Part shown: positions 1 to 64,000 of the stretch, one piece after another | Layout of the letters: each line of letters starts with the position of its first letter | Position numbering within the stretch: position 1 is the first letter of the stretch | Source: Pyrinomonadaceae bacterium | GTDB lineage: Bacteria; Acidobacteriota; Blastocatellia; Pyrinomonadales; Pyrinomonadaceae | DNA length: 64,000 nucleotides | Assembly (NCBI GenBank): GCA_026129865.1 | Contig: JAHCHG010000010.1 | Span: 62,001-126,000 of the forward strand | Direction: 5' to 3' | The notes under the pieces: model-generated | Seen by the model: the letters and a program-made list of their open reading frames with translations, nothing else | What the model was told of the DNA's origin: nothing | Database searches by the model: none | Position numbers and translations under genes: made by a program

Positions 1-1
1 A

Positions 2-109
2 TTGAACTTGAGTTTGCGGACTATCGAAGGACATATCAGCCGCATTCTCGACAAGAAAAGTTTGAATAATCGCGTCGAACTCGCCCTGCAAATCGCCGAA
101 CGCAAATAG
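2..109 (+). CDS. LuxR/NarL-type HTH regulator, C-terminal end only
   Basis: The first 36 codons of the window (second base in frame) end at a TAG and encode the end of a LuxR-type helix-turn-helix. The recognition-helix signature LSLRTIEGHISRIL is followed by the last helix containing NNRVELAL. This is the usual C-terminus of NarL/FixJ-family response regulators, which bind DNA as dimers. The receiver domain, if there is one, lies outside the window. It is the only LuxR-type DNA-binding domain seen here, which makes it a distant candidate for controlling the USP-island promoters about 10 kb downstream. That link is inference only. Confidence 0.75.
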   Translation: MNLSLRTIEGHISRILDKKSLNNRVELALQIAERK

Positions 110-400
110 AAGGAATAAAAAGTATCGGAGCGCGGACACTCTTGTCCGCGTCAAAAAGTATCGGAGCGCGGACACTCATGTCCGCATCGGCTGCTAACAG
201 AACAAGAAGCGAGCAAAAACATCGCGTCTTTCGACAGTAAGAAGCGGACACTCTTGTCCGCGACAAGGAACAAAAAGTATCGGAGCGCTGACACTCATGT
301 CCGCGTCGGCTGCTAACAGAACGAGAAGCGAGCAAAAATATCGCGTCTTTCGATTGTAACAAGCGGACAAGAGTGTCCGCGCTCCGTCGCTATTTATCCG
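110..400. repeat. REP-like hairpin repeats inside a 119-bp duplication
   Basis: Five copies of a short palindrome occur here: stem GCGGACA, 4-base loop CTCT or CTCA, stem TGTCCGC, often preceded by CGGAGC. One copy near 363 is in the opposite orientation, and the copy near 288 has a stem mismatch. A block starting near 152 is repeated from near 271 (period 119 bp) with a few substitutions, including the segment GGCTGCTAACAGAAC. Related palindromes return at 3259-3360. The pattern fits REP-type intergenic repeats. No gene is visible in this interval. Confidence 0.75.
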
Positions 401-470
401 AGTTTAGCCGTATCAATCTGCGGCGGAAAATTTATTAAATTTAAATTTGCCCGATTGCTAAAACTGAACA

Positions 471-1188
471 ATGAAAAAGAAAATGAAAGCATTCGTGCGA
501 ACGAATTCTCAAAATCAAACAATCGAAATGGCGGAACTGCCGATTCCCGAAATCAGCGATAACAAGGTTCTGGTAGAAGTTCGGGCGTTCGGTGTCGGCA
601 TTCACGACCGTTATTTTATCCCGAATGAGGCGAATTTTCCATACACAATCGGCTCGGAAGCCGCTGGTGTAATTACAAAAACGGGCGATAAAATTTTCCG
701 CTTTAAAGCCGGAGATCAGGTTATTTTGACAAGGGTTTTGCCGCCGAAAGGCGGCTGTTGGGCGGAATACGTCGCCGTGCCGGAAGATTTGCTGACCCAG
801 TTGCCAGATAAAATGGATTTTACCGAAGGCGCGGCGATTTCGGTGGCGGGCAAAAAGGCGATCGAAAGTATGCGTGCGCCCGACCTTAAAAAAGGCGATA
901 CGCTGTTTGTCGCGGACGCGCCGGGCGCTTCTGGTAATTCAAATGGCAGCGCAGAAAGGCATCCGCGTTATCGCGTCCGCCTCGGCGAAAAATCACGAGT
1001 ATATGACGTCGCCCGGCGCGGAAAAAGTGGTTGATTATTCTGTGCGAACTGGAAAGCGCAGGTTAAAGAATGGATGCCGAACGGCATTGACGCCGTGTTT
1101 TGAACAAGCGTTGGACGCGCTGGAAAAAACCGAAACGAGACACGCCAGAGGAAAACTCGCGGTCAAACTTGACGACGTGCAATCCTGA
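471..1188 (+). pseudogene. Zinc-type quinone oxidoreductase / MDR alcohol dehydrogenase, broken
   Basis: The first 150 codons encode an intact GroES-like domain of a medium-chain quinone oxidoreductase (MKAFVRTN start, later GSEAAGVI and GDQVILTR). Near 930-945 the reading shifts to a second frame that continues the Rossmann part (AAQKGIRVIASASAKN, EKVVDYS). Near 1050 a third frame carries WKAQVKEWMPNGIDAVF and hits a stop. The C-terminus (FEQALDAL, HARGKLAVKL) reappears in the second frame after roughly 100 residues are missing. At least two frameshifts and an internal deletion make this a decayed gene. The start has no clear ribosome site, and no activity is expected. Confidence 0.85.
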
Positions 1189-1386
1189 ATTAACGCTCTG
1201 ATCCGCGAGTTTGAAAGCTAAGTATTATCGCCGCGCATGACGAAGCCGGCGCGGCGTTTATCGAAAAATTCTTCGCCGAATGTAAAATCGAATGTCCGAT
1301 TCGCCGACCGTTCCGCCGGCGTTTGTGATTGACCGCGAAGGACTTTTGGCGAAAAAACGTGAGTTTGACGCAAGAAAGCGGGATTT
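1189..1386. other. Decayed sequence after the pseudogene
   Basis: No open gene is supported. Short fragments such as FVIDREGLLAKK near 1321 look protein-like but are interrupted, so this is probably more coding debris from the same degenerating region. Confidence 0.4.
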
Positions 1387-1455
1387 TGCCGGTGAAACCG
1401 AAGTTATATGTCCCGCTTCGCCGCCCGCTGACGGCTTATATCGAATTCACGTTAT
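1387..1455. repeat. Internally deleted remnant of the multi-hairpin element
   Basis: The segment GGTGAAACCGAAGTTATAT at the left and GACGGCTTATATCGAATTC at the right match the left-internal and right-terminal parts of the elements at 2873-3111 and 5940-6184. About 170 bases of interior and the left terminal repeat are missing. It abuts the mgtE leader. Confidence 0.6.
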
Positions 1456-1493
1456 TTTCATTTAGTTTGACCGCTGAAGGTTAGGAGAATTTT

Positions 1494-2867
1494 ATGCCGC
1501 AAAATCGTTTTGATTTGGAAACAGTAATAAGCGAGCGGGATTTTACCGCGCTCGGCGACGCCCTGCAAAATTTGTCGCCATCCGCGCTCGCCGATTTGAT
1601 CGGCGAAACGCCCATCCGGGATCAAGCGCCGGTGTTTCGCTCGCTGCCGCGTGAATTTGCCGCCGATGTCCTGGAATATCTGCCCGTGCGATCTCAGATC
1701 GAGCTGCTTAACTCACTGGAGCAGAAAGAAGCGGCAGCCATTCTCGACGAGATGGCGCCCGACGACCGCACGCGTTTGTTCGACGCGCTGCCTGATGATG
1801 AAAGGGAAAGATTTCTCGCCCTGCTCAGACCGGACGAACGCGGCGTTGCCGTGCGTTTTCTGGGCTTCCCGGAAGACAGCGTCGGGCGTCTGGCGACATC
1901 CGATTATGTGCGTTTGCGTCCCGATTGGACAATCGAACGCGCTCTCGCTCATATTCGCCGTTACGGAAACGACAGCGAAACTCTCAACGTGCTTTATATT
2001 ATTGACGAGAGCGGAAAGTTGATTGACGTTTTGCGCATCCGAAAACTCCTGCTGGCTTCGCCGGAGACAAAGATCGCCGATCTAATGGACAATTCGTTTA
2101 TCGCGCTGCAGGCGGCGGACGATCAGGAAACGGCAATCGAAGCGATGCGCCGCAGCGATTTGACCGCGCTGCCCGTCGCGGACGAAGACGGCGTTTTGAT
2201 CGGCATAGTAACGGTTGACGACATTCTGGACGTTGCCGCCGCCGAAACGACAGAAGATATACACAAACTGGGCGGCAGCGAGGCTTTTGACGAGCCATAC
2301 CTGCAAATCGCCCTGACGCGAATGGTCAGAAAACGCGCCGGTTGGCTCGTCATTCTGTTTCTCGGCGAGATGCTGACGGCGACGGCGATGGGTTTTTACG
2401 AGGCGGAAATCGAAAAAGCGGTCGTCCTGGCTTTATTCGTGCCGCTGATAATTTCTTCGGGCGGCAATTCCGGCTCGCAGGCGGCGACGCTTGTCGTCCG
2501 CGCGATGGCGCTCGGCGAAGTTTTTTTGAGGGATTGGTGGCGCGTGATGCGGCGCGAGATATTTTCCGGCTTGATTTTGGGTGCGATTCTCGGCGCAATC
2601 GGTTTCTCGCGCATCGCGCTTTGGTCCGCATTTTCGAACATTTACGGTGAACATTGGTTTTTAATCGCCTTGACGGTCGGCGTCGCGCTCATCGGCATCG
2701 TGCTGTGGGGCACATTGTCAGGCTCGATGCTGCCCTTCATCCTGCGCCGCTTGGGACTCGATCCGGCGGCGTCTTCCGCGCCGTTCGTCGCCACGCTCGT
2801 TGACGTAACGGGCTTGATAATTTATTTCACCACGGCGATATTTTTTCTTCGCGGAACGCTGCTTTAA
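1494..2867 (+). CDS. mgtE: Magnesium transporter MgtE
   Basis: This 457-residue inner-membrane Mg2+ channel has the full family layout. The MgtE N-domain helical superhelix covers about residues 35-135, with the typical LEQKEAAAILDEM and LPDDERERFLALL repeats. Two CBS domains follow at about 140-260, and a five-helix transmembrane domain covers about 285-457 with the pore-helix region PLIISSGGNSGSQ. In the family, the cytosolic N and CBS domains sense Mg2+ and close the pore. The start is supported by TAGGAGA seven bases upstream. It stands alone, with repeat elements on both sides, so no operon partner is apparent. Confidence 0.95.
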   Translation: MPQNRFDLETVISERDFTALGDALQNLSPSALADLIGETPIRDQAPVFRSLPREFAADVLEYLPVRSQIELLNSLEQKEAAAILDEMAPDDRTRLFDALPDDERERFLALLRPDERGVAVRFLGFPEDSVGRLATSDYVRLRPDWTIERALAHIRRYGNDSETLNVLYIIDESGKLIDVLRIRKLLLASPETKIADLMDNSFIALQAADDQETAIEAMRRSDLTALPVADEDGVLIGIVTVDDILDVAAAETTEDIHKLGGSEAFDEPYLQIALTRMVRKRAGWLVILFLGEMLTATAMGFYEAEIEKAVVLALFVPLIISSGGNSGSQAATLVVRAMALGEVFLRDWWRVMRREIFSGLILGAILGAIGFSRIALWSAFSNIYGEHWFLIALTVGVALIGIVLWGTLSGSMLPFILRRLGLDPAASSAPFVATLVDVTGLIIYFTTAIFFLRGTLL

Positions 2868-2872
2868 GGAAT

Positions 2873-3111
2873 GTGAGTTCGAGATAAGAAATTCGGTTTT
2901 AGTCGGTGAAACCGACGTTATATTTATAGCCCACATCACCAGATGTGGGAAAAGTATAGTTTATTGACAAAGCCATTGAAAATGGCGATATAAAAAATGT
3001 ATGTCGCGGTTTTCAACCGCTTGAAACAAATTGCTAAATTGTTCCCATAACTAGCGTTATGGGCTACAAATAGGTTGCCGTCTTCGACGGCTTATGGCGA
3101 ACTCACATTAA
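2873..3111. repeat. MITE-like multi-hairpin element, copy A
   Basis: This 239-bp element is bounded by imperfect terminal inverted repeats (GTGAGTTCGAGATAAG left; its complement at the right end matches 14 of 16). Inside are six hairpins in a row: GTCGGT/ACCGAC at 2902-2916, CCCACATC/GATGTGGG at 2930-2949, GCCATT/AATGGC at 2972-2986, GCGGTT/AACCGC at 3006-3020, CCCATAAC/GTTATGGG at 3044-3063 and GCCGTC/GACGGC at 3077-3091. Four of the six have GAA or TTC triloops. It has no coding capacity and starts five bases after the mgtE stop, so it will be transcribed as the mgtE 3' end. Confidence 0.85.
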
Positions 3112-3258
3112 AGTTGTTTATGATGAACTAAATGAAACAGCCCGAAAAATCTTTTATCTGTTTCGGAGTTATAATTTGTTGAAATATTAGTGATTACTTT
3201 TTCCCGCGCTTCAGTTTAGAACCGCATAATACCGATTCAAATTAGCTTTTGGCGTAAA

Positions 3259-3360
3259 TTGCCGGAACGCGGACACTCCTGTCAATTGCCGGAACACGGA
3301 CACTCCTGTCCGCCCCGCGTTGAAATCGGCATACCTTGCGGACAAGAGTGTCCGCCTTCC
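3259..3360. repeat. REP-like hairpin repeats, second cluster
   Basis: Three more relatives of the GCGGACA...TGTCCGC palindrome occur: GCGGACACTCCTGTC near 3271, ACGGACACTCCTGTCCG near 3297, and GCGGACAAGAGTGTCCGC in inverted orientation near 3338. The unit ATTGCCGGAAC precedes the first two. The gene-free stretch 3112-3511 otherwise holds only the hairpin at 3404-3440. Confidence 0.65.
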
Positions 3361-3403
3361 AACCGAATACGTCATTTCAATTTGAATCGGTATAACGCAC
3401 AAG

Positions 3404-3440
3404 CAAAAGTAACGCTGAAATTATTCCAGCGTTACTTTTG
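3404..3440 (-). terminator. Hairpin after the LppP/META/YbaY gene
   Basis: A perfect 14-bp stem (CAAAAGTAACGCTG with CAGCGTTACTTTTG) has a 9-base loop. It lies about 70 bases past the stop of the minus-strand gene ending at 3512. The T-run after the stem is short, so efficiency is uncertain. Confidence 0.5.
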
Positions 3441-3511
3441 AACTTGGACGATTAACCGCTTGCCGCTCCGGTTTGTGTCTGCGTATTTACAAGGCGTTCA
3501 GTTTTCGCAGT

Positions 3512-4825
3512 TTATCGTGCTAAATCAACGATAATTTCAGCTTTGTCGGGATTGCCGTTTGTAATTACCTGATAGCTTTTCGTGCTGGTAAAACGCAGTT
3601 TGCCGTTTTCGTAAATTTGCGCCCGCAGTGCGTAACGATTGCGCTGATTGATTTTGTTCGGATCGTATTTTAATTCAAAATCAAACGGTACCTGGCGACC
3701 TTCGGCATTGATCGTCTGTTCGGCGATGGTTTGGGATTTCGCGTCCGCCTTTGAAACGTCAAGCAATTGAATTTTAATCACCGCATTCGGCGCGAGTGCG
3801 ATGCGCGGCAGATAGCTGACCGTTCCCGTTACGCTCGCCGTTTTATCTCCGGGATTTTTCGCACGGAAAATTAAATTAGGTTTGTTTTTAACAAAAAGCC
3901 GCAATGTGTCGCCTTCGATTTCAAATTTAGTAACATCACCCAGCGATTGCAGGAAATTTCTTTCGAGACGATTTGCCGTTTCGTCGGCACACGCCATCAG
4001 CGTTCCGGCGATGTTGGAAAATTTCAAACTCGCGCCGTTCATTTCAAAACCGCCCGAAAAAAGATTGCAGCCCGCGTCGCCGGAAATGCGTTTTTCGTCT
4101 TTGTTAAATTCAATGAACGGTTTGTCCGAAGATAAATTTTGATTCCCGATCTTCGTTAAAGTCCAGCGTTTGCCGAATAATGAATTCATATTTGAATTAT
4201 CGTTCGTTTGATTATCGGGCTGAACGGTCGCGTTTGTTTCAATTAACGTCGGCACGAGATCGGGAATATCATCGCGTTTTAGTTCGTAAAAAACATTACT
4301 GATTCTCGACGGACAGCAGAGCGCGTCGGTTTGATTATAGCGGACAAATTCCGCCGAAATATTTGTCGGACTGTTCAAACTAAAATCGGTCAAAGCACCG
4401 TCCGAGCGCGAATCCATCGCCGCAGGCGAAAGCGTTCCGGCGTATCTGCCTTCCCAATAAACGAACGCTTGATACCCGACGGGGCGGCACATTCCGTCAA
4501 AACCTGAAAGCGCGGTAAAAATCTGCGTCGTGCCGAATCGCTGCGACGCGCCGTATAATTTCCAGCCCATTTTCGCCACGGCTTCTTCCGCCAAATTTGA
4601 CGGCTGACGAATCTGTTCATAACACCGTTTGAGCATCGTCGCATCGTCCGTTACTGCGGCGGGACGCGGCAGAGTCGGAAAATTATTTCCCGTTCTGTTC
4701 CAACTTTTAAGCGGTTGGTCGAGCCAAGATTTATTCGTCTGCGCGGTTTGCGCCGACGCTGCAATTGTAGTTAAAAATATTGCTGAAATTAAAAATAGTA
4801 TTGTCGTTAAGTTTTTTTGTATCAT
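3512..4825 (-). CDS. Secreted LppP/LprE-like, META and YbaY-like three-domain protein
   Basis: I start this at the ATG at 4825 (437 aa) because it follows AAGGAAAAG and opens a signal peptide (MIQKNLTTILFLISAIF, cleavage near ASAQ). After the leader, about residues 40-190 resemble the LppP/LprE lipoprotein domain, including a DALCCPSR segment. Residues about 215-310 form a META/HslJ-type domain (RWTLTKI, GDAGCNLFSGGF, TLMACADE). The last 100 residues resemble the YbaY beta-barrel domain (LPRIALAPNAVIKIQLLDVS). META and YbaY domains are typical of envelope proteins, but their biochemical roles are poorly defined. No lipobox is evident, so it is probably periplasmic. Domain names come from motif memory, and exact boundaries are approximate. 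Confidence 0.75.
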   Translation of the reverse strand: MIQKNLTTILFLISAIFLTTIAASAQTAQTNKSWLDQPLKSWNRTGNNFPTLPRPAAVTDDATMLKRCYEQIRQPSNLAEEAVAKMGWKLYGASQRFGTTQIFTALSGFDGMCRPVGYQAFVYWEGRYAGTLSPAAMDSRSDGALTDFSLNSPTNISAEFVRYNQTDALCCPSRISNVFYELKRDDIPDLVPTLIETNATVQPDNQTNDNSNMNSLFGKRWTLTKIGNQNLSSDKPFIEFNKDEKRISGDAGCNLFSGGFEMNGASLKFSNIAGTLMACADETANRLERNFLQSLGDVTKFEIEGDTLRLFVKNKPNLIFRAKNPGDKTASVTGTVSYLPRIALAPNAVIKIQLLDVSKADAKSQTIAEQTINAEGRQVPFDFELKYDPNKINQRNRYALRAQIYENGKLRFTSTKSYQVITNGNPDKAEIIVDLAR

Positions 4826-5013
4826 TTTTCTTTTCCTTGTATAAAATTGTTTTAATATAAAAAAATCCGAAACATTTTTCTGGATTGTGAATCGAATTTT
4901 TTCTAATTCGATTTCTGTTTTTAGAACGAAATGAAGCACTCCGACTTGCAGTTTTTCGTCCCGTTTTTGCGACGTGAAACCTTTATATTCACTCGTCAAA
5001 AACTAATTTCGTT

Positions 5014-5937
5014 TCAACTCAACGGCGGAGTTTCCTTAATTTCCTCAATCGCCGTGCCGCGCCTTTTTTGCAGCGAAATCCATACGCCGAGTAAAACCAA
5101 TGTGCCGCCGGCGATTTGCCAAAAAGTAGGGCTTTCGCCCAAGAAAATGACGGCAATTAACACGGCGACAACCGGCATTAGATTGAGAAAATTCGCCGTC
5201 TGTCCGGCGTTTAAATGCTGTAGCGAACGGTTGTAAAGCAGCATTGCGACCGCCGACGAAAACACGCCGAGATAAATTATGCCCATCCAGCCGGATGCTG
5301 AAATGGGTGGAAAATTTGTGCCGCCGATTTCAAAAACGGCGGCGGGCGCGAGCAGAATTGTTCCGAAAATCGTGGCACCGGCTGTGATGACGAGCGGATC
5401 AAAGTTTGCCAGACGCTTGGCAAACAGCGTGTAAGCCGCCCAAAATAAAACCGACAAAAGCATCAGGAAGTTTCCCAAAGACGAATTCGGCGCGTCCGCG
5501 CTTTCGCTGGCAAAAAGCATTATCAGAAAAATTCCGGCAATCGAAACGCCGATTCCGAGCAGACGAATCGGCGACAGCGTTTCTTTAAGAAAAAAAGCGG
5601 CGAGCAGCGCGGTTACAATCGGAATAAAACTCTGCACGAGTGCGCCCTGTGCCGCACTCGTATAAACGAGCGACAAATTGTAGACAACAGTGTATAAAAA
5701 AACGCCGCTCGCGCCCATCAGCGCGACTGCAATCCACGGCACGGGACGCGGCATTTTCGCCAACTTGCCGCCGAAAACGACGAAAGCGATGAGCAAAACC
5801 GAAGCAATCAGATAACGCAATAACGCAAACAAAACCGGCGGCACTTCGGCGAGCGACGCTTTTGTAACGGCATACGCGCTGCACCAGATAATCATTGCGA
5901 TAACCAATAAAATAATCGCTGAAAACCGTTTATTCAT
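5014..5937 (-). CDS. DMT-superfamily (EamA) transporter
   Basis: This 307-residue inner-membrane protein has ten predicted helices arranged as two tandem EamA repeats (about residues 8-140 and 150-285). That is the usual form of drug/metabolite exporters such as RhaT/YdcZ relatives. The repeat starts are recognisable from MIIWCSAYAVTKASLAEVPP and from LFWAAYTLFAKRLA. The substrate cannot be told from sequence. Its start lies next to the hairpin element at 5940-6184, which therefore occupies its upstream region and may separate it from its original promoter. It runs in the same direction as the genes on either side but is not tightly spaced with them. Confidence 0.88.
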   Translation of the reverse strand: MNKRFSAIILLVIAMIIWCSAYAVTKASLAEVPPVLFALLRYLIASVLLIAFVVFGGKLAKMPRPVPWIAVALMGASGVFLYTVVYNLSLVYTSAAQGALVQSFIPIVTALLAAFFLKETLSPIRLLGIGVSIAGIFLIMLFASESADAPNSSLGNFLMLLSVLFWAAYTLFAKRLANFDPLVITAGATIFGTILLAPAAVFEIGGTNFPPISASGWMGIIYLGVFSSAVAMLLYNRSLQHLNAGQTANFLNLMPVVAVLIAVIFLGESPTFWQIAGGTLVLLGVWISLQKRRGTAIEEIKETPPLS

Positions 5938-5939
5938 AA

Positions 5940-6184
5940 TTAACGCGAGTTCGAGATAAGAAATTCGTTTTTAGTCGGTGAAACCGACGTGATATTTGTA
6001 GCCCAACTCGCAAGAGTTGGGAAAATTGCAAAATGTTGATGAAGCCATCGAAGATGGCGACATAAAAAACCGTATGTCGCGGTTTTCAACCGCTTAAAAT
6101 AAATAGTTAAACTGTTCCCATAACTAGTGTTATGGGCTACAAATATGCCGCCGTCTTCGACGGCTTATGTCGAACTCACGTTAA
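5940..6184. repeat. MITE-like multi-hairpin element, copy B
   Basis: This is a second copy of the element at 2873-3111. It has 21-bp terminal inverted repeats, TTAACGCGAGTTCGAGATAAG at the left; the right-end complement differs at two positions. The same six hairpins occur in the same order. The second stem is CCCAACTC/GAGTTGGG instead of CCCACATC/GATGTGGG, and the third is GCCATC/GATGGC instead of GCCATT/AATGGC, so the changes keep pairing. It lies between two minus-strand genes, just upstream of the DMT transporter start. Confidence 0.85.
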
Positions 6185-6197
6185 TTATTACTTCAAC

Positions 6198-8585
6198 TCA
6201 TTCTTGGGTTGGAAATGGTGCGATAAATTCGACGAAATCGTCGTCGCTTTTATCCAAAGGTTTGACTGCGCCGCTGGTTTGAATATCGCGCCATCGCAAA
6301 CGTCCGTTTGCGCCGTAAAGTATAAATTTAACTTGATTTTTCGAGCGTTCGACGCTGACTTCCAAGAAACTCTGAAAAAACGGCGAACGGTTGAAATCGA
6401 AAGCACCTGACACCATTTCCTCGTCGAACGGATAACCGCGAAACCATTTCAGCCACCAGTAAAAAGGCATTTTCCAAAATGGAGCTTCCCGTTGGATCTT
6501 TTTCGTCAATTCGTCGGTTCGCGGGTAAAATGCATAATCATTTGTTACGGGATTTTCGGGAAATCCGAGCGATGTGCCGATGCTCAAATATGCACCGCCG
6601 CCGCCGTTGACGAAACTCAGCATTTCCTTTTCTCCGTCCACCGTCTGCGACTTTATTTTGTAAAATTCAAAATCGTGCGTGTCGCCCGCCATCACCGCGT
6701 CAACATTGTAGCGTTGCAGCATTTGGTAAATTTTGTCGAAATCTTTATCATCCGTTGCCGTATATTCACCGCCAACGTAGAACGGATGACCGAGAACTAC
6801 GAGCTTAAAATTGTTGCCCGCTCGTGTCAGAGCCGCTTCGAGCCACGCTTTTTGTTTTTCATCAAGCCGACGCAAAATGCCCGTATCAACTGTAATTAAA
6901 GAAAATCCTTTGGTGTGCATTTCAAAAAAAGGAGCTCGTTGCAAACCGTTTTTGATTCGGTAATAGGAACGCAAGCGTTCGGCTTCTGCGGTGATTTCGT
7001 CGAATCTTTGATCGGTTGTTACAGCATCGGTGTTTAAGTCTTCGGCAAGACGCGAACGCAGAGAAATTTGTGCCGCATCAAGTGTTAAAAAATTAGCGTT
7101 AAAACCTTCGTTGGCATCAAACCAATCGTGATTGCCCGGAATTGCGTAAAGAGGTTTTTCAAAGCCTTTGAACGGCAGATAAAAATTTGTTTCATAATCC
7201 TTCATCTTTCCGTCGGGATAAATTACGTCCGATGAGAGAACGAGAAATTTCACCTCGTCGCGCTGGTTTGCGGCGATGATCTGATCGTGCAGAGATAATT
7301 GCGAAGCGTCGCCTTCGCCCGTATCGCCTATGACAATAAAGCTAAAATCACCCTCATCGGTTACGCCTTCGGGTTCGATCGCAAAAACTTTGTCCGGTGC
7401 GACACCTTTTTTAAGTGCGTCCTTTTCGACATCTTCAGCCATTCTTTGCCGCCAAACAACCACGCGGTTTTTCGTAATTTCCTGCCACACGCCGGATGCC
7501 CAGTTTTCCGAATTAAAATACCAGCTAAAACCCCAGATCGAATTGACCGCAATCAAAATCGCCGTCAGAGGCAAGCCGTAGCTTAGAACACGCCAAAAAG
7601 CAAAATTTAGCGAATGTCGCATCTCCCGCATCTCCAGAGCAAACCGCATACGGCTCGTCAACCAAAACTTCAAAAGCCGTTCGGCGAGAGAAAAATCCTT
7701 TGATTTTTCGTTGAGGTTGAAAAACCGATGCCAGGCGATCCTCTCAAGCGGGCGAGTAATTTTTCGCCAGAGCAAACGTAATGGAAGAATTAGAATTAAC
7801 GCCAAAAGAAGAGCAACGACCGCGTCGCCGACGACTGCCGTGAACGGCGAGATAAAACCGATAAAAGACCATTGTGCATCGGTTCGCAAGAGATGTATCA
7901 GAAAAAATATTCCGAGCAAGGTCAGACACCAGAAAATATTCTGACTTTTGGAATTTGAGAAAAACGTTAAGATCTTCTCTTGTAAGTCCTTTATCAAACT
8001 GTTCGGCTCAAGTCCCAAACGAGCGTCGGGATGCAGGCTTGTGTCGGGTTTGAAAGCGGGCGGCTCAAAACCTTTTTCGGGAAGAAAAAACATCGTCCAG
8101 CCTTCGAATATCAACCGCAAGCCGAGAATCACGCCGATTGCTAAAATGCCGAGGTCGGCAGTAAGAAAAAACCAAATTAAGAATCCGAGGGCGATAGTAA
8201 AAAGTCCGTTAAAAACGCTCCAACGCCGTTCCTGTCCCGATTGTTTATAAGCGGTAAAAAGTTTGAACGCGCCGTCGCCGGCGAAAAAAAGGGTTACGGC
8301 AAAACGCAGTGCGGAAACGGCGATATTCGGGCTTAAGAATAAAACCAAACCGAGCAAGGTCGTAACCACACCGGCGGCGTAGGAGACCAGCGATTCGGTT
8401 TTGTCATCGGAGCGAAAAGTTTCGACAAATTGCAGCAGACCTGCGGCAACCAGCGCGATTCCCAAAAGCGCGATGATCCATCCGCCAAAAAAAACGGGAG
8501 CGAATACGACGGTCGCTCCCAATAAGATCACGCCCAAACCGAGTGCACGGCGTTTGGTTAATTTTTTCCAGTTATTCTGTTTCAT
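6198..8585 (-). CDS. HdeD-like membrane domain fused to a metallophosphoesterase
   Basis: I prefer the ATG at 8585 (795 aa, MKQNNWKKL) over a TTG 15 bases upstream; neither has a clear ribosome site. The N-terminal 170 residues form six membrane helices resembling HdeD/DUF308 acid-resistance proteins (GVILLGATVVFAPVFFGGW). Further transmembrane helices lie around residues 215-290 and 340-365. From about residue 405 a calcineurin-like phosphoesterase follows, with metal-site motifs VIGDTGEGD, SSDVIYPDG, PGNHDWFD, VVLGHPFY and MAGDTHDFEFY. The order of these motifs suggests an intact two-metal active site, probably on the opposite side of the membrane from the loops. The substrate is unknown, and the fusion itself is unusual. 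Confidence 0.82.
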   Translation of the reverse strand: MKQNNWKKLTKRRALGLGVILLGATVVFAPVFFGGWIIALLGIALVAAGLLQFVETFRSDDKTESLVSYAAGVVTTLLGLVLFLSPNIAVSALRFAVTLFFAGDGAFKLFTAYKQSGQERRWSVFNGLFTIALGFLIWFFLTADLGILAIGVILGLRLIFEGWTMFFLPEKGFEPPAFKPDTSLHPDARLGLEPNSLIKDLQEKILTFFSNSKSQNIFWCLTLLGIFFLIHLLRTDAQWSFIGFISPFTAVVGDAVVALLLALILILPLRLLWRKITRPLERIAWHRFFNLNEKSKDFSLAERLLKFWLTSRMRFALEMREMRHSLNFAFWRVLSYGLPLTAILIAVNSIWGFSWYFNSENWASGVWQEITKNRVVVWRQRMAEDVEKDALKKGVAPDKVFAIEPEGVTDEGDFSFIVIGDTGEGDASQLSLHDQIIAANQRDEVKFLVLSSDVIYPDGKMKDYETNFYLPFKGFEKPLYAIPGNHDWFDANEGFNANFLTLDAAQISLRSRLAEDLNTDAVTTDQRFDEITAEAERLRSYYRIKNGLQRAPFFEMHTKGFSLITVDTGILRRLDEKQKAWLEAALTRAGNNFKLVVLGHPFYVGGEYTATDDKDFDKIYQMLQRYNVDAVMAGDTHDFEFYKIKSQTVDGEKEMLSFVNGGGGAYLSIGTSLGFPENPVTNDYAFYPRTDELTKKIQREAPFWKMPFYWWLKWFRGYPFDEEMVSGAFDFNRSPFFQSFLEVSVERSKNQVKFILYGANGRLRWRDIQTSGAVKPLDKSDDDFVEFIAPFPTQE

Positions 8586-8719
8586 ACTCGAAAGCCGCAA
8601 TAACGAAACAGATCATTTTGAGTTTAAAGTTAAAATGCGCCCTTCGCTTTGTTTAAAAGGAAACAACAGAAAAGATACAAGTATCATAATCGTCGTTTAA
8701 GTGAACTAGAGGTTAAATC

Positions 8720-8767
8720 ATAACTCGCCGCACGCCTTTTTTATAATGACGTCGTGCGGCGAGTTAT
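8720..8767. other. Perfect 15-bp hairpin
   Basis: ATAACTCGCCGCACG pairs exactly with CGTGCGGCGAGTTAT across an 18-base loop that contains a run of six T. There is no T-run after the stem on either strand, so it is not a standard terminator. It lies between the phosphoesterase gene start and the small gene at 8842. Confidence 0.6.
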
Positions 8768-8841
8768 CGTTACGCTTCCTGTTCTAAAAAATACCCAATC
8801 CGCTTCTGAACGAAGCGCCGGTTCGTCGGTTGCGATTACGC

Positions 8842-9024
8842 CTAAGCTGCATCCGACGATTTGCCTATACGATTTTTCTTGCGTTTTCTTTTGGGCGGAA
8901 TGATGTTTTCGGGCGATTTTTTCCCATCGGCGACAATTTTGCCGCCATCATTTTCCCATCTATCTACAACCTTTTTCTTAAGTTTTTTTCTTGATACAAA
9001 ATCCGGCATCTTTTTAACCCCCAT
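8842..9024 (-). CDS. Small Lys/Arg-rich hypothetical protein
   Basis: This 60-codon frame (55 codons if the ATG at 9009 is used) encodes a very basic protein with MPDFVSRKKLKKKVVDRW at its start and a PPKRKRKKNR segment near its end. I do not recognise a family. The ATG at 9009 is preceded by GGGGGT, which could serve as a ribosome site. It lies just downstream of, and on the same strand as, the first USP gene, about 60 bases past its stop, so it may be co-transcribed. The basic character would fit nucleic-acid or ribosome binding, but this is speculation and the gene may not be real. Confidence 0.4.
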   Translation of the reverse strand: MGVKKMPDFVSRKKLKKKVVDRWENDGGKIVADGKKSPENIIPPKRKRKKNRIGKSSDAA

Positions 9025-9085
9025 TTATTTAGTGTCTAATTACCGTTTTCGTGCGGAAAACACGATTGTTTCCGCTGACCGACTT

Positions 9086-10042
9086 TTAAGAGAGGGTCGT
9101 CGCCTGCGGGCGAACGACCTCAACCGAGCAATGCGCGTTCGTCGCCACTGCGGTCGAAACGCTTCCCATTCTGAACTTTTCCAAGAAATTGTCGAAACTG
9201 CGTGTCCCGACAAAGATACAATCGGCGTTCCATTTCTTTGCTTCGCTCACCAGAATTCGCTTAGGATCGCCCTTTATCGTCCAAATCGACGGTTTCATTC
9301 CAATGAGTTTCAGTTCTTCAGCGCCCCATTCTAAAGTCGAACTTAATTTTGAAGAAATGGACTGCTCCGGGCTGTCAGTCGCTTCCGCCGCGAGCGAAGC
9401 GCGGGGTGCGTTCCGATTTGCAGGTATGCTTTCATCGACGGCGATCAGACGAACTTCAGTACCGTCGCGCCAAACGCGTTTGCCGACTGCAAGAATTGCT
9501 TCGACAGCGGTCGGCGAATCGTTCACGCCGACTATGATGCGCGACGGCGAACCATAATGATCTGCATCAGCAGGTCGTGCGACCCGCACAGAGCAGTCCG
9601 CGTCCTCGGCTATCTGTTTTGAAACACTGCCCAGAAACATTCGTCCGATCATCGAGCGACCCTGCGATCCGACGACGATCAGATCTGCGTCAAACCGGTT
9701 TGCAGCTTCCATAAGCTCGACCGCCGGCGTACCGGCAGCAGTTTCGCTGCGAACGGTCCATTCCGGAAACTCGAGTCGCAGGCGTTCGGCAGCGTGCGCC
9801 GCAAAAGCTTCGGATTCATGAATGACTCGCTCTCCGTGAGTCATTGATTCTTTTAACCGGACCGCCGCGCCCCCGGAAGGAAAAACTTGTGCCGCCATTT
9901 CGCGCAATGGCGGATTGCTCATTATCAAATCTCCGACCGTAACGACCAGCGCCTCCGAATCCCGCGGAAGTCCCGCATGCTTCAAATCGTCGACGATCGC
10001 GTCGGCACTTGCCGAGCCGTCATAACCGATTAAGAGTTTCAT
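9086..10042 (-). CDS. Double-domain universal stress protein (USP1)
   Basis: Starting at the ATG at 10042, which follows GCGAGG, the product is 318 aa with two UspA folds in tandem. The first begins MKLLIGYDGSASAD and ends with the nucleotide-loop motif GSQGRSMIGRMFLGSVS. The second begins RIIVGVNDSPTAVEA and ends with VGTRSFDNFLEKFRMGSVS. The G-x2-G-x9-G-S motif is complete in the first domain, which in the family predicts ATP binding, and is altered in the second. Such cytosolic proteins act in dormancy, hypoxia or energy stress. It is the most distal of three paralogues in the island, and its upstream region holds the shared paired-site promoter. Confidence 0.92.
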   Translation of the reverse strand: MKLLIGYDGSASADAIVDDLKHAGLPRDSEALVVTVGDLIMSNPPLREMAAQVFPSGGAAVRLKESMTHGERVIHESEAFAAHAAERLRLEFPEWTVRSETAAGTPAVELMEAANRFDADLIVVGSQGRSMIGRMFLGSVSKQIAEDADCSVRVARPADADHYGSPSRIIVGVNDSPTAVEAILAVGKRVWRDGTEVRLIAVDESIPANRNAPRASLAAEATDSPEQSISSKLSSTLEWGAEELKLIGMKPSIWTIKGDPKRILVSEAKKWNADCIFVGTRSFDNFLEKFRMGSVSTAVATNAHCSVEVVRPQATTLS

Positions 10043-10147
10043 AATATAAACCTCGCTTATAAAATTCGGATAAAAACAAATAGCTTGATTTCTTTTAATA
10101 TCCGTATCCAAGATTTAAACCTCTTTTTGTTATCTTGAATTCACCTT

Positions 10148-10214
10148 AATTTTAGACGGATGTCCCGATCGCAAAAAGAGGGTTAATACTCGAAAAAACT
10201 AGGTGTTTACACGC
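10148..10214 (-). promoter_or_regulatory. Paired-site promoter of USP1
   Basis: Read on the minus strand: distal site GCGTGTAAACACCT (10214-10201), proximal site GAGTATTAACCCTC (10190-10177, the weakest of the set), then 23 bases to TAAAAT (10153-10148). The predicted start of transcription is near 10141, giving a leader of about 100 bases. Site-to-site distance is 24 bp here, against 23 in the other three promoters. Confidence 0.6.
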
Positions 10215-10232
10215 AAAGTTGCTCTATTAGGT

Positions 10233-11186
10233 CTATTCCGACGATGTTTCCGGCGGACGAACGATTTCGACCGAGCATTGAGCGTTTGTTACAATTGCAG
10301 TCGAAACGCTTCCCAAGCGAAATCTTTCAAAAGCACTTTTGATATCGCGGGTTCCGACGAAAATCGAATCGGCATTCCATTTTTTCGCTTCGGCGAGGAG
10401 AAGATCTTTCGGATTACCCTTTTCCCGTAGAACCGATGTTTTCAGCCCGATGATCTTAAATTGTTCCTGCGCCCAGTCGAGCATTTCGGTGACTCGCGAT
10501 TGTCTGGTCCTCAAATAGCTGCTGATCATTGCCGAAGCCTGAGGCAGCCGCGATATGCTAGCCGACGGTGAAGACTCATCGACGGAAACGAACCGCACCT
10601 CGGTTCCGTCTTGCCAGGCTCTCTGACCGACCGCATAAATCGCTTGTTCCGCTGCGGGGGAACCGTCCACTCCGACGATAATTCTCGGTGGAAGCGCAGG
10701 GTCGGATTGTCCTGTTGACCGGGCGACGCGTACAGAACAATTTGAATCTGTCGCAATTCGCTTTGATACGCTGCCGAGAAACAATCTGCCGATCGCGGAT
10801 CGTCCCTGCGAACCGACAAATATAAGGTCGGCGTTCATCTTTTCAGAGACATCTATAATGACCCAAGCCGGTGTTCCGGCAAATACTTCAGCCCGAACTT
10901 TCCAATCCGGCAAAATTTCCTCAACCCGGCGCTTACCCTTCAAGGCTAATTCTCTCGCTTCCTTAATCGCCCGGTCGGATTGCGTCTGTGCCCTTTCGAG
11001 CGCAGAGGAGTAGCGATTTGTGGGAATTACCGACACAAAATCGTCTTCGACAAATGGTTCAACCATCTGTAAATCTCCGACTGACACAACGACCGCTTCA
11101 GTGCCGGACGGCAATCCGGCTTTCTTTAAATCTTCAAATACTGCGTCCGCACTTTCCGAACCGTCATAACCAATTAATATTTTCAT
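10233..11186 (-). CDS. Double-domain universal stress protein (USP2)
   Basis: This 317-aa tandem UspA protein is clearly paralogous to its neighbour (MKILIGYDGSESAD start). The first nucleotide-loop motif is GSQGRSAIGRLFLGSVS. The second domain starts RIIVGVDGSPAAEQA and carries VGTRDIKSAFERFRLGSVS in place of a canonical loop. The start is well supported by AAGAGGAGA just upstream. It lies about 190 bases upstream of the USP1 start on the same strand but has its own promoter signature, so the two are probably separate units under the same control. By family precedent it has a cytosolic ATP-binding stress role; the exact function is unknown. Confidence 0.92.
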   Translation of the reverse strand: MKILIGYDGSESADAVFEDLKKAGLPSGTEAVVVSVGDLQMVEPFVEDDFVSVIPTNRYSSALERAQTQSDRAIKEARELALKGKRRVEEILPDWKVRAEVFAGTPAWVIIDVSEKMNADLIFVGSQGRSAIGRLFLGSVSKRIATDSNCSVRVARSTGQSDPALPPRIIVGVDGSPAAEQAIYAVGQRAWQDGTEVRFVSVDESSPSASISRLPQASAMISSYLRTRQSRVTEMLDWAQEQFKIIGLKTSVLREKGNPKDLLLAEAKKWNADSIFVGTRDIKSAFERFRLGSVSTAIVTNAQCSVEIVRPPETSSE

Positions 11187-11261
11187 AAATTCTCCTCTTT
11201 CTTAATTGTTGATAAATTTAATATCGAAGTTCTTCAAATTTCTTCTCTCCAACATTAAAAA

Positions 11262-11327
11262 AGTATTGCTCTTCTTTTCCGGCGATAACAGAGTGTTTTT
11301 ACCCCACGAACGCGGGTGTTTTCCCGC
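11262..11327 (-). promoter_or_regulatory. Paired-site promoter of USP2
   Basis: Minus strand: distal GCGGGAAAACACCC (11327-11314), proximal GGGTAAAAACACTC (11304-11291), starts 23 bp apart, then 23 bases to AATACT (11267-11262). Predicted transcription start is near 11255. Confidence 0.65.
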
Positions 11328-11384
11328 TGTCGGATCGCATAAAAAAATCAGTACGGCGTTTCACCGAAATTTCATGACCGCTGC

Positions 11385-11450
11385 GAGTGTAAACACCCAA
11401 GATCTTCGCGTGTAAATACTGTTTCGCGCCCGCTGCCCAACGGATAGAGT
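11385..11450 (+). promoter_or_regulatory. Paired-site promoter of the eRF1-like operon
   Basis: Plus strand: distal GAGTGTAAACACCC (11385-11398), proximal GCGTGTAAATACTG (11408-11421), starts 23 bp apart, then 23 bases to TAGAGT (11445-11450). Predicted transcription start is near 11457, about 55 bases before the first gene. The USP2 pair lies back to back with it in the same divergent intergenic region. Confidence 0.65.
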
Positions 11451-11511
11451 TGATTTAACAACGAGATTTGTTATTGAAGATCAAATCTATCATAGGAGGA
11501 GGCGAAATATA

Positions 11512-11712
11512 ATGAAAAAGATTTATGCGACAGCCTGGATTTTATTGACAGCTCTATTTTTAACGTCGGTCGTTACCGGATTTCTCGATCCGCTCGGACT
11601 GTTTGCTTTCAGTTTAAGCGCTTTAGCACTGGTTTACGCGCTGGCTTTTTGGTCGGTCATCGTTAATACACGGTACGCACAAACAGACAATTTACAAAAA
11701 ATACGAAGTTAA
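11512..11712 (+). CDS. Small two-helix membrane protein
   Basis: The product is 66 aa with two hydrophobic helices (about residues 5-27 and 31-52) and a short polar tail rich in Asn, Gln and Arg. I do not recognise a family. The start is set by AGGAGGAGG ten bases upstream, one of the strongest ribosome sites in the window. It is the first gene of a five-gene unit that ends at 13598 and includes the eRF1-like protein, under the shared stress promoter. A role in membrane sensing or adaptation during stress is possible but not shown by the sequence. Confidence 0.72.
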   Translation: MKKIYATAWILLTALFLTSVVTGFLDPLGLFAFSLSALALVYALAFWSVIVNTRYAQTDNLQKIRS

Positions 11713-11738
11713 ATTCGGATCGGAAAGGAGGAAGCCAT

Positions 11739-11927
11739 ATGTTTATAACACTTTACATTTTGATTTGGTTGGTGTCCGCGGCGGCGGCAGGCGTTTTATA
11801 TATATCCGGAAATTTTAACGAGATGTTGGTTACTCTTTTCGGGTTCCTCTTTTCGACGCTCTTTTTTGCGGGAATCGTGGCGGTCCTGCCGTGGTGGATC
11901 GATAAACACCACACATATCCGCATTAG
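11739..11927 (+). CDS. Small two-helix membrane protein
   Basis: The product is 62 aa: two strongly hydrophobic helices (about residues 3-23 and 30-53) joined by the turn SGNFNEM, and a His-rich end (WWIDKHHTYPH). It begins 26 bases after the preceding gene and has an excellent ribosome site, AAAGGAGGAAG. No family is recognised. Being second in the stress operon, it may form a membrane complex with the previous small protein; that is inference from position only. The terminal His cluster could bind metal. Confidence 0.7.
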   Translation: MFITLYILIWLVSAAAAGVLYISGNFNEMLVTLFGFLFSTLFFAGIVAVLPWWIDKHHTYPH

Positions 11928-11978
11928 GTCGGCGAAAGCTGCTTGAAAAGAAAAGGATTTTGAAGAGGAGGAGTAAGA

Positions 11979-13139
11979 ATGAAAAATCTATCAAACGATT
12001 TAATTGCAGAACATCTTGAAGAATTGACACAGTTGGAACCGAATGGCTTTCCATTTATCAGTCTCTATCTCAACACGCAGCCGAACCAGCACGGGCGCGA
12101 TAATTTTGAACCTTTCGTCCGAAAAGAACTTGCGGCGCGCGCCAGGACGTTTGCGGATGGTTCGCGCGAACGGGAATATTTCGAACGCGACGCCGGACGA
12201 ATTGTCCGATATCTGACCGACAATCTGGAACCATCGGCAAACGGCGCGGCGATCTTCGCATGCACGGGTCAAGAAGATTTCTTTAAGGCGATGCAGTTAG
12301 ATGCTCCGATTCAAAAACATAGTCTGCATGTTTCGGAAAGACCTTTTATCTATCCGCTCGCACGTTTGATCGAGCAAAACCCGGTCTATGTCGTTTTGCT
12401 TGCAGATACACAATCGGCACGGATATTTGTATTTGACCTGGGGCGTGTCAGAAGGCTCGAAGAGTTTACGTCAGCTGACAACAGTTTCGCAGCCGTCGGC
12501 GAACATTCGCATATGCGTTACCGCCGCCGTGTTGAAAACAGTCAGGGACTTCACGCGAAGGAGATTATCGAAATACTTGAGCGCGTAGTGATCGAAGAGA
12601 ACGCGGAACGCGTTATTTTGGCAGGAGACGAGATCATTATTACGCTGCTCCGCCAAAGAATGCCGGCGCAAATTGCCGATAAGATAATTGACATTTTAAG
12701 GCTCGATATTCGATCACCGGAGCGCGAGATCTTAAGAGCAACGATCGAATCTTTGCGGGAAGACAACATCCAGGCAGACGCGGAAAAGGTGCGTGAACTA
12801 TTCGATCAATACCGTGCGGGCGGTTTAGGCGTGGTCGGCTTGGACAAGACGATGTATGCGCTTGTTCACGGTCAGGCTGACGAATTGGTCATTAGCGCGT
12901 CGCCCGATGCTTTAGATCCGTTGCCCGCGGAAGTAGCGGCAGCCGGAACTGCAGCTGTCCAACCCGCCAAGGAACTTAGTCCAAAGGCGATCGCGGATGC
13001 GCTAGTTTCATTAGCCGGTAAAAGCGGCGCGCGGGTAACTTTTATCGAAGATGAGGAACTTTTGGCTGATGTCGGCGGTGTCGGCGCATTTCTGAGATAC
13101 AAAGCCGGAGTTAGAGAGGATACGTACGTATTCAGGTGA
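11979..13139 (+). CDS. Bacterial eRF1-like protein (baeRF, probably family 10)
   Basis: This 386-aa cytosolic protein resembles bacterial/archaeal relatives of the eRF1 release factor and Vms1. The N-terminal part (SLYLNTQPNQHGRDNFEPF) and the central VYVVLLADTQSARIFVFDLG strand pattern are typical of baeRF family 10. The C-terminal third (about 235-386) looks like the ribosomal-protein L7Ae-like domain common to these proteins. The central loop reads HSHMRYRRR rather than GGQ, so peptidyl-tRNA hydrolysis cannot be assumed. Family proposals include ribosome rescue or hibernation. The start follows GAGGAGGAG. It is the main gene of the stress operon, co-expressed with small membrane proteins and next to USP genes. 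Confidence 0.75.
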   Translation: MKNLSNDLIAEHLEELTQLEPNGFPFISLYLNTQPNQHGRDNFEPFVRKELAARARTFADGSREREYFERDAGRIVRYLTDNLEPSANGAAIFACTGQEDFFKAMQLDAPIQKHSLHVSERPFIYPLARLIEQNPVYVVLLADTQSARIFVFDLGRVRRLEEFTSADNSFAAVGEHSHMRYRRRVENSQGLHAKEIIEILERVVIEENAERVILAGDEIIITLLRQRMPAQIADKIIDILRLDIRSPEREILRATIESLREDNIQADAEKVRELFDQYRAGGLGVVGLDKTMYALVHGQADELVISASPDALDPLPAEVAAAGTAAVQPAKELSPKAIADALVSLAGKSGARVTFIEDEELLADVGGVGAFLRYKAGVREDTYVFR

Positions 13140-13145
13140 TAGAAA

Positions 13146-13382
13146 ATGTTGAAATATGTAGGAAAAAAGATTGATGAAAGACGAAGGCGGCGTTCTTTGA
13201 TTCATGTCCGGCGGAAATTTGCAGAGTGCGGGTATTCGCTGGACCATCTTGACGACTTGAAAATCGAAGGTGCGCTAACACTCGGCAGGTGCCGCATCGA
13301 TCAGATAGACCTGTCCGCCAAATCAATGAGCTTTGCATTGCGAAGATTGGCTGTAAACCGGAAAAATCGCGCGGCAAATTAA
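13146..13382 (+). CDS. Small basic hypothetical protein
   Basis: The product is 78 aa, with a basic N-terminus (DERRRRRSLIHVRRKF) and a mixed middle containing LDDLKIEGALTLGR. It starts six bases after the eRF1-like stop and is served by AGGTGATAG, so it is translationally coupled. No family is recognised and no membrane segment is present. The Arg-rich start could contact RNA or ribosomes, in line with its neighbour, but nothing in the sequence proves this. Confidence 0.6.
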   Translation: MLKYVGKKIDERRRRRSLIHVRRKFAECGYSLDHLDDLKIEGALTLGRCRIDQIDLSAKSMSFALRRLAVNRKNRAAN

Positions 13383-13427
13383 CTTAAGACAAATAACTTA
13401 TGAAATTCGATCGTGGAGAAAATAAAA

Positions 13428-13598
13428 ATGGATTTGAGCACAATTATCGTCATTATAGTGGGATCGGTACTGTTTTTTGGTTTTATCGTTTGGATGGAGG
13501 TCTATTCCCGAAGAAAAAATCTTGAGAAATCGCTAATGGAGCGTCCGGAGATTAATTTCTCCGATGTTAGAAAACAGAACAATCTAACATCAAAATAA
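13428..13598 (+). CDS. Small single-helix membrane protein
   Basis: I choose the ATG at 13428 (56 aa) over a GTG at 13413, because the GTG itself sits inside the TGGAGA ribosome site. One N-terminal membrane helix (about residues 4-24, STIIVIIVGSVLFFGF) is followed by a basic cytosolic tail with YSRRKN. It is the last gene of the unit starting at 11512, followed by the USP3 promoter. It is too short for a family assignment. Confidence 0.6.
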   Translation: MDLSTIIVIIVGSVLFFGFIVWMEVYSRRKNLEKSLMERPEINFSDVRKQNNLTSK

Positions 13599-13629
13599 GA
13601 AACAAATTACGTTCAAAGTTCCGGTCGTT

Positions 13630-13695
13630 AGGTGAAAACACCTAACTGATTCGGGTGCAAACACGCTGTTTGCCGGCGCGGATTTCGACTAAATT
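13630..13695 (+). promoter_or_regulatory. Paired-site promoter of USP3
   Basis: Plus strand: distal AGGTGAAAACACCT (13630-13643, a near-perfect palindrome), proximal GGGTGCAAACACGC (13653-13666), starts 23 bp apart, then 23 bases to TAAATT (13690-13695). Predicted transcription start is near 13702, leaving a leader of about 125 bases that contains a strong hairpin. Confidence 0.65.
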
Positions 13696-13740
13696 TAGCT
13701 TAACGCGGGCAAGGGAAGGTTAATCGTTCTCCCGCAACAG

Positions 13741-13785
13741 CGATCGGCAAGGGCTGGACAAACTGTGATAAGCCCTAGCCGGTCG
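13741..13785 (+). promoter_or_regulatory. Leader hairpin before USP3
   Basis: CGATCGGCAAGGGCT pairs with AGCCCTAGCCGGTCG over 15 positions with one mismatch and one G-U pair, closing a 15-base loop (GGACAAACTGTGATA). It lies within the predicted untranslated leader and ends 43 bases before the USP3 ATG. There is no T-run, so it is more likely a stability or translation element than a terminator. It matches no riboswitch I know. Confidence 0.5.
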
Positions 13786-13828
13786 CGCCAACTATTTACT
13801 ATTTTTTGCGATCAATTGCTATAAACAT

Positions 13829-14881
13829 ATGAGAATCTTAATTCCACATGACGGCACTAAAGCGGCGGACAACGCGCTGGATGAACTACAGCGTGCAGGG
13901 ATCGGACACGCAGATGAGGTTTTGGTTGTTATCACTGACGTCTTCCTGCCCGAGTCGACCGAAGAGTTTTTCAGAGCCCAAAAGGAACGTCGTATGAATC
14001 TCGAAAGATCGGGAATCTGTTCCTTTGTTCCGGCGCGAATGCAGTTTGAGGATGAGAAATTTCTAACGCTGCAAATCCGCCGCAGTTTGTCTTCAAGATT
14101 TCCGGGGTCGAACATTAAGATCGAAGCATTGCGGGGCTCCAGTTTGACGTCCAGCGAAATTCTGGAAAAAGCCGCGGCATGGAACGCCGACCTGATCATT
14201 CTCGGGTCGCAGGAAAGCGATACGAACGCACCGAACGGCGGTTACGGTTCAGGTTTGCGGCGCATTGCGGCGGAAGCCGGCTGCTCTGTCCGAATTGCGC
14301 GGGGAAGTTGTTTAGTAAGCGAGAATTTACAAAATCGGATCGTCGCTGTGTTAGATGGATCGAGATCCGATCGAAAAGTTATAGAAGCGATCACCGGTCG
14401 CCGATGGTCGGAAGGCGGCGATGTTCGCTTGGTCCAAGTTGAATCGAACACGGGATTCGAGCTCAATAACAGCAATGTTAAGCCGGTAGAACCGGAATTT
14501 TCGAACGCGGCGCCGCCGGAACCGGGAAATGTGACATTGAAAGACAAAGTAAAAATGCTTGAAGCAGCCGGGCTCAATGTTTCACCGGTGGTCCTAAAGG
14601 TAAATGATCCGGCGCTTTCCCTCGATCGGGAAATCACCGAATGGAATCCGGACTGGGTATTTGCAGCCGACAGCGGCAGTTCCGGCGGGATCAAAAATCC
14701 AAGGCAAACGAACAACTCGAATCGACGGGCGGAGATGTTTATGAAGCATCTGGAATCGTCGATCGAGATCGTCCGCTCGGCTTTGAAAACACAAAACACA
14801 TCGAAACCTAAGGCGTTTCGATATGCAGGCGAACGAGGACTCGGAATGAAGCGGATTGCGCCTGCTGCGGCATCTTTTTAG
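13829..14881 (+). CDS. Double-domain universal stress protein, divergent (USP3)
   Basis: The product is 350 aa with two UspA folds. The first starts MRILIPHDGTKAAD and contains AAWNADLIILGSQESD, but the glycine nucleotide loop is degraded (NGGYGSGLRRIAAEA). The second starts RIVAVLDGSRSDRK and is also poorly conserved, so ATP binding is doubtful. It differs from the two upstream paralogues and is on the opposite strand, yet has the same paired-site promoter. It has no clear Shine-Dalgarno sequence, unlike the rest of the island, and its leader is folded. A role as a regulatory, non-binding partner of the other USPs is one possibility. Confidence 0.85.
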   Translation: MRILIPHDGTKAADNALDELQRAGIGHADEVLVVITDVFLPESTEEFFRAQKERRMNLERSGICSFVPARMQFEDEKFLTLQIRRSLSSRFPGSNIKIEALRGSSLTSSEILEKAAAWNADLIILGSQESDTNAPNGGYGSGLRRIAAEAGCSVRIARGSCLVSENLQNRIVAVLDGSRSDRKVIEAITGRRWSEGGDVRLVQVESNTGFELNNSNVKPVEPEFSNAAPPEPGNVTLKDKVKMLEAAGLNVSPVVLKVNDPALSLDREITEWNPDWVFAADSGSSGGIKNPRQTNNSNRRAEMFMKHLESSIEIVRSALKTQNTSKPKAFRYAGERGLGMKRIAPAAASF

Positions 14882-15043
14882 GAAATTCTGCCAAAAGGAA
14901 ACACGACGGTTACCGGCACAAAGAGAATCGGGGGAAAGGCTTTTCAACGAGCGATATGGAGAGCTTTTCGCCGAGGCTTTTAAAATGCTTTGCGCTCCAT
15001 TATAAAAGGAAATTTAAGATAGAACTGGGAGAAAGTAATTATC

Positions 15044-15466
15044 ATGACAAAAGTATTAACGATCTACACTACCGAAATCGACCGCCAGCGGCTTGGACAT
15101 TTGATCCAGCGCGTTCGCAATCAGGGCGAAAGGGAAAATTTTTCCTACATCAACAATTTGGAAGAAAAACTTGAATACGCCGAGGCGGTCGCTCCCGAAC
15201 AGATTCCTCCCGACGTTGTAACTATGCGGTCAAAAGTGAGTTTTAAGGACCTCGACACCAATGAGGTATCGACATATTCGATAGTTTTTCCGACCGAAGC
15301 TGATTACGATAGCGGAAAGATCTCGATACTCGCGCCGCTCGCCACCGCATTGCTCGGCTATAAATGCGGCGACACGGTCGAATTTCAGGCGCCGTCGCGC
15401 CTGCGGCGACTAAAGATCGAAAAGATTTTATATCAACCCGAAGCATCGGGCGATTTGGATCTATAA
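15044..15466 (+). CDS. Rnk-like GreA/GreB-family protein
   Basis: The product is 140 aa. The N-terminal third is a short helical segment (YTTEIDRQRLGHLIQRV) and the last 80 residues form the GreA/GreB C-terminal FKBP-like domain (VTMRSKVSFKDLD, SILAPLATALLGYKCGDTVEF). This is the layout of Rnk, described as a nucleoside diphosphate kinase regulator that binds RNA polymerase without the Gre coiled coil. The start follows CTGGGAGAAAG. It lies downstream of USP3 in the same direction with a 160-base gap that carries no copy of the paired sites. It may be read through from the USP3 promoter or have its own. Confidence 0.85.
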   Translation: MTKVLTIYTTEIDRQRLGHLIQRVRNQGERENFSYINNLEEKLEYAEAVAPEQIPPDVVTMRSKVSFKDLDTNEVSTYSIVFPTEADYDSGKISILAPLATALLGYKCGDTVEFQAPSRLRRLKIEKILYQPEASGDLDL

Positions 15467-15709
15467 ACGGTCTTCATCGCAGATTTCCGGGTTCGGCAAT
15501 GCGGCTGCAGGCAGGCGGGATAACGCGCTCATACAAGCCAAGCCGCTTGTGCGCCCCAGCCTGAGCCGGATGGCTCCGATTCCGGCTAAGTGAGGAAAAA
15601 AGCCGAATCCCAGCCGTGTAAAACCGATTAATCGCCCGATTCAATTTACAATGCCTCTTGCCTCTTCAGACGCTGCATGACGGTAGAATGAAAAAATTTT
15701 GAGGATCAA
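15467..15709. other. Gene-free stretch with local folding
   Basis: No gene is seen. AGCCGGA (15564-15570) pairs with TCCGGCT (15581-15587), and just upstream CAAGC/GCTTG inside GCGC/GCGC can form another stem, so the segment 15520-15590 may be structured RNA. Nothing matches a known RNA family. Confidence 0.35.
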
Positions 15710-15838
15710 ATGAAGATGAATGAAATGAACGGAAAATTCGTTCGCTTGCAGCCGCATGCCTATGCCGGCTGATTTTCTTCGAAAAAGCGCATCGAGCGCA
15801 AAATTATTAAAATCTCCGAAAGATATCGTCGCCGGTAG
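15710..15838 (+). pseudogene. Tiny ORF interrupted by an in-frame TGA
   Basis: An ATG at 15710 follows TGAGGATC and opens 20 codons (MKMNEMNGKFVRLQPHAYAG) ending at TGA 15770-15772. The same frame continues for 21 codons with strongly protein-like content (KKRIERKIIKISERYRRR) to a TAG at 15836. The simplest reading is a 42-codon gene with one nonsense change. No family is recognised. A terminator-like hairpin follows about 80 bases later. Confidence 0.35.
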
Positions 15839-15916
15839 AGTCGATTTTTATTTTGGCGTTCAACTCACCCATTTATGAACCGCGGACGATACACAAACGC
15901 AACGATTTGTCCGCGA

Positions 15917-15960
15917 AAACCTATTAGCTATTTTTAATTATTGATAATAGCTAAAGGTTT
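15917..15960 (+). terminator. Intrinsic terminator upstream of the TPR gene
   Basis: AAACCTATTAGCTATT pairs with AATAGCTAAAGGTTT (one bulge), followed by TTTTTGTTATC. It lies before, not after, the TPR gene at 16030. It must therefore end a transcript coming from the stretch 15467-15900 (rnk-like mRNA, the tiny ORF or a small RNA), or act as an attenuator for the TPR gene. Confidence 0.6.
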
Positions 15961-16029
15961 TTGTTATCATTCCCCGTCCCCCGACTTCATCAGTTAGTGG
16001 TAAAACTTCTTCGATCAGAGGTAAATCAA

Positions 16030-17394
16030 ATGAAATATTTTTCACCGGCTAAATGTCGATTTTTACTCGTTTTGGGTACAGTTCTGTTCCTTACGGTCGC
16101 TGGCAGCGCGCAATCGCAAGGAGCCTTAAACTCTTTTAATGTAGGGCTCGCTTGCCCGGAGACTGATTTCGACTGCAAGATAAACAACTTTTCTATCGCG
16201 ATCGAATTGGATCCTACGCTTTTCCAGGCTTATTTAGGACGCGCCATTGCCTATCGAAAAAAAGGGATGAGCGATCAAGCGCATACCGATCTGAATAAAG
16301 TTCTTGAGCTAAATCCCGACAGTGCTGCAGCTTACTACTTTCGCGGACTCGTTAACGGCGAAGCGGGAAAATACGAACTGGCACTTGCCGATTTTAATAA
16401 GACGATCAAATTAGCTCCTGACGTTGCGGATTCTTACAACAATCGCGGGTTCACTTACCGTCGCCTTGGCAACAACAGGCTGGCGCTCGAAGATTTTGAT
16501 AAAGCGATTCAGCTTTACGGCGATTCGCCTAACGCCGCACATACTTATTTGAATCGCGGATTATTGCGCTGTTCCGAAGGATGCTCCGACCTGGCTATTG
16601 CGGACTATAACAAAGCGATTCAACTAAACCCGAACTATGCCGAAGCCTACGTCGAACGCGGGAGTGCATATGACAATAAGCAACGCTTTGATCTGGCGCT
16701 TGCAGACTATAACAAGGCGCTTCAGCTAAACCCCGAACTTCCGCGGGCTTATAACGGTCGCGGCTGGGTTTACCATCAGCAGCGGCTTTTCGACAGAGCG
16801 ATCGCCGATTATACGACGGCTATTCGCATCGATCCCGGCTATGCGACCGCCTACTGCAATCGCGGAGTCGCCTACGCCTCCATCGGCGAATATGACCTAG
16901 CGATCGAGGACGATACAAAAGCACTCGATCTTGACCCCGATTTAAATGATGAGATTTACCGTTCGAGAGCATTGGCATATTTTTACAAAAACGACGGTGA
17001 AAATGCCTATCGCGATACGGTTACCTACCTCAAACGAAACGGTGTAAACGGCGAAGCCGTCCCATACGGGATAATGATCGGGTATCTCGGACTTCGCAAG
17101 ACAGGGAACACCGCCGACGCCGATACTTTTCTAAAGGACTGGCTCAAACTGCTTAATCCGGGAGCCTGGAGCACGCAGATATTAAAGTACTTTGACGGAC
17201 AGATGACTGCGGAGGAACTTCTGAAACTCGCGAATAACAACGATAAGCAAACTGAGGCTCACGCATATATCGGTGAAATTCTTTTGTCCGAACATAAAAA
17301 AGCGGACGCCTTCAAGCATTTTGAATGGGTAAAGCAAAACGGAAATAAAACCTTCATCGAATACAGAATATCGTTAGAAGAGCTGGGACGGTGA
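16030..17394 (+). CDS. Secreted TPR-repeat protein
   Basis: The ATG at 16030 is preceded by AGAGGT and opens a signal peptide (cleavage near AGSAQS); the product is 454 aa. About eight tetratricopeptide repeats run from residue 40 to 320, with the repeating pattern YNKAIQLNP or YNKALQLNPE and A-x-G/N-R-G helices. The last 120 residues are less regular. TPR arrays act as protein-binding scaffolds, here in the periplasm. It is a single-gene unit bounded by hairpins at 15917 and 17459. Partners are not evident from the neighbourhood. Confidence 0.88.
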   Translation: MKYFSPAKCRFLLVLGTVLFLTVAGSAQSQGALNSFNVGLACPETDFDCKINNFSIAIELDPTLFQAYLGRAIAYRKKGMSDQAHTDLNKVLELNPDSAAAYYFRGLVNGEAGKYELALADFNKTIKLAPDVADSYNNRGFTYRRLGNNRLALEDFDKAIQLYGDSPNAAHTYLNRGLLRCSEGCSDLAIADYNKAIQLNPNYAEAYVERGSAYDNKQRFDLALADYNKALQLNPELPRAYNGRGWVYHQQRLFDRAIADYTTAIRIDPGYATAYCNRGVAYASIGEYDLAIEDDTKALDLDPDLNDEIYRSRALAYFYKNDGENAYRDTVTYLKRNGVNGEAVPYGIMIGYLGLRKTGNTADADTFLKDWLKLLNPGAWSTQILKYFDGQMTAEELLKLANNNDKQTEAHAYIGEILLSEHKKADAFKHFEWVKQNGNKTFIEYRISLEELGR

Positions 17395-17458
17395 ATGCTA
17401 TTTCACCCTACGGCAATTAGTTTCAACGACTGTTACGGATTGATGTCATTTAAAACTA

Positions 17459-17492
17459 GAAGCGTCAGAAAAAATGAATTTTCTGACGCTTC
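17459..17492 (+). terminator. Terminator of the TPR gene
   Basis: A perfect 14-bp stem, GAAGCGTCAGAAAA with TTTTCTGACGCTTC, has a 6-base loop. The T-rich arm supplies the U-run on the plus strand. Confidence 0.75.
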
Positions 17493-17558
17493 CTTATTTG
17501 ATCCGTATTTGAAAGGGATGCGGGACCTGCCCCTTCGCGCTTAAATCGTTAAAAAAAA

Positions 17559-17635
17559 TGGTGCACCCGGCAGGAGTCGAACCTACGACCTCATGATTCG
17601 TAGTCATGCACTCTATCCAGCTGAGCTACGGGTGC
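17559..17635 (-). tRNA. tRNA-Arg (anticodon ACG)
   Basis: On the minus strand the cloverleaf is complete. The acceptor GCACCCG pairs with CGGGTGC, the D-arm contains AGCTCAGCTGGATAGAG, the anticodon stem CATGA/TCATG frames the loop CTACGAA with anticodon ACG, and the T-arm carries GGTTCGACTCC. The discriminator is A and the 3' CCA is encoded (complement of TGG at 17559-17561). It reads CGU and, after A34 deamination to inosine, CGC and CGA. It is 77 bases including CCA. Confidence 0.95.
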
Positions 17636-17702
17636 AAAAGCCAAGAACATAGACTACAAACCCCTTTGTGATCTGTCAAGTATGATTGCAGTTTTGCTTG
17701 TC

Positions 17703-18695
17703 TTACTTCGCGTAATAGCCGGGACGGGTTCTTGACAGCAGCCCCGGATTATTCACTTCAATCTTTATCTCGCGCCATTTTCCGTCGCGAACATTGTTTT
17801 TCGGTTCGTATTCGATCGTGTAAAGCGCACGAAGATCTGCCGCAACTTCCGCGTAAAGCCGACCCATTTCTTCAAGCCGATTTATTCTGTTTAGAGTACC
17901 GCCCGTGCGCCTTGCGAGGATTTCGAGGCGAGACTGCGCCGCGGTAAAAAGCGCGATCTGGATCGGCGTAGGATCGGCAAGTTTCGCCGGATCGCCGGTT
18001 GGAAGCGCCAGCGGATAAACAGTAACTCCCTGTTTGTCGGACCGCAAAAGTGTATTTGACAGCGACGGATTAAGTTCAGGTTTTATCGCCTTTAAAATCT
18101 CGTTTTCCGCAACGTTTTCGAGCATGTCGCGGTCCTTATCGCGAACAGCCGTATCCACGCCGTCGGTCAATACAATGATCGCTTTGCGGCGATTGCCTTC
18201 TTTTGAAAGTTTATCTAAAGCAAAGTCCAGCGTTTTATACAGCTGTGTTTTGCCCCTTCCATTGGCTAAAGCAATGGAATTTACGATAGTTTTGCGATTA
18301 GCTGTGAAATCATTCAAAAGATTGATCTTGTCGTAAAACTCGATGACGGCGACACGATCGTCCGGACCGAGCGCGTCAACGAACCTGATCGCAGACTGGC
18401 GAATTGTTTCTCTGAAACCGAGAGTCGACCCGCTCATATCCAGGATCATTGCTACGCTGAAAGGCGCAACCGTCGGTTCAAACCTCGAAATTTCCTGCTT
18501 AACGCCGTCCTCATAGATCGTAAAACTGTTTTTATTTAGGTCCGTGATCGGGCGCCCGCGATTATCGACAACGCCGACGTTTAATCTGACAAGCGCAGAA
18601 TCGACAGTAATGATGTCATCGTCGTCCTGCGCAAAAGCTGCGGAAAATGCAGAGCATAACAGCAAAAACAAGATAATAATCTTTAAAGGCTTCAT
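17703..18695 (-). CDS. Acidobacterial VWFA-type secreted protein
   Basis: From the ATG at 18695 the 330-aa product has a signal peptide (MKPLKIIILFLLLCSAFSAA, cleavage after FAQ). A short beta-rich segment follows (ALVRLNVGVVDNRGRPITDL, then FTIYEDG), then a von Willebrand A domain at about 90-310. Its metal site is intact: DMSGS (residues about 100-104), a Thr in the GKTQLYKTL loop and the TDGVD motif. This layout matches the VWFA-related family that is greatly expanded in Acidobacteria. It is probably periplasmic and ligand-binding; the target is unknown. It faces away from the zinc-ribbon/kinase unit across a divergent region. Confidence 0.85.
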   Translation of the reverse strand: MKPLKIIILFLLLCSAFSAAFAQDDDDIITVDSALVRLNVGVVDNRGRPITDLNKNSFTIYEDGVKQEISRFEPTVAPFSVAMILDMSGSTLGFRETIRQSAIRFVDALGPDDRVAVIEFYDKINLLNDFTANRKTIVNSIALANGRGKTQLYKTLDFALDKLSKEGNRRKAIIVLTDGVDTAVRDKDRDMLENVAENEILKAIKPELNPSLSNTLLRSDKQGVTVYPLALPTGDPAKLADPTPIQIALFTAAQSRLEILARRTGGTLNRINRLEEMGRLYAEVAADLRALYTIEYEPKNNVRDGKWREIKIEVNNPGLLSRTRPGYYAK

Positions 18696-18877
18696 ATCAA
18701 TAGTTTTCAGACGCCCGGCTGCCGGTAACGGTTGCACGTCTGCCCAGGCGGAAATTAATATTAACATTATTTAGCATTTCGATTATAATAACTGGAAACG
18801 CGAACAACCGAGTTATCATCATTGCGTTTATCGAGATTTGTATAATTTTTGGGACCTCATTAAATTAGTTGATTTAA

Positions 18878-19429
18878 ATGCTCTACAACCCAAAATTCTG
18901 TTGCGAATGCGGTGAAAAGATCGAACGCCCCGACCGGAAATTTTGGACGAGCAGGCGGTTTTGCGAACTTTGCGAAACGGATTTTGTCCTAACGGAATGG
19001 CTCGGAAAAGCCGCTGTTTCAGCCGGTCTGCTCTTTGGGATCATTTATTTGGGCGCGGCATTTCTGCCGTCGGATGTGGAAAAGCAACGGGCAGCAAATG
19101 CTGAGGTTATGCCGTCGAATCGGTCGACGGGAATTCGTGGAGACATTGATTCGAATAAAACCGCGACCCGCGAAGATACGACATTTTCTTTGAATGCTAA
19201 CGCATCGGCGGCGGTGCCGAATGTATCGAAAAATCCGCGCCCGGCGCTTGAACAGAATACGGCAACTGTTTCTAAGCAAACGTCTTCGCCCGTTGCTGTC
19301 TATTTCTGCGGCGCAGAAACAAAGAAAGGAACTCCCTGCACACGGCGTGTCAAAGGCGGGGGACGATGCTGGCAGCATGTCGGGCGCGAAGCTATGCTGC
19401 CCGAAGCGAAATTGCTTGCAAGTCAATAA
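18878..19429 (+). CDS. Zinc-ribbon membrane protein with a DUF5763-like Cys/His tail
   Basis: This 183-aa protein has two cysteine-rich ends. Residues 8-35 hold a ribbon with FCCECGEKI and [10 protein letters not shown] membrane helix follows at about 45-65 ([19 protein letters not shown]), then a Ser/Thr/Asn-rich linker. The tail contains [17 protein letters not shown] and RCWQH, a C-x8-C-x9-C-x2-H pattern like DUF5763. Both ends probably bind zinc; one should be cytosolic and the other outside. It lies 44 bases upstream of a Ser/Thr kinase gene in the same direction, so the two may be co-expressed. Function unknown. Confidence 0.65.
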
Positions 19430-19473
19430 CTTGGCATTATGCTAAAATAATATCCGCGGTTATTATCTAAATT

Positions 19474-21369
19474 ATGAAACCATTAGCAGCGAATGTGTTG
19501 ATTCAGGACCGGTATCTGATCGTTCATTTGATCGGAAAAGGTGGAATGGGCGAGGTTTATCTCGCGGTCGATCAGAGACTTGGCAGCGCAGTCGCATTAA
19601 AACGCACTTTTTTCAAGGACGATGAAATGCTTGCGACCGCGTTTGAACGCGAAGCGAGAATCCTTGCAAATTTGCGCCATCCGATATTACCGAAGGTCAG
19701 CGATCACTTCATCGAGGGAGAAAATCAATTCCTCGTCATGGAGCATATTACCGGTGACGATCTGTCGAAGAGGCTTGAGAAGACGCAGCAGCCGTTTCCG
19801 TTAAGCTGGGTTTTGTTCTGGGCAGATCAGTTGCTGGACGCACTGAATTACCTTCATACTCATGAACCGCCGATCATCCATCGCGACATTAAACCGCAGA
19901 ATTTAAAACTTACGAACGACAACCATATAGTCTTGCTGGACTTTGGTTTGTCGAAAAACTCGGTTGGCGAAACGAGAACATCTTCAACGGGCAGCATCGT
20001 CGGCTATACACCGCACTATGCGCCGATGGAGCAGATTCGCGGGACCGGGACGAATGCGCAAAGCGATCTTTATTCGCTTTCGGCGACGATTTATCAGCTG
20101 ATCACCAACATGGTTCCGCCGGACGCCCTAACGCGTGCGGACAGTTTGTTGAGCGGTCTCCCCGATCCTTTAAGACCGATAAACGAACTTAACAAAGAAG
20201 TTACGCCGGAAGTTTCCGAAGTTATTCTTAAGGGAATGGATATCCGGCAAGACAGCAGGTTCGAGAGCGCCCGTGAAATGCAGAAAAAGCTTCGCGATGC
20301 GTATTCGCGATTGCAATCGGCAATGAGCGCCCAAACGATCGCATTTTCTCTCGAAGACCAGCAAGTTGAAACGGTCGCGGAGCCGGTAGATTCGCTGCCT
20401 AAAGTTCCTGAATCTGAATCTCCGGAGGTTACAACCGGATCCGATCGATCATCGTCGGGCGATTTGCCGGTGGATAGCGGCGGATTTCAACAATCCGGTT
20501 CCGGATCGCTTTCGGAACACGATTCGCACCCGAAACCGTCAGATGTTAAAACCGAAGTTTTGCTTGCCGGTGAATCGCCGGTCATCGCGTCGTACCAATC
20601 GGCGGCTCCGACTGAAAGCGCCGAAAGTTCCGAAACGGAACAGGGAGAATCTCCTGTTAACTTTGGGTTTGATGACGATGAGTCTGCGGAGCTTGGCATT
20701 TCGGATGAAAGCGATGCTGATAATGCCGGATTTACGGTTTCGATAAATGACAGCGATGAAAGCGTTGACGAAATGGACGCCTTTGAAGGTGTCGGCGGTC
20801 AGGGCGATACGGCGTTCTTTTCGAGCATTGATGTCGAAGACAGCCAGAACGCGGGCGCAACGTTTATTGCAGACCGAAGCGAAATTGAAGAGGACAGCCA
20901 GGCTGCGGCGGCAAGTGCGACCGCGTCGCCGTCTGTGCCGGCTGCTGCTAATGCAAAATCCTCAGGCGGAAAGAAGTTTCTTGTCATTGGAAGCGTTCTG
21001 GTTCTAATGTTCATCCTTTTAGGGGGCGCGGGAGCTGTCGGCTGGTATGTTTTGCAGGGCAGAAATACCGGAACCGTTCAGGAAACGCCGACTCCGGAAC
21101 CGACGGTCGAGGTTTCGCCGACGCCGTCCGCGACACCGGAAGAAATTTTTGCATCGGACGAATCGAATACGAACACGGAGAATACAAATACTGAAACAGC
21201 TGCGGTGAACAGCGATCCAGCCGTCAAACCTGTGACGCAGACGACGCGACCGGCGACCACACCGGCGCCGGGTCGACCGACGCCGAGACCGACCGCTGTT
21301 ACGCGACCGACTTCAAATCCGACACCTGCGCCGACGAAAAAACCTTCCACCGGCGGTATTCTTCAATAA
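19474..21369 (+). CDS. Membrane-bound Ser/Thr protein kinase (PKN2/PknB type)
   Basis: This 631-aa eukaryotic-like kinase has its catalytic domain at residues 13-280: glycine loop GKGGMGEVY (21-29), ATP-binding K43 in VALKRT, catalytic HRD with D138, DFG at 156-158, and the activation segment with TPHYAPMEQ. A long acidic Ser/Glu-rich linker runs from 290 to 500. A single membrane helix lies at about 502-527 (FLVIGSVLVLMFILLGGAGA). The 100-residue outer tail is rich in Pro and Thr with no recognised sensor domain. The kinase faces the cytosol. The TPR gene starting 19 bases downstream is very likely in the same operon and could be a partner or substrate. Confidence 0.93.
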   Translation: MKPLAANVLIQDRYLIVHLIGKGGMGEVYLAVDQRLGSAVALKRTFFKDDEMLATAFEREARILANLRHPILPKVSDHFIEGENQFLVMEHITGDDLSKRLEKTQQPFPLSWVLFWADQLLDALNYLHTHEPPIIHRDIKPQNLKLTNDNHIVLLDFGLSKNSVGETRTSSTGSIVGYTPHYAPMEQIRGTGTNAQSDLYSLSATIYQLITNMVPPDALTRADSLLSGLPDPLRPINELNKEVTPEVSEVILKGMDIRQDSRFESAREMQKKLRDAYSRLQSAMSAQTIAFSLEDQQVETVAEPVDSLPKVPESESPEVTTGSDRSSSGDLPVDSGGFQQSGSGSLSEHDSHPKPSDVKTEVLLAGESPVIASYQSAAPTESAESSETEQGESPVNFGFDDDESAELGISDESDADNAGFTVSINDSDESVDEMDAFEGVGGQGDTAFFSSIDVEDSQNAGATFIADRSEIEEDSQAAAASATASPSVPAAANAKSSGGKKFLVIGSVLVLMFILLGGAGAVGWYVLQGRNTGTVQETPTPEPTVEVSPTPSATPEEIFASDESNTNTENTNTETAAVNSDPAVKPVTQTTRPATTPAPGRPTPRPTAVTRPTSNPTPAPTKKPSTGGILQ

Positions 21370-21388
21370 ATTATGGAGTCTTAAGAGA

Positions 21389-22780
21389 ATGAAACGATTT
21401 ACAAACAATTTGATTCTGTTATTTTTTGCGTCAGCGCTGTTCTTTGCTCTTGCAGATTCGACATCTGCTCAGAACAAACGAGATATGAGAAAGGCGAAGT
21501 CGCTTGTTTCTCAAGGCGACAAGCTCTTTAACAAACGCGAATATAAAGGCGCGATCGACAAATATACCGAGGCTATCTCGCTTGTCGATAATTACGCCTA
21601 CGCACATTTTTGGAAGGGAAACGCATACTATTATTTAAAACAATACGACGTTGCGCTCGATGAAATTAACATTGCGCAAACTCAAGGTTACACGCCGCTG
21701 ATCGATCTATATCGAATTCGCTGGTACTTAAATTACACGCAGGGAAAATACGATGACGCGATCAGCGATCTGAATAACGCATTACAGATCGAGCCCAATA
21801 ATGTCGCGTTCAAAGCCGGTTTAGGCGATGTTTATTACGCCAAAAAATCTTACCGCGACGCACTAAATATTTATAACGAAATTGTCGATCAACTTCCAAA
21901 TAACGGAAACACTTACTACAGCATCGCTAATTCCTACTATAATTTGGGCGAAACCGAGCTGCAGAAAACAGCTGCTGAAAAGGCGGTTCAAAACGGTACG
22001 CAGTTCATGTCGGATGCTTACTTTCTTATCGGAAAGGCGTATCAGAAAAACCGGAAATATGCTGAAGCTGCGTCGAATTATGAAAGATCGATAAACGTAA
22101 AGCGCGATAATTATGACACTTATCGAAGTTTGTCGGACGTTTACCGCAATTTGAACCGGTTTAAGGATGCGGTTCAGATCACGAAAAAGGCGCTTGAGGA
22201 ATATCCGCGGGACGGAAATCTTTATACGGATCTCGCCTGGTATTACAGTCTTGCGGATCAGCATGCCGAAGCCGTCGGAGCGGCTGAGATCGCGATCTCG
22301 CTGCTTCCGGACAAATATCAGGCATATACGTATCTCTGCCGCGGGTATAACGATATCAAGGAGTATCAAAAAGCGATCGCCGCATGTAATGATGCGCTGA
22401 AATTGAATCCGGAAGACGGCGAGACGAATTTTTACATCGGTCGCGCCTATGAATTTTCGGGTAAGACAGACACCGCGCAGAAATTTTACAAGAAGGCGCT
22501 AGCCGGCTTGATCGAATATACACAGCGCTATCCTGATTTTGCTGACGGATACTATCTGCTTGGAAACGCGTATTTTTCGAATGGTATGAAGGCGAAAGCG
22601 ATCGAATCTTACATCAAGAGTCTGGAATTCAGCCCGGATTTTAAGAAAGCCCGCTACAACCTCGGGTACGTCTATATCCAAAACGGCGACCTGTCGTCTG
22701 CCGAGGCTCAATACAATGCATTGCTGGGATTAGACAAGGTGCTTGCGGCAAGGTTAAAAGAAGCGATGCCGAAGAAATAA
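21389..22780 (+). CDS. Secreted TPR-repeat protein, kinase operon
   Basis: This 463-aa protein starts with a signal peptide (cleavage near TSAQN) and carries about eleven consecutive tetratricopeptide repeats from residue 35 almost to the end. Examples are GAIDKYTEAISLVDNYAYA, YDDAISDLNNALQIEPNN and KAIAACNDALKLNPEDGE. It has no catalytic domain. A terminator at 22801 closes the unit. Being 19 bases behind a membrane kinase whose outer tail is unstructured, it is a plausible periplasmic scaffold linked to that kinase; this is inference from spacing. It is not close in sequence to the TPR protein at 16030. Confidence 0.88.
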   Translation: MKRFTNNLILLFFASALFFALADSTSAQNKRDMRKAKSLVSQGDKLFNKREYKGAIDKYTEAISLVDNYAYAHFWKGNAYYYLKQYDVALDEINIAQTQGYTPLIDLYRIRWYLNYTQGKYDDAISDLNNALQIEPNNVAFKAGLGDVYYAKKSYRDALNIYNEIVDQLPNNGNTYYSIANSYYNLGETELQKTAAEKAVQNGTQFMSDAYFLIGKAYQKNRKYAEAASNYERSINVKRDNYDTYRSLSDVYRNLNRFKDAVQITKKALEEYPRDGNLYTDLAWYYSLADQHAEAVGAAEIAISLLPDKYQAYTYLCRGYNDIKEYQKAIAACNDALKLNPEDGETNFYIGRAYEFSGKTDTAQKFYKKALAGLIEYTQRYPDFADGYYLLGNAYFSNGMKAKAIESYIKSLEFSPDFKKARYNLGYVYIQNGDLSSAEAQYNALLGLDKVLAARLKEAMPKK

Positions 22781-22799
22781 GTTGTTTTGACTACGATAA

Positions 22800-22831
22800 A
22801 ATGCGGCGTTCCGGGAATGGGACGCCGCATT
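22800..22831. terminator. Bidirectional terminator
   Basis: ATGCGGCGTTCC pairs with GGGACGCCGCAT (one G-U), followed by TTTTTTTGATC on the plus strand and preceded by A-rich sequence. It sits between the convergent TPR and lipocalin-like genes and can serve both. Confidence 0.85.
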
Positions 22832-22839
22832 TTTTTGAT

Positions 22840-24051
22840 CTAACCAAAAATCGATTTTGAAGGAAATTCAAATTGGTTTCCCATCAAAAAATATGCAAGA
22901 TTCGGAGAATCGTGCGACCTGTCGTAACCGACGAGTTCAACATAAGCCTGACCTTGTACCGAATTCTCGCCGGATCTGCCCGAGACCGCACAGGCGCCTT
23001 CCCAATAAACGATCATAGTCGTGCCGCGCGTGTCGAGTTCCTGATCTTCGAGGTGCGGACGGACTCGGAGGTCTACACCAAACTGAGGAACTGAGATCTT
23101 CCAACCGCTCGGGTAAACGGCGCCTGTGTGCGGACTTTTCCAGTATCCGGTTGGCGATATCGAGAACTCTTCTCGCGAAAGCGGAGTAGCTTCGCCATTT
23201 CGATGGATAAAATTTCCGCTTGAAAAACTTGAAACTTCACTTTTGCTGTCGCGAAGTTGATAACACATCAATTCGGTTCGATCGTCGAGTTGGATAGAAA
23301 ACCAATCCCAACCTTTCTGCTTTTCCGTCGGAGTCCAGGTTCCGAACTCTCGATCCATCCAGGCAGATCCGTTGAAATGCTCGGTTTCACCGTCGATAAA
23401 GAGGTCGCCTTCCATCTCCATTCGAGTATAGGAAAAATATCTTGAAGCCTCCCCATCATCCTTAAATGAAACACCGTCCTTTAATTTTCCGTTTAGGACC
23501 GGAGCTTTTAAGGGTCTAAGATTTGCGTCGAAAACGACCGAATCGCCGGCGGTCGCACGTAGAATATGCGCGCCTTGAGACTCGCGAAGAGACCAGTCGC
23601 CTAAACGAAGATGGAAATGAGTCTCGCTGGCGGATGCGGGCACGTCAAAGAACCCGTTCGCGCTTTTCCGATGGGCGTAACGAAATCGTTTTCCGTCAAT
23701 GTCGGTCAGCGCGAAATGGGCGAAATAGATCGGATTTCCAAAAAGCCGCAGCGGTACAAGCGAAAATTTGTCGAGATCGGTCCTGCGTTTAAAGAAAACT
23801 AATTCGAAACCGAATTTTTTACCCGAAACGGTCTCCGCGTGACCGGTGTAGTACCACCATTCGGTTTGCGCGTTTTTGTGGGCATAAAGATCGCGCGGCA
23901 GTACGACCGGATCATGCTCGGTCCCGTCGCGAAGCGATTCAGCGCTTCCCGCAAAGCTGTCCGCCGCGGCTTCAAATAAAGCAGCAGCACCTTGTTCGAC
24001 CGTTTTAAAATAATTTTCGATCGAGTTGCCAAAAAAAGTTCCTTTTTCCAT
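22840..24051 (-). CDS. CrtC/AttH-like lipocalin-fold protein
   Basis: This 403-aa protein resembles the family uniting carotenoid 1,2-hydratase (CrtC), AttH and kievitone hydratase. These have two consecutive lipocalin-like barrels. Diagnostic segments are QTEWWYYTGH, FGFELVFFKRR, WMDREFGTW, GWDWFSIQLDD and ELMCYQLR. No signal peptide is present; the first 35 residues form an amphipathic segment. Family members hydrate double bonds of hydrophobic molecules, but no carotenoid genes are nearby and the substrate cannot be assigned. Calling it a hydratase would be over-annotation. It is an isolated gene ending at a shared terminator. Confidence 0.78.
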   Translation of the reverse strand: MEKGTFFGNSIENYFKTVEQGAAALFEAAADSFAGSAESLRDGTEHDPVVLPRDLYAHKNAQTEWWYYTGHAETVSGKKFGFELVFFKRRTDLDKFSLVPLRLFGNPIYFAHFALTDIDGKRFRYAHRKSANGFFDVPASASETHFHLRLGDWSLRESQGAHILRATAGDSVVFDANLRPLKAPVLNGKLKDGVSFKDDGEASRYFSYTRMEMEGDLFIDGETEHFNGSAWMDREFGTWTPTEKQKGWDWFSIQLDDRTELMCYQLRDSKSEVSSFSSGNFIHRNGEATPLSREEFSISPTGYWKSPHTGAVYPSGWKISVPQFGVDLRVRPHLEDQELDTRGTTMIVYWEGACAVSGRSGENSVQGQAYVELVGYDRSHDSPNLAYFLMGNQFEFPSKSIFG

Positions 24052-24214
24052 TAAATATCCGGACGCCTCCGATGCAGAATTCTCGTCTGCCCAAATTATT
24101 GTCTGTGGTTAGCCAATTGACAAAATGAGATTCGGGATTTTCACGGATTCGGATTCAATTGTAAGAGTTAGTATGAAAGATGTGAGGACAATTTCCCAAA
24201 AACAGTAGGACCGA

Positions 24215-25015
24215 TCATTCCTGTATATCGACGGTTACGGTTTGAAATTTCAAAATAACACGAACACTGTCCGACCGGTTATCCATGTTCGCGGGCATAA
24301 ACGGCGGCGCGAAATCGGGGTTCGATCGCAGGGCTTTCTCAAGTTCGCGAACGGCGCGCCGGTCGCTTGAAGGTTCGACAACTTCTGCAATTCGCGCCAA
24401 TCCGTTTCCGAAAACGTCTGCGACAACAACGACTTCGTCATCCTTCATTTCGCCGCGAACGAACGATTTTGTCAGCGCGATGAGCGCACCGCGAGGATTG
24501 ACGGACGGCGAAACTGACGAAACAGAAAGACGCTCGTTTGCGAACGTGAGCGGATCCATATCGTAATTGCCGCTCGAAACGGGCGAAGAAGAAGCAAGCA
24601 ATGTCGAAGATTGTTCCGTTTTTTCGTAAATCGCATATTCGTCCGAAGCGCCCGTGTTTGCGGTCATCAGCGACCAAAAGATCAACGACCCGAAAACCAG
24701 CGATGCCGCCGTTCCGGCAAGAGTCGGGATCAAAAACGCACGCCGCCATGCAGCAAAACCGGCAGAAAAACCTCGGTCGGCAACATTTTCTTCAAGTTCA
24801 TTTGATATTCTGCCGCGAAGCGACGACAGCGCTTCATGGGTCAAAACCGGCTGCGTTGTCATTCGAAAATGTCGCTGAATATTTTGAAATTCGGACAATT
24901 TTTGTCGACACATCGGGCAATGCGGTAAATGCCGGTCAACGACCGACCGTTCCGCCGGCGACAAAACATCGTCGTAGTAAACAGCTATATCCAATTCTAA
25001 TTTTTCGCAGTTCAT
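24215..25015 (-). CDS. Anti-sigma factor with zinc-binding ZAS domain
   Basis: Using the ATG at 25015 (a GTG at 25027 is possible), the product is 266 aa. Residues 3-36 carry the ZAS zinc motif H-x3-C-x2-C (HLPHCPMC, H29, C33, C36) typical of anti-sigma factors that mask ECF sigma factors. A single membrane helix at about residues 90-112 (LIPTLAGTAASLVFGSLIF) leads to an outer domain that ends with VRVILKFQTVTVDIQE. The protein should release the sigma factor encoded just upstream when the outer domain or zinc site senses stress. The gap to that gene is unusually long (328 bases). Confidence 0.85.
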   Translation of the reverse strand: MNCEKLELDIAVYYDDVLSPAERSVVDRHLPHCPMCRQKLSEFQNIQRHFRMTTQPVLTHEALSSLRGRISNELEENVADRGFSAGFAAWRRAFLIPTLAGTAASLVFGSLIFWSLMTANTGASDEYAIYEKTEQSSTLLASSSPVSSGNYDMDPLTFANERLSVSSVSPSVNPRGALIALTKSFVRGEMKDDEVVVVADVFGNGLARIAEVVEPSSDRRAVRELEKALRSNPDFAPPFMPANMDNRSDSVRVILKFQTVTVDIQE

Positions 25016-25027
25016 TTTATCGATCAC

Positions 25028-25343
25028 CGCTTCTTATCCAGCGAATGACTCACTAACCCCGGCTGTTTTCCTTTTTCCGGAAAACAACGCTTTATTCGGT
25101 AGAACCTGTTAATCGTCATTTCGGCGATCTTGAAATTGTTGTTGCTGGTCTATTTTTTCAAATAGATTCAAGATCGTTGTGGACGCCGCCCAAGTCCGCT
25201 TTCCGAATAGATCGTCACCCTTGACCCGTCTTCGTTGGCACCGATTTTTGGTTAAATTAAGTGAAACCGGGGCAAGTCAATCATTCGCTCTTTCTTTGCT
25301 GCGCCGCCGTTTGCGGCGAAAAGGCAACAAAATTCTTCAAATA
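25028..25343 (-). promoter_or_regulatory. Long gap between sigma and anti-sigma genes with a possible promoter
   Basis: On the minus strand TTGACT, 17 bases and ATTTAA (near 25260-25290) could be a housekeeping promoter for the anti-sigma gene. GTTTTCC/GGAAAAC near 25067-25088 forms a small hairpin. No small gene is convincing here. Confidence 0.3.
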
Positions 25344-26048
25344 TCAAAAATTACTAAACTGTTTTCGCAATTCGATCCTTCCGCGTGCGATTCGCGATTT
25401 TACAGTTCCCATGCTAATTTCAAGCGTTTCAGCGATCTCGTCATAAGACATCCCTTCGATATCGCAAAGGATCACTGCTTCTCGGAAAATTTCAGGAAGT
25501 TCGTAAAGCGCTTTATTCAAAACGTTTTCGCGTTCCTTTTGGAGAACTTGTTCTTCCGGATCGATGCGGTCGCTCGCGACCGTTTCGCTCAACGGCGATT
25601 CGCTTTCGCCGACCGGAGCGTCCAAAGAAACCGTTTTTTCACGTTTTCGACGCTTCCACCAACGGAATCGGTTTTTCGATTTATTGATAGCGATGCGAAA
25701 AAGCCATGTTTTCAGCTCGGCATCGCCGCGAAACTTCGAGATCGCCTTCAACGCGCTCAAAAACGTCTCCTGCATCAGATCTTCAGCTTCTTTCACATCG
25801 TTAGTTATCCTGACAAGCAGTCCAAAGACCTCGCCGGAATATCTAACGACCAATTTATCGAACGCTTCTGCATCACCCGCACGTAATTTTTCAATGAACT
25901 CGGAATCATAACCGGTTGAGCTTGCAGAGCTTATGCCCGTCGCCAAAGCCACGTTCGAAAGTTCCTTCTCGTCAATTGTTATTGACTTGCTAAAGAACAT
26001 CGTCTGCCTTTTATCTTTCTCCAGATCTGAAAGTTTCAAATTGCTCAT
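25344..26048 (-). CDS. ECF-type RNA polymerase sigma factor
   Basis: This 234-aa sigma-70-family protein has region 2 at about residues 65-135 (LVVRYSGEVFGLLVRI, EDLMQETFLSALKAI, LKTWLFRIAINKSKNRFR) and region 4 at about 175-230 (LPEIFREAVILCDIEGMSY, GTVKSRIARGRIELRK). The first 48 residues are an extra N-terminal extension rich in polar residues and are not part of the core fold; a later start is possible but no better one is evident. It directs polymerase to stress promoters and is likely held by the ZAS protein encoded next. It resembles the RpoE/SigE branch. The start has GGTGG immediately before ATG. Confidence 0.92.
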   Translation of the reverse strand: MSNLKLSDLEKDKRQTMFFSKSITIDEKELSNVALATGISSASSTGYDSEFIEKLRAGDAEAFDKLVVRYSGEVFGLLVRITNDVKEAEDLMQETFLSALKAISKFRGDAELKTWLFRIAINKSKNRFRWWKRRKREKTVSLDAPVGESESPLSETVASDRIDPEEQVLQKERENVLNKALYELPEIFREAVILCDIEGMSYDEIAETLEISMGTVKSRIARGRIELRKQFSNF

Positions 26049-26283
26049 CCACCGGTTTCCCGTGAACTGTTCATTTAGACACGCTGTTTTCTAAATTGTT
26101 CCCGGAATTTGAAAAAAGTTCAAAAAAATCGTTCCCGCTTATCTTTGGATGCGAAATAGCTTTATTATTAAGCCTCAAACTTGATTTAACTAACCCTTTA
26201 CGCTAAATTTGCTACTTTGCATTGATTCAAAAAATCACATCAATAATACAACGATCATTAAATAAGGAATTGCAGTTTTTATA

Positions 26284-27150
26284 ATGGCTAGAAAAAAAAG
26301 ACGCGTTCCGGCACAATTTAAAGAGCCGGTAAAAGAAGAAGATACACCGAAAAAAGCTTTTCAAGACGAATTTCAGTCCACCGTTGGAAAGAAAATTGAA
26401 GAATACAGCGGTAAGTTTGAAGGTAAAGGCAAGACACTTACCTACGCGCTCGCCGCCGTCGCCGTCTTGGCTGTGATCGTTGGTATATTTTACATTTGGA
26501 ACAAACGATCGACGAATGCCGCGCAAACCGCGCTCGGAAAGGCGATCGAGGTTTCACAGCGCCAGGTGACCGATAATCCGCCGCCCGCAGGCACCGGTCA
26601 AATTACTTATAAAACTCAAAAAGAACGAGCCGAAGCGGCGATCGCAGAATTTCAAAAGGTCGCCGACACATACGGCGGTGCGGTCGGTGAAAAGGCAAAC
26701 TACTTTGTTGCGACAAATATGCTGTTCTTTGATCGAGCTGCTGCGATAGAGAAATTATCCGAGCTTTCCAAAAACAGCGGCGAAACCGGCACGCTGTCCA
26801 AGTTCGCACTTGCACAGGCTTATGCCGATGACAACAAACTGGACGAGGCGGCGAAGCTTTATTCGGAACTTGCCGCTATAGACAATCCGATCCTGGCAAA
26901 GGAAACGATCAATTTTGCACTCGCAAAGATCTACGAAAAGCAAAACAAGACGAATGAAGCGGTTGAGCTTTATTTTTCGATCGCGAAAACGGCGAGCGAG
27001 GCAAAGGACGCGGAAGGAAATGCGGTTCCGATGTCGTCAACGGCGCGCGATGCAAAGGCAAAAGTTGAAGAATTGAATCCTGAAAAGGCAAAAGAGATCG
27101 TTGAACCGGAATCGACAGCGCCGGCTGGCGGTTTGCCGCTTGGCATGTAA
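26284..27150 (+). CDS. Membrane-anchored TPR protein, YfgM-like
   Basis: The product is 288 aa: a basic N-terminus (MARKKRRVPAQFKEP), one membrane helix at about 56-78 (YALAAVAVLAVIVGIFYIW), then helical TPR-like repeats (LAQAYADDNKLDEAAKLYSEL, ALAKIYEKQNKTNEAVELYFSI) to about residue 260. This N-in, C-out layout is that of YfgM-type proteins, which assist the Sec translocon and envelope chaperones. The similarity is of architecture; I cannot confirm homology. It is transcribed divergently from the sigma factor gene across a 235-base region and ends at a clear terminator. Confidence 0.75.
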   Translation: MARKKRRVPAQFKEPVKEEDTPKKAFQDEFQSTVGKKIEEYSGKFEGKGKTLTYALAAVAVLAVIVGIFYIWNKRSTNAAQTALGKAIEVSQRQVTDNPPPAGTGQITYKTQKERAEAAIAEFQKVADTYGGAVGEKANYFVATNMLFFDRAAAIEKLSELSKNSGETGTLSKFALAQAYADDNKLDEAAKLYSELAAIDNPILAKETINFALAKIYEKQNKTNEAVELYFSIAKTASEAKDAEGNAVPMSSTARDAKAKVEELNPEKAKEIVEPESTAPAGGLPLGM

Positions 27151-27171
27151 GTTTAAGATCGAATTGAATTT

Positions 27172-27221
27172 GCGCGAATTTTCTTAGATTTGACAGGCAG
27201 TCTAAATCGGGAAAATCGCGC
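27172..27221 (+). terminator. Terminator of the YfgM-like gene
   Basis: GCGCGAATTTTC pairs with GAAAATCGCGC (one bulge), with an inner TTAGA/TCTAA stem, followed by ATTTTCTATTTT. Confidence 0.65.
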
Positions 27222-27318
27222 ATTTTCTATTTTGGGAACCTTGAGCTCGAATTTTTTGAAGAATCTTGTTTCAATTCGGTCTTTGTAGTAGTTATTAAAG
27301 GACGGAGAATTTCTAATT

Positions 27319-28749
27319 TTGAGCAACGCTGTAGACGTAAGACTATCGGAGATCGCTGCACGGGCTGAGGCTCGCGCGGAAGCACTTGCTGTGCGAACGG
27401 TCAGTATTCGCGTTTCGCCGAACAGTTATGCTGCCGGACTTTTCGTCGCGCTGTTTTTTTCGGGATTTCTTTTTTACATCGAAAAAGAGCTTTTTGGAAT
27501 GTTGCTGCTAATTGTCGGCATTTTGATAATTCCCGCGCTGGCGTGGTTCGACAGGATTTCTTTTGACGGAAAGGGTCTCAGCCGGACGGGGATTTTGCCG
27601 CGAGCCTGGGCTGCGGTCAATAATTCTCGCACCCGCCTTAAATTGAACGATATCGAACTGGTTGAAACACATGCGCTCCGGGCGTTGAAACGCGGCGGAA
27701 ACGTTTTTTATAGATATCGAACTTCGGTACAGGGAAAAGATCAGAAATTCGTTTTTGCGTCCGGCGGAACTGAATATCGCGATATGGTTCACAAGCTTTT
27801 TCCGCTTGTTTCCGAAAATACGCTTGATCAGCGTTCAATAGAATTGCGTGATTTTCTTTCGGAACCGAAGGAAGCGTTGATGAAGGCTGAATTTGCAAAA
27901 ATTCCCTCAGCAGAGGTTTTGGAAGAATCGCTTCAGAAGTTTTATTCACCGCTCGCGGGCTCGCGGGCGAAGCGCGACAACTGGATTGTTGGCGAAGAAG
28001 AGGTTGAAAAAGCTGATTATCTTCGCACCTTGGCGAACGAGTTGCGATTAAGCGGTTATTTGATTCAGGCTCTTGAGGCATTTCGCCGATCGCTTGTTAT
28101 CAACCCTGAAGACGCCTGGGCTTTGTTTGAATATGCCCGGTGTCTTCATTCGTACGCCGGTTCGGAACGCGATGCAAAGCTTCAAAAGAAGGCGTTTGCT
28201 GCGCTGAGGTTAGCGGAAAGGCGCGGGAAGTCCGACGCGGAATTTTTGGAAAGGCTAGGAGAAAGTTATTTTCAGTACGGTGAGTGGACGCGTGCGCAGA
28301 AAATGTTCGACCGCGCAATTGAGTTAGCCGACGAAAGCTATCGCGCCGTCCGGGGATTAGCGGAAATCGCCCTGCGCGACGGAAAACTGGCTCATGTAAT
28401 TCACCATTTTGGAACGGCTTCGCGACTTGCCGAAACACCGGCGCTTCGCCGCTGGACGAGAAGCGAAAGCGATTACTTCGCACGCCTGAACAGCGACGAT
28501 GAGTATATGGAACTCGAAGTCAGCCGCGTGAAAATGGTTGAAAATCTGGACGAAGCACGAAAAACCTCGCTGCGAATTGCCGTATTCGGAATTCCCGTTA
28601 TCGTCTTCGGCGTTATCTTTGACGAGCCGCTTTTGGGAAACATCGGCTGGGCTGTTTCGAGCATCGCGCTTTTGATCTGGATCGGTTTGATCCTGAGCAG
28701 AAATTTGCTTTCGAACAGAATCCCCGTTGAATTAATTGAAGAAGATTAA
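27319..28749 (+). CDS. TPR-containing membrane protein
   Basis: The product is 476 aa starting at TTG, supported by ACGGAGA nine bases before it. An N-terminal helix rich in Ala, Glu and Arg is followed by two adjacent membrane helices at about 36-75. A middle domain (about 85-160) has a PH-like strand pattern (LNDIELVETHALRAL, FYRYRTSVQGKDQKFVF). TPR-type helices lie between about 225 and 370 (LIQALEAFRRSLVINPEDAW, WTRAQKMFDRAIELADE), and two more membrane helices lie near 413-455. The TPR domain should be cytosolic. No catalytic motif is seen. It may form part of a membrane complex with the upstream TPR protein. Confidence 0.75.
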   Translation: MSNAVDVRLSEIAARAEARAEALAVRTVSIRVSPNSYAAGLFVALFFSGFLFYIEKELFGMLLLIVGILIIPALAWFDRISFDGKGLSRTGILPRAWAAVNNSRTRLKLNDIELVETHALRALKRGGNVFYRYRTSVQGKDQKFVFASGGTEYRDMVHKLFPLVSENTLDQRSIELRDFLSEPKEALMKAEFAKIPSAEVLEESLQKFYSPLAGSRAKRDNWIVGEEEVEKADYLRTLANELRLSGYLIQALEAFRRSLVINPEDAWALFEYARCLHSYAGSERDAKLQKKAFAALRLAERRGKSDAEFLERLGESYFQYGEWTRAQKMFDRAIELADESYRAVRGLAEIALRDGKLAHVIHHFGTASRLAETPALRRWTRSESDYFARLNSDDEYMELEVSRVKMVENLDEARKTSLRIAVFGIPVIVFGVIFDEPLLGNIGWAVSSIALLIWIGLILSRNLLSNRIPVELIEED

Positions 28750-29264
28750 CGGATAGATCACTGATAAGTATATATTTAATAATGATTTACAGGGGTTTGC
28801 TGTGAAAATTAGAAAAATTTCTTGACAATTTATTACAGGCTATTTAATCTACTTTGCAGAGTATTCTCAAATAAATTTTAGTTGAAGTAGATAAAATAAT
28901 GATCCTCTTATTGCTTCAAAAATTACCTGCACTCACAGCTCCCGCAGACTCGCGATTATCAGTCTTCTGCGAAAAAAAGAGCAATCCGTGTGCCAAGTTT
29001 AAAATTTCTTTTGGGATTAAAAAGTTTTGCTTTAATGAATAAACCCTGCCGTCATTTTACCGATGACAACAGGGTTTATTCGTTTTCACCGTCTTAGCCA
29101 TATTTCGGGCAAACGATGTGTCCCAATAGACATTTACATCTTAACGCAAATACAGCTAGGGCTCAACCATAAACAAAAAACGAAAATTCTTGAGCTGATA
29201 ATTTCAATGCATCTATTCAGCAAGAAATTTGCCCGTCATTAATTTTCGTTCTTCTCATTAAAAT
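28750..29264. other. AT-rich gene-free stretch
   Basis: The 515 bases are clearly AT-richer than the flanking genes and have no supported gene. One strong palindrome occurs at 29038-29080. The stretch may be the left border of an acquired segment that ends near 31900. Confidence 0.4.
29038..29080. terminator. Palindromic terminator-like hairpin
   Basis: AATAAACCCTG pairs perfectly with CAGGGTTTATT, with an inner GTCAT/ATGAC stem. It is followed by TCGTTTT on the plus strand. Confidence 0.5.
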
Positions 29265-29912
29265 ATGGAGAGAGTTGATCGAAATTTTGTTGGTGGAAGC
29301 GGAACGTATGGTTCTTTAACAACATTTCAAGTTTTTGAAACAAGTGGAGTTGGCTTTACTCAAATTGCCAACGCAAAAGTTCCAGGAACTTGGCAATTGA
29401 CTTACGGACCCAGTTTTTCCGGCGGAAGTTTATGTTTAACATTCACAACCGAAAACAGAAATGTGAGTTTAGGAAGCCTTGAAAGATTGAATTGTGTTCC
29501 CCGTTTCTTTAGTTTTACAGCTTCGCCCGATTCGGTTGACGCGCTCAATCCGCCTGCTGCTGTTACATTTAACGGAAAAGGAATCAATGATTTGTATGGA
29601 ACCCCTGTTCTCGCTTACTACAACGAATTCGGTAATATCGTAGCTTCGACTTCTAGCGGTCAATTGTTGTATGAAAACGGTAATGTCGAGGGCATTTCTG
29701 TAAATGTTCCTGATATAAGTCAGGTTTATAACGGTACATATACGGTAGCCGTTCATAATGTAAATGCTGACGGAACTTGGGAAATTATCGGCGCGGCAAC
29801 AATGAATATTTATGGAAATCCACCGCCACCTCCAACCGGCGGAGGTGGCGGCGATGAATGCGGTCCGCCGCCGCCGCCTGACCAACCGCAGCTCCCTTGT
29901 AACCAATCTTAA
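29265..29912 (+). CDS. Hypothetical beta-rich protein with Gly/Pro tail, perhaps 5'-truncated
   Basis: This 215-codon frame starts directly after an in-frame stop, has no ribosome site and no signal peptide, yet the content looks extracellular. It is rich in Thr, Ser, Gly and Asn, with strand-like segments (TPVLAYYNEFGNIVAST, GTYTVAVHNVNADGTWEI) resembling an Ig-like fold. The end is low-complexity (NPPPPPTGGGGGDE and another proline run). I do not recognise a family. The lack of a leader suggests loss of the 5' end. Codon use is AT-richer than in the neighbouring housekeeping genes. Confidence 0.5.
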   Translation: MERVDRNFVGGSGTYGSLTTFQVFETSGVGFTQIANAKVPGTWQLTYGPSFSGGSLCLTFTTENRNVSLGSLERLNCVPRFFSFTASPDSVDALNPPAAVTFNGKGINDLYGTPVLAYYNEFGNIVASTSSGQLLYENGNVEGISVNVPDISQVYNGTYTVAVHNVNADGTWEIIGAATMNIYGNPPPPPTGGGGGDECGPPPPPDQPQLPCNQS

Positions 29913-29928
29913 ACATATCTAAGAAGGC

Positions 29929-29966
29929 TTTCCGAAGTTTGAATAAAATTATTCAAACTTCGGAAA
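29929..29966 (+). terminator. Long perfect palindrome between the hypothetical and barrel genes
   Basis: TTTCCGAAGTTTGAATAA is followed, two bases later, by its exact complement (18 bp). On the plus strand it can act as the terminator of the preceding gene and also lies in the leader of the barrel gene. Confidence 0.6.
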
Positions 29967-29995
29967 AGAACGCGTTCAAAATTGAGGTATCGTCA

Positions 29996-30739
29996 ATGAA
30001 ATACAATCAAAAGATTTATCTGCTTTTCGCAATCTTAACGATTATTTTGCTAAAGGTTTTTACGTTTGCACAAACAGAAGATAACTTAAAGGAATCTGAA
30101 ATAAAAAAATATGAAATCGGTGGACAGATAACTATATTGAGGCAACGAAGTTATGAAGATGATTCAATAGTTTTTGATGTGGATTTTGGTGCGGACAGTT
30201 ATATGCGGTTAGCTGACAATCATCAAACCGAATATGGAATAGGGGGAAGATTTACCTACAATTTTAATAAAAATATAGCATTAGAAACAGAGGTTAACTA
30301 TTTCCCGGTTGATAGATTATCCAGAACTGGAAGGGAAAGCGCGAGAATTATCGGAACAAATGAATTTTTTAGGAGATCCGTCGAACCGCAAGGAAGAAAA
30401 TTTCAGGCAGTTGCAGGTCCAAAAATCGGAATCCGAGGAAAAAAATTCGGCGTTTTCGGAAAGGTAAGACCGGGAATTTTTTATGTCGAAAGAATGCCAG
30501 TTATAGAGCTTTTGTCCATTTCAAATCCCGGACTAATCGCGGCAAGTGAAAAGAAATCAACATTTTTTACTTTAGATGTTGGCGGAGTAGTTGAATATTA
30601 TCCGTCAAAGAATACCGTTTTACGATTTGATATTGGTGATACAATTATTCGATATCGTGCCTTAGTGCCTAGAGAATTCAATCCTGCTTTTACGCGCCAT
30701 ACATTTCAATTCAGCACAGGATTCGGCTTTCGGTTCTGA
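29996..30739 (+). CDS. Outer-membrane beta-barrel protein
   Basis: I start at the ATG at 29996, which has GAGG nine bases upstream and opens a signal peptide (LLFAILTIILLKVFTFAQ); 247 aa. After the leader, amphipathic strands alternate with turns (YGIGGRFTYNFNKNIALETE, FGVFGKVRPGIFYVE, STFFTLDVGGVVEYYPSKN), and the chain ends in Phe (FQFSTGFGFRF). This is the usual signature of an OmpA/OmpW-sized eight-stranded barrel inserted by BamA. No specific family is recognised. It overlaps the AT-rich patch and is 18 bases upstream of a VWFA gene, probably one operon. Confidence 0.75.
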   Translation: MKYNQKIYLLFAILTIILLKVFTFAQTEDNLKESEIKKYEIGGQITILRQRSYEDDSIVFDVDFGADSYMRLADNHQTEYGIGGRFTYNFNKNIALETEVNYFPVDRLSRTGRESARIIGTNEFFRRSVEPQGRKFQAVAGPKIGIRGKKFGVFGKVRPGIFYVERMPVIELLSISNPGLIAASEKKSTFFTLDVGGVVEYYPSKNTVLRFDIGDTIIRYRALVPREFNPAFTRHTFQFSTGFGFRF

Positions 30740-30757
30740 CGAGTTAGATCAAGTTTT

Positions 30758-31900
30758 ATGAATATAACTAACAAAAGCCGATTTTTGATTTTAGGGTTTA
30801 TATTTTTATTTTCAATTCACGCTTTTGCTCAAGACACGCAGCCGACACCAACCGAAGATGAAGATATTAAGATTTTCACCGAAGAAGTAAAACTAAATGT
30901 AACCGTGCAGAGCGTTTACGGGAAATCTGTTCCAAAATTGACGGCGGATGATTTGCTGATCGTTGAAAGCGGCGATCCGCAGACGATCACGAGCATTCGG
31001 CGAGTTCCGGCAAGCGTTTTGATATTGCTCGACACGGGCGGAAATCTTAATTTCTCCAAAACGATTGACAAATCGCGCCTGACCGCCAAAATTCTTGTCG
31101 AGAAAATTTCCGCCGAAAATTCATTTGCCGTAATGCAGGCTTACGACAAAATCGAGATGGTTTCGGATTGGACTGATAAAACGGAAACGCTTAAGGCAGA
31201 TTTGGACAAAAAACTTTTCGGGGGCAATCGTTCGCGTTTTTCGGGTGCGATAAATGCGGCAATCGATCGGTTCGAATCGCGTCCGATAGAAAATCGGCAT
31301 CTTATCTTTATCGGGGACGGTTTGGACAGCATCGCAACTTTTAAAGAACGTCAAAATGCTTTGCAAAATCTGCTTGCGGCAAACATTACGTTTCATTTTA
31401 TCGGCTACAACAAAATGGAAGCGAAACACGCCGAAAAAGCTGCGAAACTCATTCAAATCGGCGAGGCAAAAGAACCTCCGCGTATGCCGGACGATGTTCT
31501 CGAAGGAATTATTAATTCGATGCCGCGTCAGATGAAGGATAATTTCCGGCGATTTATGAATGCCGAACGCTTGATAATTTTGCGGCTCGACGGCAAACAG
31601 CGAAAACTTGCCAAACAAAAACGCGAAGATTGGATCAAAAGCGAAACCGAATTGCAAACGATTGCCGAAGATACGGGCGGAATGTTTCACGCGCCGGAGG
31701 AATTGGAAACAATGTGGAAATTTGCCGTCGAAATCGCGTCGGCGGTTGATTCAAACTATGTTATTACATACACACCGACAAAACCGATTGCCGAATCGCC
31801 GCAGGAAATCGTCCGTAAAATTCGTGTCAGCACTTATCTCGACGGTGTAAAAGTGTGGTCTCGTCAGAAAATTGTTGTGATTCCGAACGATAAAAAATAA
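30758..31900 (+). CDS. Acidobacterial VWFA-type protein with altered metal site
   Basis: The product is 380 aa with a signal peptide (cleavage after FAQ). It has the same layout as the VWFA protein at 17703: a short strand region (VKLNVTVQSVYGKSVPKL) and then a von Willebrand A fold (about 85-360). The metal-site motif D-x-S-x-S is replaced by DTGGN, while GDGLDS stands where TDG would be, so metal-dependent ligand binding may be lost or altered. Inserted between strands is a helical segment (residues about 235-300, with MPRQMKDNFRRFMNAE). It directly follows the barrel gene. Its stop codon lies inside the terminator stem. Confidence 0.78.
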   Translation: MNITNKSRFLILGFIFLFSIHAFAQDTQPTPTEDEDIKIFTEEVKLNVTVQSVYGKSVPKLTADDLLIVESGDPQTITSIRRVPASVLILLDTGGNLNFSKTIDKSRLTAKILVEKISAENSFAVMQAYDKIEMVSDWTDKTETLKADLDKKLFGGNRSRFSGAINAAIDRFESRPIENRHLIFIGDGLDSIATFKERQNALQNLLAANITFHFIGYNKMEAKHAEKAAKLIQIGEAKEPPRMPDDVLEGIINSMPRQMKDNFRRFMNAERLIILRLDGKQRKLAKQKREDWIKSETELQTIAEDTGGMFHAPEELETMWKFAVEIASAVDSNYVITYTPTKPIAESPQEIVRKIRVSTYLDGVKVWSRQKIVVIPNDKK

Positions 31901-31938
31901 AAGGTAAAACAAAACACGAAAATTGTTTTACCTTTTAT
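31897..31938. terminator. Bidirectional terminator
   Basis: A perfect 16-bp stem, ATAAAAGGTAAAACAA with its complement, ends the VWFA gene on the plus strand and the ATP-grasp gene on the minus strand. Confidence 0.85.
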
Positions 31939-31959
31939 TTCTATTTTATCCCTTCAAAC

Positions 31960-33051
31960 CTATTTAGAGTTCGAGGCGTTTTTGGCTTGCGGAGTTTCCT
32001 TTTTGGTTTTGGAAGTTTTCGCTTTCGATTTAGTTGTATCAGTTGTTGTTTTTGCCTTCGGCGCGGCTTTCCTAGTTGTTTGAGCTTTACTTACGGCTTT
32101 TTTTTTTGAATCCCGGGCGGGATTGAGCATCGAAGTCCAGCGATATTCCGGGGTTTCGAAGCCTTCTTCCAGTTTTCTCAAGATAAAATCGGTCATTTCG
32201 TTGACGATCCAATTATGGTTGAATTCGCCGACCGAAGCCAATTCTGCATCAGGCGCGGGATTCATAAAATCGATCGCGTAGGGAATACCGTCTTTGATCG
32301 CAAATTCGACTGTGTTCAGATCGTAGCCGAGAGCTTTACAGATCGTGATAACGTCTTTTTCGACTCTCGCGTGAAGTTCCGGCGACAGATAATCGTCGAT
32401 GTTCACATACTGCATTCCTGAAAGATACGGTTTTGACGGGTCGTAAGGCATGATCAAAACCTTTTCCTGCCCAACGCAGTAGCAGCGGACGAACTGATCG
32501 AATTCGATCCCTTCCTGCAGAGTCATACAGAGCGTGCCGGACTTATTATATTCCGCCCAGAGTTCTTCCAGAGAATTGACCTTCGAAACGTTTTTCCAAC
32601 CGCCGCCGTCAAACGGTTTCAGGAAAGCCGGGAATCCGACATATTCGCAGATTCCTTCCCAATCGATCGGAAATTCGAGATTTCGCAGCGATTCGCTGGT
32701 TACATCGGGAATGTATTTTTCCTGCGGCAGAAGAACGGTTTTCGGGATCGCAACACCGAGCTTTGCCGCCAAGCAATAGTTAAAAAACTTGTCGTCAGCC
32801 GACCACCAGAACGGATTGTTGATAACGTAAGTTCCCTCGAGCGCCATCCGCTTCAAAGTCGCGCGGTAATAGGGAACTTCATGAGAAATACGGTCGATGA
32901 TCACATCGTATTTCTTCGGCTCATCAAGACGAATACCGCCGATCTTGACCATTTCGGCAACGACCTTGCCGTCGCCTTTTGCGTTGATACTCTTAATTAT
33001 AGATTCGGGAAACGTCTGTTCGCGCCCGACTAAAATTCCAACTCTTTTCAT
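31960..33051 (-). CDS. ATP-grasp ligase-like protein with Lys/Ala/Thr-rich tail
   Basis: The product is 363 aa. Residues 1-305 form an ATP-grasp enzyme of the glutathione synthase/RimK type: an N-terminal pre-ATP-grasp domain (MKRVGILVGREQTFP), FPAFLKPFDGGGWKNV for nucleotide binding, and EFAIKDGIPYAIDFMNPAPD with the acidic metal ligands. The final 50 residues are a disordered basic tail (KAAPKAKTTTDTTKSKAK) resembling histone H1 or bacterial Lys-rich DNA-binding tails. Such enzymes join a carboxylate to an amine or thiol using ATP; the substrate is unknown. It lies next to the PspA gene pair, in the same direction, with a terminator between. Confidence 0.8.
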   Translation of the reverse strand: MKRVGILVGREQTFPESIIKSINAKGDGKVVAEMVKIGGIRLDEPKKYDVIIDRISHEVPYYRATLKRMALEGTYVINNPFWWSADDKFFNYCLAAKLGVAIPKTVLLPQEKYIPDVTSESLRNLEFPIDWEGICEYVGFPAFLKPFDGGGWKNVSKVNSLEELWAEYNKSGTLCMTLQEGIEFDQFVRCYCVGQEKVLIMPYDPSKPYLSGMQYVNIDDYLSPELHARVEKDVITICKALGYDLNTVEFAIKDGIPYAIDFMNPAPDAELASVGEFNHNWIVNEMTDFILRKLEEGFETPEYRWTSMLNPARDSKKKAVSKAQTTRKAAPKAKTTTDTTKSKAKTSKTKKETPQAKNASNSK

Positions 33052-33174
33052 AATAGCTTCCTTGTTTTGATAATTAATTAAATATAGATGTTTGTTCGAT
33101 AATTTCGGACTTTCCGAAACGTAAAAGTCTAATAGAGAAGCCCAAACGACGCAAGTGTTTCGGCAAAAAATTAA

Positions 33175-33205
33175 GGGAACGATCGAATTTTACCGATCCG
33201 TTCCC
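33175..33205 (-). terminator. Terminator after the PspA pair
   Basis: On the minus strand GGGAACGGATCG pairs with CGATCGTTCCC (one bulge), followed by TTAATTTTTT. It ends transcription of the two genes at 33230-35018. Confidence 0.8.
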
Positions 33206-33229
33206 CAAATTAATGAAATATTCGAATTT

Positions 33230-34129
33230 CTACGAGTTCGAACCCGGCAGCAGTTCGTAATTTCCCATTTCACGATTATACGCGTCGAGCGCGCCGACCG
33301 TATCCGATGTCGCGTCAAGCATTTGCTTGGTCATAGCGATCGAATCGGAAAGCTGTTCGAAATCGAGCAGAGAGAATTTTTCCGGAGTCGACATGGTTAC
33401 TATTTCGTCGTTTAGGTAGCCGAAGAAATTTTCAATCGACTGCAGTTGACCTTCGACGAGTTTTACGCTTTTTTCGAGTTCGTCGAACGACGCAAGCCGC
33501 CGTTTCAGAATCTCGACATTCGTTTGCTGAATTCGTTTTGTCTTTTCGTCTTCCGTGCTTTCAACCGTCCTGAACGCCTGGCTCAATTGATTATGAACCG
33601 CCTGGCGGTTGATAGATTTCAGATGCTGTTTTCGCCGACGGTAAACGTCCAAAAGATCGACAAAATCTTCCCAACGACGGTCGAGCGTTTTCAAATTTGT
33701 CGGAAGTTCGCGCGCGCCGGTAAATTTCTTATAGTTTTCCTGGATTTTATCCTTCTGCCAGCGAAGATATTCGACTGCTTCACGTTCACGCGGAGTGAAT
33801 GATTTGATCAGTTTTTCGCGCGTCGAAATGTTCAGCGCGCGGATGCGTTCCCGTTCGCGGTTATTTACAAGCTGGCGGTAGATAGGAAGATTTGGAATAA
33901 CTAGCACATACGCAATTTCGCAGATCAGTGCGATAAGCAGAGGAATAACACTTTGAGTGTAAGCCGCGGCAACGGCAAAACCCGCCAGACCCCAAAAATT
34001 CACGGGCTCTTTTATTGCTTCTTTGGCGTAAGATGAATTGAATCTGTCAATTTCCTTTTGGTATTTAGCTAAATCTGCCATAGAAATAAATTCGTCGATC
34101 TCAACTTCGCCAATTAATGTTTTTGGCAT
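33230..34129 (-). CDS. Coiled-coil membrane protein next to PspA
   Basis: The product is 299 aa with two closely spaced membrane helices at about 47-83 (GLAGFAVAAAYTQSVIPLLI then a second, PNLP-ended helix) and a long helical region from about 95 to 260 that is rich in charged residues and likely forms coiled coils. I do not recognise a named family. It follows the pspA-like gene by 91 bases on the same strand and shares its terminator, so it probably works with it, perhaps as a membrane anchor or sensor for the PspA scaffold. That role is inferred from position and shape only. Confidence 0.65.
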   Translation of the reverse strand: MPKTLIGEVEIDEFISMADLAKYQKEIDRFNSSYAKEAIKEPVNFWGLAGFAVAAAYTQSVIPLLIALICEIAYVLVIPNLPIYRQLVNNRERERIRALNISTREKLIKSFTPREREAVEYLRWQKDKIQENYKKFTGARELPTNLKTLDRRWEDFVDLLDVYRRRKQHLKSINRQAVHNQLSQAFRTVESTEDEKTKRIQQTNVEILKRRLASFDELEKSVKLVEGQLQSIENFFGYLNDEIVTMSTPEKFSLLDFEQLSDSIAMTKQMLDATSDTVGALDAYNREMGNYELLPGSNS

Positions 34130-34220
34130 AAAAATCTGATTCTATACTCGTTAGACGCGTTGCTTTGCTTGCCGATCGGTGCGGCGGCAGCGAAAATGGC
34201 GAAGATCCACGATCGGCGTT

Positions 34221-35018
34221 TCAACTTTTCGCGTTTTTCAACAGTTCTTCGGCTTCCGCAAGAAGCTGATCTGTCGACTTTTCTTCGGACGAACTTTCTT
34301 CTTCCGCTCCGGCGGCGATCTGTTTCTTGTCGTTTGACGAACCGGAACCCAACATTCCCATTTCCTGTTTGTAAGAAAGCAATTTGTCCTGAAGCTGAAT
34401 ATCCATCGCTTCGCGTTCGATGTCCTGCATCTGCGCATCCACAGAGGTCGAGCCAAGCTGAAGTTTGGCTTCGGCGGCAGCGACCCTTCGGTCGATCTTT
34501 TCACGCATTTCGTTAAACGTCGACGCATCGTCGCCGATGTCGAACGTTTCCATCGTCTGTGCAAGCTGTTCCTGAAGTTTCGCCTGTTTCGAAGCGCTGA
34601 TCAGCTGCATCGCTTCCGCGGTGCGCTTTTTCATGTTCAAAACGTAATTGTCGCGGGCTTTGAGCGCCTGCTGCGAAGCGTTCGTCGCATGTTCGACCTG
34701 TGCGCCGGTGCGTTCAAGATCGACCTGAGCCTGCTGAAGTTGTCCGATATAAGCAGTGGCGATATCGTCGCGGTCCATTTTGATCGCCGCTTTAATTTTC
34801 GAATCGAGATCGACAACCTGTTTTTCGAGGTTTTCCTTATTCTTTAATAGAAGCCGTTCGGTTGCCATAACCTGTGCAACCGAGTTGTTCAGTTCCGGAA
34901 CGCGATCGCGCATATCGCGAATCGTCTGCTGAAGAACCATTTCCGGATTTTCAACTCTGTCCAAAGCCGCACCTGTTCCGGCACGAAATAATCGTTTTAT
35001 TCTCTGCCACAATCCCAT
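34221..35018 (-). CDS. PspA/IM30 (Vipp1) family membrane-repair protein
   Basis: The product is 265 aa. The N-terminal amphipathic helix (MGLWQRIKRLFRAGTGAAL) is the membrane-binding part of PspA. It is followed by DRVENPEMVLQQTIRDM and long coiled coils (residues 25-215), as in the ESCRT-III-like PspA/Vipp1 family, which polymerises on damaged inner membrane. The C-terminal 45 residues are acidic and Ser/Glu-rich (EEESSSEEKSTDQLLAE), ending in a short helix, an addition to the core fold. No PspF or PspBC genes are present. The partner is probably the membrane coiled-coil protein encoded after it. Confidence 0.92.
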   Translation of the reverse strand: MGLWQRIKRLFRAGTGAALDRVENPEMVLQQTIRDMRDRVPELNNSVAQVMATERLLLKNKENLEKQVVDLDSKIKAAIKMDRDDIATAYIGQLQQAQVDLERTGAQVEHATNASQQALKARDNYVLNMKKRTAEAMQLISASKQAKLQEQLAQTMETFDIGDDASTFNEMREKIDRRVAAAEAKLQLGSTSVDAQMQDIEREAMDIQLQDKLLSYKQEMGMLGSGSSNDKKQIAAGAEEESSSEEKSTDQLLAEAEELLKNAKS

Positions 35019-35401
35019 GTTTAAATTCTGCTCCTAAAATATTTAACTGAAACAACTTTTTCCAGAGTGGCTTACGACAGCGCGCTTTTCAAAGTTGCAA
35101 AATACCCGACTAAGTATAGCAAGAAAAAAGTGTAATCAGAAACATTCAATTTAGTAATTATCGCACTTTCGCCTTTTGATTTCCGACGCCGTGAACCCTG
35201 GGGACGAACAGTTTTACCTACAGCTTAATCGAAGATCGCAAAGCTCTTTTCTCTGCCGGCAAGACTCGGGGCGAATTTTCCCGCTGCAAGAATCGCAGAA
35301 GCCTCCCGTTCACAATCCGGCAAGGCTTTTGGGCTCAATTGCTTGTTGGAGTAAGATAGCACGGAGCCGTTTCAAATTACCGTTAAGGAAAGAAAATAAA
35401 A
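35019..35401. other. Divergent intergenic region
   Basis: The 383 bases between pspA and the alpha-2-macroglobulin gene contain no supported gene. They presumably hold both promoters, but I cannot pick a convincing -35/-10 pair. AAGGAAAG just before 35402 is the ribosome site of the plus-strand gene. Confidence 0.4.
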
Positions 35402-38400
35402 ATGTTAAATGCAAAACCCTTTGTTTCGTTTATTGTTTTGATCTCGATTTACGTCGGCATGATCGCGCCGTTTGGAATTTCGGCTCAGCAGATCAGCGGT
35501 CGTACCGTCAAATTAAAAGATATGGAAAATCTACCGAACGGACTTACATTCCGTCTCAGCGAAGGCGAAGAAGGTGCCGAAAACCGTGCGAAAACACCGC
35601 CTGCAAATGCGGAAGCACTTTCGCCGGATCAAACGTCGGAACTTCTGAAACGAATTCCGCCGATCAAATCGACCGACGAAGACAAGACGGATTTTGCAAA
35701 ACGCGCCGGTACGCTTCCTCCGCCAAAAACCGGGACGAAAATTCCGGTCAAATTTCCTTCGGACGAAGAACAGCGCGGAACGCCGAAGGTAAATCTAGGC
35801 GATAAATTAGAGGTATTGCGGTATTCTCCGGAAGGCGAATTGGGGCTCGCGCCGGATCTTAGCGTTACATTTTCGCACCCGATGGTCGCGGTCAGCTCGC
35901 AGGAAGAAGCCGCTCAAACCGTTCCTATACAGCTTTCGCCTGCTTCGGAAGGAAAATGGCGATGGCTCGGGACAAAAACGTTGATGTTCGACACAACAAA
36001 GCGTTTCCCGATGGCGACAAAATTTACCGCCCGAGTTCCCGCCGGAACAAGATCGGTAACCGGGCAAACGCTCGACAAAGACGTGACCTGGACATTTACG
36101 ACGCCGCCGCCGAAGGTCGAACAGATGATCCCGCTGAACCAGACGACAAGGCGCGACGCGGTAATGTTCGTTACGTTCGATCAGGCGATAAACCCCGCGG
36201 AAGTTATTAAAACGATCTCCGTTACTAGTAAAGGCAAAAAAATTCCGATCCGCCTTGCTACGGAAGAAGAATCGAAAGCATTCAGCTATTACATCCAGAA
36301 CACGCAGCCCAACCGCTGGATCGCGTTTCGCGCGGTAAATGCCGATGGCGGAACGCAAAACGCGCTTCCCGCAGACTCCCCGATCACCGTAACGATCGAA
36401 AAGGGAACCGCCTCCGCCGAAGGACCGCTGAAGACCGAAAATGCACAGAGCTTCAGTTTCAAAACGTTCGGAGCGATGAAATTTATTCGGGCGGTTTGCG
36501 GTTATCAGGGCAAAAAGGATTGTTCGCCGTTTGATAACTGGTGGATCGAATTTACAAATCAGATTGATTCAACCAAGTTCGACCCGTCGATGATCACCGT
36601 CGAACCCGCGATAGAACGCTTAAATATTTCGCCGGGCGGTAACGGACTTTCGATCCAGGGAATTAAGAAGGGAAACACGACCTATAAGATATCGATCTCC
36701 GATGAGATCTTGGACGTTTACGGTCAAAAGCTTCAGGAACCCGCGACGGCGACGATCAAGGTCGGCAATGCGCCATTGAGTCTATTTTCGCAGGGCGGAA
36801 ATTTTGTCGTGCTCGATCCGACGGCAAAGCCCTCATACTCGATCTATTCGACAAATCATAAAAGCGTAAAACTTAAAATTTACCGCGTTCAGCCGCAGGA
36901 CTGGCATGCCTTTCAGGAATATGTCCGCCGGATAAACTACGACGACAGCACGGCGCGTCCGTCAATTCCGGGAAATTTGGTCGTGGATAAAACGCTTTCT
37001 ATCGACAATAAGATCGACGAAATGGTCGAAACGCGGATCGACCTGACCGGGGCGTTATCGAATAATCTCGGGAACCTTATCATCGACGTCGAACCGACGG
37101 TCAAACGCGACAAATACGACAGAACCCGGGTTTTCGTCTGGGCACAGGCGACTCAGATCGGTCTGGACGCGTTTGTCGACAACAGCGAACTTGTCGGTTT
37201 TGCGACCGATCTGAAGAACGGAAAGGCGCTCGACGGCGTCGAAATGACGATCTATCCGAACGGGAAAGCAGTTAGCAGTCAACAGTCAACAGTTAACAGT
37301 GATTATTCGCTTGAAAGCTGGTGGCTCTGGCTGACAAGCTTTGGAAGAGCGGATCCTTCGGAGGTCCGATCGGTCGATGAGAACGGAAACGAAGCGGAAA
37401 CCGAAACCATCGAACCGGCGCAGACGAACCGGACGACGGACAACGGTATTTTGCGTCTGCCGCTGCCTGATAATTCTTCAGACAGGCAGAATCTTTTGAT
37501 CGCGAAACGCGGAAACGACGTCGCGTTCCTGCCGGAAAATTCCGATTATTACTGGCAGCAAGCCGGAAACTGGTACAAAAAAAGCGATTACACAACGCTG
37601 CGCTGGTTCGTTTTTGACGACCGCAAGATGTATCGACCGAAAGAAGAAGTTTCGGTCAAAGGCTACATTCGCATTTATGAAAGCGGAAAACTCGGCGATG
37701 TTCAGCCGCTAGGCGATGGTGCAAGCGGTCTGACATTTTCGGTCAAAGACGCACAGAACAACGAAATAGCAAAGGGAACGGCAAATCTAAATGCTTTTGG
37801 AGCGTTCGATTTCAAATTTAAAATTCCCGACAACGCAAATCTCGGATATTCACGGATCGATCTTTCGACGACGAGCAGTCTCGGCGGCGATCAAACGAGT
37901 CATTCATTCCAGATTCAGGAATTTCGCCGACCGGAATTTGAAGTTACTTCAAAGGTCGAAACCGAAGCGCCGCATTTCGTCGGCGATAGCGCCAAAGTTT
38001 CCGTCGAAGCGAAATATTACGCGGGCGGCGGACTGGCAAATGCCGATGTCAACTGGAACGTAACCGCCACGCCGACGAATTATACGCCGCCGAACCGCGA
38101 CGAGTATATTTTCGGAACCTGGACGCCCTGGTGGTATCGCGGCTACAACAATTACTACGGCGGGAACACACAGAATTTTAAAGGCGTAACGGACGCGGGC
38201 GGAAAGCACATCTTGAAGATCGATTTCGAATCCGTTAAACCGCCGCGACCCTATAACATCGTCGCTTCGTCTTCGGTTCAGGACGTAAATCGTCAAACCT
38301 GGTCGAGTTCGACTTCGCTTCTCGTTCATCCTTCCGATCTATATGTCGGCATTCGTTCGCCGCGGACCTTTGTTCAAAAGGGCGAACCGATCAATGTCGA

Positions 38401-41400
38401 ATCGATCGTTTCAACCATTGGCGGCGCGCTTGTTTCGGGTCGCGATATTGAAATAAAAGCCGTTTTGAAAGACTGGGTTTTCGAAAAAGGAAGCTGGTCG
38501 GAAAAGACGATCTACGAACAAACATGCAATATAAAATCTGCCGACAAAGGCGTGATCTGCAAATTCGTCGCGAAAGCCGGAGGTCGTTATACGATCAAAG
38601 CGAACGTCATGGACGACCGCGAACGGTTTAATGAAAGCGAGTTCACGGTTTGGGTCGCGGGCGGAAAAACCGTTCCGAAACGCAATGTCGAAATGGAAGA
38701 AGCGCAAATAATTCCAAGTCAAAAGGATTTCAAACCCGGCGACGTGGCGGAACTTCTGGTGCTTTCACCGTTCACGCCGGCGGAAGGCGTTTTGACGCTT
38801 CGCCGCGACGGGATCGTTAAAACAGAACGTTTTTCAATGAAGGATTCTTCGATAATTTTGAAGATCCCGCTCGAAGAAAAATATCTTCCGAACATACACG
38901 CACAGGTCGATCTTGTCGGCGCCGCACCGCGGACGGACGACAAGGGCGAGGTCAATGAAAAACTAGCCAAACGCCCGGCGTATGCCAGCGGAAGTATCGA
39001 TCTTCCTATATCGACCGCTACGCGCGAATTGGACGTGAAAGCCGAACCGAAGGATAAAACTTTAGAACCCGGCGGTTCGACCAAGATCGACGTTGCCGTT
39101 ACAGACAAGAACGGCGAACCGGTAACAAATACCGAAGTCGCGGTCGTCGTTGTGGACGAAAGCGTTCTCGCGCTTTCGGCATATAAATTGGCAAATCCTC
39201 TTGATATTTTCTACACAAAACGCAGCGAAGGCGTTACCGATTATCACCTGCGGAAAGATATTCTGCTCGGAAATCCTGATGATGTTTCACCACCATCGCC
39301 TGAAGAACTACCAAAAGGAACAAATTTTAGTAGCGATTTAATGATGGCAGAAGGTGCTGCGCCGGCACCGATGATGGCACGATCTGTCGCTAAAAAAAGT
39401 GCGTCTGAACGCGATGAATCACCGCAACAACAAGAACAAATTAATCTTCGTGAAAATTTCAATGCCTTAGCCGTTTTTGCGCCGAGCGTTAAGACAAATT
39501 CCAGCGGAAAAGCGACTGTCGATGTAAAACTGCCCGACAATCTAACGCGCTATCGCGTGATGGCGGTTGCGGTCGATACGGGCAAACGATTCGGCAAAGG
39601 CGAATCTTCGATAACGGCGCGTCAGCCCTTGATGGTTCGCCCGTCCGCGCCGCGGTTTATGAACTTCGGCGATAAGATAGAACTGCCTGTCGTCGTACAA
39701 AATCAAACCGATCAGCCGATGTCGGTAAATGTCGCGGTTCGCGCGACGAACGCCAACTTAACTAACGGCGGCGGTCGCAAAGTGAACGTTCCGGCAAACG
39801 ACCGCGTCGAGCTCCGTTTTCCGGTCGACGCCGACAAAGCGGGAACGGCGCGTTTCCAATTCGCCGTAACTTCCGGCAAACATTCTGACGCGGCGGAAAT
39901 TTCTCTGCCCGTTTGGACGCCGGCAACTTCCGAAGCTTTTGCGACATACGGCACGACCGATCAAAACGGCGCGATTGTTCAGCCAGTTCAAGCACCGGCG
40001 GACGTTTTCCCGCAATTCGGCGGTCTGGAGGTTACGACTTCTTCGACTCAACTGCAGGAACTGACCGATGCGTTCATTTATCTTTACAACTATCGATTCG
40101 AATGCACCGAGCAGATCACTTCCCGTATGATCTCGGTCGCCGCGCTTCAGGACGTTTTGACGGCGTTCAAAGCGAAGGAAATGCCGTCCGAAGCCGAACT
40201 CAAAGCGCGCTTTGCAAAAGATGTCGACATCCTGAAATCGCGTCAAAATTCAAACGGCTATTTCGGACTCTGGAAACGCGACGGCGAGCGTTATAAATAT
40301 CCGTTCGTTACGGTTCACGCCGCGCATGCGCTGTTTTTGGCGAAGCAGAAAGGCTATACGGTGCCGCAGGAAATGCTCGACAAGACCAAGCCGTATCTGA
40401 AAAATATCGAAAGCCATCTGGATGACCAATGGTACAGAAATTCGCCGCAGGTTCGCTGGACCATTTCGGCTTACGCGCTTTATGTTCGAAACTTAATGGG
40501 CGACAACGATGCGGCAAAAGCTAAAAAACTTTTAACCGAAGCGACAATTGAAAAAATGCCGTTTGAAGGTTTGGGCTGGATAATGTCCGTGCTTGCCGAT
40601 GACAAAAATTCCGCGGCAGAGGTCGAACAGATAAAGCGTTTCGTCATGAACCGAACGTCGGAAACCGCTGCGACCGCGCAGTTTAATACCGATTACGGCG
40701 ACGGCGAATGGCTGATAATGTACTCCAACCGGCGCGCCGACGGCGTTCTTTTGGAAGCCTTTTTGAAAGCCGATCCGAACAATGATCTGGTTCCGAAACT
40801 CGTTCGCGGTCTGCTCGACAACCGGACAAAAGGACGTTGGGGAAACACGCAGGAAAACGTGTTCATTCTGCTGGCATTGGATAAGTATTTCAATGCTTAT
40901 GAAAAGGTAACGCCCGATTTCGTTACGCGAATCTGGCTCGGCGGAACATACGCGGGCGAGCAGATTTTCAAAGGTCGTTCGATCGATTCAAATCAATTGA
41001 CGATCCCGATGAACTATCTGATCGAACAGGGCGGCGCTTCAAATCTGATCTTCGATAAACAGGGTGCGGGAAGGCTTTACTATCGAATCGGAATGAACTA
41101 CGCGCCGAAAAATCTGAACTTAAAACCCGCCGATTACGGTTTCACGGTTCTGCGAACTTACGAAGCGGTTGACAAACCGGAAGACGTTCGACAAGAAGCG
41201 GACGGCAAATGGGTTTTTGCCGCAGGTTCAAGAGTCCGTGTTCGTCTGACGATGGTCGCACAGGCGAGGCGTTATCACGTCGCGCTGGTCGATCCGCTTC
41301 CGGCTGGTCTGGAAATTCTTAATCCGGGCTTGGCTGTAACGGAAGACATTCCGCGCGACAACGGAAATACACCGGTCGTCGAATACGGTTCGAAAGGCTA

Positions 41401-41629
41401 CGGATTCGGGAGCTATTACTGGCGGCAATACTGGTTCGAACATCAAAACTTCCGCGACGAACGCGCCGAAGCCTTCAGCGCACTCGTCTGGGGCGGAGTT
41501 TACAATTACACCTACGTAACCCGAGCGACAACGCCCGGACAGTTCGTAGTCCCGCCCGCAAAGGCAGAGGAAATGTATCACCCCGAAACGTTCGGAAGAA
41601 CCGGAACGGACTTCGTAACCATAAAATAG
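35402..41629 (+). CDS. Bacterial alpha-2-macroglobulin family protein
   Basis: The product is 2075 aa with a signal peptide (cleavage after GISAQ). The order follows bacterial A2Ms: N-terminal Ig/macroglobulin domains, MG domains with FRRPEFEV and PLMVRPSAPRF, a bait-like Ala/Ser-rich segment near residues 1315-1345 (SDLMMAEGAAPAPMMARS), and the thioester domain with CTEQ at residues 1568-1571, so the reactive Cys-Gln pair is present. A C-terminal domain ends in TFGRTGTDFVTIK. These proteins trap proteases in the periplasm or at the surface. Usually a PBP1c (pbpC) gene accompanies such genes; none is here. It is a single gene with AAGGAAAG as ribosome site, and it carries a small in-frame repeat insertion near 37270. 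Confidence 0.93.
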   Translation: MLNAKPFVSFIVLISIYVGMIAPFGISAQQISGRTVKLKDMENLPNGLTFRLSEGEEGAENRAKTPPANAEALSPDQTSELLKRIPPIKSTDEDKTDFAKRAGTLPPPKTGTKIPVKFPSDEEQRGTPKVNLGDKLEVLRYSPEGELGLAPDLSVTFSHPMVAVSSQEEAAQTVPIQLSPASEGKWRWLGTKTLMFDTTKRFPMATKFTARVPAGTRSVTGQTLDKDVTWTFTTPPPKVEQMIPLNQTTRRDAVMFVTFDQAINPAEVIKTISVTSKGKKIPIRLATEEESKAFSYYIQNTQPNRWIAFRAVNADGGTQNALPADSPITVTIEKGTASAEGPLKTENAQSFSFKTFGAMKFIRAVCGYQGKKDCSPFDNWWIEFTNQIDSTKFDPSMITVEPAIERLNISPGGNGLSIQGIKKGNTTYKISISDEILDVYGQKLQEPATATIKVGNAPLSLFSQGGNFVVLDPTAKPSYSIYSTNHKSVKLKIYRVQPQDWHAFQEYVRRINYDDSTARPSIPGNLVVDKTLSIDNKIDEMVETRIDLTGALSNNLGNLIIDVEPTVKRDKYDRTRVFVWAQATQIGLDAFVDNSELVGFATDLKNGKALDGVEMTIYPNGKAVSSQQSTVNSDYSLESWWLWLTSFGRADPSEVRSVDENGNEAETETIEPAQTNRTTDNGILRLPLPDNSSDRQNLLIAKRGNDVAFLPENSDYYWQQAGNWYKKSDYTTLRWFVFDDRKMYRPKEEVSVKGYIRIYESGKLGDVQPLGDGASGLTFSVKDAQNNEIAKGTANLNAFGAFDFKFKIPDNANLGYSRIDLSTTSSLGGDQTSHSFQIQEFRRPEFEVTSKVETEAPHFVGDSAKVSVEAKYYAGGGLANADVNWNVTATPTNYTPPNRDEYIFGTWTPWWYRGYNNYYGGNTQNFKGVTDAGGKHILKIDFESVKPPRPYNIVASSSVQDVNRQTWSSSTSLLVHPSDLYVGIRSPRTFVQKGEPINVESIVSTIGGALVSGRDIEIKAVLKDWVFEKGSWSEKTIYEQTCNIKSADKGVICKFVAKAGGRYTIKANVMDDRERFNESEFTVWVAGGKTVPKRNVEMEEAQIIPSQKDFKPGDVAELLVLSPFTPAEGVLTLRRDGIVKTERFSMKDSSIILKIPLEEKYLPNIHAQVDLVGAAPRTDDKGEVNEKLAKRPAYASGSIDLPISTATRELDVKAEPKDKTLEPGGSTKIDVAVTDKNGEPVTNTEVAVVVVDESVLALSAYKLANPLDIFYTKRSEGVTDYHLRKDILLGNPDDVSPPSPEELPKGTNFSSDLMMAEGAAPAPMMARSVAKKSASERDESPQQQEQINLRENFNALAVFAPSVKTNSSGKATVDVKLPDNLTRYRVMAVAVDTGKRFGKGESSITARQPLMVRPSAPRFMNFGDKIELPVVVQNQTDQPMSVNVAVRATNANLTNGGGRKVNVPANDRVELRFPVDADKAGTARFQFAVTSGKHSDAAEISLPVWTPATSEAFATYGTTDQNGAIVQPVQAPADVFPQFGGLEVTTSSTQLQELTDAFIYLYNYRFECTEQITSRMISVAALQDVLTAFKAKEMPSEAELKARFAKDVDILKSRQNSNGYFGLWKRDGERYKYPFVTVHAAHALFLAKQKGYTVPQEMLDKTKPYLKNIESHLDDQWYRNSPQVRWTISAYALYVRNLMGDNDAAKAKKLLTEATIEKMPFEGLGWIMSVLADDKNSAAEVEQIKRFVMNRTSETAATAQFNTDYGDGEWLIMYSNRRADGVLLEAFLKADPNNDLVPKLVRGLLDNRTKGRWGNTQENVFILLALDKYFNAYEKVTPDFVTRIWLGGTYAGEQIFKGRSIDSNQLTIPMNYLIEQGGASNLIFDKQGAGRLYYRIGMNYAPKNLNLKPADYGFTVLRTYEAVDKPEDVRQEADGKWVFAAGSRVRVRLTMVAQARRYHVALVDPLPAGLEILNPGLAVTEDIPRDNGNTPVVEYGSKGYGFGSYYWRQYWFEHQNFRDERAEAFSALVWGGVYNYTYVTRATTPGQFVVPPAKAEEMYHPETFGRTGTDFVTIK
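37270..37302 (+). repeat. In-frame short tandem repeat inside the A2M gene
   Basis: The sequence contains near copies of AGTCAACAG (GTTAGCAG, TCAACAG, TCAACAG, TTAACAG) in a row and encodes SSQQSTVNS. It interrupts a macroglobulin domain at a surface-loop-like, acidic, Thr-rich segment. The word is typical of small dispersed intergenic repeats. Confidence 0.55.
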
Positions 41630-41643
41630 CGCTAATCCTTTCG

Positions 41644-41681
41644 CGGAACTCCGCTTCAAGCGGAGTTCCGTCTTCAGACGG
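41644..41681. repeat. Two tight hairpins after the A2M gene
   Basis: CGGAACTCCGCTT pairs with AAGCGGAGTTCCG (41644-41670), and CCGTC/GACGG follows at 41668-41681. They could end the A2M transcript, though no T-run follows. Confidence 0.55.
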
Positions 41682-41688
41682 AACCGTC

Positions 41689-41818
41689 CAGAGTTCCGCC
41701 TTTAGGCGGTTAAACGTTCGCGCTTAAATATTTTAAGGGAATCCATGAAGGCGTCTTTTTTGCTCGTTGAGCGCTTATTTAAAGGCGAAGCTTTTTACCG
41801 CCTAAAGGCGGAACTCTG
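41689..41818. repeat. 130-bp MITE-like element with 22-bp perfect inverted ends
   Basis: CAGAGTTCCGCCTTTAGGCG at 41689 continues two bases (GT) and is repeated exactly as its complement ending at 41818. Each end is itself a small hairpin (CCGCCT/AGGCGG). The 86-base centre has no coding capacity. It differs in sequence from the elements at 2873 and 5940. Confidence 0.7.
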
Positions 41819-41883
41819 AACGCTCGACACTCGGCGGGAGCCGTACGGTTAATTTGCGATTTACTCGCAAATAAAAAAACAGG

Positions 41884-42543
41884 CTAAGCCAAAACCGGTT
41901 CGGGTTGATTCGGTTTGTCCGCCGATTCCATATGCGAGGCTATCAGCCATGCTGCCAGCTTTTGCGGGTCGTCGGCAAACTTGTTTTCGACAATGCCTTT
42001 TAATTTCCGTGACAGCTTTCCCGCTTCGCGAAACGCCGCCGTCAATCCTCCGGTCGCGCCGCCGCGCTGTTCCTGGGCGACGTCCTTTTCCGACGCGGCG
42101 TTTTCCAGCGACGTTATCAAACCCATTAAACTTGCTCTGAAATCGTCCGGCAGACCATATTCTTCAAACTGCGCTTCATACGGAGCCGAATCGTTATAAA
42201 ACGCCCGAGCCGCCGCCAGCCAGGCTTCTTCCGAACGCCGCCGCGGCATGCGGAAAAGGTCTTCGATGCTGTCTATCTCGTCCGCCATCGAAGCCGCCGC
42301 GCGGTTCATCTTCTGCATCAGCTTTATCAGGTTTTCCTTTATCCCGTCCTTTACCCCGACGCTCCGGCTGATCGCCCCCGAAACCTGCGCTCCGGCAAGC
42401 GATAATATCCGGTCGATCTCCGCCCCCAGCGCCGCCGTAGTCCGCGCGCCCGGGCTTCCATCCGGAAACGAAGCCGCATTATCGACCATAAACGCCCTTT
42501 CCGCCTGATATTTATTGAGTTTACGCATTTGTAAGTTGTTCAT
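41884..42543 (-). CDS. Helical hypothetical protein
   Basis: The product is 219 aa, almost entirely helical, with no signal peptide or membrane segment. The ATG at 42543 has GGAGAT ten bases upstream; an ATG five codons later is also possible. Recognisable segments include AALGAEIDRILSLAGAQVSG, EEAWLAAARAFYNDS and KLSRKLKGIVENKF. I do not recognise a family. Its codon use is GC-rich, unlike the KAP gene that starts in the opposite direction 258 bases away. The region between contains a stem at 42585-42641 that lies in its leader. Confidence 0.6.
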   Translation of the reverse strand: MNNLQMRKLNKYQAERAFMVDNAASFPDGSPGARTTAALGAEIDRILSLAGAQVSGAISRSVGVKDGIKENLIKLMQKMNRAAASMADEIDSIEDLFRMPRRRSEEAWLAAARAFYNDSAPYEAQFEEYGLPDDFRASLMGLITSLENAASEKDVAQEQRGGATGGLTAAFREAGKLSRKLKGIVENKFADDPQKLAAWLIASHMESADKPNQPEPVLA

Positions 42544-42584
42544 CTGTGAAATATCTCCAATAAGGTTAGATTTTTAAACACCAA

Positions 42585-42641
42585 AGACCGGCGACAGATC
42601 TTAAAATTTTTTACTAACAATTTAAGTTCCCTCGCCGGTCT
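42585..42641 (-). other. Stem in the leader of the helical hypothetical gene
   Basis: AGACCGGCGA (42585-42594) pairs exactly with TCGCCGGTCT (42632-42641) around an AT-rich interior with CTTAAA/TTTAAG. The rest of 42544-42801 contains no gene. Confidence 0.45.
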
Positions 42642-42801
42642 ATGTATCTGCGATTATAAGAAGTTATGAGATTCTGTCAAGAGAAAATCTGTCGAACTTC
42701 GGGTACAATACGGGTGCGAGAGCTTTTTCGCAAAGTAAGTATTATTTATATTTCATGGATATCGTGGCTTTCACACAACGAGGTCAATCTAGATACAAAT
42801 T

Positions 42802-44976
42802 ATGAACGATGACTATCTGCATGGCGAGAATCCACCTCCGATCAACTTGTTTTCGGACCAGCCTATCGAAAGTGTTTTTGATGATCTTTTAAGTCGTCGC
42901 ACCTTCGCATTTAGAATTGCGGACATATTAATTAGACGGAGCGACTCATCAAGCCTCGTAATTGGTTTGAACGCACCATGGGGAGAAGGGAAAAGTTCAG
43001 TCCTAAATATGGTAACTAACCAATTAAATGATGCTGATGTTATGACCTTGACCTTTAACCCGTGGCGTTTTAGTGACGAAGAGACCTTATTAAGGAATTT
43101 CTTTTTCGATCTAGCTAAAAAACTAGGGGTTGAAATCGAGTATAAGAAGGAAAAATGGTCTTCGATTGCTCGGAAATACTCCGCAGTTGCCGCAATATCT
43201 CGGTTAATTGGACTTCAGGCGGATGAGGTAGTTAAAGGATTCGCGAGCCTAATTCAGGACGCGGCGGTGGAGGAGTTGAAACACCGAATTGGTAAGAAGT
43301 TGCTAGAAAAGAAATTGCGAATCGTTATCTTAATGGACGATATCGATAGGCTCGATGTTGAGGAGATTCATGCGGTTTTTCGATTGGTAAAGCTTACTGG
43401 AAAATTACCGTATACTGCCTATATTCTCGCTTTTGACTGCGATCGTGTTGCCCAGGCGATCGCAACGAACTATGGAGAACCAATTGAAGCTGGATACAAT
43501 TTCCTAGAGAAAATTGTCCAAGTTTCACTGCCGCTACCGCCTGCCAGTCCAAAGGCACTTCTGAAAATTACTCAGGATGGTATAAATGCTGCAATAGAGT
43601 TAGCACAAATAAAGTTGGAAAAAGAAAACGAATCATCTCTGTCTGAACATTTCGAAAAAGCATTCAGATGGAAGATTACCACCCCACGACTTTCAAAGCG
43701 TTTCACTAACTCCCTTCAAATTTCGTTACCGCTTTTTAAGGATGAAGTTAACGTCTCAGACGCTATTTTTTTAGAGGCAATAAAGGTCTTTTACCCGAAT
43801 TTGTATGCTGCACTGCGGGATCATGGCGAGATTATACTTGAGTCGGCTTTGGGCGCCGAACAATCGGGACACTCGGACGTTCCACTGAAGGAAGTCGTCC
43901 GAAGTATCCTTGCAGAGTCGATAGCGGATGTGTCTAAACATCAACGGAGCGGAATATTCTCCCTGATATGTCACTTGGTTCCGGGAATCTTCCAGCCGGA
44001 ATTTTCACGTGAGTCCGGGGTGGATATCACCTACCAGTCAAAACTAAAATCCAAGCGATTTTGTACTCGTGAGTATTACTGGCAATACTTTTCCTACGGA
44101 ATCTCGCAAGAAGAAATCAGCGAAAAGTCAATTGATCAGTTTTTGAACTCACTTGGTTCGAAGGGTGTCGATGTAGTTGCTGCAATTGATGATTTAGTTG
44201 CGAACGATGATACCAGATTTGAAAGCCTCGTTAATAAATTGAGATTGCGTGAGAAGGAGTTGGACGCAATAAGAAGTCAAAATCTGGCGATTGGGTTTTC
44301 TTCAATAAGCGACCGATTACCGGAGGTTCACTCAGATGATCGAGCGTTCTCGTTCGGAGTCCGCTTTCAAGTTGCCCGGTTGATATGTCACTTAACCGAA
44401 TCGTTGAAATATGCAGAGCGCTTGAGAGTGTTAAAAAAGATCCTCACTGAGACCCCTAGTTTAATGTTCGCCTTCGACTTGGCAGAAACTCTAGAAGCCT
44501 TTGGAGAAAAAATTCAATCAAATGACGACACATGGACGATCCGCTTCAACGGTATTGAGCGTGAAGTAAACAAAATCGTTGCATCGAGAATCTCAGAAAA
44601 GGCAAAAGAATGCAGTTTGGAAGAATTTGACTTTCTCAGTTCTCAAGCGCTCTATCTTTTTTGGTTTTTTCACGATGCAACGAGTCTCAGTAATCATATT
44701 TTAAGTCTGATCAGCCAGTCCCCGGAAGCTGTTCAAAATATGATTAGCGGACTTGTTCGAGTAAATTTACGAAGTGATGTCAAATATAGCTTTTACTTGA
44801 ATAGACAGTTTCCGTGGTTCGATGTGCTGAGAAGCTTGGTTGACCCTAAACTTATCTACACGACCCTAAAATCACTTCATCCAGAACTTGACACAGAAAG
44901 TGAATCGCCTGACCCCGCGGAGAAGATCGCAATTGAATTTGCGAGGGCTTACCGTGAATATAGTCAACCAACATGA
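42802..44976 (+). CDS. KAP-family P-loop NTPase
   Basis: The product is 724 aa. The KAP NTPase domain occupies about residues 15-350: Walker A APWGEGKSS (K64, S65), the family motif TFNPWRF (83-89), Walker B IVILMDDIDRLD with D179/D180, and the conserved KIVQVSLPLP segment. The C-terminal half is helical with no recognised domain. No membrane helices are obvious in the usual KAP insert, although AAISRLIGLQA near 130-140 is hydrophobic. KAP NTPases occur in phage-exclusion proteins such as PifA and in other defence genes. Codon use is AT-richer than in the neighbours, suggesting transfer. No methylase, nuclease or toxin gene accompanies it. Confidence 0.82.
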   Translation: MNDDYLHGENPPPINLFSDQPIESVFDDLLSRRTFAFRIADILIRRSDSSSLVIGLNAPWGEGKSSVLNMVTNQLNDADVMTLTFNPWRFSDEETLLRNFFFDLAKKLGVEIEYKKEKWSSIARKYSAVAAISRLIGLQADEVVKGFASLIQDAAVEELKHRIGKKLLEKKLRIVILMDDIDRLDVEEIHAVFRLVKLTGKLPYTAYILAFDCDRVAQAIATNYGEPIEAGYNFLEKIVQVSLPLPPASPKALLKITQDGINAAIELAQIKLEKENESSLSEHFEKAFRWKITTPRLSKRFTNSLQISLPLFKDEVNVSDAIFLEAIKVFYPNLYAALRDHGEIILESALGAEQSGHSDVPLKEVVRSILAESIADVSKHQRSGIFSLICHLVPGIFQPEFSRESGVDITYQSKLKSKRFCTREYYWQYFSYGISQEEISEKSIDQFLNSLGSKGVDVVAAIDDLVANDDTRFESLVNKLRLREKELDAIRSQNLAIGFSSISDRLPEVHSDDRAFSFGVRFQVARLICHLTESLKYAERLRVLKKILTETPSLMFAFDLAETLEAFGEKIQSNDDTWTIRFNGIEREVNKIVASRISEKAKECSLEEFDFLSSQALYLFWFFHDATSLSNHILSLISQSPEAVQNMISGLVRVNLRSDVKYSFYLNRQFPWFDVLRSLVDPKLIYTTLKSLHPELDTESESPDPAEKIAIEFARAYREYSQPT

Positions 44977-45074
44977 CGTAGAAAGCTGGCACCAGAAGCA
45001 GTTATTTATGGCGGAATAATCTCGATTTTTCTAGAATGCCCATTCTTCCGACGAACCCTCGTCGCACGCCAGCG

Positions 45075-45259
45075 AATTTGCGTATAACACCTGACTAATT
45101 ACATTCAATAGATAAAAATTTGCGCATAACAGCTAAAAATTTGCGTATAACAGGTAAAAATTTGCGTATAACAGCTAAAAATTTGCGTATAACAGGTAAA
45201 AATTTGCGTATAACAGCTAAAGATTTGTGTATAATAGGTAAAAATTTGCGTATAACATA
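45075..45259 (+). repeat. 21-bp tandem array upstream of the XRE gene
   Basis: Seven head-to-tail copies of TAAAAATTTGCGTATAACAGS start at 45113, 45134, 45155, 45176, 45197, 45218 and 45239, each exactly 21 bp. The last base alternates C, G, C, G, C, G, so a 42-bp double unit is visible; the seventh copy ends differently. A lone partial copy lies at 45075-45093. The array ends seven bases before the XRE start codon. Iteron- or operator-like. Confidence 0.85.
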
Positions 45260-45266
45260 GAAAAAT

Positions 45267-45614
45267 ATGCTTTTGTTTAACCCGAAAAAGACATTGGCGC
45301 TGCGCGGGATCGATAAGGCGACTAATTTTCTGGTAAAAATTGGTTTTTCATATCCCGCGGCATCGCGGTTTTTGAAGTCTAAGAGCCAGTTTGTGAAAGT
45401 CGCGGATATTGAGCGGTTGTGTTTAGCGTTGAATTGTACGCCGAATGATCTGTTTGAGTGGCGGCAGGATGCGAATACGGTTGTGGCGGAGAATCATGCG
45501 CTGCGCGGGCTTGAGGCGGACGGCGAGCAGAAGAATCTGCAGCAGTTGGTAAAGGATATTCCGGCGGAAAAGCTGAAGAAGATAGAAGAGCTGCTTGAAG
45601 AGCTGAAGAGTTGA
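45267..45614 (+). CDS. XRE-family HTH regulator with coiled-coil tail
   Basis: The product is 115 aa. Residues 10-65 match the Cro/C1-type HTH of the small HTH_26 kind (GIDKATNFLVKIGFSYPAA, ADIERLCLALNCTPNDLFEW). The end is a predicted coiled coil (AEKLKKIEELLEELKS) fit for dimerisation or multimerisation. There is no good ribosome site; the 21-bp array comes to within seven bases of the ATG. The array is the obvious candidate operator for autoregulation, with copies spaced two helical turns apart so that bound dimers lie on one face. Whether it also controls the KAP gene 290 bases upstream is unknown. Confidence 0.8.
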   Translation: MLLFNPKKTLALRGIDKATNFLVKIGFSYPAASRFLKSKSQFVKVADIERLCLALNCTPNDLFEWRQDANTVVAENHALRGLEADGEQKNLQQLVKDIPAEKLKKIEELLEELKS

Positions 45615-45675
45615 CGCCGGGCGCATTGTGATAGGCGCCGTGTGCCGTTAAAATGGTGCATTAAGGAAACCGAAT

Positions 45676-45921
45676 ATGCATTATTTCTCTTTGATCCTAT
45701 CGCTTCTGATCCTGTTCATGGTCATCCGCCTGATGTATGCGCAGCGGCGGTTCAACATTTTAAATGGCGTACTCGTCGCAGCCGCGCTCGCCGTTGTGAT
45801 ACTCGACGTTTACGAGATAATGTACGACGTCCGGTACACCGCGACCACATTTCTATCCTTCGGCGTCCTAATATTGTGGATCGTCAGTTTGAGATTCAAC
45901 ACGCCGAGACCGCCGGAATAA
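45676..45921 (+). CDS. Small membrane protein
   Basis: The product is 81 aa with three hydrophobic helices (about residues 3-21, 28-47 and 55-73) separated by short charged loops (AQRRFN, DVRYTATT), and a short Pro-rich end. AAGGAAA upstream supports the start. No family is recognised. It lies between the XRE regulator and kdsD on the same strand; gaps of 60-90 bases leave operon membership open. Confidence 0.6.
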   Translation: MHYFSLILSLLILFMVIRLMYAQRRFNILNGVLVAAALAVVILDVYEIMYDVRYTATTFLSFGVLILWIVSLRFNTPRPPE

Positions 45922-46008
45922 TTCAGCCTTTCTAAATGCATTTAGACGCCTGTGCGGCAGACGCGGGCTCTTGCCATTCGCCATAAACATTCGCAAACTC
46001 GTTCTAAC

Positions 46009-46977
46009 GTGAAAGATCAATTTAACAAATTTGTCGAGATCCTCGAGATCGAAGCCAACGCCGTCAGCGACGCGGCGAAAAGAATAGATAAACCGTCGAT
46101 CGAAAAAGCGATCGGCTTTTTAACGGACTGCGAAGGCAAGGTGATCGTTGCGGGCGTAGGGAAATCGGGCGTAATTGCGCAGAAAATAGCGCAGACGATG
46201 ACCTCGACCGGGACGGTTGCGATCTTTGTTCATCCTTCGGATGCGCTGCACGGCAGTCTGGGCGTTATTGCGCAGGGCGATGTTTTTATCGCGCTGTCAA
46301 ATTCGGGCGAAACCGACGAACTGGTGATGCTGCTGCCGGCGCTGAAATCGCGCGGGACAAAGATCATTTCGATAGTGGGAAATATGCATTCGACGCTTGC
46401 GCGGCAGAGCGATGTCGCGCTGGACGCTTCGGTCGATAAAGAAGCGTGCCCGCTGAATCTTGCACCGACGACGTCGACAACCGTGGCTCTGTCGATCGGC
46501 GACGCGCTGGCGATGACCGTAATGACGGGAAAGAATCTGACGGCGGAAGATTTTGCGGCAAATCATCCGGCGGGACGGCTTGGAAAACGTCTGACGGTAA
46601 AGGTTTCGGCGCTGATGCACGAAAGTCCGAACGTTTCGCCCGAAGACGGCTGGCTTGCGGTCGTTAAAGCTATTTCGAAGTACACGCTCGGCGCGGTCAA
46701 TGTCGTTGACGCGGAAAACAGGCTGGTCGGAATAGTTACCGACGGCGATCTGCGGCGAACGATCGAAAAGATCGCGCCGGAGCGTTTTTCAACTCTCAAA
46801 GCCGACGAAATGATGACGGCTGACCCGATAGTCGCGTCGCCGGAAATGCTCGCATTTGACGCGTTGCGGATGATGGAAGACCGACCGCGCCAGATTTCGG
46901 TCTTGCCTGTCGTCGATGAAAACGGCGGCGCTTTGGGCATTGTCCGTCTTCACGACATTGTCCGGAGCGGCTTGTGA
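46009..46977 (+). CDS. kdsD: Arabinose-5-phosphate isomerase
   Basis: KdsD/KpsF converts D-ribulose 5-phosphate to D-arabinose 5-phosphate, the first step of Kdo synthesis for lipopolysaccharide. Using the GTG at 46009 gives 322 aa, close to the family's length; an upstream GTG at 45952 would add 19 residues unlike the family. The SIS domain (about 20-180) holds GVGKSGVIAQKIAQT, HPSDALHGSLG and SNSGETDEL. Two CBS domains follow (VSALMHES and TADEMMTADPIVASP regions). ATP-independent isomerisation takes place in the cytosol. Its presence supports a diderm with Kdo-containing LPS. Other kds genes are not in the window. Confidence 0.92.
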   Translation: MKDQFNKFVEILEIEANAVSDAAKRIDKPSIEKAIGFLTDCEGKVIVAGVGKSGVIAQKIAQTMTSTGTVAIFVHPSDALHGSLGVIAQGDVFIALSNSGETDELVMLLPALKSRGTKIISIVGNMHSTLARQSDVALDASVDKEACPLNLAPTTSTTVALSIGDALAMTVMTGKNLTAEDFAANHPAGRLGKRLTVKVSALMHESPNVSPEDGWLAVVKAISKYTLGAVNVVDAENRLVGIVTDGDLRRTIEKIAPERFSTLKADEMMTADPIVASPEMLAFDALRMMEDRPRQISVLPVVDENGGALGIVRLHDIVRSGL

Positions 46978-47134
46978 TAGGTGCGTTAAACGGTTAAAAC
47001 TTGTCATTCGCGGCAAAATAAACTATTTTTCACTTGGCAGTTATCTTAGACGAAATACGAACAAACAGGGCATTTATGATCTTGAGTTGAAAAATTGACT
47101 CGAAATCGCATAAACGGATAAAGATTTTCTCCCG

Positions 47135-50100
47135 ATGATCAACGACCGGACCGATTCCCCCAAAAATTCAGAATTCAGCAGTGCCGTATCTGAAAGTATC
47201 GCGCATTCGCGTAAGCGTTTCCGCAGCGTTCTGCCTCAGCATCTGCTGGACATGATCTATCCCGACCGCGAGTCGCTTCGCGTATCGTCAGTTTATAGAA
47301 ATTTGACGATCATTGCCGCAGCACTCTCGGCGGCAATTGCCGCATTGGCTTTGTTCGGCTGGGCATTTGACCTTCCGAACTTAACGACCGTTGTGCCGGG
47401 CTGGGCGTCGATGAAGCCGAACACGGCGGTGTCGTTCATTTTGCTCGCCGCGGCAATGGTACTTCTTCGCAGCCGCGGCGAGCGCGCAAAAAATGCCGTC
47501 ATCATCGGGTCGGCAGTCGCCTTCGTTCCGTTGTTCATCGGTCTGTTCACCCTGGCTTCATATGCGCTGGGCGTAAGTTCGGGTATCGATCAGATCTTGT
47601 TTTCCGAACAGGTTCGCGCCGAGGGAATCCGCTGGGTCGGACGAATGTCGCCGATCACAGCCGCGAATTTTACATTGCTCGGCACAGCGCTGATATTACT
47701 CGCTTTCAGAGGAAAATATGCGGCAATCGCGAGTCAGATACTGGTACTGCCGGCATTGCTTTTTTCGCTGATCAGCCTGGCAGGTTACGTTTACGACGTC
47801 GAAGCGCTTTACGTTATTCCGTTGACAACGACGATATCCTTGAACACGGCGGTCGCCTTCGCGATCGCGTCGATCGGAACCGTCCTCGCTTGCAGCCGCG
47901 AGGGAATTGCCAGGCTTTTCCTCAGCGAAACGCTCGGCGGTCTTTTGCTCCGCCGCCTGGTTCCGTTTGCCGCGATCTATCCCTTTCTGATCGTTATACT
48001 TCGAATGAAGGGACAGGATTATGGCTTTTACACGCGCGAATTTGGTCTGGCAATTTCGACAACGATCAATATTTTTGCCGTCGTCGGTTTGATCTGGTGG
48101 ACTGCGCGGTCGTTAAATACGATAGATCTCGACCGAAAAAGCTCGCGCGACTCGCTCCGCAGATCGATCAAGGATCTTGCGGATGTGAAATATGCACTCG
48201 ACCAATCGTCGATCGTCGCATTTACCGACAAACGAGGAAAGATCACCTACGTCAACGATAAATTTTGCGAAATTTCCGGATATTCGCGCGAAGAACTGCT
48301 CGGGCAGGATCACCGGATAATTAATTCAGGGCATCATTCGAAAGAATTTTTCGCAGATCTTTGGGAGACGATCTCTTCCGGAAAGGTATGGGAAGACGAT
48401 ATTAAAAACCGTGCGAAAGACGGCAATTTTTACTGGGTAAATACGACGATAATTCCATTTATCGGGGACGACCGGAAACCGTATCAATATGTGGCAATCC
48501 GGCATGATATAACGCTTAGAAAAAACGCGGAAGAAAAGCTCCGTTCGGAAAAACTTTTTTCGGATTTCACGATCAACGGCTTGCCGGGCGTTTTTTATCT
48601 TATCGAGAACGGGCAGAATTTTATTCGCTGGAACGAAAGGTTTGAAACGGTTTCACAATATTCCGGCGATGAGATAGCAAAAATGCAGCCGCTCGATTTT
48701 TTTGCCGAAGATGAAAAGGAAATGGTGCGCGAACGGATCGCTGAAGTTTTCGAAAAAGGCGAATCGTCGGTCGAAGCGAATTTCCTTTCAAAAGACGGCA
48801 CCAAAACGCCGCATTATTTCACCGGAAAATATGTCGATTACAACGGTCGCAATTGTCTGATCGGAATGGGAATCGACATCAGCGAAATCGCCCGGGCAAA
48901 GGCGGAACTGCTCCGTTCGGAAGAGAGATATCGCGATCTTTTCGACAATAATCCGTTCCCGATGATGGCTTACGACACGGAAACCCTTGGAATTTTGGCA
49001 ATAAACGATGCTGCGGTTTTAACCTACGGATATTCGCGCGAAGAGTTTTTGAAGATGACCATGCTCGACGTTCGCCCGGAAAACGAGACACAGAAATTTT
49101 TAGAAAATTTGAAGCGCCCGCACGGAACGATCAATAAGTTCGGCGTTTGGAATCATAAAAAGAAAACCGGTGAGGTTTTTCAGGTGGAGATCACGTCTCA
49201 CAGCTTGAAGATCGACGGTCGTCCCGCACGGCTTGTCCTTGCAAATGACGTAACCGAACAGCGCCGGGCAGAAGCGGCGCTCCGCAACTCCGAAGCGCGG
49301 TATCGCGAACTGTTTGACAATAACCCTCTACCGATGTGGGTTTACGACTTGGAATCGCTGCGGTTTCTGGCGGTCAACGACGCGGCGCTGCAGCAATACG
49401 GCTATTCGATGGAAGAATTTCTCGGCTTGAACATTCTGCAGATCCGACCGAATACGGATCTTGATAGTCTGCTTCAAAATTTGGCTGCACCTGCGCAAAG
49501 GCTGGAAAGATCCGGCAGCTGGACGCATGTCAGGAAGGACGGGACGGAACTTCAGGTCGAAATTTCGTCGCACGAACTTGAATTCGAAGGAAGAAATGCG
49601 CGACTTGTGCTGTCAAACGATGTAACCGATCGTGAACGAGCCGCCGAAGAGATCAAAAAGCTGAACGAAACACTCGAGCAGCGCGTAAAAGACCGGACCG
49701 TTGAGTTGGAAGCGGTAAACGACGAGCTGGAATCTTTTGCATATTCGGTTTCGCACGATCTCCGCGCACCGCTTCGCGCGATAGACGGATTCAGTAAAGC
49801 ACTTCTCGACGATTGTGCCGAAATGCTGAATCAACAAGGCATCGGCTATATCGAACGCGTGCGTTCTGCCAGCCAGAATATGGCGGAATTGATCGAAGAT
49901 CTTTTGAATCTTTCCCGCATGACACGGCGCGAAATGAACCGCAGAGAGGTCGATCTGGCACAGATCGCTGCCGAAGTCGTCCGGCAATTGCGCGAAGGCG
50001 AACCCGAAAGGAACGTCCGGTTTGAATGCGAACTTGAGTTGACATGCAGCTGCGACCGCGGGTTGCTTCGGGTAGTTTTAGAAAACCTGATCGGAAATGC

Positions 50101-50380
50101 CTGGAAGTTTACATCAAAGGTCGAAGATCCGGAGATCAGCTTTACTCGCACGGAAGAAAACGGCGAATCGTGGTTTGTAATTAAAGATAACGGCGCCGGA
50201 TTTGATATGAGATACGCCGACAAATTGTTCGGCGCATTTCAGCGGCTTCACAGCAAAAACGAATTTCAAGGAACGGGAATCGGTCTCGCGACCGTTCAAA
50301 GGATCATTAACAGACACGGGGGAAGCGTCCGCGCCGAAGGAAAGGTCGGCGAAGGCGCGAAATTTTACTTCAACCTCTAA
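47135..50380 (+). CDS. Membrane PAS-domain sensor histidine kinase
   Basis: The product is 1081 aa. Eight or so membrane helices fill residues 50-325, resembling MASE-type sensor modules. Three to four PAS domains follow: one near 345-455 ([20 protein letters not shown]), one near 470-580, and two closely related ones near 590-710 and 720-840 sharing [12 protein letters not shown] / [12 protein letters not shown], a recent internal duplication. The HisKA domain has the phospho-accepting H874 in [12 protein letters not shown]. The ATPase domain carries [17 protein letters not shown] and [12 protein letters not shown]. It autophosphorylates and should pass phosphate to the response regulator encoded 34 bases downstream. 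The ligand is unknown. Confidence 0.93.
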
Positions 50381-50414
50381 AAAGGAAAAACGATTGTGAG
50401 TTTTATCTAAACTG

Positions 50415-50855
50415 ATGAAAAGCCAAACGATCTTACTAGTCGAAGATAATCCGGATGACGAGCTCCTCACGCTCCGCGCATTCGAACGGAACAGGATCAG
50501 CAACGAAATTGTCGTTGCTCATGATGGAGCCGAAGCGCTCGATTATTTATATGCTGACGGAGAATATGAGGATCGAGATGCAACCGAGGTTCCCGAACTT
50601 ATTTTGCTCGATCTAAAACTGCCGAAAATAAACGGTCTGGAAGTGCTGAAACGGATCCGGTCCGAGCGGCTGACGAAATATATTCCGGTCGTCGTTCTGA
50701 CCTCTTCGTCGGAAGAGAAGGACATTATTACCAGTTACGACCTCGGCGCCAATAGTTTTGTACAGAAACCGGTCGATTTCGATGATTTCATGGAAGCAAC
50801 CCGGCAGCTCGGGCTTTACTGGCTTTTGCTGAATAAAACGGTTGCGCCGGCATAA
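50415..50855 (+). CDS. Single-domain response regulator (Rcp1-like)
   Basis: This 146-aa stand-alone receiver domain has acidic pocket D11/D14, phospho-acceptor D66 in [10 protein letters not shown]96 in VVVLTSSS, and K118 in SFVQKPVDF. The insertion [15 protein letters not shown] after the third helix is typical of the Rcp1 group that partners phytochrome-like kinases. No output domain is present, so it must act through protein contacts or as a phosphate relay. It immediately follows the PAS kinase and is surely its partner. It converges on msrB with only five bases between stops. Confidence 0.92.
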
Positions 50856-50860
50856 CGGGT

Positions 50861-51319
50861 TCAATCCGATTTTTCGTCTTCAAACAGCGAAAGATATTCG
50901 CCGTATCCTTCTTCTTCGAGTTTGTCGACCGGAATAAAGCGCATCGCCGCTGAATTCATACAGTATCGAAGACCGGTTTCGGTCGGTCCGTCGTCAAAGA
51001 TATGCCCAAGATGCGAGTCGGCATGTTTCGATCGAACTTCGGTTCGCACCATTCCAAATGAAACGTCTCGTTTTTCAACGAAGTTTTCGGATTCAAGCGG
51101 GCGATCAAAACTCGCCCAGCCGCAGCCGGACTCGAACTTTTCACGCGAGCTGAACAACGGTTCGCCCGAAACGACGTCGACATAAAGTCCGGGTTCCTTG
51201 TTGTCCCATAATTCATTTCTGAATGCAGGTTCGGTCCCGTTTTGCTGCGTAACGTAGTATTGCTCCGGCGTTAATTTTTCGCGGAGCTCTTCGTCGGAAG
51301 GTTTTTTGTAATCTTTCAT
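50861..51319 (-). CDS. msrB: Peptide-methionine (R)-S-oxide reductase
   Basis: The product is 152 aa; it reduces methionine-R-sulfoxide in proteins using thioredoxin. The family core is present: [26 protein letters not shown] with C66, [10 protein letters not shown], and the catalytic C120 in [11 protein letters not shown]. The two CxxC pairs that bind structural zinc in many MsrBs are absent, so this is the zinc-free type. There is no signal peptide, so it is cytosolic. The upstream msrA is not in the window. It overlaps no gene but ends close to the convergent response-regulator gene. Confidence 0.95.
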
Positions 51320-51455
51320 AATCTAATGCCTGTATCGTTCAATGATATAAAAAACATCCCGGCTTTCCAAAGCATCATCACAGGTCTGTTTGGTAATACC
51401 TGTGCGGGTCAAATCTAATCCCGAAAAATAATGTCATTCTGATGGAACGGAAATT

Positions 51456-52145
51456 ATGTCGCAAAAGCTTTTAGGAATTTTCTTGTCAATTCTTTTTTTC
51501 GCCGTCAGTATTCCGGCGCAGCAAACGGCTGATGTAACGATCACGCTGAACGAAAAATTCTTTGACGTTCTGCTCGAAGCCGTTTTTACGAATCTTCAAA
51601 ATCCGTCGTTTCCGCTTGCTGAAAATACATCGCAACCGGAATCGGCAGGTTCAGCGAATGGGTTGGGAATGAGTATTGCGGAATATTCCCCGTCAAGATG
51701 CGACGAATCGATCCGTTTAATGCGTCAGATCGGCGATGTCAGAACGGCGGTGCGGTTTCGCGACGGTCGTATTAATGCACCGATCGCTTTTTCGGGATCG
51801 TATAACCCGCCGCTTATCGGCTGCCTTGATTTTACAGGCTGGGCAGATACGACTATAGAGTTAGGGTTCGATCAAAACAGCCAAACCCTAATCGGTCGGG
51901 CGACCGTTTCCGACGTCCGGCTGACGGGAACGGGCGGAGTCGGCGGAGGACTGATCGCGCGAATGGTGCAAAGTTCGATAGATAAAAAGATAAATCCGAT
52001 CAGAATTTTGGAAATGGACAAGGTCTCATTTACGGTGCCGGTACAAAATTCCGGATCGCTGCGAATGAAAGCCGTCGGTATGCGCCATGAAATTGTGAAC
52101 GGCGCAATGAACGTTCACATCACTTACCAGTTTCTAAAGGGCTAG
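51456..52145 (+). CDS. Secreted hypothetical protein
   Basis: The product is 229 aa with a signal peptide (LLGIFLSILFFAVSIPAQ). The mature part is mostly beta and repeats lipid-binding-like features: an N-terminal amphipathic segment (ITLNEKFFDVLLEAVFTNL), a strand pair with VRTAVRFRDGRINAPIAF, then GRATVSDVRLTGTGGVGGG and a hydrophobic helix. It loosely recalls TULIP/DUF2993-type lipid-binding folds, but I cannot confirm it. Two Cys (SRCDE, IGCLD) could form a disulfide. It converges on the DinB gene with only three bases between their stops. Probably periplasmic. Confidence 0.6.
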   Translation: MSQKLLGIFLSILFFAVSIPAQQTADVTITLNEKFFDVLLEAVFTNLQNPSFPLAENTSQPESAGSANGLGMSIAEYSPSRCDESIRLMRQIGDVRTAVRFRDGRINAPIAFSGSYNPPLIGCLDFTGWADTTIELGFDQNSQTLIGRATVSDVRLTGTGGVGGGLIARMVQSSIDKKINPIRILEMDKVSFTVPVQNSGSLRMKAVGMRHEIVNGAMNVHITYQFLKG

Positions 52146-52148
52146 TTT

Positions 52149-52673
52149 TTATTTAAGAACCGATAAATAAGCTTTCCAGGGTCCGACTTCGTCGGCATAT
52201 TTCCCTGAAAGTATTCTGGCGATCTGCGAAATATGGTTCAGATCGTGAACAACCCAGGTTGCGATCAATTGCCGCAGATCGACCTCGCCCAATTCCGGAT
52301 GCATTCCTTTTAAGTCCAACTCTGCTTCTGTAAGTTTAAGGCTCGTTAGCTTATCAAGATTCAAAAGGCGAAGCTGGGCAAAACGGTCGAGCAGTTCGTC
52401 GATCCGTTTTCCTTTTGAAAGCTCCATCTGCGCAAACCTGTCAAACGGTTCGAAAACAGGGTTTTCTACGCGGCTTAAAATTATTTTCGCCCGCGGGATC
52501 CAATCGGTTTCTTCTCCGTGAATGAGATGTCCGACGACATCAAAAGCACTCCATTGGTCTTCCGAATCGTTTTCAATGGTCCATTCGCCGGACAATCCGC
52601 TAAGCATTGCCTTAAGCGTTGAAGGCGTGCGCCGGAGAATTTTTACAGAACGATCGATCGTAAATTTGCTCAT
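52149..52673 (-). CDS. DinB-family protein
   Basis: The product is 174 aa, a four-helix bundle of the DinB/YfiT superfamily. The three metal-binding histidines appear in VVGHLIHGEETDW and in WVVHDLNHISQIAR. Members are often metal-dependent thiol transferases (bacillithiol, mycothiol or glutathione), but many have unknown substrates, and the thiol cannot be told here. The gene starts 46 bases upstream of der on the opposite strand, so the two share a short divergent promoter region. Confidence 0.85.
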   Translation of the reverse strand: MSKFTIDRSVKILRRTPSTLKAMLSGLSGEWTIENDSEDQWSAFDVVGHLIHGEETDWIPRAKIILSRVENPVFEPFDRFAQMELSKGKRIDELLDRFAQLRLLNLDKLTSLKLTEAELDLKGMHPELGEVDLRQLIATWVVHDLNHISQIARILSGKYADEVGPWKAYLSVLK

Positions 52674-52718
52674 ATCGTCAATTATACAAATTGTTGTTAG
52701 AATTAAGCATTTAAGATT

Positions 52719-54074
52719 ATGAGTTCACCGCTAGTCGCAATTATCGGACGACCGAATGTCGGAAAATCCACGCTTTTTAACCGTTTGACCGGACGCCGGA
52801 CGTCGATCGTCGGCGACGAACCGGGCATTACGCGCGACCGCATTTACGGAAAGGTCGATTGGAAAGCGAAAACGTTCGATCTGGTCGATACGGGCGGCAT
52901 CGTACCGGACGACGATGCGATCATACCCGCGAATATCTTCAAACAAGCCGGAAACGCGATCGCACAGGCGCAGGCGATTATCTGGGTCGTCGATGCGCGT
53001 GCCGGAGTTACGCCGCTCGACGAAGAGATCTCGATCTATCTGCGCAATATCGGCAAACCGGTGTTTATCGCGGCTAATAAAGCCGAGACTCGAAAGGTAG
53101 AAGAGGAAGCAGCCGAGTTTCATTTGTTCGGTTTTCCGCTGGTTCCGATATCTTCCGAGCAGGGAAATTCGGTCGGCGATCTTCTCGATGAGGTTTTCGA
53201 TGTTCTTGATTTTGACGCGGAAGAAGAAGAGGAAGACACGGACGAGATAAAACTCGCAATTATCGGTCGTCCAAATGTAGGAAAGTCGTCGCTTTTGAAT
53301 AAAATACTCGGCGAAGAACGTGTAATCGTTTCGCCAATTGCGGGAACGACGCGCGACTCGATCGACACGCATTTGACGGTTGACGGGCAAAAGTTTCTTC
53401 TTATCGACACCGCAGGAATTCGCCGCAAAGGCAAAACGACGGAAATGGCTGAAAAGCTTTCCGTCGTCATGGCGCGAAAATCGCTGGAACGTGCGGATGT
53501 GGCGATCTTGGTCATTGACGCGGTCGAAGGCGTTGCGAACCTCGACGCGAGCATCGCCGGTTATGCGCTCGATTCCGGCTGCAGTCTGATAATTGCCGTC
53601 AATAAATGGGACATTTTGGAAGAAAAGAAAACCGGAACTGCGAGCGAATACGAACGAAATCTGCGCGATAAATTAAAATTTCTCGATTGGGCGCCGGTCG
53701 TTACCATCTCGGCGCTGACCGGGCAGCGCGTCAGTCGAATTTTGCCGATCGTTCAAAAAGCAAATGCGGCGCGAAACCTGCGGGTTTCGACATCGAAATT
53801 AAACCAATTTTTTGAAGAAAGCATTATGCAGCCAAAGGTCGGCGGCGGCAGCGCTCCGGGAAAAGGCGGACGCGCACGGCTTCATATTCAATATATTACG
53901 CAATCCGGAATGCGACCGCCGTTTTTCGTCGTTTTCACTTCCGGCGGTCCAAGCAGCAAAGGCGGGCTCCATTTTTCATATCTTCGCTACATAGAAAACC
54001 GGCTTCGCGAAAAGTTCGACTTTTTCGCAACACCGATCAGAATTAAGGAAAAGCACAAAACGAAGAAAAAATAG
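52719..54074 (+). CDS. der: GTPase Der (EngA), ribosome assembly
   Basis: This 451-aa double GTPase is required for 50S subunit maturation. The two G domains have P-loops GRPNVGKST (about 9-17) and GRPNVGKSS (about 184-192), switch motifs with GITRDR and GTTRDS, and NKAE and NKWD for guanine specificity. The C-terminal KH-like domain (about 355-451) has the conserved PLHFSYLRYIENRLRE-like segment here as GGLHFSYLRYIENRLRE. The acidic linker between domains (DAEEEEEDTDE) is normal for the family. It is followed by a terminator and then the TonB gene. Confidence 0.97.
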   Translation: MSSPLVAIIGRPNVGKSTLFNRLTGRRTSIVGDEPGITRDRIYGKVDWKAKTFDLVDTGGIVPDDDAIIPANIFKQAGNAIAQAQAIIWVVDARAGVTPLDEEISIYLRNIGKPVFIAANKAETRKVEEEAAEFHLFGFPLVPISSEQGNSVGDLLDEVFDVLDFDAEEEEEDTDEIKLAIIGRPNVGKSSLLNKILGEERVIVSPIAGTTRDSIDTHLTVDGQKFLLIDTAGIRRKGKTTEMAEKLSVVMARKSLERADVAILVIDAVEGVANLDASIAGYALDSGCSLIIAVNKWDILEEKKTGTASEYERNLRDKLKFLDWAPVVTISALTGQRVSRILPIVQKANAARNLRVSTSKLNQFFEESIMQPKVGGGSAPGKGGRARLHIQYITQSGMRPPFFVVFTSGGPSSKGGLHFSYLRYIENRLREKFDFFATPIRIKEKHKTKKK

Positions 54075-54107
54075 ATTAGGTTCAAACGTCGAATTTTCGG
54101 TATTTCA

Positions 54108-54154
54108 AACGTCCATTTGTCCGGCAAAATTAAAATACCGGAAAAATGGGCGTT
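54108..54154 (+). terminator. Terminator of der
   Basis: AACGTCCATTTGTCCGG pairs with CCGGAAAAATGGGCGTT (15 of 17, including a G-U), followed by TTCTTTTCG. Confidence 0.65.
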
Positions 54155-54302
54155 TTCTTTTCGTATCCCGGGAACAAATCTCCAAAGCATTGGTCTAAAT
54201 AACACGGGCGCGAAACGCCCGCCATTAACGATCGGCTGAAAAAGCTGTGAAAAATTCGCCCTTTGACCCGCCGGCACCGCAACCAAAGGAGGAAAAAGAA
54301 AA

Positions 54303-55124
54303 ATGTTAGATCAATTAGTAGAATCGCGAAATCAATCGAAAGAACGAAGAAAATTAAGCGGGTTTATGCTTTCGTCTGGCACGGTGCTGACGATCGTTCT
54401 AATTGCGGGTTTTATCTTCAGTTTGTTCAGTCAAAATATCGCGCTTGCGTCGGACTCGCTTGAGATATCAACGCTGGTGGCGCCCGTTCCGACCGAACCG
54501 AAGCCCGAACCCGAACCGGAGGCAAAACCGGAAAGATCCACTGCAAGCAGCGAAGTAAAGCTAGCTGAAAGAACCGATAATATTCGCCGGATGGAGGAAA
54601 ACCCGACGGAAATTCCGGATAAGGTAAATGTCGAAAAGACAGACGTTAAGGCGCGACCCAACAACGTGTTTAAAATCTCGGACCGAAACTTTGACCCCGT
54701 CGGTCAAGTCAGCGGAACCGGTCGTTCAAGCGACGACGGCAAAGTAAGCGGCACCGGCATTAAAAACGAGCCGACGGTTGTTGAGTCGGACGATAAAGAA
54801 GAAGAAGCCGCTCCGCCGCCAATTAAACCGAAGGTCGAAAAAAATGCACCGCCGAAATCGCTCGGCGTGATCAACGGTAAAGCGACGAATCTTGTCACGC
54901 CCGCGTACCCGGCTTCGGCAAAAAGTATGGGAATAAAAGGCGTCGTTAAGGTTCAGGTGCTGATCGACGAAAACGGAAATGTGATCTCCGCAGCAGCCGT
55001 CGAAGGACACCCGCTGCTCCGCGGAAATGCCGTGAACGCGGCAAGATCGTCTAAATTCTCACCGACCTATTTATCGAATGAAAAGATAAAAGTAACGGGC
55101 GTGATCATATACAACTTCAGTTAA
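54303..55124 (+). CDS. TonB-family energy transducer (copy 1)
   Basis: The product is 273 aa. It has a short cytosolic start (MLDQLVESRNQSKERRK), one membrane helix at about 22-42 (LTIVLIAGFIFSLFSQN), a Pro/Glu/Lys-rich periplasmic spacer (PTEPKPEPEPEAKPERS), and the TonB C-terminal domain from about 195 (LVTPAYPASAKSMGIKGVVK, VQVLIDENGNVISA). TonB transmits proton-motive force from ExbB-ExbD to outer-membrane receptors. The ribosome site AAAGGAGGA is near perfect. No ExbB/ExbD lies beside it; the nearest pair is at 62.6 kb. It is a paralogue of the gene at 61717 with a nearly identical N-terminus. Confidence 0.9.
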   Translation: MLDQLVESRNQSKERRKLSGFMLSSGTVLTIVLIAGFIFSLFSQNIALASDSLEISTLVAPVPTEPKPEPEPEAKPERSTASSEVKLAERTDNIRRMEENPTEIPDKVNVEKTDVKARPNNVFKISDRNFDPVGQVSGTGRSSDDGKVSGTGIKNEPTVVESDDKEEEAAPPPIKPKVEKNAPPKSLGVINGKATNLVTPAYPASAKSMGIKGVVKVQVLIDENGNVISAAAVEGHPLLRGNAVNAARSSKFSPTYLSNEKIKVTGVIIYNFS

Positions 55125-55211
55125 GCGGGTCGCTAACTGTCCAATTGCAGGATTTCAGAGAGAGATTTTCCATATCGGGGAAAATACTCTATTCTGATTT
55201 CTTGCTTTTTT

Positions 55212-56720
55212 ATGGACGCGATTCTTTTAGCTCTAAGATTGATTCTTGCGGCGGTGTTTTTGCTCGCCGGAATCGGAAAACTGCTCGACCGTAAAGGTTC
55301 GAAAAAGGCTCTGTCGGATTTTGGTGTTCCGCGTTTTCTGGTCGGCGGACTGGCTGTAATGCTTCCGGTTGCGGAAATTTTAGTCGCTGCCGCGCTTATA
55401 TTCGTTCAGACGTCATGGTTTGGATCGGTCGGTGCTGCACTGCTGCTTTCGATTTTCGTGATCGGAATGCTGGTTCAATATTCAAAAGGAAATGCGCCGG
55501 ATTGTCATTGTTTCGGTCAGATCCATTCGGAACCAGTCGGCGTTCGGTCGATCGTTCGAAACGCAATTTTGCTTGCCGGCGCGCTTTTTCTGTCGACCTT
55601 TGGCTTTGGGAATCAGGGACAGGACATTTTTTCTGCGCCGGCTAACAAATCCGCAAACGGAAATTCTATGGAGATAATAATCGGAATTACGACTGTCGCG
55701 CTGCTTGCGGCGGTCGTTCATTTTTTGCGTCAAATTTCGGCGCAGCAGGTACAAATCGTCCGCCGGATCGAGATGCTCGAAATTCTTTCAAGCGGTGATA
55801 AAGCGCGTGAAATCGAAAATCTGAGTCATCCGGAAGATGGCTTGCCGATCGCAGCGCCCGCGCCGGACTTCGTATTGCCGGACACGAACGCAAAGAAAAC
55901 GTCTCTTGCGGAACTTCTACAAACCGGAAAAACGCAGCTGTTGTTTTTTGTCAGCTCCGGATGCGGACCGTGCGGAGCGCTTTTGCCCGAGATCGAAGGC
56001 TGGAAAAGCGAGATGTCCGACAAATTTGATTTTGTCTTTGTCAGCAGCGGTAAAACGAAGGAAAACGCGGAAAAATTTGGAAAGGTCGCTGACCGAATCT
56101 TGCTGCAAAAGGAAAAGGAAATTGCCGAATTGTACGGAGCGCTGTGGACGCCGACATTGATAATTGTAAATACCGACGGCACGATCGGCAGCCGAGCCGC
56201 TGCGGGCGACGGCGCAATTCGCAACATTATTGAAAAGCTGAAAGGCGACACCGAAACGGAAAAATTCTACATAAGAAACGGTGACCGCCCGGGTATTTCG
56301 TCAAAACTCGGCGAGGTTGTTCCCGAGTTTTCCGATAAGGACATTAAAGGGAGATTTGTAAGTTCAAACGAACTTCGCGGCAAGCGGACGCTCGCGGCTT
56401 TTTGGAGCACGACCTGTCCGCATTGCGTCAATATGCTCGACGATCTGAAGAGATGGGAACAGGAAAAAGGCGCTGATCAGCCCCAACTTATCGTATTTTC
56501 CGAAGGCGATTTGCAGGCGAATTTAGAACTAGACCTTAGCGCGCCGGTGATACTCGAAAAAGAACGGTCTGTTGCATCGAAACTCGGTATGAACGGAACG
56601 CCGTCGGCGGTCCTGATCGACGAAACCGGGCGAATCATTTCCGAAACCGCGGTTGGCGCGGACGAGATCTGGTCGCTTGTGGGAAGGCGAAAAGCGGCGG
56701 CAAAGGAAGCCAATTCGTAA
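55212..56720 (+). CDS. MauE/DoxX membrane domain fused to two thioredoxin-like domains
   Basis: The product is 502 aa. Residues 1-130 form the four-helix MauE/DoxX-like domain (LAAVFLLAGIGKLLDRKGS, PVAEILVAAALIF). A fifth helix near 155-178 is followed by a thioredoxin/TlpA-like domain with CGPC (about residues 252-255) and a second, AhpC/TSA-like one with CPHC (about 401-404). Both CxxC sites should be periplasmic if the first domain spans the membrane as in MauE. It probably moves reducing power across or at the membrane, for cytochrome or protein-thiol maturation. The substrate is unknown. It ends 26 bases before tgt. Confidence 0.85.
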   Translation: MDAILLALRLILAAVFLLAGIGKLLDRKGSKKALSDFGVPRFLVGGLAVMLPVAEILVAAALIFVQTSWFGSVGAALLLSIFVIGMLVQYSKGNAPDCHCFGQIHSEPVGVRSIVRNAILLAGALFLSTFGFGNQGQDIFSAPANKSANGNSMEIIIGITTVALLAAVVHFLRQISAQQVQIVRRIEMLEILSSGDKAREIENLSHPEDGLPIAAPAPDFVLPDTNAKKTSLAELLQTGKTQLLFFVSSGCGPCGALLPEIEGWKSEMSDKFDFVFVSSGKTKENAEKFGKVADRILLQKEKEIAELYGALWTPTLIIVNTDGTIGSRAAAGDGAIRNIIEKLKGDTETEKFYIRNGDRPGISSKLGEVVPEFSDKDIKGRFVSSNELRGKRTLAAFWSTTCPHCVNMLDDLKRWEQEKGADQPQLIVFSEGDLQANLELDLSAPVILEKERSVASKLGMNGTPSAVLIDETGRIISETAVGADEIWSLVGRRKAAAKEANS

Positions 56721-56746
56721 AACGTCTCTATTTAATTGGATCATTA

Positions 56747-57919
56747 ATGAATAAACCGATCGATTGGAAAGTAACCGCTCAGGACGGAAATGCTAGAACG
56801 GGGATCTTGAGAACACGGCGTTCGACGATCGAAACGCCTGTTTTTATGCCTGTCGGAACGCAGGGGACAGTGAAAGGCGTACGTTTCGAATGGCTCGAAG
56901 AAGAGCTAGACGCGCGAATAATCCTCGGCAACACGTACCATTTATGGCTGCGCCCCGGGACGGAGATCATCCGCAAGCTCGGCGGTCTGCACAAATTTTC
57001 AACATGGAACCGTTCGCTTTTGACCGACTCAGGCGGGTTTCAGGTGTTTTCGCTGACCGATCTGCGAAAGCTGACCGAAGAAGGTGTTGAGTTTCGCTCG
57101 CATATTGACGGCACGAAGATGTTTCTTTCGCCGGAAGTCTCAATGGAGATTCAGGCGGCGCTCGGGTCTGAGATCGTAATGGTTTTCGACGAATGCCCGC
57201 CCGGCGATGCTGGAGTCGAAGTTACTCGAAAGAGCCTTGAACTCACAGCGCGATGGGCGCGGCGGTCGCGGCAGAGGTTTGACGAACTTCAGCAAAGTAA
57301 ACAGGATACGGGATTTCTGGAATCTCCCGGATTGTCCGGTCGGCAAGCTTTATTCGGAATCGTTCAGGGTGCCGGGCATCTTGGTCTTCGGGACGAGAGC
57401 CTTGAAAAAACCGTCGAAGTCGGTTTCGACGGATATGCGATCGGCGGGTTGAGCGTCGGGGAAGAGAAAAGCGTGATGTACGAAGTTGTCGAACATCTCG
57501 CGCCGAAAATGCCTGCGGACGCACCACGATATTTGATGGGCGTCGGAACTCCGGAAGATCTCGTCGAGTCGGTTTATCGCGGCGTCGATATGTTCGATTG
57601 CGTTATACCAACTCGAAACGGGCGTACCGGCGGAGCGTTTACTTCAAGAGGGAAACTGAACATTCGCAACGCTGTTTTTGCCGACGATGAACTGCCGATC
57701 GATGAAGATTGTTTATGTTCGGTTTGCAGGCGATATTCCCGTGCTTATTTGCGGCATTTGTATCAGGCGAACGAAATGGTCGCGGCTATTTTGATATCGC
57801 ATCACAATCTTGCGTTCTTCCTTGACACAATGAAAAACGTTAGGCAATCTATCAAACTTGGCGAATTCGACAAATTTCGGCACGATTTTCTGGATAAAAT
57901 CCGCGGTGAAGACGGCTGA
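56747..57919 (+). CDS. tgt: Queuine tRNA-ribosyltransferase
   Basis: The product is 390 aa; it exchanges guanine 34 for preQ1 in tRNAs for Asp, Asn, His and Tyr. Diagnostic parts are TPVFMPVGTQGTVKGV, the substrate loop LTDSGGFQVFSL, DECPPGDA, the nucleophile Asp in VDMFDCVIPTRNGR, and the zinc site CLCSVC plus His in ILISHHN. Tgt is classically followed by yajC, secD and secF, as here. There is no strong Shine-Dalgarno sequence; the start follows a weak TTGGATC. It acts in the cytosol. Confidence 0.97.
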   Translation: MNKPIDWKVTAQDGNARTGILRTRRSTIETPVFMPVGTQGTVKGVRFEWLEEELDARIILGNTYHLWLRPGTEIIRKLGGLHKFSTWNRSLLTDSGGFQVFSLTDLRKLTEEGVEFRSHIDGTKMFLSPEVSMEIQAALGSEIVMVFDECPPGDAGVEVTRKSLELTARWARRSRQRFDELQQSKQDTGFLESPGLSGRQALFGIVQGAGHLGLRDESLEKTVEVGFDGYAIGGLSVGEEKSVMYEVVEHLAPKMPADAPRYLMGVGTPEDLVESVYRGVDMFDCVIPTRNGRTGGAFTSRGKLNIRNAVFADDELPIDEDCLCSVCRRYSRAYLRHLYQANEMVAAILISHHNLAFFLDTMKNVRQSIKLGEFDKFRHDFLDKIRGEDG

Positions 57920-57990
57920 TATATGCGTGATGGTCGTTTGATAAAGCGACTCCGAATGTATATTATTGTCTTTTTCTTTTCGACACATTA

Positions 57991-58302
57991 ATGATGAATA
58001 TTTTGGCTTTCTTTTTTCAGTTCGGCGGCGGTTTAATATTGCAGCTTCTGCCGTTTGTAGCAATTTTTGCAATATTTTATTTTCTTGTCATACTTCCTCA
58101 AAAGCGTAAAACCCAGGAAACAAAGGAAATGATCGCTCAGCTAAAGATCAACGACGAAGTGATCACAAACGGCGGAGTGATCGGAAAGATCAAGGAAGTC
58201 CGCGACACAAGCTTTGTCATTTATAGCGCAGACAAATCTCTTATCGAGATCGCCAGATCGGCGGTCGTCGGACATCGTCCGGTCGAAAACGATAAAAAAT
58301 AG
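57991..58302 (+). CDS. yajC: Preprotein translocase subunit YajC
   Basis: The product is 103 aa: a single N-terminal membrane helix (LQLLPFVAIFAIFYFLVILPQ) followed by a cytosolic domain with the family signature RKTQETKEMIAQL, NDEVITNGGVIGKI. YajC associates with SecDF and with SecYEG. The first two codons are both ATG. It lies 71 bases after tgt and 50 before secD in the usual order. Confidence 0.95.
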   Translation: MMNILAFFFQFGGGLILQLLPFVAIFAIFYFLVILPQKRKTQETKEMIAQLKINDEVITNGGVIGKIKEVRDTSFVIYSADKSLIEIARSAVVGHRPVENDKK

Positions 58303-58352
58303 AATAAATTCACGATAATCGCCCGATCTTTTAGGCGCATCGAACTTTTATA

Positions 58353-60029
58353 ATGAAAAACAGCAGTTTACTTGTTAGAACGATCATCATTTTTGTCGTG
58401 CTGATCCTCGGTCTTTACCTTGTGATCGGACCTCGAAACTCCTTTAAGCTCAGCGATTTTTCGTGGCAGGGAATTAAGAACAACCTTGCTGAAAACATTA
58501 ATCTCGGACTGGATCTTAAAGGCGGTTCGCATCTTGTAATGCGCGTCAAAACCGATGAATATCTTCGCGACCTGACCGTTAATAATCGCGATGCCGCACT
58601 AAACGCCGCGAAAGAAGCGCAACTTCCCGTTGGTGAAGCGACTTCGACGGCGGAAAATCGCAATTATCAGTTTACGATCAACGTAACCGATCCCAACCAG
58701 GTCGATGCGGTTATCGAGGCGGTCAAGAAAAAGGTCGATCTGGTAAATTGGACGGAATCGAAAAGTTCGAATTCGGTTACCTGGTCGCTGCCGCTTCAAG
58801 TTCAAAACGTTTTGAAAATTCAGGCGACCGAGCAGGCAATGCAGATCATCGAAAGCCGAATTAATGCATTTGGCGTTAAAGAACCGACGCTGGCGACGCA
58901 CGGCAGAGAAGATTCGGGGCAGATCCTGCTTCAAATGCCCGGCGTCGACGATCCGGAACGCGTGAAAGATCTGATCGGAAAATCTTCGAAACTTGAATTG
59001 ATGAAGGTTGTCAGTCCGCCGAATCCTTCGCCTGTGCAGACGTTTCCGACAAAAGAAGCAGCCGAACAATCGATCGCGGGAGCGCCGAACCGTAGAGTCC
59101 TTGAATTTGTCGAACGCGACGAAAACGCGCCGCAGCCGAAAGCCGGCGAAGAACCGCCGAAACAATGGGTTGTCGTTGAAACGCCTGCCGTTGTTGATGG
59201 AAGTGAACTTCGCGACGCGTCGGCGGTTCAATCGACCGCGGGTTCGTCAGACTATCAGATCTCGTTTTCGTTCAAACCTGCCGGTGCGCAGAAGTTTGGC
59301 GAATGGACCGGCAAGAATATTGGAAATTACATGGGCGTCGTTCTTGACGATAAAGTTAAATCGATCGCCTATATCAAATCGCAGATCTTCGATCAGGGAC
59401 AGATCGACGGTCGGTTTACAAAAGAATCCGGAGAAGATCTGGCTTTGACGCTGAAATCAGGTGCCCTTCCGGCACAGATCGATTATCAGGAAGAAAGAAC
59501 GGTCGGTCCGAGTCTGGGAGCCGATTCGATCAAAGCCGGAGTTCGCGCTTCTGCCGGCGGACTCGCTTTTGTTATCGCTTTCATGCTCTTTTATTATCGC
59601 GGAGCTGGGATCAATGCTGTGGTCGCGCTGCTTTTGAACATGCTTTTGACGCTCGCTGCGCTGATCGTGCTCGATTCAACTCTGACGCTGCCCGGAATCG
59701 CCGGTTTGATCCTTGGGATCGGTATGGCGGTTGACTCGAACGTACTTATTTTCGAACGAATGCGTGAAGAAATAAGGGACGGAAAGGAGATCAGAAAGGC
59801 GATCGAACTCGGTTTTGACCGCGCTTTCATTACGATCATCGATACGCACGTTACGACCATTATTGCTGCGGTCATTCTTTATCTGTACGGTTCGGGACCT
59901 ATTCGCGGATTCGCGGTTACGCTTGTTCTCGGACTTATCATAAATCTGTTCTCAGCCGTGTTCGTGTCGAAGACGATCTTCCTCTGGCTGCTTGAGCGCA
60001 ACCCGAACATGAAAAAAATTAGTGTCTAG
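58353..60029 (+). CDS. secD: Protein translocase subunit SecD
   Basis: The product is 558 aa with six membrane helices, one at the start and five clustered after about residue 385, and a large periplasmic P1 head between (NLGLDLKGGSHLVMRV, ESRINAFGVKEPTLAT). The end carries AGLILGIGMAVDSNVLIFERM, the conserved proton-path region, and a cytosolic tail. SecDF uses proton-motive force to pull proteins through SecYEG. The ATG follows TTTTATA with no ribosome site. The region between residues about 215 and 285 is a Pro/Glu-rich insert. Confidence 0.96.
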   Translation: MKNSSLLVRTIIIFVVLILGLYLVIGPRNSFKLSDFSWQGIKNNLAENINLGLDLKGGSHLVMRVKTDEYLRDLTVNNRDAALNAAKEAQLPVGEATSTAENRNYQFTINVTDPNQVDAVIEAVKKKVDLVNWTESKSSNSVTWSLPLQVQNVLKIQATEQAMQIIESRINAFGVKEPTLATHGREDSGQILLQMPGVDDPERVKDLIGKSSKLELMKVVSPPNPSPVQTFPTKEAAEQSIAGAPNRRVLEFVERDENAPQPKAGEEPPKQWVVVETPAVVDGSELRDASAVQSTAGSSDYQISFSFKPAGAQKFGEWTGKNIGNYMGVVLDDKVKSIAYIKSQIFDQGQIDGRFTKESGEDLALTLKSGALPAQIDYQEERTVGPSLGADSIKAGVRASAGGLAFVIAFMLFYYRGAGINAVVALLLNMLLTLAALIVLDSTLTLPGIAGLILGIGMAVDSNVLIFERMREEIRDGKEIRKAIELGFDRAFITIIDTHVTTIIAAVILYLYGSGPIRGFAVTLVLGLIINLFSAVFVSKTIFLWLLERNPNMKKISV

Positions 60030-60032
60030 GAA

Positions 60033-60120
60033 TTTTCGATTTGCAATTTTCGCGGTCCGGTCATCAATCAGTACAAGCGCGAATAAATTAAATTGCAAAT
60101 CGCGAACTGCAAATCGAAAA
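60033..60120 (+). other. Long stem between secD and secF
   Basis: TTTTCGATTTGCA (60033-60045) pairs exactly with TGCAAATCGAAAA (60108-60120), with a second, overlapping option using AATTGCAAATCG at 60091-60102. It separates the two cistrons and may tune the secF level. There is no terminator-type T-run. Confidence 0.5.
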
Positions 60121-60130
60121 TAAAATTATA

Positions 60131-61258
60131 ATGTTTGATCTATTTACAAAAATTAATGTTGACTGGATGGGGCTTCGACGTCCGCTGATCGGAGTTTCCA
60201 TTCTTCTTTTGCTTGCGGGATTGTTTTCCGCGGTCGTTCGCCAGGCGGTACCCGGCGGTACGGAAGCGTTCAATCTCGGGGTCGACTTTCAGGGCGGAAC
60301 CGTGATCACCGCAAAATTCAACGGCGGGACGCCGAATGAAGATGATATTCGGAACGCACTGGCGAACGCGGGAGTTCCCGATGCGGTTATTCAAGCATCG
60401 ACGGATAAAACCGATGAAGTATTGATAAAAGTTCCGCTATTAGAAGATGGAGAAACCGCGCCGGAAGCTTCACAGACGACAGATGCAAATCAGAAAGCCG
60501 ATCAGGATTCTCAGGACAACGCAGCACTTGTAAGTCTCGGGCGCGAAAAAGTAAAGTCGGCTTTGAACACGTTCGGTAAAGAAGCCGAAGCGGCAACGCC
60601 GCTTGATCAGGACCCGGCGGCAAAATATAAGATCGTCGGAACCGATTATGTCGGTCCGGTCGCGGGCGCTCAGTTGAGAAATCAGGCGATCATCGCGACA
60701 CTTTTGGGAATGGTCGGCATTTTGCTCTTTATCGCGTTTCGATACGATTGGACTTATGCCGCGGGCGCCGTGATCGCTGTGTTTCATGACGTTTTGATAA
60801 CGCTGGCGTTTTTTACCATGTTTCAATGGGAGATCAGCTTGACCGTTCTGGCGGCGCTGTTGACTCTCGTCGGATTTTCGGTAAATGACTCGATCGTAAT
60901 TTTCGATAGAATCCGTGAGAATTTGACCCTTCGGCGCAGTCAGCCGCTATACGATCTGACAAACGATTCTATCAATCAAACAATGTCGCGAACGATCGTA
61001 ACGAACGGGCTCGTCTTTTTGACGGTTCTTGCACTGGTTCTCTTTGGCGGCGAAGTTTTGCGCGGGTTTTCGCTTGCGCTGTTTGTCGGTGCGATCACAG
61101 GAACCTATTCCACGATCGCAATCGCAAGCCCGATAGCAGTTTGGTGGCAGAGCAAAATCGGGACCGTACAGGTCAAGCAGACGGATTCTAAAAAGAAAGA
61201 TCAGCTTGCCTCGGCTTCGCGCCGGACCGTTGAAAGACGACCGATCGCACGAAGCTAA
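60131..61258 (+). CDS. secF: Protein translocase subunit SecF
   Basis: The product is 375 aa with six membrane helices (first at about 18-38) and a P1-like domain (LGVDFQGGTVITAKF) plus the conserved TLVGFSVNDSIVIFDRIREN motif. It pairs with SecD. Residues about 105-165 are an acidic, Gln/Asp-rich insert in the periplasmic domain (SQTTDANQKADQDSQDNAAL). The ATG follows ATTATA without a ribosome site, as for secD. This is the last gene of the tgt-yajC-secD-secF series; a 458-base gap follows. Confidence 0.96.
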   Translation: MFDLFTKINVDWMGLRRPLIGVSILLLLAGLFSAVVRQAVPGGTEAFNLGVDFQGGTVITAKFNGGTPNEDDIRNALANAGVPDAVIQASTDKTDEVLIKVPLLEDGETAPEASQTTDANQKADQDSQDNAALVSLGREKVKSALNTFGKEAEAATPLDQDPAAKYKIVGTDYVGPVAGAQLRNQAIIATLLGMVGILLFIAFRYDWTYAAGAVIAVFHDVLITLAFFTMFQWEISLTVLAALLTLVGFSVNDSIVIFDRIRENLTLRRSQPLYDLTNDSINQTMSRTIVTNGLVFLTVLALVLFGGEVLRGFSLALFVGAITGTYSTIAIASPIAVWWQSKIGTVQVKQTDSKKKDQLASASRRTVERRPIARS

Positions 61259-61716
61259 TTTCGCCAATCAGCATGACTTTCGGCGTTCGTTACGACGGGA
61301 AACTCGATCTCTGAAACTTGAATAAAAATGTGAAGTTGCGGTCATGTAAAGTTTTGTAATTACGCAAAAAAATAGCGATTAATTCTTGACTTTCAAACGT
61401 TAAAACCTTAGACTTCAGAACGTTGCTGGTCAATTAAATAACTTATCTCTATTTTTCGTTTCGCTCATTGTGCGTTTTCGGATCAGGTAGAACTTTTGCT
61501 TTAATTACCGGCTTTGGTCTGTTAATCCCACGCTGAACGATAAAGTAGTTAAAACGAATAATAGTTTGATTTTCGTGCAAGATCGGTTTGTTCTATTTTG
61601 CCGTATCTGTCAATAAGGTCTTTATACTTTTAAGGGTTGATTTTATTTTAACGCAATAATAATTCTTATTTCGTAACCCTTGACCATGGCACCGGTAAAA
61701 AGGGAGGAGAACAAAA
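61259..61716 (+). promoter_or_regulatory. AT-rich upstream region of the tonB-exbB-exbD unit
   Basis: There is no gene in 458 bases. Two possible promoters are TTGACT with TAGACT 17 bases on (near 61387-61415) and TTGATT with TAATTC 17 bases on (near 61636-61664), both weak guesses. GGGAGGAG just before 61717 is the ribosome site. Confidence 0.35.
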
Positions 61717-62532
61717 ATGTTAGATCAATTAGTTGAATCAAAAAGCACTGTGAAAGAAAACTCGCGGCGCAGCGGCTTCATGATGGTGACATTCGTCATC
61801 ATGTTCGCATTGCTGCTTTCCGGTTGGGTTTACAGCCTTTTTGCGAAAGATTATTTAATGGGCAGCGGTGATCTTGAACTATCGACGCTCGTTGCGCCCG
61901 TCCCGGTTCCGGAAGATGAACCGCCGCCGCCGAAGCCGGAAAACGAACCGGAAAAGAAAGCGGTCGAAAAGGCTGACACAAATGTTGACGTCCGTAAGGA
62001 AATAATCGCCAACATTATGGAAAGTCCAACGGTTCCGCCGAAAGTCAACACGCAGCAGACGGACGCAATGGCTCGACGGCTTGGTGCAATCACAAAAGTT
62101 GGATCGGAGAATACTAATGCAGCAGGCATTCCTTCGGGAACCACTAGAACAGTTGATCCCGGAACAGGCGGCTTGACTGTAAAACCTGCCGCGACTCCTG
62201 ACACCCGCGACGAGGACGAACCGCCGCCGCCGAAGCCGACTCCTAAACCGGTACCGAAAACGATCTCCGGCGGCGTAGTTAACGGTAAGGCTTTGAGTTT
62301 GCCTCAGCCCGCCTATCCGGCAGCAGCAAAAGCTGTTGGAGCGAAAGGTTCGGTTAGTGTTCAGGTTTTGATTAGTGAAGACGGCAGTGTGATTTCTGCG
62401 AATGCAGCAAGTGGTCATCCGCTTCTTCGTTCCGCCGCAGAAAGCGCAGCTCGACGAGCTCGTTTCAAACCAACGGAACTTTCCGGACAGCCGGTTAAAG
62501 TGTCAGGCGTAATTACCTACGTTTTCAACTAG
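61717..62532 (+). CDS. TonB-family energy transducer (copy 2)
   Basis: The product is 271 aa, paralogous to the protein at 54303 (MLDQLVES start). One membrane helix lies at about 25-45 (MVTFVIMFALLLSGWVYSLF), followed by a Pro-rich spacer with EDEPPPPKPENEPEK and the C-terminal TonB domain (LPQPAYPAAAKAVGAKGSV, VQVLISEDGSVISA). It is the first gene of a unit with exbB and exbD genes, so this copy has its own motor. The C-terminal domains of the two copies are similar, while the middles differ. The ribosome site GGGAGGAG is strong. Confidence 0.92.
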   Translation: MLDQLVESKSTVKENSRRSGFMMVTFVIMFALLLSGWVYSLFAKDYLMGSGDLELSTLVAPVPVPEDEPPPPKPENEPEKKAVEKADTNVDVRKEIIANIMESPTVPPKVNTQQTDAMARRLGAITKVGSENTNAAGIPSGTTRTVDPGTGGLTVKPAATPDTRDEDEPPPPKPTPKPVPKTISGGVVNGKALSLPQPAYPAAAKAVGAKGSVSVQVLISEDGSVISANAASGHPLLRSAAESAARRARFKPTELSGQPVKVSGVITYVFN

Positions 62533-62551
62533 TTAAATACGTTTCTATTGA

Positions 62552-62587
62552 AGACCGGCAAAGCCGCAGCTCGCGGCATGCCGGTCT
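62552..62587 (+). other. Nested stem between tonB and exbB
   Basis: AGACCGGCA pairs with TGCCGGTCT, enclosing GCCGC/GCGGC. With no U-run it is more likely an mRNA processing or stability element that sets TonB to ExbB ratio than a terminator. Confidence 0.5.
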
Positions 62588-62645
62588 GCTAAATATCGAG
62601 ATTTTGCAATAATAAAAATTTACAGATTTCTTTGGAGGAAAAAAC

Positions 62646-63380
62646 ATGACCTTTTTACTTAGCCTTTTCGGCTTATTCTTTATGTTCACCGGTGAAGGCG
62701 CACCTTCGTTCGGGTTTTATGAGATCGTTAAAAGTTTGACGATCCCGGGATGGGTTGTGATCGTTGTGCTTCTGCTTCAGTCGATCTACCTAATCGCAGT
62801 CGGAATCGAACGTTGGATGACGTACAACAAAGCGAAACAGCAATCGCGTCAATATGCTCCGAAAGTTGCTCAGGCATTAAAGAACAGCAACATCGACGAA
62901 GCGATCAACATCAGCGACAAGCACAAAGATTCGCATCTCGCTATGGTCGTTTCATCGGGTTTAAAAGAATTTGCCGCACATCAAGGCACTGCTGAGATCT
63001 CGGGCGATGAAATGGAAGCGTCGAAACGCGCTCTGCAGCGTGCGATCGCGGTTAAGACCGCAGAATTGAAGCGCGGTTTGGCGGGATTGGCAACCGTTGG
63101 TTCGACCGCACCGTTCGTAGGACTTTTCGGAACAGTAGTAGGTATTATCGGCGCGTTTAACGCTTTGCGTGCGAACGAGACAGCCGGAATCGGCGCAGTC
63201 GGCGGATCGATCGCTGAAGCGCTCGTAGCAACAGCTTTCGGTATCGCAGTAGCGGTTCCCGCAGTTTGGCTGTTTAACTATTTCACTAACAAAGTCACCA
63301 GTTTCGGCATCGAAATGGAAAACTCAGCTTCTGAATTGGTCGATTATTTCATCCGACAAAAAACGAAGCAGTTGAACTAG
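62646..63380 (+). CDS. ExbB/TolQ/MotA-family proton channel
   Basis: The product is 244 aa with three membrane helices. The first is at about 30-52 (SLTIPGWVVIVVLLLQSIYL), and the second and third form the conserved tail (LGTVVGIIGAFNAL with surrounding GLATVGSTAPFVGLFG, then EALVATAFGIAVAVPAVWLF). Together with ExbD it forms the proton-driven motor that energises TonB; it acts in the inner membrane. ExbB and TolQ cannot be separated by sequence alone, but the tonB gene just upstream points to ExbB. The ribosome site is TTGGAGG. Confidence 0.93.
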   Translation: MTFLLSLFGLFFMFTGEGAPSFGFYEIVKSLTIPGWVVIVVLLLQSIYLIAVGIERWMTYNKAKQQSRQYAPKVAQALKNSNIDEAINISDKHKDSHLAMVVSSGLKEFAAHQGTAEISGDEMEASKRALQRAIAVKTAELKRGLAGLATVGSTAPFVGLFGTVVGIIGAFNALRANETAGIGAVGGSIAEALVATAFGIAVAVPAVWLFNYFTNKVTSFGIEMENSASELVDYFIRQKTKQLN

Positions 63381-63425
63381 TCAGTAAGATAGTTTTTCCA
63401 TTTTTTCTATAAGGAGAGTTTTGCT

Positions 63426-63875
63426 ATGGGAATGGCAGTTGGCGGAGCCGACGAATATAATTCTGAAATAAATGTAACTCCGATGGTTGACGTGATGCTG
63501 GTGCTTTTGATCATCTTTATGATCGTTACGCCGCTTCTGCAACAAGGTGTTTCAGTAAACCTTCCGAAGAACATGATCAGTCCCGATGAGGACGGCGATA
63601 TTGCGAAAGACACGTCTGTGGTCGTCGCGATTCCGGATAATAATAATTTTTACATCGGTAAAGATCAGTATCCGCTGAATTTCCTCGGGGAAAAGATCAA
63701 GACTCTGATGAAGGATAAAGTGCCGGAAAAACGGATCGTCTATATTAAAGCTGGGATCGAGGTCGATTATGGTCGTGTTGTTGAAGCGATCGACACGATC
63801 CGCAAGCAGGATATAGAAAAGGTCGGTTTGGTGGCAGATAAGAAGAAAGGCGATAAACCCGCCGCGTCGGAATAA
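63426..63875 (+). CDS. ExbD/TolR-family protein
   Basis: The product is 149 aa with the canonical INVTPMVDVMLVLLIIFMI membrane helix carrying the proton-carrying Asp, then a periplasmic domain (VNLPKNMIS, VYIKAGIEVDYGRVVEAIDTI). It partners the ExbB protein encoded 45 bases upstream; AAGGAGAG gives a good ribosome site. The last 15 residues are Lys-rich. A second gene of the same family begins 44 bases later. Confidence 0.93.
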   Translation: MGMAVGGADEYNSEINVTPMVDVMLVLLIIFMIVTPLLQQGVSVNLPKNMISPDEDGDIAKDTSVVVAIPDNNNFYIGKDQYPLNFLGEKIKTLMKDKVPEKRIVYIKAGIEVDYGRVVEAIDTIRKQDIEKVGLVADKKKGDKPAASE

Positions 63876-63884
63876 TGTAAGAGC

Positions 63885-63904
63885 CCGGAGATCTTCCGGG
63901 TTTT
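63885..63904 (+). other. Small hairpin between the two exbD genes
   Basis: CCCGGA pairs with TCCGGG around GATCT and is followed by TTTT. It could be a weak terminator/attenuator lowering the second exbD. Confidence 0.45.
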
Positions 63905-63919
63905 GGGAGTGAAATAGTT

Positions 63920-64000
63920 ATGGGTATGTCATCAGGTGGCTCGTCAAGCGAAGCCACTCCTAGTATTAATGTAACGCCGTTGATCGACGTATTGCTGGTA
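63920..64000 (+). CDS. Second ExbD/TolR-family protein, start only
   Basis: The first 27 codons read MGMSSGGSSSEAT and then INVTPLIDVLLV, the start of the same ExbD helix; the rest lies beyond the window. GGGAGTG precedes the ATG. Two ExbD-type proteins with one ExbB is a known arrangement in some TonB systems. Confidence 0.85.
   Translation, partial: MGMSSGGSSSEATPSINVTPLIDVLLV

Follow-up and report, generated by a model that had tools for sequence, protein, structure and literature searches.

The ends of IS200/IS605 elements carry one subterminal hairpin each, both on the same strand, and beyond the elements described here we know of no Y1 ends built of three hairpins and mutually inverted. 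A literature search, with most subscription journals outside its reach, returned no description of such an end structure. Among the Y1 transposases, TnpA-Y1 subclass 1.2 is characterized by the signature DH[IV]H, WQ and YxxxQxxHH and a length of 148 aa (PMC6006769), and the subclass was described without REP sequences and without IS properties or ends (Quentin et al. 2018, PMC6006769). Y1 genes flanked by inverted repeats, including genes of Acidobacteria, are known as TIRYT, and most of them fall into subclass 2.1 (Di Nocera et al. 2013, PMC3733652). We analyzed a window of 64,000 nucleotides from a Pyrinomonadaceae bacterium (contig JAHCHG010000010.1, positions 62,001 to 126,000), the repeated elements of which are, as judged by their sequence, composites in which a shell of the IS982 MITE type encloses a Y1-type six-hairpin core, and thus combine two unrelated mobility systems in one element.

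Copy 1 spans 2870–3109 on the plus strand from terminal repeat to terminal repeat. Its left terminal repeat AATGTGAGTTCGAGATAAG (2870–2888, plus strand), which matches IS982-family ends, is followed by three plus-strand hairpins, namely an outer 6-bp hairpin with a GNA loop (GTCGGT-GAA-ACCGAC, 2902–2916), a REP-like 8-bp hairpin (CCCACATC-ACCA-GATGTGGG, 2930–2949) directly preceded by ATAG where most copies have GTAG, and an inner 6-bp hairpin (GCCATT-GAA-AATGGC, 2972–2986). The inverted half-unit on the minus strand comprises the inner hairpin 4 with its GAA loop on that strand (3006–3020), hairpin 5 (CCCATAAC/GTTATGGG, 3044–3063) followed by CTAC, which is the GTAG foot on the minus strand, and the outer hairpin 6 (GCCGTC/GACGGC, 3077–3091), and the right terminal repeat (3091–3109, minus strand) closes the element. 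A target duplication was looked for at the ends of copy 1 and none was found. Copy 2 (5942–6182, plus strand, terminal repeat to terminal repeat) has the same anatomy and is bordered by AATT target-site duplications at 5938–5941 and 6183–6186. It consists of the left terminal repeat AACGCGAGTTCGAGATAAG (5942–5960, plus strand), hairpin 1 GTCGGT-GAA-ACCGAC (5974–5988), hairpin 2 with its foot, GTAG plus CCCAACTC-GCAA-GAGTTGGG (5998–6021), and hairpin 3 GCCATC-GAA-GATGGC (6044–6058), all on the plus strand, and of hairpin 4 (6079–6093), hairpin 5 with its CTAC foot (6117–6140), hairpin 6 (6150–6164) and an exact AACGTGAGTTCGACATAAG as right terminal repeat (6164–6182) on the minus strand. It occupies nearly the entire gap between an EamA-type gene (5014–5937, minus strand) and a gene at 6198–8600 (minus strand).

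The initial annotation had described two full copies sharing terminal repeats and six hairpins in the same order, and both copies are real, with all six hairpins perfect in each. Rather than being six independent units, the hairpins form two oppositely oriented sets of three: the core is made of two inverted copies of a single three-hairpin module with the layout 6-bp stem with GNA loop, 13 nt ending in GTAG, 8-bp stem with GNNA loop, about 24 nt, 6-bp stem with GNA loop. A third copy had been placed at 1387–1455; its internal deletion holds up, but the correct span between the terminal repeats is 1356–1453 (plus strand), where both terminal repeats and the outer hairpin CCGGTGAAACCG are retained, along with a second hairpin that has decayed. 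In total, the 4.4-Mb genome harbors eight paired copies besides fragments.

That no transposase is present is true of the copies in the window, but relatives of the core and of the outer repeats carry one. In eight loci of related genomes, inverted half-units flank a 148-aa Y1_Tnp open reading frame, and these gene-carrying elements have the same ends, as the R1 model matches on both sides of the gene in inverted orientation. The proposed kinship to REP/IS200-type substrates is thereby borne out, the same module occurring in the same orientation and spacing beside IS200-like Y1 transposase genes. The proteins enclosed by the modules reach 82.7–102 bits against Pfam Y1_Tnp and exceed the cut-off of NCBIfam transpos_IS200, and their sequences match the TnpA structures of IS608 and ISDra2 (E 4e-15 to 3e-14). 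An alignment of 13 proteins displays the motifs DHVH, WQ and Y-xxx-Q-xx-HH at a length of about 148 aa, and our assignment to subclass 1.2 is one by motifs and length against PMC6006769.

We chose adjacency as the test of association because both the core and subclass-1.2 genes are too common per genome for their co-occurrence to be informative, and employed a module scanner that is blind to the stems. The module was found beside 46 of 73 subclass-1.2 homologues from several phyla, in 25 cases on both sides, compared to none of 730 shuffled flanks and none of 125 far windows. Likewise, 17 of 24 loci of the family carried the module versus 1 of 21 class-2 RAYT loci, and this single one lacked the TAG. 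Across phyla, the middle stem measures 8 bp in 70 of 77 modules, with an AG foot in 73 and TAG in 63; triloops are GNA in 105/124 and TNC in none, and tetraloops are GNNA in 50/64 and TNNC in none. The similarity between modules follows that between transposases (Mantel rho 0.51, 0/2000 permutations). One genome contains two full transposase-carrying copies that are 91.7% identical over 659 bp, end at the outer hairpins and have unrelated flanks, so that by their sequence they look like a transposed element. A search for empty sites identified two genomes (G064 and G069) without the G045 element at the syntenic place, but with other sequence there, and the junction was not clean.

The initial annotation had further claimed that stem differences between copies are compensated in both arms, and the stem pairs it quoted are correct. 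Each strand of copies 1 and 2 folds far more stably than its dinucleotide shuffles do (z −7.2 and −8.0; 0/200 shuffles as good). When all genomic copies were collected, 98.8% of the 320 pair cells of 16 half-units (from eight copies) were standard pairs, with changes on both sides in 65 cells and on one side in 4, compared to 82.9% paired and 22.8 double changes in shuffles and at most 51% and at most 4 in slid registers. For 103 half-units across the family, 97.5% were paired, and double changes amounted to 530 cells versus 128 in shuffles. Uncompensated substitutions, which would have spoken against the claim, are not the pattern of these further copies: the stems stay paired and the loops and feet constant, even where stems were replaced wholesale between copies. 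The copies within the genome are only about 72–86% identical to each other and must hence be old.

Selection on folded RNA or single-stranded DNA, as had been suggested, is indeed the likeliest reason for this compensation, among other possible explanations, and recognition of folded single-stranded DNA accounts for it most readily. Mutation itself may compensate, since template switching during replication turns imperfect palindromes into perfect ones and pairing would then need no selection. The scarcity of intermediates among the copies of this genome, the wholesale replacement of stems and the persistence of pairing in old copies even though the transposase is absent all fit such a process. 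Yet template switching would not hold stems at 6, 8 and 6 bp, GNA and GNNA loops on one strand and a TAG foot across phyla, and an excess of G-T over A-C mismatches on the loop strand (34 versus 16, p 0.015) weakly indicates that this strand folds; we consider compensation by mutation improbable. A role of the hairpins as RNA structures, e.g. as transcription terminators or mRNA stabilizers as proposed for REPs, is less probable still. Copy 1 is intergenic directly after mgtE, copy 2 lies between two co-directional genes and the predicted RNA folds are strong on both strands, all of which would suit such a role. However, wobble pairs are rare in the stems (34/1907), the elements match no Rfam family, the sole Rfam match in the window being a tRNA, and an RNA function does not predict the fixed inward orientation of the modules beside transposase genes.

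The outer repeats of about 19 bp are those of the IS982 family, which encodes a DDE transposase. Ends of the AACGTGAGTTCGACATAAG type delimit three IS982 copies from the same family of bacteria, and the intact copies with matching ends encode transposases of 288–305 aa (NF033520, 251 and 242 bits in two of them). An assignment of the outer repeats to the Y1 element was rejected, as the same repeats end these IS982 copies. Target duplications of 4–7 bp accompany the repeats, namely AATT at copy 2 and AAAAT, AGATT, AATTTT and ACTTCTT at other MITEs, so that the term MITE-like was well chosen. One might hence regard the elements as plain IS982 MITEs with the hairpins as incidental filler, particularly as IS982-type MITEs that enclose unrelated sequence are frequent in the family. 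This reading is very unlikely, being contradicted by cores that lack the IS982 repeats in other genera, in one copy (L008) of this genome, in two fragments (L075 and L076) and around the transposase genes, and compensated stems are not expected of filler.

The search for transposases with matching ends, which had been proposed as a check, yielded both Y1 and IS982 types in relatives but neither in the genome itself. No IS982 transposase was matched there at E 1e-5, and no subclass-1.2 gene flanked by a module of the GAA/GCAA type was found in the assembly, which is 95.8% complete. The genome encodes six subclass-1.2-like genes, of which the aligned ones reach no more than 42% identity to the cognate type represented by L080, and the modules beside at least three have other stems; the Y1 genes of the genome were therefore rejected as the source of the cognate transposase. 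That the elements are BIMEs or REPINs of a class-2 RAYT is the least credible reading: class-2 genes exist in the genome and the middle hairpin with its GTAG foot and the inverted pairing recall GTAG-type REPs, but the hairpins at the genome's class-2 loci (L022–L024) are of another kind and have GGAG or CGAG feet, the module scan separates the two groups as given above, and L080, the sole scanned protein beside a GAA-type module, scores 22.8 bits against a REP_Tyr_transpos cut-off of 80.

We thus consider it quite probable that the window elements are two-layered and transposase-less, with the inverted three-hairpin ends of a subclass-1.2 transposon inside IS982-family terminal repeats and with stems recognized by shape. 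The core would be the inverted pair of end modules of a HuH/Y1 transposon, and the six-hairpin form its version without the 148-aa transposase gene. The transposase would most likely recognize each module folded on one strand by its T/GTAG foot, its GNA and GNNA loops and its fixed spacing, and may depend on the structure of the stems but not on their sequence, which would leave the stems free to change if both arms change together. Since the shell consists of IS982-family terminal repeats, dispersal in this genome would have occurred mainly as an IS982-type MITE that leaves short target duplications. Recognition and cleavage of the module, its transposition, the order in which the layers were assembled and what caused the compensation are what we infer from these patterns. 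As the modules are inverted and IS200/IS605 ends lie on one strand, the same-strand cleavage model is not directly transferable. A counter-point is that neither a cognate Y1 nor an IS982 transposase was found in the assembly and that the copies of this genome are old. The copies with one common left linker probably descend from one composite founder; their stems have diversified further in a compensated manner, and this diversification after the founder is not explained by dispersal through IS982 alone. Whether the subclass-1.2 Y1 proteins are more generally the transposases of a widespread, undescribed single-strand transposon, with inverted three-hairpin ends recognized by loop, foot and spacing, free stems, and a gene-less form repeatedly joined to DDE-type repeats and so given two independent mobility routes, is in our view an evenly balanced question.

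Subclass 1.2 hereby gains a specific DNA partner that recurs in several phyla, which renders its activity testable. Inverted three-hairpin ends bear on how single-strand transposases locate their DNA, the compensated wholesale turnover of stems amounts to a natural experiment in shape recognition, and with the IS982 shell the ends of one transposon carry those of another.

When compared to REP, BIME and REPIN elements and their class-2 TnpA-REP (RAYT) proteins in E. coli, Pseudomonas and Stenotrophomonas, the elements likewise have a hairpin with a GTAG-type foot on its 5′ side, come in inverted pairs and as intergenic copies that are non-autonomous, and share a HuH/Y1 transposase and compensated stem variants. 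They differ in that each end has three hairpins and not a single one, the protein has a Y-xxx-Q-xx-HH instead of a Y-xxx-NP motif, the gene sits between two modules and copies per genome are few. With IS200/IS605 elements such as IS608 and ISDra2 they have in common end hairpins and a HuH/Y1 transposase that consists of one domain, measures about 150 aa and is related in sequence, whereas here each end carries three hairpins and the ends are mutually inverted. Terminal repeats matching transposase-carrying copies and target duplications of 4–7 bp are as in the IS982 family and its MITEs, but the interior is a Y1-type six-hairpin core and not a remnant of a DDE transposase. As in TIRYT, inverted repeats rather than single REPs surround the Y1 genes, whereas the three-hairpin layout is absent from the TIRYT repeats as described (PMC3733652). 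The proteins agree with published subclass 1.2 in their 148 aa and in DH[IV]H, WQ and YxxxQxxHH, and in contrast to that description (PMC6006769) most of the genes examined here are flanked by inverted three-hairpin modules.

All three copies of the six-hairpin element proposed in the initial annotation are present in the window, with extents that had to be corrected to 2870–3109 (copy 1), 5942–6182 (copy 2) and 1356–1453 (the internally deleted copy 3) when the terminal repeats are counted in. As proposed, the hairpins follow a common order: copies 1 and 2 are perfect in all six and identical in their order, and either single strand of these copies folds far better than dinucleotide shuffles. 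Hairpins 4–6 repeat, in inverted form, the three-part module (half-unit) made up of hairpins 1–3. Read along its own strand, the module consists of A, a 6-bp hairpin with a GAA loop, about 13 nt of GACATATTTGTAG type, an 8-bp hairpin with a GCAA-type loop, about 24 nt, a second 6-bp hairpin with a GAA loop and GACATA. Loops, GTAG foot and the linker adjoining the foot are conserved, the spacer joining hairpins 2 and 3 is not, and the stems vary in sequence while keeping their pairing.

The initial annotation had suggested collecting all genomic copies and testing the covariation of their stems statistically. A DNA search of the bacterium's own genome (4.4 Mb, 21 contigs) yielded eight long copies and several fragments, and a covariance model of the half-unit detected 18 half-units, forming eight inverted pairs and two single units. 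The copies are old. Among 16 own half-units, 98.8% of the pair cells are standard pairs and 65 cells carry double changes, distributed over 12 of the 20 pairs, with far lower values for shuffles and slid registers. When family and own genome were pooled, 96 half-units contained 1907 pairs (1842 Watson-Crick, 34 G-T and 16 A-C) and about 40 distinct stem sequences per hairpin position. An alignment of 103 half-units is 97.5% paired with 530 double-change cells versus 128 expected, although it was fitted to the model and leans towards it, which does not apply to the 16-half-unit alignment. Copies with a common left linker probably go back to a single composite; their second hairpin has nevertheless diversified with full compensation, which requires either continued selection via Y1 recognition or, as an alternative, palindrome repair.

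We found half-units in 65 of the 119 genomes of the family, covering 22 of its 29 genera. Several of them form inverted pairs about 450–550 bp apart, and inside these gaps sits a 148-aa open reading frame encoding a Y1_Tnp protein. This protein is a sequence relative of the structurally solved IS608 and ISDra2 transposases, possesses invariant H55, H57, Y113 and Q117 and shares its motifs with TnpA-Y1 subclass 1.2, which has been described as lacking REP sequences and IS properties, with IS200 terminal structures generally missing (Quentin et al. 2018, PMC6006769). In one genome of the family (G082), two gene-bearing copies are 91.7% identical across 659 bp, end at the outer hairpins and have unrelated flanks, a pattern as would be expected of a transposed element.

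The regions flanking 73 homologues in named genomes of Acidobacteriota, Planctomycetota, Verrucomicrobiota, Deltaproteobacteria and Bacteroidota were scanned using hairpin sizes and distances only. The module was detected to the left of 32 homologues and to the right of 39 (both sides in 25), and in none of 730 shuffled flanks or 125 windows 1.5–1.9 kb away. Within the family, it accompanies 17 of 24 subclass-1.2 loci versus 1 of 21 class-2 RAYT loci. The middle stem measures 8 bp in 70 of the 77 modules and the foot reads AG in 73, 63 of which have TAG; of the 124 triloops 105 are GNA and of the 64 tetraloops 50 are GNNA, with no TNC or TNNC. Module similarity correlates with transposase similarity (Mantel rho 0.51, 0/2000 permutations). 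Many scanner-negative loci still display related hairpins with longer loops or, among Bacteroidota, arrays of single 5-bp hairpins; at L215, L224, L202 and L198, such GNA-loop hairpins lie beside subclass-1.2 genes without three-hairpin modules, spaced by about 12 nt of GACATATCAATA type. At L121 (genome G030), half-unit pairs on both sides of a subclass-1.2 gene make two six-hairpin units.

The own genome also has subclass-1.2 genes accompanied by modules of other stems (e.g. loci L016, L017 and L019). At L019:2108-2956 (contig C18), six-hairpin units stand in tandem beside the gene, with the layout of the window core and unrelated stems (GTCGCC/GGCGAC and CCTAGCGA/TCGCTAGG). The gene at L017 (contig C19) lies between repeated TTAG-CCGTGGGT hairpin modules, several of them in tandem on the left. 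The own class-2 RAYT genes (L022, L023, L024) each have a separate hairpin family with GGAG or CGAG feet.

The outer repeats of about 19 bp are no part of this core. Their pattern AACGTGAGTTCGASATAAG occurs in 42 of the 119 genomes, with almost no matches for the reversed control, and bounds elements of 0.92–0.99 kb in three genomes. Two of these encode an IS982-family transposase of 288–305 aa (NF033520, 251 and 242 bits), and the third a shorter reading frame with the DDE domain in common. The claim that no transposase is present holds for the window copies, and the cognate genes of core and shell (the outer repeats) are absent from the own assembly. Relatives of both carry one: the Y1_Tnp frame between inverted half-units and the IS982 transposase between shell-type repeats. 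MITEs of 72–272 bp bounded by shell-type repeats are frequent, most of them with a different interior (long simple palindromes at L354–L358 and L370), and G001 and G042 contain dozens of IS982-type terminal-repeat sites. Six-hairpin cores with other stems fill such MITEs in G033 (L130), G026 (L365) and G042 (L367), cores in G033 and G030 are enclosed by a second, unrelated terminal repeat (AGACATCTTTCCAAAATA), and the IS982 repeats are missing at the own-genome locus L008 and in two partial own-genome copies, L075 and L076. Target duplications of 4–7 bp flank many shell-type elements, among them window copy 2 with AATT. The search for empty sites yielded no clean one. At L128, L133, L137 and L138 of G033, one common sequence (ATTAGTTTCTACACAA...) interrupts the inverted middle hairpin close to where contigs end, as would result from an unassembled multi-copy element inserting into this hairpin. 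Adjoining copy 1, the window carries one more small palindromic repeat at 3269–3358, with CGGACACTCCTGTCCG-like repeats and, at ~3339–3357, a GCGGACAAGAGTGTCCGC palindrome related to them.

As the similarity of most copies stops at the IS982 repeats and some copies are bordered by duplications, the own-genome composites most likely dispersed as IS982-type MITEs. The Y1 protein, in turn, would bind each module as folded single-stranded DNA. GNA loops confer unusual stability on DNA hairpins, and the fact that loops occur in one orientation (GNA, never TNC) points to a single strand of each module as the form that is recognised. Class-2 relatives of the protein are known to contact the GTAG foot and the bases of the loop, to touch the stem in a largely non-specific way and not to bind the inverted complement (PMC8266576); the constant loops and feet and the freely varying paired stems of the modules are as recognition of this kind predicts. 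Unlike in IS608, the inverted modules of the core put its two ends on opposite strands, and the cleavage scheme must thus differ from that of IS608 or be similar to the one used by inverted REP pairs.
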